NCBI GenBank assembly: GCA_001789725.1
Contig: MGAM01000014.1
Span: forward strand, 1 to 37,258
Length of the DNA stretch: 37,258 nucleotides
Reading direction: 5' to 3'
DNA from: Candidatus Roizmanbacteria bacterium RIFCSPLOWO2_01_FULL_39_19
Lineage (GTDB): Bacteria > Patescibacteriota > Microgenomatia > UBA1406 > HO2-37-13b
Made by a program: the position numbers and the translations under genes
Notes under the pieces: model-generated
The model's database searches: none
The model's input: only the letters and a program-made list of their open reading frames with translations
What the model was told of the DNA's origin: nothing
Shown: positions 1 to 37,258 of the stretch, one piece after another
Layout of the letters: every line of letters starts with the position of its first letter
Position numbering within the stretch: the stretch's first letter is position 1

Positions 1-140
1 TCAGCAATTTTTATCTGATCCTTGGATGAACCGATATGTTTTGTTAGTTGAAATCGTTTGCCAACATACTTCCCAACTTGGATTGCTGTTGCCCCAGAAC
101 CCGTTTTAACCTTTCTAATTCTGGCGTAGTGCGGTTTCAC
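1..140 (-). CDS. IS4/IS1634-like transposase, N-terminal part (runs off the window)
   Basis: The minus strand opens with GTG at 140-138 and stays open to the window edge, giving 46 codons. The start of the product reads M-K-P-H-Y-A-R-I-R-K-V-K-T-G-S-G-A-T-A-I, followed by a segment ending in KHIGSSKDQIKIA. The 'IRKVKTGSGATA-Q ... HIGS' pattern is the usual N-terminus of IS4/IS1634-type DDE transposases. A GAGGT ribosome-binding site lies at 156-152, 11 nt before the GTG, which supports this start. The catalytic DDE part lies outside the window. A hairpin with a T-tract at 126-151 overlaps the start codon. That the element interrupted the gene to its right is inference. Confidence 0.75.
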   Translation of the reverse strand, partial: MKPHYARIRKVKTGSGATAIQVGKYVGKRFQLTKHIGSSKDQIKIA

Positions 141-151
141 ACTACTTTTTT
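126..151 (+). terminator. Terminator-like hairpin over the transposase start
   Basis: GTAGTG (126-131) and CACTAC (140-145) form a 6-bp stem with an 8-nt loop, followed by six T residues on the plus strand. It faces transcription that would run from the IS into the gene at 253. On the minus strand the same stem would sequester the transposase GTG start. Insertion sequences often guard their transposase gene against outside transcription with such hairpins; that role here is inferred. Confidence 0.45.
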
Positions 152-252
152 ACCTCAAATTAGCTTCATTTTCAACTTCTGGTGTTAAAAATGGGAAACT
201 CGGGACAGCCTTTGGCACATATGATCATTCACATCCGGATGTTACTTTATGT

Positions 253-1158
253 TTGGCAAAATGTACTGATAATCAAAAGGAGGCAATACGAGAAATATTA
301 ACCGATGCAGCGATTGCTAATGATTTACAGCGAGCGCTAAACTATAATCGAGCACACGAAGCTTTAGTTCCTGCGCCTCGCCAACTTCCACCATTTCCAT
401 CTTTTGATGAATTTTGCTCTCTTAATCAGAGAGAAAGAGAAAAACGCGCCAATGCTACAAGATCTATATTAGATGATCTAATGGCGCTTTATTCTCTGCT
501 TTATAATTTAAACCAAATCGGACTAACACCGGAGAATTGTCGAGGTTTGGTCGGTAGAGCGGGAAGCTGGCTGGGTAAAATTGATTTATTATCTGGGAGT
601 AAGGCTCATGGCTTAGAATTGCGCAGAATAGCTGCCGAACACGTTGAAACATGTGGTGGGTCAACTAATGAAGAACAATTGGAAGCAGGGTATACCGCAA
701 TGATAGTTAACACCTTAAGAAGAGTCCATTCGGGTGTTATCTGGCCTCAAGGGATGAGCTCTTATACAGATGGCAAATTAGATGAACACCAATCTACGCT
801 GAATAGTTGGCAATGCCTAAGTTATCTTTGTAAAAATCCACGAAGTGTTGTTGATATAAATGCAACTGCCGAGGTAAGAGCTATATGTAGGTATGCAGTA
901 ATGCATTTAGGAATGGACTTACGTTCCCTATCCTGGAGATTACTTGCGCTTTCCCAAGATTTCCCGGGTCAAACCAATACAACACAATGTAATGATGCTG
1001 CAAGGGTACTTATTGTCTATGATGTTTTGTTACCTTTCTTTAGAAGCAGATCGGCCATGGTTGATAGTAGCTTACTTAAAACATCACATGAAGCAATAAT
1101 TGCTGCTTTAAACCAGTGGGTGGGTGGCGATGTTGATTTGGCCAAATATTTGGAATAA
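253..1158 (+). CDS. Hypothetical protein, probably 5'-truncated by the adjacent IS
   Basis: I do not recognise this 301-aa product. It looks soluble and largely helical, without a signal peptide, membrane segment or obvious catalytic motif. The only in-frame start is TTG at 253, and no good ribosome-binding site or -10 box precedes it. The frame stays open upstream to 130, a further 41 codons with protein-like composition (for example NGKLGTAFGTYDHSHPDVT). This suggests that the true start was removed when the IS at the left edge inserted. The gene could be a remnant or still be translated from TTG. Next downstream is an independent promoter at 1164-1192 for the gene at 1201. Confidence 0.5.
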   Translation: MAKCTDNQKEAIREILTDAAIANDLQRALNYNRAHEALVPAPRQLPPFPSFDEFCSLNQREREKRANATRSILDDLMALYSLLYNLNQIGLTPENCRGLVGRAGSWLGKIDLLSGSKAHGLELRRIAAEHVETCGGSTNEEQLEAGYTAMIVNTLRRVHSGVIWPQGMSSYTDGKLDEHQSTLNSWQCLSYLCKNPRSVVDINATAEVRAICRYAVMHLGMDLRSLSWRLLALSQDFPGQTNTTQCNDAARVLIVYDVLLPFFRSRSAMVDSSLLKTSHEAIIAALNQWVGGDVDLAKYLE

Positions 1159-1163
1159 TACTC

Positions 1164-1192
1164 TTTACTACAGGATAAAACAGTGCTATAAT
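1164..1192 (+). promoter_or_regulatory. Promoter of the SurA-N-like gene
   Basis: TTTACT (1164-1169), a 17-bp spacer, then TATAAT (1187-1192). The ATG at 1201 lies 8 nt after the -10 box, so the transcript is predicted to begin at or next to the start codon. Confidence 0.65.
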
Positions 1193-1200
1193 TGCCCGTC

Positions 1201-1806
1201 ATGGAACAAATATCCTCACGTAGAATTAAAAATAGAACCACTCTAATCTTTGGAATTGCAATTGCTTTCAGTTTTCTTCTTGGACTCTGGTTTCGGAACC
1301 TGATACCTATTGCTATTATTGATGGACAATTGGTTAAAAGAAGCGAATTTACCTCTCTTCTTGTTGAACACGCCGGAAAAACTGTTATGCAAAAAATTAT
1401 TATCAAGAAGTTTGTTAATGATGAGGCTAGACGGCGCAAAATTAAAGTTACCAAAGAAGAGGCGCAAGAGCAGGTTGACATTGTGATGAAGAAGTTAAAA
1501 AAGGAGAATGCAACCTTTCAACAATATTTAACGGTTCAAAATCTAACAGAAAGACAGTTTCTTGAGGAGTTGGATCTTCAGATAAAAGTTAAGAAAATAT
1601 TTGGTTCGGGAATACTGGTTACCGATAAAGAAATTGACCAATATCTAAAAGATCATAAAATACTCAAAGGCAGGGGAGCTATCTACCAAAGTCAAAAAGT
1701 TGATGTCTATGATGCGATATTTAAACAAAAACTACAAAATGAGTTTCGACTTTTTATTGAAAGAAGATTGAAAACTGCTAAAATCCACTATCTAATCAAA
1801 CTTTAA
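1201..1806 (+). CDS. SurA N-terminal-like membrane-anchored chaperone domain protein
   Basis: A 201-aa protein with one N-terminal membrane helix (residues about 14-33), then an 'IDGQLVKRSEF' segment and a charged helical region with 'TKEEAQEQVDIVMKKLK'. This is the arrangement of SurA-N/PrsA-type peptidyl-prolyl isomerase precursors: a short strand with I-[ND]-G, then a helix bundle including 'V-T-[KD]-x-E-[AI]'. No parvulin catalytic domain follows, so it is probably a chaperone or holdase domain facing the outside. I chose ATG 1201 over the in-frame TTG at 1192 because TTG overlaps the TATAAT box. The neighbouring glycosyltransferase and O-antigen-ligase genes suggest an envelope context. 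Confidence 0.6.
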   Translation: MEQISSRRIKNRTTLIFGIAIAFSFLLGLWFRNLIPIAIIDGQLVKRSEFTSLLVEHAGKTVMQKIIIKKFVNDEARRRKIKVTKEEAQEQVDIVMKKLKKENATFQQYLTVQNLTERQFLEELDLQIKVKKIFGSGILVTDKEIDQYLKDHKILKGRGAIYQSQKVDVYDAIFKQKLQNEFRLFIERRLKTAKIHYLIKL

Positions 1807-1834
1807 AACTACAGATTTCAAACTTGAGTTTTGA

Positions 1835-1840
1835 TAGAAT
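1835..1840 (+). promoter_or_regulatory. -10 box of the glycosyltransferase gene
   Basis: TAGAAT at 1835-1840, with the ATG at 1847 only 6 nt further on. No convincing -35 box is seen. Confidence 0.45.
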
Positions 1841-1846
1841 ATCTCT

Positions 1847-2587
1847 ATGCTAAGCGTTGTTGTTCTTGCTAGAAACGAAGAAAAAAATATTGAAGGATGC
1901 CTGAAATCTCTGGGATTTTGTGATGAAGTTTTAGTTATTGACGATGATTCTACTGATAAAACTGTAGAAATTGCCAAAAAACATGAAGCAAAAGTAATAC
2001 CTCGCAAACTTAATGATGATTTTGCCAGTCAACGAAATTTCGCTCTTTCAAAAACTGTCCACGACTGGGTGCTTTATATCGACGCTGATGAGAAAGTAAC
2101 AGATGATCTTATCCAGGAAACAGCAGCAACTCTTAAAAATAACCCCGCCGCAACTGCTTTTTACTTGAGAAGACGTGATTTTTTCTGGGGACGCGAGCTT
2201 AAATATGGCGAGACCCAAACTGCCAGAAACAGAGGAATTCTGAGATTGGTCAAAAAAGGCACGGGACAATGGAAGGGTAAAGTTCATGAAGAGTGGGAGA
2301 CCCAAGGAGAAACTGCAAGATTTTCAAATTTTATAGACCACTATCCTCACCAAACAATTATTTCTTTCTTGAGAACAATAAATGACTACAGCTCAAAACG
2401 AGCTGAGGAATTATACAAAAATAGCGTTAAAACATCCGTTTTGTCAATATTTTTCAATCCTCTTAGTAAATTTATTTATACTTATTTTATCAAGTTTGGC
2501 TTTTTAGACGGGCCAGCCGGTTTTGTCTACTCATTTATGATGAGTTTTCATAGCTTTCTAGTAAGAGCTAAATTATTTTTAAGATGA
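1847..2587 (+). CDS. Glycosyltransferase family 2 (WaaE/KdtX-like)
   Basis: A 246-aa GT-A fold glycosyltransferase. The N-terminus 'LSVVVLARNEEKNIEGCLKSL' and 'VLVIDDDSTDKTVEIAKK' are the nucleotide-sugar-binding start of GT2 enzymes; 'VLYIDADEKVT' carries the D-x-D metal-binding motif. 'YGETQTARNRGILRLVKKG' and 'VHEEWE' resemble WaaE-type inner-core LPS glucosyltransferases. A C-terminal hydrophobic stretch (about 205-235) suggests membrane association. It probably adds a sugar to a lipid-linked or cell-surface glycan at the inner membrane face; the substrate cannot be told. Its stop codon overlaps the next start (ATGA), so it is co-translated with the O-antigen-ligase-like gene. Confidence 0.85.
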   Translation: MLSVVVLARNEEKNIEGCLKSLGFCDEVLVIDDDSTDKTVEIAKKHEAKVIPRKLNDDFASQRNFALSKTVHDWVLYIDADEKVTDDLIQETAATLKNNPAATAFYLRRRDFFWGRELKYGETQTARNRGILRLVKKGTGQWKGKVHEEWETQGETARFSNFIDHYPHQTIISFLRTINDYSSKRAEELYKNSVKTSVLSIFFNPLSKFIYTYFIKFGFLDGPAGFVYSFMMSFHSFLVRAKLFLR

Positions 2588-3717
2588 ATTATTTGCTTCT
2601 TTTTTTATTCTTTTGCCTTTCACTTGGACAGACGCAACGTATTAACGTATTTGATGGGCAGGTGAACATTTATTTTCATGATATATTTTTAACTTCATAC
2701 GTTGCTTATGGTCTCATTAAATTATTTAAAAGTAACAAATTAGTTAATTTTATTAAAAAAGATTTGTTCTCTTTTATCCCGATGGCTGGAGTTGCAATTT
2801 TATCACTGATTTTGGGATTTTGGCAGTACTCTCTACCTGAGAATCTGGTTGGGTTGTTATATTTATTGCGTTTGCTAGTTTTTTTTATTTTCTTTGGACT
2901 TTTACAAAAAGAAAAAATCTCCGTTGTAGATAGATTGGTCGTATTTTCTTCTTCTCTTGTTTTGGTGTTCTCATATTTCCAATATTTTCTTTTCCCAAAC
3001 TTTTGGCCATTGTATTATCTGGGCTGGGATCCGCATATGTATAGAGTAGTAGGGACATTTTTTGATGCTACCACTGCTGGGGCAGTTTTTTTATTTCTGA
3101 CAATTACCAATTTTTTTAAATATCAAAAATCGAAAAATAACAAATATATATATTTAGCAATCGCATTTGTCCCCCTTTTATTTTTAACATATTCGAGAAT
3201 TACGTATTTGATGGGGGTTACCGCAATAGTATATTACTTATCTACCCAAAAAAAATTTCATTTATTATTGACGGGAATCATGCTAATTTTTGGGATTTTG
3301 TTTATTCTTCCTCGTCCAGATGGGGCAGGAGTGAGGCTCGAGAGAGCATTTAGCATTAAAAGTCGTATCGTTACCAACGATATTGGATTAAAATTATTTA
3401 GACAACATCCAATTTTTGGAGTTGGGTTTAATAGGATAAAATATGCAAGGGAAGATATTGGAATTGAAACTAAGGGAAACGCTGCATCAGGATTTCCGTC
3501 ATCTTTTGTTACAGCGCTCTCATCAATGGGAATTTTAGGACTGTTGAGTTTTATCTATCTGATAGGATCTTTTTGGAAACGAACTGCACCAGAGGGCAAA
3601 ACACTACTATCAGCCCTTATTGTAGGAAGCTTCTTTGAAAATATATTTTTTGTAAGTTTTGTATTTTTATTTTTCTCGTTGTGCTATTCACATATTAGGG
3701 CTCATAACGAACGGTGA
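2584..3717 (+). CDS. O-antigen ligase/polymerase-like membrane protein (Wzy_C family)
   Basis: A 377-aa polytopic membrane protein with about ten hydrophobic segments. Near residue 275 the segment 'LFRQHPIFGVGFNRIKYARED' matches the conserved 'hP-hhGhG-N' motif of O-antigen ligase (WaaL/Wzy) proteins, in the large periplasmic loop that also carries the Arg-rich 'RIVTNDIGLK' region. Such enzymes polymerise or transfer lipid-linked glycans at the outer face of the membrane. ATG 2584 overlaps the stop of the glycosyltransferase by 4 nt, so the two form an operon. The 3' end overlaps the convergent Ig-like gene by 23 nt. Confidence 0.75.
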   Translation: MNYLLLFLFFCLSLGQTQRINVFDGQVNIYFHDIFLTSYVAYGLIKLFKSNKLVNFIKKDLFSFIPMAGVAILSLILGFWQYSLPENLVGLLYLLRLLVFFIFFGLLQKEKISVVDRLVVFSSSLVLVFSYFQYFLFPNFWPLYYLGWDPHMYRVVGTFFDATTAGAVFLFLTITNFFKYQKSKNNKYIYLAIAFVPLLFLTYSRITYLMGVTAIVYYLSTQKKFHLLLTGIMLIFGILFILPRPDGAGVRLERAFSIKSRIVTNDIGLKLFRQHPIFGVGFNRIKYAREDIGIETKGNAASGFPSSFVTALSSMGILGLLSFIYLIGSFWKRTAPEGKTLLSALIVGSFFENIFFVSFVFLFFSLCYSHIRAHNER

Positions 3718-4393
3718 TTGTTTGAGTTTCAGTTGTTCCTGCTAAATTTGTTGCCTCAACAGTTATCTTGTTTTCTCCATTGACTAATCGTACCGATGTT
3801 AAAAATGATCCGTCACCAGACACGACAACCGGCTGACCATTAACTCGGACACTGATATCTTCTTTAACTTTTCCGGTTATCGCAATTTCTTGTTTATCAG
3901 TTATCGATCCGTCTACAGGAGAAGAAACTTCCAGCTCCGGCTTGTTTTCAATGTATGTTACCCGGTAGACCGGCGACCTTTTAACTTCCTTGGTTTCAGA
4001 ACCTTCTACTTCAACCGATAGAGTATTCACTCCTTCATTAAGATCAATGTTGACTTCAACAGAATCGTTGTCATAGAAAATCTCACTTTGAATTATATCG
4101 TTGACAATCACTTTAACGTTTGCATCTTTGACGTTGCCAATAGTAACTGCGATTTGAGCAGAGTGGGTAGCGTCGGGAACATCGATAATTTCGGGGTTGG
4201 CGCGAAGTTTATCGGTGTGTCTTGTGTCAGTAATTTTCCCGCCAGTTACTAAATTATTAATAAAGACCGATGTGTTAATTAAAAGTCTGACTCCGACAGT
4301 AGACAGAAAAATTATGATTACAATAAGCAGGACGAGATAACTTAGGGTCTTGTTGTTATTTTGTCTGAATTGACGGCGTGGTTGGACTTGCAT
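3695..4393 (-). CDS. Membrane-anchored protein with two Ig-like (glucodextranase B-like) domains
   Basis: A 232-aa protein with a basic, Gln/Asn-rich N-terminus, one membrane helix (about 19-40), and two tandem extracellular beta-sandwich domains. The second (about 155-230) contains 'ITGKVKEDISVRVNGQPVVV-GDGSF' and 'LVNGENKITVEATNLAG', the hallmark of glucodextranase-B-like/Big-type Ig repeats; the first (about 85-150) is a diverged copy with 'LNEGVNTLSVEVEGS'. It is probably a surface-exposed adhesion or glycan-contacting protein. ATG 4393 is preceded by TAAAAT on the same strand, 7 nt away. It converges with, and overlaps, the O-antigen-ligase-like gene by 23 nt. Confidence 0.75.
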   Translation of the reverse strand: MQVQPRRQFRQNNNKTLSYLVLLIVIIIFLSTVGVRLLINTSVFINNLVTGGKITDTRHTDKLRANPEIIDVPDATHSAQIAVTIGNVKDANVKVIVNDIIQSEIFYDNDSVEVNIDLNEGVNTLSVEVEGSETKEVKRSPVYRVTYIENKPELEVSSPVDGSITDKQEIAITGKVKEDISVRVNGQPVVVSGDGSFLTSVRLVNGENKITVEATNLAGTTETQTITVRYEP

Positions 4394-4400
4394 ATGAACT

Positions 4401-4406
4401 ATTTTA
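4401..4406 (-). promoter_or_regulatory. -10 box of the Ig-like protein gene
   Basis: On the minus strand TAAAAT (4406-4401) ends 7 nt before the ATG at 4393. This is the minus-strand example of the short-leader arrangement seen throughout the window. Confidence 0.4.
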
Positions 4407-4420
4407 ACAAATTTAATCTG

Positions 4421-4492
4421 AGCCGCCTGACGGATTTGAACCGTCGACCCATCGCTTACGAAGCGATTGCTCTACCACTGAGCTAAGGCGGC
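4421..4492 (-). tRNA. tRNA-Thr (CGT)
   Basis: A 72-nt cloverleaf on the minus strand. The acceptor GCCGCCT pairs with AGGCGGC, the D stem is GCTC/GAGC, the anticodon stem is ATCGC/GCGAT with loop TTCGTAA (anticodon CGT, reading ACG), and the T arm is GACGG-TTCAAAT-CCGTC. The discriminator is T. The 3' CCA is not encoded. Confidence 0.95.
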
Positions 4493-4514
4493 ATTACTGC
4501 TGTTCGTCTACTTG

Positions 4515-4540
4515 TCCTCCAGAGCTTTAGCATCGGAGGA
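4515..4540. repeat. Small inverted repeat in the tRNA-Thr/DUF1003 spacer
   Basis: TCCTCC (4515-4520) and GGAGGA (4535-4540) form a 6-bp stem with a 14-nt loop. A second small hairpin, GGCA-TTC-TGCC, follows at about 4550-4560. The hairpins lie between the divergent tRNA-Thr and DUF1003 genes. There is no T-tract, so a terminator is unlikely; they may belong to a dispersed palindromic repeat. Confidence 0.35.
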
Positions 4541-4592
4541 AACTACGATGGCATTCTGCCTATCATTTTACCACTCAATAACTTTTTAAGTG

Positions 4593-4598
4593 TATACT
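4593..4598 (+). promoter_or_regulatory. -10 box of the DUF1003 gene
   Basis: TATACT at 4593-4598 ends 6 nt before ATG 4605. It overlaps the alternative in-frame GTG start at 4590, which argues against that start. Confidence 0.55.
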
Positions 4599-4604
4599 CA
4601 TATT

Positions 4605-5120
4605 ATGAAACAGGTTTACTCGGATATTTCACAAGACAGAATTGATCGTGTTAAGAGCCTAAAAGCTAAAAACAGCCTAAATCGCGACTTTGTAACAAAA
4701 CTAGCCGATCATCTTACCCAGGAATTTGGAACCGCCAAGGTGCTTATCGTTCATCTAATAATATTTATTGGATGGATTATCCTAAACTTGGGTGTCCTTC
4801 CCGGATTTCATATTCTTGACCCCTTCCCTTTTACGTTTATGACGACCATCCTTTCGATAGAAGCAATTGTCCTAACTATTTTTGTTCTTATTTCTCAAAA
4901 CAGACAAACGTTGATTCAGGATGTTCGAGAAGAAGTTGACCTGCAAATTAATGTTCATGCTGAAGCGGAAATTACAAAGATTTTAACAATGCTTGATGAA
5001 ATAAGAGATCACCTTAAAATGAGGCCAAAATCAGACCCCGAACTGGCTCAAATGGAGCGTCCAATAAACACTGATAGAATAACCAAAGAACTTGAAAAAG
5101 AAATTGAGGAATCTGTCTAA
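4605..5120 (+). CDS. DUF1003 domain membrane protein
   Basis: A 171-aa protein with an N-terminal helical segment, two membrane helices (about 45-66 and 80-103) and a charged C-terminal coiled-coil-like tail. The segment 'LDPFPFTFMTTILSIEAIVLTIFVLISQNRQ' carries the DUF1003 signature, the D-P-[FY]-P-F start of the second helix and the S-Q-N-R-Q end. The family's role is unknown, though an association with the envelope or metal transport is often suggested. ATG 4605 was chosen because the upstream GTG at 4590 lies inside the predicted promoter. The gene appears monocistronic. Confidence 0.85.
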   Translation: MKQVYSDISQDRIDRVKSLKAKNSLNRDFVTKLADHLTQEFGTAKVLIVHLIIFIGWIILNLGVLPGFHILDPFPFTFMTTILSIEAIVLTIFVLISQNRQTLIQDVREEVDLQINVHAEAEITKILTMLDEIRDHLKMRPKSDPELAQMERPINTDRITKELEKEIEESV

Positions 5121-5161
5121 AGAGTGAGCCCCTTTCGTCAGTTATTGCATTAAAAAGGCTC

Positions 5162-5189
5162 TTGTTATCACACATACACTCGGTATAAT
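5162..5189 (+). promoter_or_regulatory. Promoter of the PAP2-like gene
   Basis: TTGTTA (5162-5167), a 16-bp spacer, TATAAT (5184-5189); ATG 5196 follows after 6 nt. Confidence 0.6.
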
Positions 5190-5195
5190 CTTTCT

Positions 5196-5777
5196 ATGAA
5201 AGAAACGCTAGCTAAAGTTCTATCTCTTTTGTTTGGTTTTCCATTGATTGTTTTTTTGATGAGTTATGGGATTATATTATCAAAAATGGACTTGTCTAAA
5301 ACTATTATTATGTTTGTCCTTCTTGGCATTTTTGAGCTTTTAATACCCTTGCTGGTTCTGATTGTGCTTTTTAAGAAAAACGTGATAACTGATATGGATG
5401 TTGCTAAGAGAAGTGAACGAGTGTTGCCATTTTTGATTATCACAATTTGTTTCTCTGTGGCTGTTTTGTTAAGCCGTCAGTTTGGCAATGCCTTTTTGTT
5501 CAATTACCAACTAATTTTGTTTATGACAGTCCTTGCCAGCTTTGCAATAACGTTGTTCTGGAAGATTAGCCTTCATACTGGAATTACAACAGTAACAATA
5601 GTTTTCTTGACTGTTTTCTCAGGAGTTTATTTTCTACCCGTTACGGGCATTTTGCCCGCTATTTATTGGGCCAGATTTCATCTGAAACGCCACACACATT
5701 CGCAGCTTATTGCCGGAGTCATGGTTAACGTAGCTATCACGGTTTTACTACTTAGGTTTTTTGGGTATGTAAAATAA
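5196..5777 (+). CDS. PAP2-like integral membrane protein
   Basis: A 193-aa protein with five or six membrane helices. Three segments line up with the type 2 phosphatidic-acid phosphatase motifs: 'DVAKRSERVLPF' resembles K-x6-RP, 'KISLHTG' occupies the P-S-G-H position, and 'ARFHLKRHTHSQLIAG' resembles S-R-x5-H-x3-D. The catalytic-type His residues are kept, but the final Asp is replaced by Gln (HTHSQ) and the PSGH motif is degenerate. Members act on lipid phosphates such as undecaprenyl diphosphate at the outer membrane face. This one could be a diverged phosphatase or an inactive relative. ATG 5196 sits 6 nt after a good TATAAT. Confidence 0.65.
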   Translation: MKETLAKVLSLLFGFPLIVFLMSYGIILSKMDLSKTIIMFVLLGIFELLIPLLVLIVLFKKNVITDMDVAKRSERVLPFLIITICFSVAVLLSRQFGNAFLFNYQLILFMTVLASFAITLFWKISLHTGITTVTIVFLTVFSGVYFLPVTGILPAIYWARFHLKRHTHSQLIAGVMVNVAITVLLLRFFGYVK

Positions 5778-5792
5778 GCGACAGGATCTCTC

Positions 5793-5821
5793 TTGTTATA
5801 GGTAAAATCCTATAGTATAAT
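5793..5821 (+). promoter_or_regulatory. Promoter of the lipoprotein gene
   Basis: TTGTTA (5793-5798), a 17-bp spacer, TATAAT (5816-5821); ATG 5831 follows after 9 nt. Confidence 0.65.
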
Positions 5822-5830
5822 CATCATCTG

Positions 5831-6184
5831 ATGAACCGTTTAGAGATTGCTAGGAGAATTTCAGTCCTTACTTATCTTGCTATTGCACCGCTTGGTCTTA
5901 CAGCTTGTGCTCCAACAACCGCGTATGCTCCGGGACGGTCACTTTGTGATGAAGTAGACAAAACTGTTTCCTTTAAAGGGAGAGTCGTTAGGGGAAATAC
6001 GTTTGAGAATCAGATGACATTAGAACTTGATCAAAATAATGACGGGGAGCCGGACATAAAGATCTTAACCGACGTTGATGCAATTGAAATTGTAAAAAAT
6101 AATCCACAGATTCAAGGTTCAGGAACGGTGATGAGCCCTGACCCCGATTGCGTAATTCAAGCACAGCACATTTCTTCGGAATGA
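5831..6184 (+). CDS. Small putative lipoprotein
   Basis: A 117-aa protein. The N-terminus has two Arg pairs, a hydrophobic stretch and 'LGLTAC' (Cys 26), a good lipobox for signal peptidase II, so the mature protein is probably lipid-anchored outside the cell. The rest is a small beta-rich domain ('VSFKGRVVRG ... MTLELDQNNDGEPDIKILTDVDAI') with a DxNxDGxxD Ca-binding-like or dockerin-like acidic loop. Two further Cys (38 and 107) could form a disulfide. I do not recognise the family. Its stop codon TGA shares one base with the 3' end of the convergent tRNA-Gly. Confidence 0.65.
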   Translation: MNRLEIARRISVLTYLAIAPLGLTACAPTTAYAPGRSLCDEVDKTVSFKGRVVRGNTFENQMTLELDQNNDGEPDIKILTDVDAIEIVKNNPQIQGSGTVMSPDPDCVIQAQHISSE

Positions 6185-6254
6185 GCGAGATACGGGAGTC
6201 GAACCCGTCTCTCTACCTTGGGAAGGTAGCATTAAGCCGCTTAACTAATCCCGC
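6184..6254 (-). tRNA. tRNA-Gly (CCC)
   Basis: A 71-nt cloverleaf on the minus strand. The acceptor GCGGGAT pairs with ATCTCGC (one G-T pair), the anticodon arm is CTACC-TTCCCAA-GGTAG (anticodon CCC), and the T arm is ACGGG-TTCGACT-CCCGT. The discriminator is T and no CCA is encoded. Its 3' base overlaps the last base of the lipoprotein stop codon. Confidence 0.93.
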
Positions 6255-6313
6255 ATTTATGTTATTTTACCAAATGCGATTTAGGCATTGTGTACTTTAA
6301 CCTTCCCGTTTTC

Positions 6314-6961
6314 TTATCTTGGCAAAATGAATTTCTGTCCTGGGTAAATAAGATTCGGATTCATAATCATTTTTCTGTTGGCTCTCCATATATCAACCCA
6401 TTTATACCCATCTCCATAGGCACGAACTGCAATTCCCCACAAATGGTCTCCTTTAACGACCGCATAACTGTTCCCATTAATTGTAATTGGCGTTGTTGGC
6501 GTTGGCTTTTTAACAACCTCAGTTGGACGCGTTGAAGGTGTTGGAGCCTTTGTTGCAGTTGGAAGAGCTGTTGGGGTAATCTTTCCAACGGTTATTTTTT
6601 TCGAGGGAACATCAGGCAGAGTCAAGTTTTGACCGACTTCAATACTATTTGCACTCTTTAGCTTATTCGCTGTTACGATGTCCACATAATTAAAGCCAGA
6701 TTGATATTTTCTCTCAGCAATGTTCCATAAGGTGTCCCCTTTTTGAACCTTATAAGTCCTACCAGAGATTGTTCCTTGTTGACTTTGTTCAGTCACCTCT
6801 TCCTGGGCAGCCTGATTATTTTTGAGATTAGTTCTATTTTTTATGGTGTTGTAGACATATCCAATGCCCAAAACCACTATAATAAGTCCGATAAGGGCAG
6901 AAACATAATTCTCTCGGATAGTTTCAATAATTCTATCTTGCTGCGTTCTTTTATTTGGCAT
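6314..6961 (-). CDS. Membrane-anchored protein with two LysM domains
   Basis: A 215-aa protein. Residues about 20-40 form one membrane helix. Then come a LysM domain (about 68-112: 'YKVQKGDTLWNIAERKY' to 'IEVGQNLTLP'), a Thr/Pro-rich linker (about 125-160), and a second LysM domain (about 165-214: 'YAVVKGDHLWGIAVRAYGDGYKWVDIWRANR' to 'IYPGQKFILP'). LysM domains bind N-acetylglucosamine-containing glycans such as peptidoglycan, so this is likely a cell-wall-binding protein outside the membrane. ATG 6961 is preceded by AGGGGGTG with about 7-nt spacing. The in-frame GTG at 6970 overlaps that ribosome-binding site and is less likely. Confidence 0.85.
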   Translation of the reverse strand: MPNKRTQQDRIIETIRENYVSALIGLIIVVLGIGYVYNTIKNRTNLKNNQAAQEEVTEQSQQGTISGRTYKVQKGDTLWNIAERKYQSGFNYVDIVTANKLKSANSIEVGQNLTLPDVPSKKITVGKITPTALPTATKAPTPSTRPTEVVKKPTPTTPITINGNSYAVVKGDHLWGIAVRAYGDGYKWVDIWRANRKMIMNPNLIYPGQKFILPR

Positions 6962-6988
6962 ATAATTCACCCCCTCTCTTATCTCAAT

Positions 6989-6994
6989 ATTATA
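6989..6994 (-). promoter_or_regulatory. -10 box of the LysM gene
   Basis: On the minus strand TATAAT at 6994-6989 precedes a roughly 20-nt leader containing the strong ribosome-binding site AGGGGGTG. Unlike most promoters here it predicts a mRNA with a leader. Confidence 0.5.
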
Positions 6995-7130
6995 TTGGGA
7001 ATATTATTTTCGGTGATTATAATCGTCTATAGGCCCGTTTACAATAACACAAAATGGTACAAAGTAATACTATACGGCGTAATAATCGGGAGTTATAATA
7101 GTGTTAATAAAAAAATCCCTAAACTAGCGT

Positions 7131-7208
7131 TTATTGTATGATGTTTGCCATTTCTTCTCTTTTCAAATCTGTTAGATCAACAAACATGTCCGTTTCATAT
7201 TTTTCCAT
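7131..7208 (-). pseudogene. Possible gene remnant downstream of tRNA-Asp
   Basis: On the minus strand ATG 7208 to TAA 7131 would encode a 25-residue peptide starting MEKYETDMFVDLTDLKREEM. The frame is open further upstream, through 'DFKDEPYER', up to the tRNA-Asp gene. The composition is protein-like (acidic, amphipathic), but nothing supports translation initiation. It may be the 3' end of a gene cut off at the tRNA, as happens when elements integrate at tRNA genes. The rest of the 6995-7250 spacer shows no convincing gene. Confidence 0.22.
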
Positions 7209-7252
7209 TCTTTCATATGGCTCATCTTTAAAATCACAGGGATAGACATGGG

Positions 7253-7327
7253 CGGGACCGACGGGACTCGAACCCGCGACCTTCCGCGTGACAGGCGGAC
7301 GCTCTAACCGGACTGAGCTACGATCCC
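7253..7327 (-). tRNA. tRNA-Asp (GTC)
   Basis: A 75-nt cloverleaf on the minus strand. The acceptor GGGATCG pairs with CGGTCCC, the anticodon arm is TCCGC-CTGTCAC-GCGGA (anticodon GTC), and the T arm is GCGGG-TTCGAGT-CCCGT. The discriminator is G, as expected for tRNA-Asp. No CCA is encoded. Confidence 0.95.
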
Positions 7328-7396
7328 AAGTACCAGTACTATATCAGAAACGTTCACAGTTGTAAATATTTTTCTGGTAAATTAAATGTCCTGTAG

Positions 7397-7402
7397 TATA
7401 AT
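7397..7402 (+). promoter_or_regulatory. -10 box of the kinase-like/NTase-like gene
   Basis: TATAAT at 7397-7402 ends 6 nt before ATG 7409. Confidence 0.55.
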
Positions 7403-7408
7403 CAGACA

Positions 7409-8884
7409 ATGAACAATGAGCGTAGATCTCAAATAGTTCATCCTGATGGTTCAATAACCTCGCTAAGAGCTAACATTGCGTCTGGCCTTGACTATGAAGA
7501 GTTATTGATGCGCCAAGCCAGAGAAAAACTACCGGTTGGATGGGACTGCAACGGAGGGACAATCGTTGGCTACGGAGGAAACTCTGTCGCTTTTAGAGTT
7601 AACGACGGATGTGAGCCTACAATAGTCGTATGGGATCATAATCCCGAAAGACGCAGTCGATCAGTATGGATAAGTTCAAGAACGGACGTTGATGCTGATT
7701 TTAGTGGTTTTACGATTCCTCAACAATTTGCCGTTATAATGGGTGTCAACGGCATACCATCTTGGATTAAGCTTGCGCCTGAAGTTCAAGGCGCAACAAT
7801 GGGAGATTTGTCCTCACTTTATTTATTAGGCGATCGTAAGGCTCTTTTAGATTATCAGCGGTTCTGCAATCAGGTAATAAAAGTTTTCCTCAGTAAAGGA
7901 TATTTGCCTGAAATTCGTGGAACAACCAAAAGAATTATTGCTTTAACCCCATGGTTGTCTCAGAATGTGATGATTTCTTACATTGACTCGTGTTTACAAA
8001 TGGTTGACGCCGAGGTTGCAGACCATGAAATTTGGGGTAATGCCCCGCTGAAAAACAAGCTATTTATCTGTGCTAAACTTACGACTTTATTTTTAAGTAA
8101 GGAATTTGCCAGGATTGCAGCAAAAACGATTGAGGGTAAACTAAAACTTGATACGATTAGAAGAGAAAAAAATTGTCGTCGTAGAGAATATCTGGAAAAT
8201 TTTACTCTTGGATTAAGAGAAATTATTTCATTACTAAATGGTGCTGGATATGATTATAGAATTGGCGGAGGAGTTGCCATTGAAGCCGTTTTAGAAGAAC
8301 GTGGCGTTTTAGAAACTCACTGGCCGTTTAGGGCTAATGGATCAGTCCGAGATGTCGATGTTTCTATTTTTAATGGTGATGTGACCAAACTTGCTGATAT
8401 TGAGCGCTATGTTGTCTCAAGAGGAAAGGTTTTAAGGGGATATCCCGTCCTGTCTCTTCACTATCCCAACTCTGATACTGTAACTCCAAACAGACGAACT
8501 TTTAAATCCAGAATGAGAAGAAAGTACCTTCCGAGTGAAACTACCGGCCTTGCTATTAATGATTGTGGGGTACTTGTTTTTAAGTATGGAGATTTGCAGT
8601 TGACGCTTACCAGAGACGATATGAAGCCTGTTACGCGTTCACTGCTAGGAGTGCAATTTCCATCGCTGCCAAGCGAAACACTTGTTGGGTTCTACCTTAT
8701 TCGAACGGGAGCGTTTAAATTAAAAGATCTTGATAAATTAAAAAGTTTTTTTGAAGCTACGAGAGTTCAGATCCCATCAAGATATCGTGATTTTGCACGG
8801 TTAATTCGCTGCAGATATAGAGAGAAATATAGGAACAATCTTATTAGGCAATGGATAGCCGAATTGTCCTTCGGGAAAATTTAG
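7409..8884 (+). CDS. Kinase-like and nucleotidyltransferase-like fusion protein
   Basis: A 491-aa soluble protein that I cannot place in a named family. Residues 54-64 ('GYGGNSVAFRV') look like a kinase glycine-rich loop. 'EVQGATMGDLS' (about 125-135), 'LPEIRG' (166-171) and 'NVMI' (186-189) follow in the order of a kinase or aminoglycoside-phosphotransferase fold, but the catalytic Asp is not evident. A second domain begins near 262: 'YRIGGGVAIEAVLEE' (283-297) and 'VRDVDVSIF' with the Asp pair 315/317 match the G-G ... D-x-D core of minimal nucleotidyltransferases. The last 100 residues are basic. The gene has its own promoter and no operon partner. Domain calls are by eye. Confidence 0.5.
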   Translation: MNNERRSQIVHPDGSITSLRANIASGLDYEELLMRQAREKLPVGWDCNGGTIVGYGGNSVAFRVNDGCEPTIVVWDHNPERRSRSVWISSRTDVDADFSGFTIPQQFAVIMGVNGIPSWIKLAPEVQGATMGDLSSLYLLGDRKALLDYQRFCNQVIKVFLSKGYLPEIRGTTKRIIALTPWLSQNVMISYIDSCLQMVDAEVADHEIWGNAPLKNKLFICAKLTTLFLSKEFARIAAKTIEGKLKLDTIRREKNCRRREYLENFTLGLREIISLLNGAGYDYRIGGGVAIEAVLEERGVLETHWPFRANGSVRDVDVSIFNGDVTKLADIERYVVSRGKVLRGYPVLSLHYPNSDTVTPNRRTFKSRMRRKYLPSETTGLAINDCGVLVFKYGDLQLTLTRDDMKPVTRSLLGVQFPSLPSETLVGFYLIRTGAFKLKDLDKLKSFFEATRVQIPSRYRDFARLIRCRYREKYRNNLIRQWIAELSFGKI

Positions 8885-8909
8885 ACAATTAGCAAGCTAT
8901 TCAATAGAG

Positions 8910-8915
8910 TAAAAT
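8910..8915 (+). promoter_or_regulatory. -10 box of the PolX gene
   Basis: TAAAAT at 8910-8915 ends 6 nt before ATG 8922, supporting 8922 as the true start of the frameshifted PolX gene. Confidence 0.5.
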
Positions 8916-8921
8916 ATAGAC

Positions 8922-10728
8922 ATGGAATTTGGCAAGACAAATGCACAAATTGCCTATCTTCTTCGTTGTGTTGCATCCTCGTATACCTTACGGAGTTTTG
9001 ACCGGTTTCAAATCACTGCTTATGAGCGGGCAGCGGACGTTATTGAACACTTGGGGGGCTGAGCTGTATGATCTTTGGGAGTCGCAAACTTTGGAGAATG
9101 TTGAAGGCATTGGTGTTACCTTGACCAAACGTCTCAATGACTATTTTAAACACACAAAAGACAGCTACTTAATTAAACAGGTAAATAAAATCCCCACCCC
9201 TGTCTTTACGCTTATGCAAGTGCCTGGAATTGGCTCAAAAACTGCTTACCGGCTTGTAGTTGAATTTCATCTCGAGAAGAGCAAAAATATTCTAAAGGAT
9301 ATTGAACATATTGCAAAAAATGACAAAATTGTCCCCCTTGGGGGCTTTGGAGAAAAATCTCAAGCAGAGATCTTAACATTAGTAAAGACTTTTCAGTCAA
9401 AACAGTATAAAACACGAAGGATGAGACTTGATCAATCCTACGGCATCTTTGATAAAGTTTCTGAATATCTACTTCTAAATGAAAAAATAAAAATTTTGTA
9501 TCCTGTTGGATCGTTGCGACGATTTAACCCGACAATTGGGGATATTGATATTGTTGCGGTTTGTGAAGAGAGCGATAGCGAAAATGTAATTAATTACTTT
9601 ACCAAATATCCACAAACTAAAATAGTTGAAGGGAAAGGAGAGCGCAAAGGAGCAATAATTATATCTTCAGGCGTTCATATCCAACTTAGAACGACGCCTT
9701 TAAACAAGCTTGGGGCAATGCTTCAATACAACACAGGTTGCAAAGAACACAATATCAAACTTCGAGAATACGCGCTTAAAAAAGGGTTTTCACTATCTGA
9801 ATATGGAATAACAAAGGTTGCGAGTTCTAAGTTCCGCGTTCCGAGTGAAACAAGGACAATAAATTTCGTCTCAGAAGAAAAATTCTACAATTTTTTAGGT
9901 TTGGATTATATTCCTCCTGAACTTAGACAAGGAGGAGGGGAAATTGAGGATGCTCTGAGACACAAAACTCCAAAATTGGTTGAACTGGCAGACATTTTGG
10001 GAGATTTACAAATCCACTCAAATTATCCGCTTGAGCCGTCACATGATGCCGGCGTTGATTCCTATGATGATATCTTATCGGAAGCATCAGAGCGAGGATA
10101 TAAATATATAGCATATACTGATCATAATCCGTCTGTGAGTAGACATTCTGATGAACAGATAATATCTTTGTTAGGAAAGCGACAACAGTATATAAATAAA
10201 TTACTGTATAAAAAAAGTGAACGTACAAAATATTTTATCAGTCCTGAGGTTGACATTAAACCTGACGGGAGATTAGCTATACCTGCAAAAGCCATGCAGT
10301 ATGTTGATTTTATTTTGGTTGCAATTCACAGCTTATTTAATCAAAACCGGGCCGATATGACAAAAAGAATTCTGAACGCATTTAGTTTTCCGAAAGTTAA
10401 AATCTTTGCCCATCCCACAACAAGATTAATTGGTGGTAGGGATGAGATTGTGGCTGACTGGGAGATAATTTTTAAAGAAGCTAAAAAAAGATCTATTGCG
10501 CTTGAAATTAACGGCGCTCCAGAGAAGCTTGATTTACCGGACAACTTAATAACCCTTGCAAAAGGCATTGGATGCAAATTTTCACTTGGGACTGATACGC
10601 ATGAATTAACCCAACTTGAGAATATGCGATACGCAGTTGCATTTGCTCGACGTGGTGGACTTACAAAAAGTGATATAATAAACTGTAAGACTTTTAAGGA
10701 AATCAGCAAATGGCTAGTAAAATATTAA
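8922..10728 (+). CDS. polX: Family X DNA polymerase with PHP domain; frameshift at 9053-9058
   Basis: A bacterial PolX (gap-filling polymerase of base-excision repair with a C-terminal PHP phosphoesterase or exonuclease). ATG 8922 opens a typical N-terminus ('NAQIAYLLRCVASSYTLRSF ... YERAADVIEHLG') that runs into TGA at 9060-9062. The rest ('AELYDLWESQTLENVEGIG' onward) is one frame over. A run of six G at 9053-9058, where five would keep the frame, explains the break. Downstream come helix-hairpin-helix motifs ('VEGIGVTLTKRL', 'VPGIGSKTAYRLV'), the polymerase site 'GSLRRFNPTIGDIDIV' with D-x-D, and a PHP domain ('DLQIHSNY', 'AYTDHNPS', 'EINGAPEKLDLPD', 'GTDTHELTQL'). The whole is about 600 residues, normal for PolX. 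Assembly error, phase variation or inactivation are all possible. Confidence 0.8.
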
Positions 10729-10745
10729 AAATTTGAATTTTCATT

Positions 10746-11297
10746 ATGAATACCACATATCTTCTTATTGGCATCGGGGCGTTAGTCATTTTATATATAT
10801 TAGGAACTTATAACGGGCTTGTCACATTAAGAGCGAGAATTAGGGAAGCTCTGTCAAATATTGATGTGCAACTCAAACGTAGAGTTGACCTGATCCCAAA
10901 CCTTGTTGAGACGGTTAAAGGTTATGCGAAACACGAGAAATCAGTCTTTGAGAATGTTACTAAAGCTCGCTCGACATTGATGGGGGCAGGGTCAACAGCA
11001 AGTAAAGCCGAGGCAAATAATATGTTAACCGATGCGCTGAAGTCTCTTTTTGCTGTTGCTGAAGCCTACCCGCAACTTCAAGCAAGTAATAACTTTAAAG
11101 AGTTACAACGCCAACTTGAAGATACTGAAGATAAAATTGCCTTTAGCCGGCAGTTTTATAACTCGAATGTTTTGGAATATAACACGAAGATGCAGACTTT
11201 CCCAGGTAATTTAATAGCAAGCACGTTTAAATTTAAAACTGAAGAGTTTTTCCAGACAACTGATGAAGAGAAAAAAGAAGTTAAAGTAAGCTTTTAA
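10746..11297 (+). CDS. lemA: LemA family protein
   Basis: A 183-aa protein with an N-terminal membrane helix (about 5-21) followed by a long helical domain. '[43 protein letters not shown]' and '[26 protein letters not shown]' are the two strongly conserved LemA segments, and the length is typical. LemA proteins are membrane-anchored and of unknown biochemical function, frequently encoded next to the membrane protease HtpX, as here (93-nt gap). The start ATG 10746 lies 17 nt after polX. Confidence 0.93.
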
Positions 11298-11366
11298 AGC
11301 TTATCGTCACAAGTACTGCGTACCAAGTGAAAAAGAAAATTATAAACATCCTACGTGTTAACGTGT

Positions 11367-11383
11367 AACGTGGCACATAGAAC
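11367..11383 (+). repeat. Dispersed 17-nt repeat core before htpX
   Basis: AACGTGGCACATAGAAC, a variant of the core AACGTGAAACTTGGAAC found in the 23S inserts. The stretch TGTAACGTGGCAC (11364-11376) is identical to 24742-24754 before atpD, and in both places it ends 14 nt before the ATG. Confidence 0.55.
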
Positions 11384-11390
11384 CTTTTGT

Positions 11391-12296
11391 ATGAACCAAT
11401 CTTTATATAGTCACATTCAGTCGAATAAACTAAAAACATATTTGCTCATTTTCGGTTTTATTGCTTTTATATCAGCTGTTTTTTATCTCTTGGGTATTTA
11501 TTTTGGTTCAACCCGGGGCTACTTTATTGCCGGGATGTTTATTTCTCTAGTTAGTGGAGTCGGCAGCTACTTTTTCTCAGACAAAATAGTTCTTGCTATG
11601 AATAATGCCAAGCCGGCAGATAAAAAAGAATGGTTTGATTACTACACGGTCGCAGAAAATATTTCTATTGCAGCCGGCGTGCCGATGCCAAAATTGTATG
11701 TAATTGTCGACGATGCTCCAAACGCATTTGCAACCGGCAGGGACCCCAAACATGCAATCGTTGCTGCAACAACCGGACTCTTGACTCGGCTTGACCGATC
11801 AGACATTGAGGGGGTTGTAGCCCATGAAATGGCCCATGTGAAAAACTATGACATCTTGTTGATGAGCATTGTAACCGTTCTGGTGGGCACTATTGCCTAT
11901 ACGATTGATTTTCTGACTCGGTCAATGATATGGGGAGGAATGCGCGACTCTGATAATAACAGGAGCTCTGGGCCACTTGGGGCAATTATTTTTATTTTGC
12001 TTATCATAATTACGCCAATTATTGCGTCATTAATTCAATTTGCCGTGTCGCGACGCCGGGAATATTTAGCTGATGCAACAGGAGTGTTGTTTACTCGAAA
12101 TCCATCAGGTTTAGCCGATGCATTAAAGAAGATTTCCGATTATCCGCGCGGTATGCGTACTGCTTCAACTGCAACGGCCCATCTTTATATTTCAAATCCG
12201 TTTAAGAAGAATGGCCGTCGAGGGGAGTGGCTGATGAATCTTTTTTCCACGCACCCTCCGATTGAGGACAGAATAAGACTTCTTAAAAGTATGTAG
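11391..12296 (+). CDS. htpX: HtpX-type membrane zinc metalloprotease
   Basis: A 301-aa M48 family protease. It has two N-terminal membrane helices (about 18-37 and 42-62), then the catalytic domain with 'HEMAHVKN' (HExxH zinc site), two more membrane helices, and the third zinc ligand in 'SRRREYLADA' (E-x3-D). Residues before the HExxH ('PMPKLYVIVDDAPNAFATGRDPKHA') are the conserved HtpX substrate-groove segment, and 'STHPPIEDRI' is the usual C-terminal motif. It degrades or quality-controls membrane proteins. I chose ATG 11391 over TTG 11355 because the upstream frame runs through a dispersed repeat. It forms the common lemA-htpX pair. Confidence 0.93.
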   Translation: MNQSLYSHIQSNKLKTYLLIFGFIAFISAVFYLLGIYFGSTRGYFIAGMFISLVSGVGSYFFSDKIVLAMNNAKPADKKEWFDYYTVAENISIAAGVPMPKLYVIVDDAPNAFATGRDPKHAIVAATTGLLTRLDRSDIEGVVAHEMAHVKNYDILLMSIVTVLVGTIAYTIDFLTRSMIWGGMRDSDNNRSSGPLGAIIFILLIIITPIIASLIQFAVSRRREYLADATGVLFTRNPSGLADALKKISDYPRGMRTASTATAHLYISNPFKKNGRRGEWLMNLFSTHPPIEDRIRLLKSM

Positions 12297-12336
12297 GTCA
12301 ATACCCATTCTAGCGTAGATGTCTGCGTGCAAAACG

Positions 12337-12365
12337 TTGACAATATATGTGTTAATATATATGCT
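12337..12365 (+). promoter_or_regulatory. Sigma-70-type promoter of the toxin-antitoxin operon
   Basis: A consensus TTGACA (12337-12342), a 17-bp spacer, and TATGCT (12360-12365); ATG 12375 follows after 9 nt. The AT-rich near-palindromic spacer (AATATATGTGTTAATATATA) would be a plausible operator for the Phd-type antitoxin, which normally autorepresses. That regulation is inferred. Confidence 0.7.
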
Positions 12366-12374
12366 GTTTGTATC

Positions 12375-12638
12375 ATGAACAATACGCAAACTATTTCCAT
12401 TTCAGAACTCAGGCAAAACGCAACTGGCGCTATCAACAGGGTAGTCGACAGTCAACGGCCAGTTGTTATTGTGACTCGTTCTAAACCAAAAGCTGTATTA
12501 GTTGACTTTAATTACTTTAATTCGTTGGAAGAAGCAATAATGGATTTGACAGACGCAGCTGAGGCCGAAAGAGCAAAAAAAGAACCCAAACGAGAATTCA
12601 ATAAATATCTTGCAGAGCGTTTTAAAAAACAGTCATGA
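12375..12638 (+). CDS. Phd/YefM family antitoxin
   Basis: An 87-aa protein. 'TISISELRQNATGAINRVVDSQRPVVIVTRSKPKAVLVDFNYFNSLEE' is the Phd/YefM DNA-binding fold ('hs-s-hR-n-h-h-h-h', 'P-hIhT--gkp-hVhh'). The charged C-terminal tail (about 55-87) is the part that normally wraps and neutralises the toxin. It would bind the promoter as a dimer and repress the operon. ATG 12375 was chosen because the in-frame TTG at 12327 lies upstream of the promoter. Its stop overlaps the toxin start (ATGA at 12635). Confidence 0.85.
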   Translation: MNNTQTISISELRQNATGAINRVVDSQRPVVIVTRSKPKAVLVDFNYFNSLEEAIMDLTDAAEAERAKKEPKREFNKYLAERFKKQS

Positions 12639-12883
12639 AGCTGTTAATTTCAAGAAAAGCCGAGAAGGAGCTCGATAAACTTCCCCACAGCTTAGCACAA
12701 ACAATCAGTAACGAAATTTTGAAATTAACTAGCAATCCTTATCCTCAAAATAGTAAAAAGTTGAGGGGAGAAGAAAATTATAGGATGAGAGTGGGATCAT
12801 TTAGAGCAATCTACTCAATCGATAAAAAGAAACAAGAAATTACCATTTTAAGAATGGCCGATCGTAAAACGATCTATCGTTAA
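12635..12883 (+). CDS. RelE/ParE superfamily toxin
   Basis: An 82-aa basic protein. 'LLISRKAEKELDKLPHSLAQTI', 'NPYPQNSKKLRGEENYRMRVGSFRAIYSID' and 'ITILRMADRKTIYR' match the RelE/ParE toxin fold: a helical hairpin, the 'L-G---YR-RVG-YR-IY' strand region and a C-terminal strand with the R-x3-Y-R end. RelE-type members cleave ribosome-bound mRNA, while ParE-type members poison gyrase; the Arg/Tyr-rich C-terminus favours the RelE side. It is translationally coupled to the antitoxin by a 4-nt overlap, the standard antitoxin-first order. Confidence 0.87.
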   Translation: MKLLISRKAEKELDKLPHSLAQTISNEILKLTSNPYPQNSKKLRGEENYRMRVGSFRAIYSIDKKKQEITILRMADRKTIYR

Positions 12884-12942
12884 GTTCCCAATGCAAAATC
12901 TATTCTAAAAGTTTTTGTTAGAAACTTCGTATTTGACTCGGG

Positions 12943-12948
12943 TATACT
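12943..12948 (+). promoter_or_regulatory. -10 box of the endonuclease III gene
   Basis: TATACT at 12943-12948, preceded by GG, ends 11 nt before ATG 12960. A TTGACT at 12933-12938 is too close to serve as its -35 box. Confidence 0.45.
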
Positions 12949-12959
12949 TATCTATAACT

Positions 12960-13598
12960 ATGGACGATTTAATGAGAAAACAAAGAGCTGTTATTGTTTC
13001 AAAAAAACTTGAAATACTCCTTCCTGATGCCAAATGTTCACTCATTTACTCAAACCCTCTACAACTTCTTATAGCGACAATTTTATCAGCCCAATGTACT
13101 GACAGAATAGTAAATAAGGTAACAGAGAAAGTGTTTAAAAAATACAAAAACATTGGCGACTATCTAAACGCCGAGCAGAAAGAATTTGAGGCGGACATTA
13201 AATCAACGGGATTATATCGGGCAAAAGCCAGAAATATTTTGGCTAGCGCTAGAATAATTAAAGAAAAATATAATGACGCTGTTCCCAAAACAATGAATGA
13301 GCTGTTAACACTTTCGGGAGTTGCTCGTAAAACTGCCAATATAGTAATGGGCAATGCTTATGGCATTATTGATGGGATTGCTGTTGACACCCATGTCAGG
13401 CGACTTTCTCAAAAATTTGGGTTAACAACTAATAATAACCCGGTCAAAATAGAACAAGACTTAATGAAATTAATACCTAAAAATGACTGGCTAAACTTTT
13501 CTCACAGAATGATTGAATATGGACGGGTATATTCCCCGGCAAATAAAAAAAATGATAACTCCGACCCGATAAGCAAGGCACTTGGGAGATTAAATTGA
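12960..13598 (+). CDS. nth: Endonuclease III-like DNA glycosylase lacking Fe-S cysteines
   Basis: A 212-aa HhH-GPD DNA glycosylase/AP lyase of base-excision repair. 'LLIATILSAQCTD' (36-48), the helix-hairpin-helix 'LSGVARKTANIVM' with catalytic Lys 124, and 'AVDTHVRRL' with catalytic Asp 143 are all present. The usual C-terminal C-x6-C-x2-C-x5-C loop that binds a 4Fe-4S cluster is gone: after 'YGR' (187-189) the sequence continues YSPANKKNDNSDPISKAL, with no cysteine at any ligand position. The enzyme should therefore work without the cluster. ATG 12960 was preferred to the upstream in-frame TTG at 12915, which lies before the -10 box. Confidence 0.9.
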   Translation: MDDLMRKQRAVIVSKKLEILLPDAKCSLIYSNPLQLLIATILSAQCTDRIVNKVTEKVFKKYKNIGDYLNAEQKEFEADIKSTGLYRAKARNILASARIIKEKYNDAVPKTMNELLTLSGVARKTANIVMGNAYGIIDGIAVDTHVRRLSQKFGLTTNNNPVKIEQDLMKLIPKNDWLNFSHRMIEYGRVYSPANKKNDNSDPISKALGRLN

Positions 13599-13633
13599 AT
13601 TGATTTTCATCTGCAAACCGTGAAATACTGCAG

Positions 13634-13639
13634 TATACT
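13634..13639 (+). promoter_or_regulatory. -10 box of the gatCAB operon
   Basis: TATACT at 13634-13639 ends 9 nt before the gatC ATG at 13649. Confidence 0.55.
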
Positions 13640-13648
13640 TGGTGTGAT

Positions 13649-13960
13649 ATGGCAACCAAACAACTAACGCTTGAGGAAGTTATTCATCTGGCCCGTCTTG
13701 CCCACTTAACTTTAACAGATAAAGAAATAGAAACTTATCAGACCCAGCTTTCATCAATTATTGACTACATTGGAAAATTAAACGAGCTAAACACAGACAA
13801 TGTTGATCCGGCTAATCAAGTAACCGGTTTGTCAAACATACTAAGAGACGATGAAATAAATCCAGAAAGGGCGCTATCTCAAGATGAAGTACTGTCAAAC
13901 AAAAATGACACCAAACAAGGAAAGTTTGAAGTTGATGCAATACTACAAAATAATGAATAG
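13649..13960 (+). CDS. gatC: Asp/Glu-tRNA(Asn/Gln) amidotransferase subunit C
   Basis: A 103-aa protein matching GatC: 'LTLEEVIHLARLAHLTLTDKEIETYQTQLSSIIDYIGKLNELNTDNVDP' is the conserved N-terminal half, and 'LRDDEINPERALSQDEVLSNKND' is the C-terminal belt that wraps GatA. It stabilises the GatCAB complex, which converts Glu-tRNA(Gln) and/or Asp-tRNA(Asn) to the amidated forms. It is first in a gatC-gatA-gatB operon; its last 8 nt overlap gatA. Confidence 0.93.
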   Translation: MATKQLTLEEVIHLARLAHLTLTDKEIETYQTQLSSIIDYIGKLNELNTDNVDPANQVTGLSNILRDDEINPERALSQDEVLSNKNDTKQGKFEVDAILQNNE

Positions 13961-15353
13961 TAACTCACTCAAAGTTATTCTTGAGAAACTTGAAAAAAGG
14001 GAGATCACAAGCGTTGAGATTACAAAACAATATCTTGATGAAATCAAAAAAAAAGATTCCCAGATTAATGCATTTATAACAGTTAATGATAAAGCGCTTA
14101 ATGAGGCAAAATTAGCTGATGACAAAAGACAAAGAGGTGATAAAGGAGTTCTTCTTGGCGTGCCAATTGCACTTAAAGATGTCTACTCAACTCGTGGCCT
14201 CAAGACTACCGCCGGTTCTCGTGTTTTAGAAAATTATATCCCTCCATATGATGCAACTGCCGTAAAAAAGTTAAAGCAAGCGGGGGCTGTCATTTTGGGC
14301 AAAACAAATCTTGATGCCTGGGCACATGGTTCATCAGGAGAAAATTCTGACTTTGGGGTCACCCATAATCCTTATGACTTAAAGAGTACACCCGGTGGGT
14401 CGTCATCCGGTTCTGCTGCAGCCGTGGCATCGGGTATGGCCCCCGTTGCAGCCGGGACTGACACAGGGGGGTCAATAAGGCTTCCGGCAAGTTTTTGTAA
14501 TGTAGTGGGGTTAAAGCCAACCTATGGGAGAGTCTCAAGATATGGAATTATTGCTATGGGATCGTCTTTCGATTCAATTGGACACATTACTCAAGATGTC
14601 TTTAGTAGCGCATTAGTTTTATCAGTAACGGGAGAGATTGATCCAAATGACGGGACAACAGGCAAAGTAGCAGTTACCCAATATCACAAGCTTTTGGGAA
14701 AACCGATAAACGGTGTAAAACTTGGAATAATTAAAGAGTTTATGAAAGAGGGACTGGATAGTGAAATTAAAAAAAACTTTGGAAAAGCATGTAAAACTCT
14801 TGAGGATTTAGGCTGTGAAATTGTTGAAATTTCTCTTCCTCATGTGGATTATGCCACTTCCACTTACTATATTCTGGTTCCAGCCGAGGTTAGCTCGAAC
14901 TTGGGGAGGATGGACGGAGTGAGGTTTGGTAATTCCCGTGACCATTTTTCTGCTGAGGCAAAGAGAAGAGTTATGATTGGAACCTATACGTTGTCCAGCG
15001 GTTATTATGACGCTTATTACAATAAAGCTCTTAAAGTGAGACGGCTTATTATTAATGATTTTAATAACGCTTTTAAATCAGTTGATGCAATTATTGCCCC
15101 AACTTCCCCGACCCCACCATTTAAACTTGGCGAAAAACTTAACGAGCCTCTTTCGATGTATCTGTCTGATATTTATGTCTGCCCGATGAATTTAGCTGGA
15201 GTTCCGGCATTATCAGTCCCGATGGAGCCAGCCCACAACCTTCCCTGCGGGATACAATTTGTAGGGCGTCAGTTTGATGAGAACACGATTTTTAATATTG
15301 CCCATGCTTACGAGCAAGCAAGAGGAGACATAAATCTAAAGTTAAAAATTTAA
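13953..15353 (+). CDS. gatA: Asp/Glu-tRNA amidotransferase subunit A
   Basis: A 466-aa amidase-signature enzyme that releases ammonia from glutamine for transamidation on mischarged tRNA. 'GVPIALKDVYSTRGLKTTAGS' holds the catalytic Lys, 'TPGGSSSGSAAAVASGMAPVA' the cis-Ser, and 'GTDTGGSIRLPASFCNVVGLKPTYGRVSRYG' the nucleophile Ser and flanking core. The C-terminal 'PMNLAGVPALSVPM' is also typical. I chose ATG 13953, giving MNSNSLKVILEKLEKREITS, the usual GatA start; the longer reading from 13884 would overlap gatC by 77 nt. The 8-nt overlap with gatC indicates translational coupling. Confidence 0.95.
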   Translation: MNSNSLKVILEKLEKREITSVEITKQYLDEIKKKDSQINAFITVNDKALNEAKLADDKRQRGDKGVLLGVPIALKDVYSTRGLKTTAGSRVLENYIPPYDATAVKKLKQAGAVILGKTNLDAWAHGSSGENSDFGVTHNPYDLKSTPGGSSSGSAAAVASGMAPVAAGTDTGGSIRLPASFCNVVGLKPTYGRVSRYGIIAMGSSFDSIGHITQDVFSSALVLSVTGEIDPNDGTTGKVAVTQYHKLLGKPINGVKLGIIKEFMKEGLDSEIKKNFGKACKTLEDLGCEIVEISLPHVDYATSTYYILVPAEVSSNLGRMDGVRFGNSRDHFSAEAKRRVMIGTYTLSSGYYDAYYNKALKVRRLIINDFNNAFKSVDAIIAPTSPTPPFKLGEKLNEPLSMYLSDIYVCPMNLAGVPALSVPMEPAHNLPCGIQFVGRQFDENTIFNIAHAYEQARGDINLKLKI

Positions 15354-15359
15354 AATATT

Positions 15360-16766
15360 ATGAACAATTATCAACCGGTAATTGGGCTGGAAATCCACGT
15401 TGAACTCTCAACCGTCAGCAAAATGTTTTGTTCATGTCCTGCTGACTGGTTTGGCAAGGAACCAAACACGCTAACATGTCCGGTGTGTTTGGGTTTGCCG
15501 GGAGCTCTTCCTGTTGCAAACCGCCAGGCGATAGAATGGGTAGTCAAACTTGGACTTGCGATGAGATGCGGGATTAACATGGTTTCAAAATTTGATCGCA
15601 AACATTATTTTTACCCCGACCTGCCAAAAGGATTTCAGATAAGCCAGTACGATGTTCCATTTTGCCATGGTGGAAGCTATGATTTGCTGGATAACAAACT
15701 AGAAAAGCTCAAAACAATCAATATCAAAAGGATTCACATGGAAGAGGACACCGGCAAACTCATTCATAAGAACGGTAAGTCGTATGTTGATTTTAATCGC
15801 TGCGGTGTGCCGTTGGTTGAAATTGTAACTGAGCCGGATTTTGAAAATTCAACACAGGTAAAGCAATTTTTAGAGGAACTCCATACACTTGTCCTTTATC
15901 TAAACATAAGTGATGCTAACATGGAAGAGGGTTCGATGAGACTTGAGCCAAACATTTCCATACGAAAAGTACAAGGTTCCACGTTGCACGTTCCAAGTAA
16001 AAAAAATATTACGTTAAACGCGGTACATGGTATGTGGTCCGATCTGCCCAACTATAAAGTTGAAGTTAAAAATATTAACTCATTTAAGTTTGCCGTTCAG
16101 GCTATTGATTATGAAATCGAGCGACAAATTGAAATATTAAAAAGAGGGGACATTCCGCCCCAGGAAACTCGTGGTTTTGACCCAAACATACACAGAACGG
16201 TTTCGCAACGAACTAAGGAAGAGGCGCATGATTACAGATATTTTCCTGAGCCGGATATACCCCCAATTACTTTGGAGAACTCGTATGTTGAAGGGGTCAA
16301 AGCCGATTTGCCCGAGCTTCCACAACAGAAACTGAGACGTTATATTAAAACATATAAATTACGCTATCAGGATGCAACTATTCTAATTAGCGATTCTAAA
16401 CTGTTTAATTTTTTTGAACAAGTATCTGGACACCTAATTACAGGCCACAAGACGGAAGAATTAAAGGATGAAAATATGTACTCAATGGTTGCTAATTTGA
16501 TAATTAACAAAAAAATCTCTATTGACCAACCTATTGATTCATTTGTGGCAGAGGCTGTTAAAAAACTCAAGCCGGTTGAGACTGACGAGGAAGAACTAGT
16601 AAGGGCAATAGATTGGGTAATTAATGAAAATGCCAATGCAGTTCTAAACTACAAACAAGGAAACATAAACAGTATTATGTTTTTAGTGGGGCAGGTAATG
16701 CAGAAAATGAAAGGAAAAGCTGATGCGCAACTGGTAAGAAGCAAACTCGAGGAAGCTCTTTCGTAG
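15360..16766 (+). CDS. gatB: Asp/Glu-tRNA amidotransferase subunit B
   Basis: A 468-aa GatB, the subunit that binds mischarged tRNA and performs the ATP-dependent amidation. 'YQPVIGLEIHVELST-SKMFCSC', 'CPVCLGLPGALPVANRQAIEW', 'KHYFYPDLPKGFQISQYD' and 'HMEEDTGKLIH' are diagnostic of the catalytic cradle; the two Cys pairs (FCSC and CPVC) are zinc ligands. The C-terminal helical/YqeY-like tail (about 325-468) completes the normal length. It starts 6 nt after gatA. The operon implies that Gln-tRNA and/or Asn-tRNA are made by the indirect route. Confidence 0.95.
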   Translation: MNNYQPVIGLEIHVELSTVSKMFCSCPADWFGKEPNTLTCPVCLGLPGALPVANRQAIEWVVKLGLAMRCGINMVSKFDRKHYFYPDLPKGFQISQYDVPFCHGGSYDLLDNKLEKLKTINIKRIHMEEDTGKLIHKNGKSYVDFNRCGVPLVEIVTEPDFENSTQVKQFLEELHTLVLYLNISDANMEEGSMRLEPNISIRKVQGSTLHVPSKKNITLNAVHGMWSDLPNYKVEVKNINSFKFAVQAIDYEIERQIEILKRGDIPPQETRGFDPNIHRTVSQRTKEEAHDYRYFPEPDIPPITLENSYVEGVKADLPELPQQKLRRYIKTYKLRYQDATILISDSKLFNFFEQVSGHLITGHKTEELKDENMYSMVANLIINKKISIDQPIDSFVAEAVKKLKPVETDEEELVRAIDWVINENANAVLNYKQGNINSIMFLVGQVMQKMKGKADAQLVRSKLEEALS

Positions 16767-16845
16767 ACGAGTTGACTTCAATTATTTACATGATCACAAA
16801 ACGAGAATCCGCCGATTTGAACCCCAATCGAAGCCAGCTTGATGA

Positions 16846-16851
16846 TATACT
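16846..16851 (+). promoter_or_regulatory. -10 box of dnaE
   Basis: TATACT at 16846-16851 ends 7 nt before ATG 16859. No good -35 box is seen at the expected distance. Confidence 0.5.
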
Positions 16852-16858
16852 ATAACTT

Positions 16859-19800
16859 ATGTCCTTTACCCATCTTCATGTTCATTCTGAGTACTCACTT
16901 CTTGACGGGTTAATTAAAATTGATAATCTTGTTGCCCGTGCTAAAGAATTCAAGATGAAATCTCTCGCACTAACTGATCATGGGGCAATGTATGGGGCAT
17001 TCAAATTTTATATTGCCTGTCGAGACGTCGGGATCAAACCAATTGTTGGCGTTGAGGCGTATAAAGCCAAGAATTCTCGATTTGACCGGCCGACAGGAGT
17101 TGCCAGAGACCAATTTCACCTAACCTTGCTTTCCAAAAACTACACTGGATACCAAAATTTGATGAAGTTAACAACCTACGCTCATCTTGAAGGATATTAT
17201 TACAAACCGAGGGTCGATTTTGAACTTTTAGAGAAATACCGTGAGGGAATTATTGTTTTATCTGGATGTCTCAATTCTGAGTTATCTCAAGCTATTTTAT
17301 ACGATCAGACAACTGAAGCCGAAAAGCTGATCAGAAAATATATTGATCTCTATGCCGAAAATTTTTATTTTGAACTGCAGCGCCCGTTTGGAGTTGAAGA
17401 GCAGGAGAAAGTTAATCAGGCGCTTATTTTATATTCAAGACAATACGGAGTTCCGATTGTCGCAACAGCCGATGTCCATTATCTGGAAAAGGGCGATGCG
17501 TATGCTCAGGAAATTTTACTTTGTATTCAAACCCAAAGAACAATTCTTGAAAAAGACAGGCCTCTAACAATGTACGAAACCCCCGAATATTATTTTAGAA
17601 CCCCATCTGAGATGAAAGGGCTGTTTGTTGATTTGCCCGAATGCATTGAAAATAGTGAGAAGATAGCTGATCTTTGCAATTTAGAAATCCCTTATGGAAG
17701 GATGATTTTTCCCAATTATCCAATTCCGGGCCACAAAACAGCAGATGTTTATTTTAGGGAATTAACTGCCAAAAATACATTAAAAAGATATTCACGGGTT
17801 ACTCCAGAACTAAGAAAAAGAATTGACTATGAGCTTGATGTTATTTGTAAAAAAGGCTATTCGACATACTTCCTAATAGTTGCCGATTTTGTTAACTGGG
17901 CTAAAAGCCATAACGTTGCAGTTGGTCCAGGACGCGGATCTGTTGCCGGCTCTTGTGTCGCCTATATTCTAAATATTACCGACATAAATCCGCTTGATTA
18001 CAACCTTCCGTTTGAACGTTTTTTAAATCCTGACAGGCCTTCACCACCGGATATTGACATTGATTTTGCTGATACGAGACGGGATGCAGTACTGGACTAT
18101 GTTGTTAAAAAATATGGTAAAGAAAAGGTTGCCCAAATCATAACGTTTGGAAGAATGGAAGCCCGACTTGCGGTACGCGATACAGCCCGAGCTCTGGGAT
18201 ATTCATATTCTGAGGGGGACAGACTTGCAAAAATGATTCCCCAGGGCAAGCAGGGATTTGCGGTGACAATTCAAAATGCCTTGGAAGAATCGCCTGAGCT
18301 AAAGTCCGCTCACGATAGTGAGGAAGATACAAAAAGAATTTTAGACATCGCCGAAAAACTGGAAGGGGTTGCCCGCCACTCATCGGTTCATGCTGCTGGA
18401 GTTGTAATTGCCGACCGGGATCTGACTGATTATGTTCCCCTCCAAAAAGAGGCTAAGGGGGATAGAATTATCACTCAATTTGATATGTATAGCTTAGACC
18501 TCAACGCAGTCTCTGAAAATAAGGCGGTGGGACTGATGAAAATGGATTTTTTAGGACTGAGAAATTTAACAATAATTGAGCAGGCAATTGAATTTGTAAA
18601 GAAAACTACTGGTAAAACGGTTTCAATTTATGAAGCTCCAATTGATGATAAAAGGACGTTTAACCTAATATCACGCGGGAAAACAGTTGGCGTCTTCCAA
18701 CTTGAATCCCGGGGGATGCGCCGGTTAGCGCAGGATTTACGCCCGGAGCGCATGTCTGATCTTATGGCAATGGTAGCATTGTATCGCCCTGGGCCAATGG
18801 AACTTATTCCGGTTTTTATTGAAGGAAAACGAAATCCCAAAAAAATCAAATATCTTCATTCCGATTTAGAACCGGTACTGTCAGAAACTTATGGAGTTAT
18901 GGTCTACCAGGAGCAAATAATGGATATTGCCCATAAACTAGCTGGTTACACAATGAGTGAAGCAGATATTTTGAGGATGGCAGTCGGGAAAAAGAAAAAA
19001 AAGATGATGGTTGAAGAACATAAGAAGTTTGTTGAGCGGTTTGAAAGTCGTGGATATACGAAAGAGCTGGCAGAGCAAATTTTTGCGTTTATTGAGAAAT
19101 TCGCAGCCTATGGGTTTAATAAACCTCACTCCGCGTCATACGCATTGATTGCCTATTGGACTGCTTACATGAAAGCAAACTACACAATTGAATATATGAC
19201 AGCGTTACTTACGGCAGAGTTACAAGGAGTAGCTGGGGCGCAAAAAGAGGCAAAAGTGTTTTCCGCTATTGAAGAATGTCGTGACTTGAAGATTGATATC
19301 TTACCCCCGAGTATTAATAAGTCAAAATATGGTTTTAGTATAGAGAATGGCGCAATCAGGTTCGGACTTTCTGCCGTTAAAAATGTAGGAGAGGCTGCAA
19401 TTGAGTCGATCCTTGAGGGACGAGAAGAGGACTCTTATAAAAGTTTAAGAGATTTTTTGCAGAGGGTTGACTTACGGCGGGTAAACAGGAAAACAGTTGA
19501 AAGTTTAATTAAGGCAGGGGCGATGGACAAATTTGGAGCCAGATCCGCCTTACTCTTGTATTATCCATCGGCGCTAACAGAGGTTCAAAAAACTAAAATC
19601 TCAACGGCCAAAGGACAATTTGGTTTATTTGGCGATTCAAATCAAAATAACAACCTTATTGATAACTTGCCAAATACCGATGAGTTTGATGATGGGTACC
19701 TGGCTGATTTAGAGAAAGAAGTCATTGGTTTTTCTTTAAAAAGATCAACCATGTCAAAATATAAAACAATAATTGAAAAGAAAATTACTAAAAAGATCGG

Positions 19801-20089
19801 AGAGATTATGGAAAATGATGAGGGCAAAAAGTGTATCATCGCCGGAACTATATCGACCATCAAAATAGTAAAAACTAAAAAAGATAATCACGATATGATT
19901 TTTGTAACAATCTATGATGAGACAGGCAGTATTGAATCGGTTGTTTTCCCAAAAACTTATACAAGAACACTAAGCGCCTGGAAAGAAAACGAAGTGGTTT
20001 TAGCTAAAGGCACAATTTCTCAAAAAGAGCGGGGCTTGAGTTTTATCATTGATGAGGTTGTTAATTTAACTCAAAGAGATAAAAGATAA
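16859..20089 (+). CDS. dnaE: DNA polymerase III alpha subunit
   Basis: A 1076-aa replicative C-family polymerase. The N-terminal PHP domain ('THLHVHSEYSLLDG', 'ALTDHGAMYGAFKFY') is followed by the catalytic palm with 'GPGRGSVAGSCVAYILNITDI' and the Asp triad 'DIDID' (398-402). Next come the thumb/fingers ('SVHAAGVVIAD', 'FQLESRGMRRL', 'RPGPMELIPVFI'), tandem HhH ('FNKPHSASYALIAYW' region), and a C-terminal OB domain (about 985-1070). Size and domain order are those of DnaE1 and there is no exonuclease domain, so proofreading would need a separate subunit or the PHP domain. ATG 16859 lies 7 nt after a TATACT box. The gene is followed by the ATP synthase cluster. Confidence 0.96.
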   Translation: MSFTHLHVHSEYSLLDGLIKIDNLVARAKEFKMKSLALTDHGAMYGAFKFYIACRDVGIKPIVGVEAYKAKNSRFDRPTGVARDQFHLTLLSKNYTGYQNLMKLTTYAHLEGYYYKPRVDFELLEKYREGIIVLSGCLNSELSQAILYDQTTEAEKLIRKYIDLYAENFYFELQRPFGVEEQEKVNQALILYSRQYGVPIVATADVHYLEKGDAYAQEILLCIQTQRTILEKDRPLTMYETPEYYFRTPSEMKGLFVDLPECIENSEKIADLCNLEIPYGRMIFPNYPIPGHKTADVYFRELTAKNTLKRYSRVTPELRKRIDYELDVICKKGYSTYFLIVADFVNWAKSHNVAVGPGRGSVAGSCVAYILNITDINPLDYNLPFERFLNPDRPSPPDIDIDFADTRRDAVLDYVVKKYGKEKVAQIITFGRMEARLAVRDTARALGYSYSEGDRLAKMIPQGKQGFAVTIQNALEESPELKSAHDSEEDTKRILDIAEKLEGVARHSSVHAAGVVIADRDLTDYVPLQKEAKGDRIITQFDMYSLDLNAVSENKAVGLMKMDFLGLRNLTIIEQAIEFVKKTTGKTVSIYEAPIDDKRTFNLISRGKTVGVFQLESRGMRRLAQDLRPERMSDLMAMVALYRPGPMELIPVFIEGKRNPKKIKYLHSDLEPVLSETYGVMVYQEQIMDIAHKLAGYTMSEADILRMAVGKKKKKMMVEEHKKFVERFESRGYTKELAEQIFAFIEKFAAYGFNKPHSASYALIAYWTAYMKANYTIEYMTALLTAELQGVAGAQKEAKVFSAIEECRDLKIDILPPSINKSKYGFSIENGAIRFGLSAVKNVGEAAIESILEGREEDSYKSLRDFLQRVDLRRVNRKTVESLIKAGAMDKFGARSALLLYYPSALTEVQKTKISTAKGQFGLFGDSNQNNNLIDNLPNTDEFDDGYLADLEKEVIGFSLKRSTMSKYKTIIEKKITKKIGEIMENDEGKKCIIAGTISTIKIVKTKKDNHDMIFVTIYDETGSIESVVFPKTYTRTLSAWKENEVVLAKGTISQKERGLSFIIDEVVNLTQRDKR

Positions 20090-20123
20090 ATGCATGAAAA
20101 GATTAACCGTATCGGAGCGCACA

Positions 20124-20145
20124 TATAAAACCGTTCGCGGAACGG
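20124..20145 (+). promoter_or_regulatory. Possible promoter and leader hairpin of the ATP synthase cluster
   Basis: TATAAA (20124-20129) is followed by the hairpin CCGTTC-GCG-GAACGG (20131-20145), about 25 nt before the first ATP synthase gene. The -35 region (TTAACC, 15-bp spacer) is weak. The hairpin has no T-tract, so it is more likely a leader structure than a dnaE terminator. Confidence 0.3.
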
Positions 20146-20169
20146 ACGTAAAAGAACGGATATGAAATT

Positions 20170-20445
20170 ATGAAAAACAAACATCACTTTAAAATTGATA
20201 GCAATCTCTCACTTAAAAAAAAGGAACCATACAAGGATAAAAAGGAGGAACAGGACAGTTTTTTTGCTCTTGCAAAATATTCATCAATTGGGTATTATTT
20301 GGTGACTCCATTGTTAGTGGGAGTCTTTTTTGGGTTGCTAATAGATAAGTTAATCAAAAGTTCACCGTATGGTGTTTTGTTTGGATTACTACTCGGAACA
20401 TTTGCAACCTTCTATAACTTATTTAAATTAACAAAAGAAAATTAG
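20170..20445 (+). CDS. AtpZ/AtpI-like small membrane protein
   Basis: A 91-aa protein with a charged N-terminus (about 1-35) and two membrane helices (about 40-58 and 66-84) separated by 'LIDKLIKSSPYGVLFG'. This is the AtpZ/AtpI pattern ('G---G---D---hhsP-h-hhGhhhG'). Members assist assembly of the c-ring or Mg transport and are encoded first in ATP synthase operons, as here. It ends 4 nt before atpB. I cannot decide between AtpI and AtpZ naming. Confidence 0.75.
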   Translation: MKNKHHFKIDSNLSLKKKEPYKDKKEEQDSFFALAKYSSIGYYLVTPLLVGVFFGLLIDKLIKSSPYGVLFGLLLGTFATFYNLFKLTKEN

Positions 20446-20449
20446 CCTG

Positions 20450-21426
<977 letters not shown>

Positions 21427-21472
21427 TGGTCATAACGCAAAACGTATAACGCAAAACGCAAGAAATTCTTAA

Positions 21473-21489
21473 GTTACAAGTTTCGCGTT
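21473..21489 (-). repeat. Dispersed 17-nt repeat core in the atpE-atpF spacer (inverted)
   Basis: On the minus strand this reads AACGCGAAACTTGTAAC, 15 of 17 matching the 23S-insert core AACGTGAAACTTGGAAC. The left part of the 80-nt spacer holds direct repeats of AACGCAAAACG (21433-21461). Confidence 0.5.
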
Positions 21490-21506
21490 ACAAGCTATAA
21501 GAAAGT

Positions 21507-22001
21507 ATGGAAACAGGAGGCTTAGGCATCGATTTAAAATTGATGCTTGCACAAACAATTAACTTTATTTTATTTGTTGCTCTATTTGCGAGATTTATCG
21601 CACCATCTTTTTTTAAATTTGTAAAAAAGCAAAAGAAAGACGAGGAAGAAAAGCTGGCAATACTTGCTGATCTTCAAAAGAAAGACGAAGAGGCAAGCAG
21701 CCAGGCCGATCAGGTCTTAAAAGAAGCGCGACTTCAAGCAAAAATAATTGTTCAAGAGAGCGAAAAAACAGCAAAAATATCTCGTGAAAAAACCCTTGAA
21801 GAGGCCACTGTTGAAGCCCACGAGGTCCGTTCAAAAGCAACAAAGCAGATTGAGACTGAGCGTGATGTCATGTTGGGTGATTTAAAAAGTCAAATTATTA
21901 AAACCAGCCGACAATTAATAAGCCAGATCTTAAAGGATACCATGACAAAAGATAACCAAAAAGAAATTATGGAAAAAGCATTTAAGCAGTTACCAAAATA
22001 G
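21507..22001 (+). CDS. atpF: F-type ATP synthase subunit b
   Basis: A 164-aa peripheral-stalk protein. One N-terminal membrane helix (about 15-33, 'TINFILFVALFARFIAPSFF') is followed by a long charged coiled coil ('ADLQKKDEEASSQADQVLKEARLQAKIIVQESEKT') to about residue 150. This is the standard b-subunit build. The dimer ties the a subunit to the delta/alpha head. It lies between atpE (80-nt repeat-bearing spacer) and atpH (7-nt gap). Confidence 0.93.
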   Translation: METGGLGIDLKLMLAQTINFILFVALFARFIAPSFFKFVKKQKKDEEEKLAILADLQKKDEEASSQADQVLKEARLQAKIIVQESEKTAKISREKTLEEATVEAHEVRSKATKQIETERDVMLGDLKSQIIKTSRQLISQILKDTMTKDNQKEIMEKAFKQLPK

Positions 22002-22008
22002 TCTGTCA

Positions 22009-22290
22009 ATGAAAGTCACACCAGCAATAAAAAGGGATTTAAAATCTTACCTCTTAAAAAGAATTAAGAATAAGGACGAACATCGGGTCGTTGAAATTCA
22101 AACGCCTTTTCCAATGAGTTTATCTGAACAAAAATTTTTGAAAAACTATTTATCGGGCAAAGTTGATCTAAAAAATACAATAAATCCGGAATTGCTGGGA
22201 GGCTTTGTGCTCGTTGATGGATCTGAAAAAATTGATGCTTCAATTGCCGGACAGCTTGATGAGATTGTTAATTCCCTTATTGCCGAATAA
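22009..22290 (+). CDS. atpH: Short F-type ATP synthase subunit delta
   Basis: A 93-aa protein. 'PELLGGFVLVDGSEKIDASIAGQLDEI' matches the conserved C-terminal signature of delta/OSCP ('GGhhh--g---hD-Sh---L--L'), preceded by a short helical stretch. Normal delta subunits have about 175-180 residues. The N-terminal six-helix domain that grips the alpha N-termini is missing, and the 7-nt gap from atpF leaves no room for a longer frame. Position in the cluster (between b and alpha) fully supports the call. Its stop overlaps the atpA start by 1 nt. Confidence 0.82.
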   Translation: MKVTPAIKRDLKSYLLKRIKNKDEHRVVEIQTPFPMSLSEQKFLKNYLSGKVDLKNTINPELLGGFVLVDGSEKIDASIAGQLDEIVNSLIAE

Positions 22291-23798
22291 TGATAAATAG
22301 CCTTGACAAAATTATCGCCGACGTGAGTCAAGAAATTGAGACTCATAAAACGGCTATCACTAAAAAAAGCATTGGAACGGTTGTTGAAATCAGAGATGAA
22401 GTTGTTTTGATGGAGGGTTTGGACTCAGCACGATATGGCGAGCTACTTAATTTTGGCTCGGGCGTTATTGGGATGATTGTTGATTTGACCGATACGGTTG
22501 GAGCTATCATTTTTGGTAACTACCAGCAGATTAAGCAGGGAGCTCAAGTATCAGCAATGAATGAAATTTTTAGCATTCCAGTTGGGGAGGAGTATATTGG
22601 ACGAGTAGTTGACGGGATTGGGACACCAATTGATCAGGGTAAAAAAATCTTTTCCAAGGTTCGCTTGTTGGTTGATTCAATTGCTCCGGGTGTTATTGAA
22701 AGACAGTCTGTTGACACTTCCCTTCACACAGGGATAAAGGCAATTGATGGGCTGATACCAATTGGCCGGGGTCAGAGACAACTGATTATAGGAGACAGAC
22801 GAACTGGCAAAACTTCAATTGCGACAGACACAATATTAGCCCAGAAAGGCGGAGATGTAATTTGTATTTACTGCGCAATCGGGCAGCGACGCTCAAATGT
22901 TGCAACTACGGTTGAACTCTTGAGATCGTCAGGGGCGATGGAATATAGCATTGTAGTCGCAGCAACTTCATCAGATTCTGCTGCCATGCAATATGTTGCC
23001 CCATATGTGGCAACAACAATTGGTGAATATTTTTTACAAAAAGGACGTGATGTGTTGGTCATTTATGATGATTTATCAAAACATGCTTGGGCTTACCGAC
23101 AGATATCGCTTGTGCTTCGCCGTCCATCAGGTCGTGAAGCATACCCGGGTGATGTTTTTTATCTTCACTCTCGTCTTTTGGAAAGAGCTTGTCGGCTGAA
23201 TCAGAAACATGGTGGAGGGTCGCTCACTGCCCTGCCTATTATCGAAACTCAAGAAGGGGATGTTTCGGCCTATATTCCGACAAATGTTATCTCAATAACT
23301 GATGGGCAAATTGTAGTTGACTCAGACCTATTTAATGCCGGCATTCGACCTGCGATTAATGTTGGCGCTTCGGTGTCTCGTATTGGCGGTGCTGCCCAGG
23401 TGTCGGCAATGAAAATGGTTGCCGGAAAGTTGAAGTTTGATCTTGCTCAGTATAGAGAGTTAGCTGCTTTTGCTCAGTTTGAATCAGATCTTGACTCTGA
23501 AACGAAGAAATTTTTAGATGGAGGTGCCCGTATGACTCAGCTTCTTAAACAAGGGGTTCATGCCCCTTATGACCTAGCCCATCAGGTTGTAATTTTTTGG
23601 GCGGGAACCGCCGGATATTTGGACAGCATTTCAGTTAATAAAGTATCTCAATTTGAAAAAGAATATATTGTCTTTCTTGAAGCCCATCAAAAAAAATTGT
23701 TTACAGAAATCAACAAAACAAAGAAAATTGGAGAGACAGCCGAAAAAACTTTAAAATCGGCAACTGATTCATTTATGAAGTTATTCAGTGAACAATAA
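22290..23798 (+). CDS. atpA: F-type ATP synthase subunit alpha
   Basis: A 502-aa non-catalytic nucleotide-binding subunit of F1. The Walker A 'GDRRTGKTS' (about 168-176), 'AIGQRRSNVATTVELL', 'VLVIYDDLSKHAWAYRQISLVLRRPSGREAYPGDVFYLHSRLLERA' and 'PAINVGASVSRIGGAAQ' are all diagnostic. The N-terminal helix (1-22) that would contact delta is present but its partner domain is missing from AtpH. Translational coupling to atpH is by TAATG. Confidence 0.97.
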   Translation: MINSLDKIIADVSQEIETHKTAITKKSIGTVVEIRDEVVLMEGLDSARYGELLNFGSGVIGMIVDLTDTVGAIIFGNYQQIKQGAQVSAMNEIFSIPVGEEYIGRVVDGIGTPIDQGKKIFSKVRLLVDSIAPGVIERQSVDTSLHTGIKAIDGLIPIGRGQRQLIIGDRRTGKTSIATDTILAQKGGDVICIYCAIGQRRSNVATTVELLRSSGAMEYSIVVAATSSDSAAMQYVAPYVATTIGEYFLQKGRDVLVIYDDLSKHAWAYRQISLVLRRPSGREAYPGDVFYLHSRLLERACRLNQKHGGGSLTALPIIETQEGDVSAYIPTNVISITDGQIVVDSDLFNAGIRPAINVGASVSRIGGAAQVSAMKMVAGKLKFDLAQYRELAAFAQFESDLDSETKKFLDGGARMTQLLKQGVHAPYDLAHQVVIFWAGTAGYLDSISVNKVSQFEKEYIVFLEAHQKKLFTEINKTKKIGETAEKTLKSATDSFMKLFSEQ

Positions 23799-23801
23799 AA
23801 A

Positions 23802-24662
23802 ATGAATTTCAGGCAGGTAAGGAAGAAAATAAAAACAATCAGCAATGTTGCCAAAATCACCAAAGCTATGCAAATGATTGCTGCGGTTAAAATGAAACGT
23901 GCAATCGCGCAGGCTCTGGAAGGAAAACTTTATCGCAAGACACTTGATGATATTCTAAGAGAAGTATTATCGCAAGTTGATGGATCTTTGACAGTCGACA
24001 TTCCACTTCTTAGAACAAATACTGCCTCCAAAACACTTTATATTTTAATCACATCAAGCAAAGGCTTATGCGGAGGATTTAATGTTAATGTTTTAAAACA
24101 TTTATCCGCTAATACTGATTTTAAAAATGCTCACTTTATAACCATCGAGAAAAAGGGTGGTGCATTTTTACGACGCGTTGGCGCCTCAATTATTGCTGAC
24201 TTTTCAGTTGTGGACGCGGGAGTTGACATTATCTCTGCTGTTTTTAAAGTTGCAGAACAAGGATACTTAGAAGGAATTTATGGAGACGTGAAAATAGTTT
24301 ATAATGACTTTGTCTCAAGCTTCAAATATGTGCCCGTCATAACGTCTCTTTTGCCAGTGCTTTCAGTTGATAGTTTACGCCTTGAGGAGACGGCAAAAGA
24401 GACATCACTTGCTCACTATCTTATTGAGCCGTCACCAAATGAAATTCTACCAACTTTAATAAAAGACGTACTTCATGAAAAGATTAGAAGTGCCATACTT
24501 GATAGTGCTGCTGCCGAGCAGTCAGCTCGAATGATGGCAATGAAACAGGCAACTGATGCTGCCTCAGATCTTATCGTCGGATTAACCCTTTTATCAAACA
24601 AATTGAGACAACAAAGTATTACTTATGAATTATTAGATATTATTTCAGCCCAAACGGTATAA
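23802..24662 (+). CDS. atpG: F-type ATP synthase subunit gamma
   Basis: A 286-aa central-shaft protein. The N-terminal helix 'FRQVRKKIKTISNVAKITKAMQMIAAVKMKRA', the mid-protein 'LITSSKGLCGGFNVNVLK', and the C-terminal helix 'AILDSAAAEQSARMMAMKQATDAASDLI' are the standard gamma motifs; the two terminal helices form the coiled-coil axle that rotates inside alpha3beta3. It starts 3 nt after atpA and is followed by a 106-nt spacer holding dispersed repeat sequences before atpD. Confidence 0.96.
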   Translation: MNFRQVRKKIKTISNVAKITKAMQMIAAVKMKRAIAQALEGKLYRKTLDDILREVLSQVDGSLTVDIPLLRTNTASKTLYILITSSKGLCGGFNVNVLKHLSANTDFKNAHFITIEKKGGAFLRRVGASIIADFSVVDAGVDIISAVFKVAEQGYLEGIYGDVKIVYNDFVSSFKYVPVITSLLPVLSVDSLRLEETAKETSLAHYLIEPSPNEILPTLIKDVLHEKIRSAILDSAAAEQSARMMAMKQATDAASDLIVGLTLLSNKLRQQSITYELLDIISAQTV

Positions 24663-24694
24663 AAGTATAAAGTTACACGTTAAATGTATCACGT

Positions 24695-24700
24695 TATAAT
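24695..24700 (+). promoter_or_regulatory. TATAAT box in the atpG-atpD spacer
   Basis: TATAAT at 24695-24700 lies within the repeat-like sequence of the spacer, 68 nt before atpD. It could give a secondary promoter for atpD-atpC. No good -35 box is seen, so confidence is low. Confidence 0.25.
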
Positions 24701-24738
24701 ACATAAGAAAAAAATGAATACAGCTTGAGAACCTGTAA

Positions 24739-26139
<1,401 letters not shown>

Positions 26140-26140
26140 T

Positions 26141-26551
26141 ATGAGTTTGCATGTACAAATTATTACACCCCAGAAAACTGTTTTTGAAGCTGATGCCGAC
26201 TCGGTGATAATACCGAGTATGGAAGGTGAGCTAACTGTATTAACTCATCATGTTCCTCTATTTACTCCTCTTGTAGACGGGATAGTTGAGCTCAAAACCG
26301 AAAAAGATGATTATTTTTTTTCAATTGGGGGAGGATATCTCGAAACTGACGGAAAAAAAGCAATTATTCTAGTATCGCGTGCCTCAGGACAAGATGAAGT
26401 TGATGAGAAAGAAGTGAAACTTGCCGAGGAGAGAGCTAGGAAAATGGTAGTTGAGGCAAAAACTGATGAAGAACGACAGCAGGCAATGGAGTCGCTTAGA
26501 CGGTCAACCATTGATATTAAGTTGCTTCAAAAAGTGAGACGAAAACATTAA
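26141..26551 (+). CDS. atpC: F-type ATP synthase subunit epsilon
   Basis: A 136-aa protein. 'LHVQIITPQKTVFEADADSVIIPSMEGELTVLTHHVPLFTPL' and 'FSIGGGYLETDGKKAIILV' are the N-terminal beta-sandwich of epsilon; the C-terminal 50 residues form the two-helix regulatory arm ('EVKLAEERARKMVVEAKTDEE'). It couples gamma rotation to the c-ring and can inhibit ATP hydrolysis. ATG 26141 was chosen, since the longer reading from 26069 would overlap atpD by 71 nt. It is the last gene of the cluster. Confidence 0.93.
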   Translation: MSLHVQIITPQKTVFEADADSVIIPSMEGELTVLTHHVPLFTPLVDGIVELKTEKDDYFFSIGGGYLETDGKKAIILVSRASGQDEVDEKEVKLAEERARKMVVEAKTDEERQQAMESLRRSTIDIKLLQKVRRKH

Positions 26552-26562
26552 CTTTAAAAGTA

Positions 26563-26591
26563 TTGCATTTCTTTTTTTTCTATGCTATCAT
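26563..26591 (+). promoter_or_regulatory. Promoter of the rRNA unit or a small leader RNA
   Basis: TTGCAT (26563-26568), a 17-bp pyrimidine-rich spacer with a T8 run, and TATCAT (26586-26591). It is the best promoter between atpC and tRNA-Ala and is predicted to start transcription near 26598. Confidence 0.6.
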
Positions 26592-26597
26592 AGCTAC

Positions 26598-26722
26598 TAT
26601 GACTAATTGCAATGTTGCCTGAAGGCACCATTGGAGTCGCGAAGTACAGGAGCCTCTCCTAACAGTCTTTTAACGTTGTATAGTCATAACGATTTTTGTT
26701 ATGACTATATGTAAAGTTTTTT
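26598..26722 (+). ncRNA. rRNA leader or small RNA, with mini-ORF, boxA-like motif and terminal hairpin
   Basis: Downstream of the promoter lies a mini-ORF, ATG 26599 to TGA 26622 (MTNCNVA), 7 nt after the -10 box. It is followed by small hairpins (TGCCT-GA-AGGCA at about 26616; AGGAG-CCT-CTCCT at about 26649) and TCTTTTAAC (26666-26674), which resembles the rRNA antitermination boxA (TGCTCTTTAACA). An 11-bp perfect stem, ATAGTCATAAC/GTTATGACTAT (26680-26708), and a T6 run at 26717-26722 end the segment. It may be the leader of the tRNA-Ala/23S transcript, or an independent small RNA. No known RNA family was recognised. Confidence 0.4.
26680..26722 (+). terminator. Terminator-like hairpin in the rRNA leader
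   Basis: An 11-bp perfect stem (26680-26690 with 26698-26708) has a 7-nt loop, followed 8 nt later by six T. The distance to the T-tract is longer than in a classic intrinsic terminator, so it could instead be a processing or antitermination structure. Confidence 0.4.
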
Positions 26723-26791
26723 AGTTTCAAGTACTTTTTCATTGATTGCAGTTTTTATTGGGCCACACAGTTTGTCTTGGTGCCCTTAATT

Positions 26792-26864
26792 GGGCCCATA
26801 GCACAATTGGCAGTGCACTTCGTTTGCAACGAAGAGGTTAGGAGTTCGAGCCTCCTTGGGTCCA
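26792..26864 (+). tRNA. tRNA-Ala (TGC)
   Basis: A 73-nt cloverleaf. The acceptor GGGCCCA pairs with TGGGTCC (one G-T pair), the D stem is GCAC/GTGC, the anticodon arm is CTTCG-TTTGCAA-CGAAG (anticodon TGC), and the T arm is AGGAG-TTCGAGC-CTCCT. The discriminator is A and CCA is not encoded. tRNA-Ala is normally in the 16S-23S spacer; here it precedes 23S but no 16S is upstream. Confidence 0.95.
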
Positions 26865-27008
26865 CACTTCGATTCGTTTACACTCACTCAGTGTAAATGG
26901 ATTGATGTTCAAAAGGATTATTAACAAAATTATGGATTTGATCCTGAGTTAAATCAAAGGATCCACTGCACTTTGACAATCAGGAGGTAGGTAAAAATCA
27001 AACAGCAA

Positions 27009-27037
27009 TGAATAAGTTTTGATTTGTAAGACATTGG
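27009..27037 (+). other. 5' arm of the pre-23S processing stalk
   Basis: TTTGTAAGACATTGG (27023-27037) is a perfect 15-nt complement of 31736-31750, and TGAATAA (27009-27015) complements TTATTCA (31758-31764). Together the arms form the stem that brings the 23S ends together, a normal RNase III substrate. The inner part is helix H1 of the mature rRNA. Confidence 0.85.
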
Positions 27038-27183
27038 AGAATCAAGGCTTATGGTGGATGCCTAGGTAGTTTGAGTCGAGGAAGGACGTGTGTATGGACA
27101 CGATATCGTCGGTGAGTCTCCTAACAGACATTTCAACCGGTGGTTTCCGAATGGGGTAACCCCTCTTGATGTAAATCAAGAGA

Positions 27184-27214
27184 CCCGCTCAGAGCGCTTG
27201 CTCTTTTGAGCGGG
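27184..27214 (+). repeat. 23S hairpin family, copy 1
   Basis: CCCGCTC ... GAGCGGG with an inner AGAGC-GCTT-GCTCT stem, in domain I. Related hairpins lie at 28440-28469 and 28524-28552, where the arms CCCGCT/AGCGGG and the AGAGC core recur. Confidence 0.6.
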
Positions 27215-27339
27215 GGATAACCCGGTGAACTGAAACATCTCAGTAACCGGAGGAAAAGAAAACAATATTTCCGCTTGGCAACAAGCGGGAGAGTGATTCC
27301 GTCAGTAGCGGCGAGCGAACGCGGAGAAGCCTAAACCTA

Positions 27340-27460
27340 CTTGTGCTTTGCACAAGGCGTTACACATATAAACGTACAACGTATCACGTTTTTAAAAACG
27401 TGAAACTTGGAACGTGAAACTTGGAACGTGAAACTTGGAACGTCTCGCGCAGGGCGCGAG
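27340..27460 (+). repeat. Hairpin-bracketed 23S insert, copy 1 (121 nt)
   Basis: It starts with the hairpin CTTGTGC-TTT-GCACAAG (27340-27356), followed by a 87-nt core (27357-27443) and the hairpin CTCGCGC-AGG-GCGCGAG (27444-27460). The core contains the perfect 20-nt palindrome TCACGTTTTTAAAAACGTGA and three tandem 14-nt units (GAAACTTGGAACGT). It lies in domain I, around E. coli 275-290, in a helix that is short in E. coli. The sequence is identical to copy 2. Confidence 0.9.
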
Positions 27461-27647
27461 TGGGGGTTGCGGGAGTCTGCATACCTCTGCTTCTTTTTAA
27501 AAGAACGTTTTGGAAAAAACGGCCATAGATGGTGACAGCCCAGTATTTGAAAAGAAGAAGTAGAGAGCGGAATTTCCCAAGTACCACGGAACACGGTAAC
27601 TCTGTGGGAATCCGGGGCGGTCATGCTCCAAGGCTAAATACTCAAAC

Positions 27648-27689
<42 letters not shown>

Positions 27690-27746
27690 CCCCCGGCGAG
27701 GGGAGTGAAATAGTACCTGAAACCATAAGCTGTCAAACAGACAGAG

Positions 27747-27867
27747 CTTGTGCTTTGCACAAGGCGTTACACATATAAACGTACAACGTATCACGTTTTT
27801 AAAAACGTGAAACTTGGAACGTGAAACTTGGAACGTGAAACTTGGAACGTCTCGCGCAGGGCGCGAG
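27747..27867 (+). repeat. Hairpin-bracketed 23S insert, copy 2 (121 nt)
   Basis: A base-for-base identical second copy of 27340-27460, positioned 407 nt further on. The flanks CAAACAGACAGAG and TGATGTCGTGCC align with the two sides of E. coli helix H25 (CAAGCAGUGGGAG and UGACUGCGUACC), so it replaces the H25 tip. H25 is a classic site of intervening sequences cut out by RNase III in other bacteria. Confidence 0.9.
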
Positions 27868-27924
27868 TGATGTCGTGCCTATTGAAGAATGAGCCAGCGA
27901 GTATTTTGCGTTATGCAAGTCTAA

Positions 27925-27940
27925 CCCCGATAAATCGGGG
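27925..27940 (+). repeat. 23S hairpin CCCCGA/TCGGGG, copy 1
   Basis: CCCCGA-TAAA-TCGGGG followed by GGAGGC. A near-identical hairpin with the same GGAGGC tail recurs at 28034-28052. Confidence 0.5.
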
Positions 27941-28033
27941 GGAGGCGTAGGGAAACCAAGTCTGAATAGGGCGAACAATCAAGCATACGTTTAATGACCC
28001 GAAACTGAGTGAGCTAACCATGGACAGGGTGAA

Positions 28034-28052
28034 CCCCGATGATAAATCGGGG
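28034..28052 (+). repeat. 23S hairpin CCCCGAT/ATCGGGG, copy 2
   Basis: CCCCGAT-GATAA-ATCGGGG followed by GGAGGC, matching the hairpin at 27925-27940. Confidence 0.5.
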
Positions 28053-28439
28053 GGAGGCCCGAACCCGTAGTCGGTGAAATGACTTGGGACGATCTGTGGT
28101 TAGTGGTAATATGCCAATCGAACTCAGAGATAGCTGGTTCTCCCCGAAATATATTTAGGTATAGCCTTCAGTTAAGTCTTTGCGGGGTAGAGCGACTGGA
28201 TAGGCTGTCAAGGCTTTGCCGAGGCAGCCCAACCAAACTCCGAATACGCAAAGTTTTTTTCTGGGGAGTCAGACCGGCTCGGATAAGCGAGTCTGGTCGA
28301 GAGGAAAAGAGTCCGGACTTCCATCTAAGGTCTCTAAATGACTGTTAAGTGGGAAAGGAAGTAGAATCACAAAGACAGACGGGAAGTTGGCTCAGAAGCA
28401 GCCACCTTTTAAAGAACGCGTAACAGCGCACCGTAATAA

Positions 28440-28469
28440 CCCGCTTGAGAGCGTAAGTTTTTGAGCGGG
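28440..28469 (+). repeat. 23S hairpin family, copy 2
   Basis: CCCGCT ... AGCGGG with an inner GAGAGC-GTAA core, just 3' of the L11-binding region. Confidence 0.5.
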
Positions 28470-28523
28470 ATGTGATTTTGCGCCGAAAATGATCGAGGCT
28501 AAAACAGTCTACCGACGATGAAG

Positions 28524-28552
28524 CCCGCTCAGAGCGCAAGCTATTGAGCGGG
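28524..28552 (+). repeat. 23S hairpin family, copy 3
   Basis: CCCGCTC-AGAGC-GCAA-GCTATT-GAGCGGG, at the position of E. coli helix H45, just before the conserved GGTAGGGGAGCGTTC. It shares the CCCGCTCAGAGCGC start with copy 1 (27184). Confidence 0.55.
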
Positions 28553-29143
28553 GGTAGGGGAGCGTTCCTTTTGCAGTGAAGCTACGTCGTAAGGCGGGGT
28601 GGAGCGGAAGGAAGTGAGAATGCTGGCATGAGTAACGATTCTCTTTGTGAAAAACAAAGACGCCGAAAGTCCAAGGTTTCCTGCGCAACGTAAATCGACG
28701 CAGGGTAAGTCGGATCTAAGGGCGCGTCCCGAAGGGGCCGTCTCGATGTATAAGCAGTTAATATTCTGCTACTCACTAAGTGTGCGTTAGACACTTTACT
28801 GATGACGAAGTATGCAAAATCACTGTTCTCTATATGGTAACAGTAGTCGTGCGTGTTTCCAGGAAAAGTCAGTTAATAGGAGTGCATTTAGTATCCGTAC
28901 CGCAAACCGACACAGGTGGACAGGTCGAGTAGACCAAGGCGATCGAGTAAGGATGGTTTAAGGAACTCGGCAAAAAAGCTGGGCGTAAGTTATACGATAT
29001 GCCCTACCCCGCTTAACCGCGGGGTCACAGCAAAAGTTTTCTAACCGACTGTTTAGCAAAAACACAGGTTCCTGCAAATCCGTAAGGAGAAGTATAGGAG
29101 CTGAGGCCTGACCAGTGCCCGTAAGTCAAGAACTGAGGTTGAT

Positions 29144-29250
29144 CTTGTCCTTCGGACAAGGCGTTACACGTATAAACGTACAACGTATCACGTTTTTAAA
29201 AACGTGAAACTTGGAACGTGAAACTTGGAACGTCTCGTCCGGAGGACGAG
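29144..29250 (+). repeat. Hairpin-bracketed 23S insert, copy 3 (107 nt)
   Basis: The same build as copies 1 and 2, but with two instead of three 14-nt units and one core substitution (CACGTATAAA for CACATATAAA). Both bracketing hairpins have changed with pairing kept: CTTGTCC-TTC-GGACAAG (29144-29160) and CTCGTCC-GGA-GGACGAG (29234-29250). It lies in domain IV near the tip of helix H68. The paired changes in both hairpins support folding as RNA. Confidence 0.9.
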
Positions 29251-29817
29251 CTAGGTTTTGGTTCAAGCTCGGGTGAACGTCAGCTCTAACCCTGAGAGTT
29301 CTAAGGTAGCGTAGTCCCTTGCCGGGTAAGTTCCGGCCCGCACGAAAGGTGTAACGAGTTAGAAACTGTCTCGAACCATTGCTCGGTGAAATTGAAATGG
29401 CTGTGAAGATGCGGCCTACCTGCACTTGGACAAGAAGACCCCGGGAGCTTTACTGAAGCTTGATATTGGCAAGGAGCATTTGATTGTTTAGCGTAGGAGG
29501 GACCACGTTCATGCGCGCAAGCGCACTGAACGTGGACCAATGAAACACCTCTCTTCGAATGTTTTGAGTCTTACCCTGCAATAGCGGGGGATAGTGTTAG
29601 GCGGTCAGTTTAACTGGGGCGGTTTTCTCCAAAAGCGTAACGGAGAAGCGCAAAGGTTGGCTTATTCCGTATGGAAATCGGAATTTAATGTGTAAACGCA
29701 AAAGCCAGCTTGACTGTGAGGGTGACATCCCAAGCAGGTTCGAAAGAAGGCGTTAGTGATCCCCCGATGGCCTATGATTGGCCGCGGGGCTTAACGGATA
29801 AAAGCTACCCCGGGGAT

Positions 29818-30702
29818 ACACACCTGTGTCCCGATTCTATGGTAACATAGAATCTAGCATACGGCTAATAACGGTGAAGCCCTCCTACTTTGTGGTTTTG
29901 GTCTTGCCACAGCGAGAGAGTAGAGGGTAATACCGTGGGAAGTTGGAGATATATGACAAAAAAACAAAAAGACGTATTAATTGGAATGATACTTGGAGAT
30001 GCATATTTGCAAAAAACTGGTGAAAAAAATTCAAGATTGAGGCTTGAACACACTACCAATCAAAAAGAATATTTAGAATGGAAAGTGAATTATCTTAAAA
30101 ATTATTTTCAAAATAAAGCTCAAGATATAACTCGCTTCAATCCTGTTTGGAAAAAAACATATAATTATGTGCGGATTCAATCGTATTCCAGTCCGGAATT
30201 TGGGAAATTTCAAAGGCTATTTTATAGTCAGTCAAAAAAAATTATTCCTGACACAATTAGTACACTTTTAAAAAGTCCAATATCAATCGCAGTTTGGTTT
30301 ATGGATGATGGTTATTATTATCATCGCGATAATATGGCTTATATTTATATTCCAAATTATGATAAGCAAAGCTTGCAATACTTGATGGACGCCCTAAGAA
30401 GTAATTTTGATCTTACCGCGGCTCTTAAGAAGAAAAGCAAAGGACTTGTTTTAACTTTTAATGTCAATGAAACAAAAAAATTGATGGAGATAATTAGTGA
30501 ATATGTTATTCCATCAATGAAATATAAAATATCTCTTAACCCCGTATCGACTGAATGAAATCCCGATCAAATCGGGAAAGTAATGAGATAGTCAATATAT
30601 AAATGATTATCATACGCCGTACCCCCGCCTATAGGCGGGGTGAAGATATAGTCAGTGCAACAAGAAATTGTTGATTATGATATAACGTTTGTTATATTCA
30701 TG
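29818..30702 (+). ncRNA. Group I intron at 23S position 2449, with endonuclease gene
   Basis: The 5' exon ends GGGGAT (U2449) and the 3' exon resumes AACAGGC. P1: exon GGGAT pairs with intron GTCCC (29828-29832), with a U-G pair at the splice site; the intron ends in G. The core is AACGGTGAAG (29870) with ATACCGTGGGA (29930), and P7 is GATTAT (30605-30610) with ATAGTC (30648-30653), preceded by the typical GAAGATATAGTC. It is 885 nt long. The endonuclease ORF is looped out between the P6 and P7 regions. Confidence 0.93.
29953..30558 (+). CDS. LAGLIDADG homing endonuclease in the 23S intron
   Basis: A 201-aa protein with two LAGLIDADG-type motifs, 'LIGMILGDA' (9-17) and 'AVWFMDDG' (113-120). 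This makes it a single-chain two-motif enzyme of the LAGLIDADG_2 type. The acidic residue ending each motif (Asp 16 and Asp 118/119) would hold the catalytic metal. It would cut intronless 23S genes near position 2449 so that repair copies the intron in. ATG 29953 follows GGAG with a 4-nt gap; the open frame upstream (from 29890) overlaps the ribozyme core and is not expected to be translated. The A+T-rich ORF contrasts with the rRNA around it. Confidence 0.92.
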   Translation: MTKKQKDVLIGMILGDAYLQKTGEKNSRLRLEHTTNQKEYLEWKVNYLKNYFQNKAQDITRFNPVWKKTYNYVRIQSYSSPEFGKFQRLFYSQSKKIIPDTISTLLKSPISIAVWFMDDGYYYHRDNMAYIYIPNYDKQSLQYLMDALRSNFDLTAALKKKSKGLVLTFNVNETKKLMEIISEYVIPSMKYKISLNPVSTE

Positions 30703-30753
30703 AACAGGCTAGTCTCCCCTGAGAGTTCATATTGACGGGGAGGTTCGGCACCT

Positions 30754-31052
30754 TATGAGTCGAATCAAGGGGTGCCTAGAGTGGTAACACTCTACAAAAA
30801 CAAGTGGCTTATAACGGTGAACTCCATATATAATTATGTATGGACAATACCGTGGGAAGTCTAACTCAAGCTAAAATGTCTTTATATTTAGTCTCTTTTC
30901 ATCAAGGGACGCTTGTGTTATGACCCCGTAGAGACTTTCTATATAACATATAGAAGAATCCAAAGAAACTGGATTAATACGCCAACTCCAATGCTAGAAA
31001 TCATTGGATGAAGATATAGTCCGATCCCATTAGTAATAGTGGTAACCATTTG
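30754..31052 (+). ncRNA. Group I intron at 23S position 2500 (ORF-less)
   Basis: The 5' exon ends GGCACCT (U2500) and the 3' exon is CGATGTCGG; the intron ends in G. P1: exon GGCACCT pairs with intron GGGTGCC (30770-30776), giving six Watson-Crick pairs and the splice-site U-G. The core ACGGTGAAC (30814) and AATACCGTGGGAAG (30846-30859) is nearly identical to that of the 2449 intron; P7 is GGATTA (30971-30976) with TAGTCC (31017-31022). It is 299 nt, with no protein gene inside. Confidence 0.93.
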
Positions 31053-31158
31053 CGATGTCGGCTCATCGCATCCTGGGGCTGTAGTAGGTCCCAAGGGTTG
31101 GTCTGTTCGCCCATTAAAGCGGTACGCGAGCTGGGTTCAGAGCGTCGTGAGACAGCTT

Positions 31159-31465
31159 GTAACGTCCAGAACTGTCTCATCTCTTCGACACTTTAGAACG
31201 TGTTGATTTAGTCTATGTTATTCCATGGTCTTCTTGAAAAACAAAAATAAGAGAATATAAATCTGGCTATATGCTGGGATCTCCTGACAACTGCAGACTA
31301 CTCGCTCCGACATTCCGTCGGGACAGTGAAAATGCCTGTAGGTTTTCCCTACGCGGGGAAAGCAGGACAATCAGCAGGAAAGGCTCCGCTTCGGCGGAGA
31401 ATCCTCACAGACTATACGCCAGACGCCCCGCTAAAGGCAGGGTAAAGATATAGTCGATAAATGTC
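31159..31465 (+). ncRNA. Group I intron near 23S position 2605
   Basis: It interrupts helix H93 just after GTGAGACAG. P1: exon GTGAGACAG (31147-31155) pairs with intron CTGTCTCAT (31172-31180). P7 is GACTAT (31410-31415) with ATAGTC (31450-31455), embedded in the familiar CTCACAGACTATACGCC ... AAAGATATAGTC. Several GC-rich hairpins decorate the middle. Both boundaries are uncertain by about 2 nt, because joining after CTT or after CT both restore H93 pairing. A 60-codon open frame inside (31271-31453) has no support. It is about 307 nt, with a different core sequence from the other two introns. Confidence 0.85.
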
Positions 31466-31735
31466 GGACTCTATCCAGTGCAGGCGTTTGGATTCTTGAA
31501 GGGGCTCTCTTCTAGTACGAGAGGACCGAAGAGAGGGAATCCCTGGTGTACCAGTTGTCCCAAAAGGGCATCGCTGGGTAGCTATATTCCCACGTGATAA
31601 GTACTGAAAGCATCTCAAGTACGAAGCACACCCTAAGATGAGGAATCCCTATAGCTCCCCGCAAGATCAGCGGGTTGATAGGCGCTAGGTGTAAGCCCCG
31701 TAAGGGGTTTAGCCGATGCGTACTAATGAGCGATT

Positions 31736-31764
31736 CCAATGTCTTACAAACCACAATTTATTCA
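31736..31764 (+). other. 3' arm of the pre-23S processing stalk
   Basis: CCAATGTCTTACAAA (31736-31750) and TTATTCA (31758-31764) pair with 27023-27037 and 27009-27015. The -35 box of topA begins 6 nt after this arm, and no 5S rRNA gene follows. Confidence 0.85.
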
Positions 31765-31769
31765 AGTTG

Positions 31770-31798
31770 TTGACTTTTTTACCTACTTACTCTACTAT
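31770..31798 (+). promoter_or_regulatory. Promoter of topA
   Basis: TTGACT (31770-31775), an exact 17-bp spacer, TACTAT (31793-31798); ATG 31807 follows after 8 nt. It is one of the clearest complete promoters in the window and predicts a start at the ATG. Confidence 0.7.
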
Positions 31799-31806
31799 CA
31801 TCTCTT

Positions 31807-33855
31807 ATGGATCTTATAATTGTAGAGTCGCCAACAAAGGCTCGAACGTTCACGAGAATATTGGGTGACGATTTTTCTATTGAGGCTTCCATGGGACATG
31901 TGAGAGATCTTCCTGAGAAAAAGATGTCAATCGATCTTGAGCATACGTTCAAGCCAGAGTACGTCATATTACCCTCAAAACAGGCAACTGTTGACAAGAT
32001 TGCAAAAATAGCAAAAAAAGCCAAAACTATCATTTTGGCAACAGACTCAGATCGTGAGGGAGAGGCAATTGCCTATCACATTGCCTTTATTTTGGGGCAT
32101 GTAAAAGAGGACTGGCCCAATAAACCACACATCAAAAACTCAGATCTGAAACGGATTGTTTTTCACGAGATTACTGAAAGTGCGATAAGGCAAGCACTAC
32201 AATCCCCTCGACAACTGAATGTTGATTTGGTTGACGCACAACAAGGTAGACGTCTTCTTGACCGCATCGTTGGCTACAAACTCTCCCCTCTTTTGTGGAA
32301 AAAAATGGGCAAACGATGGTTGTCTGCAGGACGAGTGCAAACTGTTGCCTTACGATTTATTGTTGAAAGGGAGAAAGAGATTGAAAAATTTAAGTCAGAG
32401 CCTTTTTATCGTGTTAAAACATCACTTAATACCCCTGATAAGTTTGTGTTTGATGCTGGTGTTGATGGGTATAAGGGAGAGGTGTTTGAAAAGAAAACGT
32501 CTATTGAACTATTTGATGGAACATATACTTTTTCAAAAACATCTATAATGAAAGAACGCGCCAAAACTATTGAAAAAGATTTAGAGGGCGATTCGTTTAC
32601 AGTGACAGACGTTGATGAAAAAGTTTATGCAAAGTCTCCACCTCCGCCCTATACCACATCAACCTTACAACAAGAAGCATCCCGTTTGATGGATTACTCA
32701 GCAAAACTCACTATGAGCATTGCACAGCAACTCTATGAAAAAGGAATGATTACCTATCATAGGACCGATTCGGTCAATCTTGCCTCTCAGTTTATTACTC
32801 AGACAACTACGTTCGTAAGACAAGAGTACGGCGAAAAGTATGCCTCGCCAAAGCAACGTTTTTATGCAAACAAATCACGTCTAGCTCAAGAAGCACATGA
32901 GGCAATTCGACCCACAAAAGCTGACAAAACACCATCAGAACTTGAAAAAAGTCTTGGACCACGCCATAGAAAACTCTATGAACTTATCAGGAATCGAAGT
33001 CTGGCAATATGTATGGCCGATGCACAAATCGCATCACTAAAAGTCAAAATTGAAACAAAAAAAGAATACAAATTATCCTCCCAATTTGAAGCAATCATTT
33101 TTGATGGATATTTAAAACTTTACACACAAAAAAACAAATCTACAAAACTACCTCATATTGAAAAAGGAACAAATCTTGATCTTCTAAATGTTACCTCTCA
33201 AGAAAACTTCACTCAACCACCCCCAAGATATGCAGAAGGCTCGCTTATCAAAGCGCTAGAATCCCACGGAATAGGCCGACCGTCAACTTATGCGCCAATT
33301 ATCTCAACCACAATAGGGAGAAACTATGTTGAAAAAAAGGAAGGAAGACTATATCCTACAATGCTGGGAAGTGCTGTGTGTAACTATTTATCTGAAAAAT
33401 TTCCTCAGCTTTTTGAAATCTCATTTACTGCAGGTATGGAAGATCAACTCGATAACATTGCCGAGGGTAAAGAGACCACAGTAGAGCTTCTCAGTAAATT
33501 TTATGGACCATTTGATAAGACACTCGAGAAAGAATTTAAAACAAAAGATTATATTGATGTTCAAGAGAAAACGGATGAAAAATGTCCGACATGTGGAAAA
33601 CCACTTTTACTTCGCTACTCAAAGTTCGGGAAATTCTTTGCCTGTTCAGGTTATCCTGATTGTAAATTCACCAAGAGTTTTGTTGAAACAACTAATCAAA
33701 AGTGTCCTAAATGTGAAGACGGCGACATTGTGGTTAAATTTACTAAGAAAAAAAAGAAATTTTTTGGTTGTTCAAATTACCCTAAATGTGATTTTGCTAC
33801 CTGGAAATTGCCAAAAGGCCAGGAATCTACTTCAGATAAATCTCAATCTGATTAA
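31807..33855 (+). CDS. topA: DNA topoisomerase I
   Basis: A 682-aa type IA topoisomerase that relaxes negative supercoils. The N-terminal Toprim domain has 'LIIVESPTKARTF' and 'ILATDSDREGEAIAYHI' (the D-x-D-x-E metal site); the active-site Tyr is residue 317 in 'GMITYHRTDSVNLA'. 'GRVQTVALRFIVERE' and 'HEAIRPT' are further core motifs. Two C-terminal zinc-ribbon units follow, each with four Cys: 'CPTCGKPLLL ... FFACSGYPDC' and 'CPKCEDGDIV ... FFGCSNYPKC'. The length is slightly short because E. coli TopA has more C-terminal repeats. It is the first gene after the rRNA unit, with its own promoter. Confidence 0.96.
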   Translation: MDLIIVESPTKARTFTRILGDDFSIEASMGHVRDLPEKKMSIDLEHTFKPEYVILPSKQATVDKIAKIAKKAKTIILATDSDREGEAIAYHIAFILGHVKEDWPNKPHIKNSDLKRIVFHEITESAIRQALQSPRQLNVDLVDAQQGRRLLDRIVGYKLSPLLWKKMGKRWLSAGRVQTVALRFIVEREKEIEKFKSEPFYRVKTSLNTPDKFVFDAGVDGYKGEVFEKKTSIELFDGTYTFSKTSIMKERAKTIEKDLEGDSFTVTDVDEKVYAKSPPPPYTTSTLQQEASRLMDYSAKLTMSIAQQLYEKGMITYHRTDSVNLASQFITQTTTFVRQEYGEKYASPKQRFYANKSRLAQEAHEAIRPTKADKTPSELEKSLGPRHRKLYELIRNRSLAICMADAQIASLKVKIETKKEYKLSSQFEAIIFDGYLKLYTQKNKSTKLPHIEKGTNLDLLNVTSQENFTQPPPRYAEGSLIKALESHGIGRPSTYAPIISTTIGRNYVEKKEGRLYPTMLGSAVCNYLSEKFPQLFEISFTAGMEDQLDNIAEGKETTVELLSKFYGPFDKTLEKEFKTKDYIDVQEKTDEKCPTCGKPLLLRYSKFGKFFACSGYPDCKFTKSFVETTNQKCPKCEDGDIVVKFTKKKKKFFGCSNYPKCDFATWKLPKGQESTSDKSQSD

Positions 33856-33885
33856 CTTTTTTCTGTTGAATTTTCTTTTCCAATT

Positions 33886-33891
33886 TACTAT
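33886..33891 (+). promoter_or_regulatory. -10 box of pyrG
   Basis: TACTAT at 33886-33891 ends 8 nt before the GTG start at 33900, placing the predicted transcription start at that codon. The -35 region is poor. Confidence 0.5.
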
Positions 33892-33899
33892 CATGCAAT

Positions 33900-35561
33900 G
33901 TGCAAAAGTATATATTTGTTTCAGGTGGAATAATTTCAGGATTAGGCAAAGGGATAACTTCAGCATCAATCGCCCTTCTTCTTCAGTCAATAGGCGTCAA
34001 AGTCACTCTTGTTAAATGTGAGAACTATCTTAATGTTGACGCCGGGACTATAAATCCAATTGAACATGGCGACCCTTTTTTGTGCGAGGACGGGCTTGAG
34101 GCAGACATGGATATTGGAACATATGAAAAATTCTTAAGTGTCGACATGGGGCATCCCAACTTCATGACAATGGGAGCGATATACCAGACAGTAATTGAAA
34201 AAGAGAGACGGTTTGAATATGAGGGCGAAGACGTTCAGGAGGTCGTTCACATAACTGGAGAAATAATTAAAAGAATTAACAATGCTTTAGAAGAGACCAA
34301 ATCGGAAATTGCAGTTATTGAACTTGGCGGAACTGCCGGTGAGTACCAAAATATTTTATACTATGAAGCTTCAAGAATGCTTGCATTTAAAAATCCCGGA
34401 CAGGTTATTCATATTCATGTTTCATACATCCCGACTCCTAAACACTTGGGTGAACCCAAAACCAAACCGGTCCAACTATCAGTTCGCACTGTTAATTCCA
34501 TGGGAATTCAGCCTGATTTGCTCGTTGTGAGGTCAGAGACCCCAATTGATACACGCAGAAAAGAGAGATTGGCCCTTTTTTGTAACGTTAATGCTGAGGA
34601 TGTAATCTCGTCTTACGACGTTGAGTCAGTTTATGAAGTCCCGCTCATTCTTGAGAAACAGGATATAACAAAACGAATCTGTAAGAAACTCAAACTTACA
34701 TATAAGATACCAAAATTAACAGGCTGGACGAAGATGATAAAAGAACTACATACCCCAAGGGGTAAAAAGATACGAATAGCAATAGTTGGAAAATATTTCA
34801 AAACCGGCGACTATAAACTAAAAGACTCCTATGCTGCGTTATTTGATGCAATTGACCATGCTTCTCTTTTTAATAAAGTTGACATTCAAGTTGAGTGGAT
34901 AAGTGCAGAAGATGTTGAAAAAAATGGAATTGAAAAAATCCCCGAGATGCAAGGCATTAATGGAATAATTGTACCCATTGGATGGGGGAAACGTGGAATT
35001 GAGGGAATGATACAAACCGCTTCATACGCCCGGCGTAAAAAAATTCCTTATTTAGGTCTGTGTTATGGTATGCAAATTGCAGTTATTGCCTTTGCTAGAG
35101 ACATTCTTAACTGGAAGGACGCTCATACTGAGGAAGTTAAACCTAAATCTGGCCACCAAGTTATACATCTGATGCCTAGCCAAAAAGATGCTATAGAACG
35201 CCGGGCTTATGGAGGCACGATGAGACTTGGAGCATGGGAAGCGATAGTTCAAAAAGGCACTCGGGCGTGGGACATATATGATAAATACAATGGATTTATA
35301 AATAAAAAAACCGGGTTAACAAGTGAGAGGCACAGACATAGATATGAATTTAATGATGAGTACGCGTCTGATTTTGAAAAGGCAGGACTTATAATTTCAG
35401 CTAGATCGAAAGTCGAGAATTTAGCAGAAATCATTGAACTAGCAAAGAAAACTCATCCATTCTATTTCGGAACACAAGGACACCCTGAGTATAAAAGTCG
35501 TCCACTTTCTCCCCATCCAATTTTCGTGGAATTTATTACATCTTGTGTTGGAGATAGGTAA
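33900..35561 (+). CDS. pyrG: CTP synthase
   Basis: A 553-aa enzyme making CTP from UTP, ATP and glutamine. The N-terminal synthase domain starts 'KYIFVSGGIISGLGKGITSASIALLLQSIGVKVTLVKCENYLN' and has 'DAGTINPIEHGDPFLCEDGLEADMDIGTYEKFL'. The C-terminal class I amidotransferase has the nucleophile Cys in 'GLCYGMQ' and the final His-Glu pair in 'GTQGHPEYKSRP'. The start is GTG at 33900; two ATGs just upstream (33893 and 33898) are in the wrong frames. GTG fits both the conserved N-terminus and the position 8 nt after the -10 box. Confidence 0.96.
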   Translation: MQKYIFVSGGIISGLGKGITSASIALLLQSIGVKVTLVKCENYLNVDAGTINPIEHGDPFLCEDGLEADMDIGTYEKFLSVDMGHPNFMTMGAIYQTVIEKERRFEYEGEDVQEVVHITGEIIKRINNALEETKSEIAVIELGGTAGEYQNILYYEASRMLAFKNPGQVIHIHVSYIPTPKHLGEPKTKPVQLSVRTVNSMGIQPDLLVVRSETPIDTRRKERLALFCNVNAEDVISSYDVESVYEVPLILEKQDITKRICKKLKLTYKIPKLTGWTKMIKELHTPRGKKIRIAIVGKYFKTGDYKLKDSYAALFDAIDHASLFNKVDIQVEWISAEDVEKNGIEKIPEMQGINGIIVPIGWGKRGIEGMIQTASYARRKKIPYLGLCYGMQIAVIAFARDILNWKDAHTEEVKPKSGHQVIHLMPSQKDAIERRAYGGTMRLGAWEAIVQKGTRAWDIYDKYNGFINKKTGLTSERHRHRYEFNDEYASDFEKAGLIISARSKVENLAEIIELAKKTHPFYFGTQGHPEYKSRPLSPHPIFVEFITSCVGDR

Positions 35562-35565
35562 ATGA

Positions 35566-35571
35566 TAGAAT
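35566..35571 (+). promoter_or_regulatory. -10 box of rplS
   Basis: TAGAAT at 35566-35571 ends 6 nt before ATG 35578, only 4 nt after the pyrG stop codon. Confidence 0.45.
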
Positions 35572-35577
35572 TAGATT

Positions 35578-35904
35578 ATGGCAAACTCAATAACAATTCA
35601 GGAAATGCCCATCAAAGTGGGGGACACAGTCTCCATTACTTACGGATTTGTTGATAAAGGCAAAGAGAAAACACAGGTTTATGCCGGTATTGTCCTTCAA
35701 ATTAGAGGAGAGGGCATGAGTAAAACGTTTACGGTTCGAAAAATGACAAAGAGCAAAATTGGCGTTGAAAGAATTTTCCCGGTTGCCTCACCCTTTATTA
35801 AAAAAATATCTGTTGTTAAAAAAACAAAAAACAGCAAAGCAAAAATTGGTTTTATCAGAACTCGCTCTGAAAGAGAAATTAGAGAACGGCTTTATACGAA
35901 ATAA
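35578..35904 (+). CDS. rplS: Ribosomal protein bL19
   Basis: A 108-aa protein of the large ribosomal subunit, located at the interface with the small subunit. 'MPIKVGDTVSITYGFVDKGKEKTQVYAGIVLQIRGEGMSKTFTVRKMTKSKIGVERIFPVASPFIKKISVVKK' covers the SH3-like bL19 core ('GVERhFPhhSPhIkkIeV') and the basic tail is present. The length is typical. It precedes yraN by 5 nt, a common bacterial neighbourhood. Confidence 0.95.
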   Translation: MANSITIQEMPIKVGDTVSITYGFVDKGKEKTQVYAGIVLQIRGEGMSKTFTVRKMTKSKIGVERIFPVASPFIKKISVVKKTKNSKAKIGFIRTRSEREIRERLYTK

Positions 35905-35909
35905 TTATC

Positions 35910-36284
35910 ATGCCTCACCAGTCTAAGATTGGACTTCTGGGTGAACAGATTGCTGCGGAATTTCTGTCAAAAAAAGGTTTTAAAATCCTAAATAAAAACT
36001 TCTACACAAGAGGAGGCGAGATTGATTTAGTATGTCTTGACAAAAAAACTCTTGTCTTTGTTGAAGTCAAATCAAGAGGGGAAAATAGCAAAGGATTTGG
36101 ATATGAGGCGATAACATTTAATAAACTCTCTAAACTAAAAAGAGCCATATATTATTTCATAAAGTCTTATAACGCTTACTATTCAAATTTTAGAATTGAC
36201 ATTGTCAGTGTTGAATTTTCGACTGATAAAACTTTCAAGAATATCAAACATTACCCAAATATTAGTTCTGATGATATAAAATAA
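35910..36284 (+). CDS. YraN family (UPF0102) nuclease-like protein
   Basis: A 124-aa protein. 'GLLGEQIAAEFLSKKGFKILNKNFYTRGGEIDLVCLDKKTLVFVEVKSR' is the UPF0102 hallmark: a helix with G-E-x-x-A, then G-E-I-D-L and V-F-V-E-V-K, the D-ExK core of restriction-endonuclease-like folds. Family members are presumed Holliday-junction or DNA-processing nucleases, without a settled role. It follows rplS after 5 nt, as in many bacteria. Confidence 0.9.
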   Translation: MPHQSKIGLLGEQIAAEFLSKKGFKILNKNFYTRGGEIDLVCLDKKTLVFVEVKSRGENSKGFGYEAITFNKLSKLKRAIYYFIKSYNAYYSNFRIDIVSVEFSTDKTFKNIKHYPNISSDDIK

Positions 36285-36347
36285 AAAATATAAGGGTCCC
36301 ACAACTCAAAAAGCGAGTTTAAAGGGCAAGGGAGGGGGTGAAATTAT

Positions 36348-37004
36348 ATGTATGTATTTGATGCGATGCAGTCGATTGTGACAACTTTTTTTAGAAGTCT
36401 AGTCCTGTATCTTCCCAATTTTATTGGGGGATTAGTAATACTGGCAATTGGCTTGGTCTTGTCACAAATTGTAAGATCCTTAGTCTCAACACTATTCTCT
36501 GTATTTAAGCTAGATGAAATCATAAAGCAAGCGCGGATAGGCAAAAAAGAGCAAGTGAAGGTTTGGCAAGACTTACTAACCGAACTTGCCGGATGGTCTG
36601 TAGTAATCTTGTTCTTAGTTCCGGCATCTGAAGTCTGGGGACTTACCAAAGTCTCTGATGTTCTAAATAATATTCTATATTACATTCCAAATGTCCTAGT
36701 TGCGGTTGTGATAGGATTGATTGGATTGGTAATTGCCAATCTGGTTGCTGACTTTGTTCGCCACTCGGCCAGAACTGTTGGGTCAACATCGGCAAACACC
36801 CTATCAGCCTTAGGTCGATACGCGATTGTCTTTTTTACGATTCTGATCGTCTTAAACCAGCTTGGGGTTGCACAGGATCTAATCAGGATATTGTTTACCG
36901 GTATCGTTGCCATGGTTGCAATTGCCGGGGGATTGGCATTTGGCTTAGGAGGGCAGAACGCAGCAAAAGATGTTCTAGACGAATTTAGAAGATCGTTAAA
37001 GTAA
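36348..37004 (+). CDS. MscS-type conserved TM-helix membrane protein
   Basis: A 218-aa protein with about five membrane helices. 'LPNFIGGLVILAIGLVLSQIVRSLV' and 'IPNVLVAVVIGLIGLVIANLVADFV' are two copies of the conserved TM-helix repeat (Pfam TM_helix type) found before MscS channel domains; the last segment 'GGLAFGLGGQNAAKDVLDEFRR' resembles the pore helix of MscS (G/A-rich, ending GLG-Q). The beta and C-terminal domains of a full MscS are absent. It could be a mini-channel or an osmotic-stress membrane protein. ATG 36348 is preceded by GGAGGGGGTG (36331-36340), a strong ribosome-binding site like that of the LysM gene. Confidence 0.75.
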   Translation: MYVFDAMQSIVTTFFRSLVLYLPNFIGGLVILAIGLVLSQIVRSLVSTLFSVFKLDEIIKQARIGKKEQVKVWQDLLTELAGWSVVILFLVPASEVWGLTKVSDVLNNILYYIPNVLVAVVIGLIGLVIANLVADFVRHSARTVGSTSANTLSALGRYAIVFFTILIVLNQLGVAQDLIRILFTGIVAMVAIAGGLAFGLGGQNAAKDVLDEFRRSLK

Positions 37005-37054
37005 AAAAATTTCTTAGCGTTAAATTTAATGGATTAGCTTCCCGGTTGTTTTTG

Positions 37055-37084
37055 TTGCTCTAACCCATTGACTGATGATATAAT
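37055..37084 (+). promoter_or_regulatory. Promoter of tRNA-Glu
   Basis: TTGCTC (37055-37060), an 18-bp spacer, TATAAT (37079-37084); the tRNA starts at 37098, 13 nt after the -10 box. Confidence 0.55.
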
Positions 37085-37097
37085 TTGATCTATAGCA

Positions 37098-37169
37098 GGC
37101 CCCATCATCTAGTGGTTAGGATACCGGGCTTTCATCCCGGACACACGGGTTCGAATCCCGTTGGGGTCA
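37098..37169 (+). tRNA. tRNA-Glu (TTC)
   Basis: A 72-nt cloverleaf. The acceptor GGCCCCA pairs with TGGGGTC (one G-T pair), the anticodon arm is CCGGG-CTTTCAT-CCCGG (anticodon TTC), and the T loop is TTCGAAT. The discriminator is A. The next three bases (37170-37172) are CCA, so here the 3' end appears to be encoded, unlike the other four tRNAs in the window. Confidence 0.95.
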
Positions 37170-37178
37170 CCAATGATC

Positions 37179-37258
37179 TGTACCCTAAAAAGTGGACACA
37201 CGTCTTAGTATTCTTTCGTTAACGTTAATAATTAACAAAGTAATATGAATAGGACTAC
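37179..37258 (+). mobile_element. Possible IS3-like element terminus at the right edge
   Basis: TGTACCCTAAAAAGTGGACA (37179-37198) resembles the TG-starting terminal inverted repeat of IS3-family elements, whose ends often carry AAAAAGTGGACA. An ATG at 37245 (ATG AAT AGG ACT) could begin orfA, but only four full codons are visible and no good ribosome-binding site precedes it. The other end lies outside the window. Confidence 0.4.

What the first reader, a model, noticed from the sequence alone, without database searches (positions are those of the whole stretch)
7409..8884. Fusion of a kinase-like and a nucleotidyltransferase-like domain
A glycine-rich loop (54-64), LPEIRG (166-171) and NVMI (186-189) are followed by GGG (286-288) and the D-V-D pair (315, 317). 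Both halves resemble phosphate-transferring folds, but the kinase half seems to lack the catalytic Asp. NTase-kinase pairings are known from toxin-antitoxin and nucleotide-modification systems, usually as separate genes. It stands alone with its own promoter next to tRNA-Asp, so tRNA or protein modification is possible.
Basis: inference. Interest (0 to 1): 0.6.

Follow-up and report, generated by a model that had tools for sequence, protein, structure and literature searches.

The report
Pseudokinase fused to ANT-like nucleotidyltransferase
A rare gene in a tiny-genome CPR bacterium joins a degenerate kinase-like half to a half related to the enzymes that attach nucleotides to antibiotics; what it modifies is unknown, but relatives are fused to lipid-headgroup and sugar-transfer enzymes, which points to cell-envelope chemistry rather than to tRNA.

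Summary
No Pfam, NCBIfam, PHROGs, PADLOC or PDB match reaches significance, so I built profiles from relatives in other Microgenomatia-type genomes. The two-domain architecture is conserved in two intact relatives (539 and 534 aa) plus a fragment at a contig end. Profile-profile comparison places the C-half with ANT(2'')/LinA-like nucleotidyltransferases (PF10706; P 6e-8, 3e-11 with solo relatives) and not with AbiEii/MenT toxins (no match). The N-half matches a small new kinase-like family (P 1.6e-7). All of that family lack the catalytic HxD Asp but keep the loop Asn and the metal-binding Asp; this window's protein also lacks the beta3 Lys. Another genome pairs the same two domain types in reverse order, followed by a GT4 glycosyltransferase. 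Other NTase relatives are fused to, or neighbours of, CDP-alcohol phosphatidyltransferase and HAD domains. tRNA adjacency is not conserved. AlphaFold models were too poor to prove either fold. Best reading: an ANT-like NTase with a pseudokinase (or atypical NMP-transferase) partner, probably acting on an envelope headgroup or glycan. New variant of known kinds; function inferred.

The parts
7409..8884 (+). 491-aa two-domain protein (kinase-like N-half, ANT-like NTase C-half)
   Evidence: full-length relatives
7409..8188 (+). N-half (about aa 1-260): kinase-like domain, pseudokinase by motif
   Evidence: hhalign with L067/L078/L079 family P 1.6e-7 over 197 columns; all lack HxD Asp
7562..7609 (+). 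glycine-rich (beta1-beta2) loop IVGYGGNSVAFRVNDG, aa 52-67
   Evidence: invariant G54, G56, G57, S59, V60, F62, R63, D66, G67
7634..7636 (+). D76, position of the beta3 Lys; Arg in the closest relatives, Lys in L067/L078/L079
7949..7966 (+). catalytic-loop equivalent PWLSQN (aa 181-186): Pro at the HxD Asp position, Asn186 kept
8006..8008 (+). D200, equivalent of the DFG (metal-binding) Asp, in MVDAEV
8180..8881 (+). C-half (about aa 258-491): ANT(2'')/LinA-like nucleotidyltransferase domain
   Evidence: hhalign with PF10706 members P 6e-8 to 3e-11; related solo and fused NTases in 18 of 374 genomes
8264..8272 (+). GGG (aa 286-288), NTase G[GS] motif
   Evidence: GS in L006/L007
8351..8359 (+). 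D315-V-D317, NTase metal-binding DxD
   Evidence: DID in L006/L007; aligned to DxD of PF10706 members
8453..8461 (+). S349-L350-H351, where solo relatives (D) and CDP-alcohol-PT-linked relatives (E, two residues on) have the third carboxylate
   Evidence: alignment A4; L006 has Glu, L007 Ile at 349
7249..7328 (-). tRNA-Asp(gtc), divergent neighbour; adjacency not conserved

Best explanation
The protein is an ANT(2'')/LinA-like nucleotidyltransferase (C-half) permanently joined to a kinase-like domain without the catalytic Asp (N-half). Most likely the C-half transfers an NMP from an NTP to a hydroxyl or phosphate of a small molecule or lipid/glycan headgroup. The N-half, which keeps the glycine loop, the loop Asn and the metal-binding Asp but has lost the HxD Asp (and, in this copy, the beta3 Lys), binds or positions nucleotide or substrate and regulates the NTase; it does not act as an ordinary kinase. 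Shown here: conservation of the architecture, the NTase family relationship, the N-half family relationship, and the loss of catalytic residues. Inferred: nucleotide transfer, an envelope (headgroup/glycan) substrate, and the non-kinase role of the N-half.
For: Two intact full-length relatives and one fragment keep the same order of domains. C-half vs PF10706 members: prob 94.7%, P 6.2e-8 alone; 97.3%, P 2.6e-11 with solo relatives; still 94-96% when the member found through my own profile is left out; reversed controls null. A relative found by the C-half profile, L068, itself passes the PF10706 cut-off. The low-confidence C-half model still ranks ANT(2'') and LnuA structures first (E 0.016-0.064). 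N-half vs the L067/L078/L079 family: 93.9%, P 1.6e-7; this protein alone P 1.9e-4, its relatives alone 4.7e-4; reversed controls null. L067 (G030) encodes NTase + the same kinase-like domain + GT4 in one frame, an independent pairing in reverse order. L018 is followed by an HAD + CDP-alcohol phosphatidyltransferase gene that scores over the Pfam cut-offs; L019/L020 carry CDP-alcohol-PT-like regions in the same frame.
Against: No curated library recognises either half. Both structure predictions failed (mean pLDDT 37 and 38), so neither fold is shown. The N-half alone does not match the APH profile (prob 3.5%); only its sister family does, weakly (38%, P 3e-4). With only the four strongest PF10706 members the C-half match falls to 17% (P 1.4e-3). 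This copy has Ser/His where other NTases carry the third carboxylate, so even the NTase half may be inactive. The CDP-alcohol-PT link concerns distant relatives, not the kinase-fused subgroup, whose three contexts share no neighbour.
Confidence: 0.45

Rival explanations
1. Pseudoenzyme: both halves have lost catalysis and the protein works as a nucleotide-sensing or scaffolding protein.
For: HxD Asp and beta3 Lys lost in the N-half; third carboxylate position is Ser/His here and Ile/Ser in L007.
Against: The DxD pair, the GG/GS motif and K439-D440 are kept in all three fusions, and L006 keeps a Glu at the third position. Constraint at the coding level is clear only between L006 and L007.
Confidence: 0.25
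2. The N-half is itself an NMP transferase of the SelO or NiRAN type (kinase fold without HRD Asp, DFG Asp and Asn kept), so the protein carries two nucleotide-transferring sites.
For: Same pattern of lost and kept residues as SelO, in which the HRD Asp is missing while the DFG Asp and an Asn hold the metal and AMP is transferred (PMC8097203; PMC12599244). Sister proteins L067, L078, L079 keep a beta3-like Lys.
Against: The beta3 position is Asp here and Arg in the closest relatives, whereas SelO keeps Lys. No sequence similarity to SelO was seen in Pfam or PDB searches.
Confidence: 0.12
3. A fused toxin-antitoxin: a MenT/AbiEii-like tRNA nucleotidyltransferase held in check by a TakA/MenA3-like kinase domain.
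For: A kinase antitoxin paired with an NTase toxin is known as separate genes (MenA3-MenT3, PMC10435456).
Against: C-half has no profile similarity to 16 AbiEii proteins of the same class (prob 0.1%), although such proteins occur in 51 of 94 genomes there. The kinase half lacks the residue needed to phosphorylate. Solo NTase relatives show no antitoxin-like partner gene in the contexts read.
Confidence: 0.06
4. tRNA or protein modification linked to the neighbouring tRNA-Asp.
For: tRNA-Asp 80 bases away; a tRNA-Leu overlaps the 3' end of the L006 gene and a tRNA-Pro lies upstream of the solo NTase L017.
Against: Different tRNAs, sides and orientations; none near the L007 gene. With dozens of tRNA genes per small genome, adjacency is expected now and then.
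Confidence: 0.05
5. A drug-modifying (aminoglycoside or lincosamide) resistance enzyme with an APH-like partner domain.
For: The C-half is closest to PF10706, which contains ANT(2'').
Against: Very distant, rare and patchy, no mobile-element or resistance context, absent from 72,556 plasmids, and the APH-like half lacks the catalytic Asp.
Confidence: 0.04

Closest known systems
ANT(2'')/Aminoglyc_resit nucleotidyltransferases (PF10706) and LinA/LnuA
   Same: Profile-profile match across the NTase core; GG motif and DxD; top structural neighbours of a weak model.
   Different: No direct Pfam hit; longer C-terminal region; fused kinase-like domain; third carboxylate absent in this copy.
Aminoglycoside phosphotransferase/protein-kinase-like fold (PF01636, CL0016)
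   Same: Glycine loop, hinge-like segment, loop Asn and DFG-like Asp in the right order; sister family aligns weakly with APH over the N-lobe.
   Different: No catalytic Asp, no beta3 Lys, no significant direct match to APH.
SelO pseudokinase AMPylases
   Same: HRD Asp missing while Asn and DFG Asp are kept.
   Different: SelO keeps the beta3 Lys and is not fused to an NTase; no detectable sequence similarity.
MenA3(TakA)-MenT3(TglT) type VII toxin-antitoxin
   Same: Kinase and nucleotidyltransferase working as a pair.
   Different: Separate genes, DUF1814-type NTase, active kinase; C-half here shows no AbiEii/MenT similarity.
CDP-alcohol phosphatidyltransferase (PF01066) with HAD
   Same: Relatives of the C-half are fused to or next to these domains.
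   Different: Neither domain is present in or near the window's gene.

Membership tests
ANT(2'')-like NTase (PF10706) | Score above the curated Pfam cut-off | tested here: not met
   no PF10706 hit for the window protein
ANT(2'')-like NTase (PF10706) | Profile-profile similarity over the NTase core | tested here: met
   prob 94.7-97.5%, P 6e-8 to 8e-12; null for reversed profiles
ANT(2'')-like NTase (PF10706) | G[GS] motif and DxD metal ligands | tested here: met
   G287-G288, D315, D317; conserved in L006 and L007
ANT(2'')-like NTase (PF10706) | Third carboxylate | tested here: not met
   S349/H351 here; D in L003/L017, E in L018-L020, E in L006, I in L007
ANT(2'')-like NTase (PF10706) | Pol-beta NTase fold | tested here: inconclusive
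   model pLDDT 38; Foldseek top hits ANT(2'')/LnuA at E 0.016-0.064 with TM about 0.2-0.3
AbiEii/MenT toxins (PF08843) | Profile similarity | tested here: not met
   prob 0.1-0.4%
Type VII kinase/NTase toxin-antitoxin | Separate kinase antitoxin gene beside an NTase toxin gene | tested here: not met
   single ORF; neighbours are tRNA-Asp and DNA polymerase X
Protein kinase-like superfamily | Glycine-rich loop | tested here: met
   aa 54-64, invariant glycines
Protein kinase-like superfamily | beta3 Lys | tested here: not met
   D76 here, R in L006/L007/L002, K in L067/L078/L079
Protein kinase-like superfamily | HxD catalytic Asp | tested here: not met
   Pro181 here, Phe in L006/L007, Pro in the sister family
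Protein kinase-like superfamily | Catalytic-loop Asn and DFG Asp | tested here: met
   N186 and D200
Protein kinase-like superfamily | Profile similarity to a known kinase family | tested here: inconclusive
   N-half vs APH 3.5%; sister family vs APH 38%, P 3e-4; B-Raf N-lobe E about 0.1 in PDB profile search
Protein kinase-like superfamily | Two-lobed kinase fold | tested here: inconclusive
   model pLDDT 37, Foldseek uninformative
SelO AMPylase | NMP transfer by a kinase-like fold | not testable with these tools
   needs an alpha-32P-NTP assay
Fused kinase-like/NTase family of the window protein | Architecture conserved in other species | tested here: met
   L006 (539 aa), L007 (534 aa), fragment L002/L009

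The most novel reading that the evidence does not exclude
The N-half founds a new family of kinase-fold proteins without catalytic Asp that transfer NMP (as SelO and NiRAN do), here joined to an ANT-like NTase, so that one polypeptide carries two unrelated nucleotide-transferring sites serving a CPR-specific envelope modification.
Probability: 0.08. Interest if true: 0.75.

Novelty: new variant of a known kind. Interest (0 to 1): 0.42.

Why it matters
CPR bacteria encode many proteins that no library recognises. This one can be placed by profile chaining. It shows a repeated pairing, in both orders, of an ANT-like nucleotidyltransferase with a kinase-like domain that has lost its catalytic Asp, and it links that NTase family to CDP-alcohol phosphatidyltransferases and a glycosyltransferase. 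If active, it would add a headgroup- or glycan-nucleotidylating step to CPR envelope biology and another case of a pseudokinase put to new use.

Tried and rejected
Curated libraries (Pfam, NCBIfam, PHROGs, PADLOC) and PDB phmmer with the single sequence: nothing. Phages and plasmids by tblastn: no match. IMG/VR scans with several queries: no relative. Foldseek on the full-length model: noise. The G041:C22 hit (L008) was rejected: it lies in a LysM/transglycosylase-like reading frame. AbiEii/MenT membership was rejected. The DPBB_1 hit (E 0.15) and the single-sequence PDB hits were treated as chance. The tRNA-adjacency idea was rejected as not conserved. A literature search for this architecture found nothing relevant.

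Full report
Observation. The window is contig 14 of a 658-kb, 22-contig genome bin; its order-mates include a Candidatus Roizmanbacteria assembly (L009, a contig of the same 6,209-base length and content as G075:C98), so it is a CPR bacterium of the Microgenomates type. The ORF 7409-8884 (+) encodes 491 aa. GC content (0.40) and third-position GC (0.32) are those of its neighbours, so there is no sign of recent import. tRNA-Asp lies at 7249-7328 on the other strand. The consensus scan lists no + strand promoter directly before the gene, only a TATAAT stands at 7397-7402, and it finds no terminator behind it; the PolX/PHP gene follows on the same strand. 'Own promoter' and 'stands alone' are therefore not shown.

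Relatives. Curated libraries and PDB sequences give nothing, nor do phage records, plasmids or viral contigs. Whole-genome searches found an N-half fragment at a contig end (L002 = L009), two full-length relatives of 539 and 534 aa (L006 in G335, L007 in G192), and solo relatives of the C-half (L003, L004, L017). The full-length relatives share 27% identity with the window protein over 472 aligned residues and 65% with each other. Between those two, differences at codon positions 1/2/3 are 0.27/0.17/0.54, a coding sequence under constraint. Three of 374 genomes sampled from the class carry the two-domain form (leaving out the spurious G041 hit); the NTase-like domain occurs in 18 of 374.

C-half. 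An alignment of nine relatives (A4) searched through the class added further members, among them L068, which itself scores above the Pfam cut-off for PF10706, the ANT(2'')-like family. Fifteen proteins (fourteen PF10706 hits of the same class, plus L068) were aligned and compared by hhalign. The three kinase-fused proteins alone give 94.7% (P 6e-8), the solo relatives 97.5% (P 8e-12) and both together 97.3% (P 3e-11). Without L068 the values are 94-96%; with only the six strongest members 72-87%; with only four 17-22%, so the assignment rests on the breadth of the family. Reversed profiles give 0.1%. Sixteen AbiEii/MenT-type proteins give 0.1%. A single-sequence model of the C-half is poor (pLDDT 38), yet its best Foldseek hits are ANT(2'') and LnuA; this is weak but independent support. 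The DxD pair (D315, D317) and the GG motif are kept. The third carboxylate is Ser349/His351 here, Glu in L006, Ile in L007, and Asp or Glu in the solo and PT-linked relatives.

N-half. No direct match to 21 APH proteins of related genomes (3.5%). The link came from L067 (G030), an 885-aa frame with NTase, a kinase-like region and a GT4 glycosyltransferase region. Its middle region has two solo relatives, L078 and L079. The profile of these three matches the N-half at 93.9% (P 1.6e-7, 197 columns from before the glycine loop to the DFG-like Asp). The window protein alone (P 1.9e-4) and its relatives alone (P 4.7e-4) each match in the same register, and reversed controls are null. The sister family keeps a Lys at a beta3-like position and aligns with APH over the N-lobe and hinge (38%, P 3e-4). 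A profile of both groups ranks B-Raf kinase domains near the top of the PDB at sub-threshold E of about 0.1. The order of motifs (glycine loop, hinge, Asn, Asp) is that of a kinase. In every complete member the HxD Asp is Pro or Phe, while Asn186 and Asp200 (window numbering) are kept; the beta3 position is Asp here and Arg in the nearest relatives. I regard the kinase fold as likely (about 0.7) but not shown.

Context. The NTase family is linked to CDP-alcohol phosphatidyltransferase plus HAD domains. In L018 the neighbouring gene passes the Pfam cut-offs for S6PP (a HAD family) and CDP-OH_P_transf. L019 and L020 carry the CDP-alcohol motif region in the same frame by reading of the sequence, with sub-threshold Pfam and NCBIfam support. 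The GT4 region of L067 is also sub-threshold (E 0.002) but long and typical. The three complete kinase-fused genes share no neighbour: tRNA-Asp and PolX here; tRNA-Leu and trigger factor in L006/L011; a DUF433 gene and an aspartyl-protease-like gene in L007/L010.

Mechanism. The most economical reading is an ANT-like NTase whose activity or substrate capture depends on a built-in pseudokinase domain, acting on an envelope headgroup or glycan. The envelope part is guilt by association from distant relatives. The retained Asn/Asp without the HxD Asp recalls SelO, in which the DFG Asp and an Asn serve AMP transfer (PMC8097203; PMC12599244), so a second NMP-transferase site cannot be excluded. Because the third carboxylate is missing here, a pseudoenzyme is the main rival. 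The type VII toxin-antitoxin analogy (MenA3/MenT3, PMC10435456) is disfavoured by the AbiEii result, and tRNA modification by the lack of conserved adjacency.

Verdict. Observation confirmed, interpretation partly supported, new variant of known kinds, function inferred and testable.

Noticed in passing
window 27031-31477: A 23S rRNA match (27031-29862) is followed by a LAGLIDADG_2 endonuclease ORF (29890-30558) and two group I introns (30743-31043, 31205-31477): an intron-laden rRNA region.
   Followed up: partly
L006 519-604 and 583-2202: A tRNA-Leu gene overlaps the last about 20 bases of the full-length relative's reading frame on the opposite strand.
   Followed up: no
L067 1168-3381 / L073 5829-8483 (G030): 885-aa frame with NTase-like, kinase-like (no HxD Asp) and GT4 glycosyltransferase regions: a second, reverse-order pairing of the two domain types.
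   Followed up: partly
L019, L020, L060; L018 with neighbour gene: Unrecognised ANT-like NTase domains joined to or beside CDP-alcohol phosphatidyltransferase-like and HAD regions, a possible headgroup-making system of CPR bacteria.
   Followed up: partly
L078 1411-2142, L079 1441-2118: Solo members of the kinase-like family without HxD Asp, with no Pfam or NCBIfam match above cut-off.
   Followed up: partly
G000:C20 4808-5362: The window's own genome holds a separate AbiEii-like NTase gene; the AbiEii family shows no profile similarity to the fusion's C-half.
   Followed up: no
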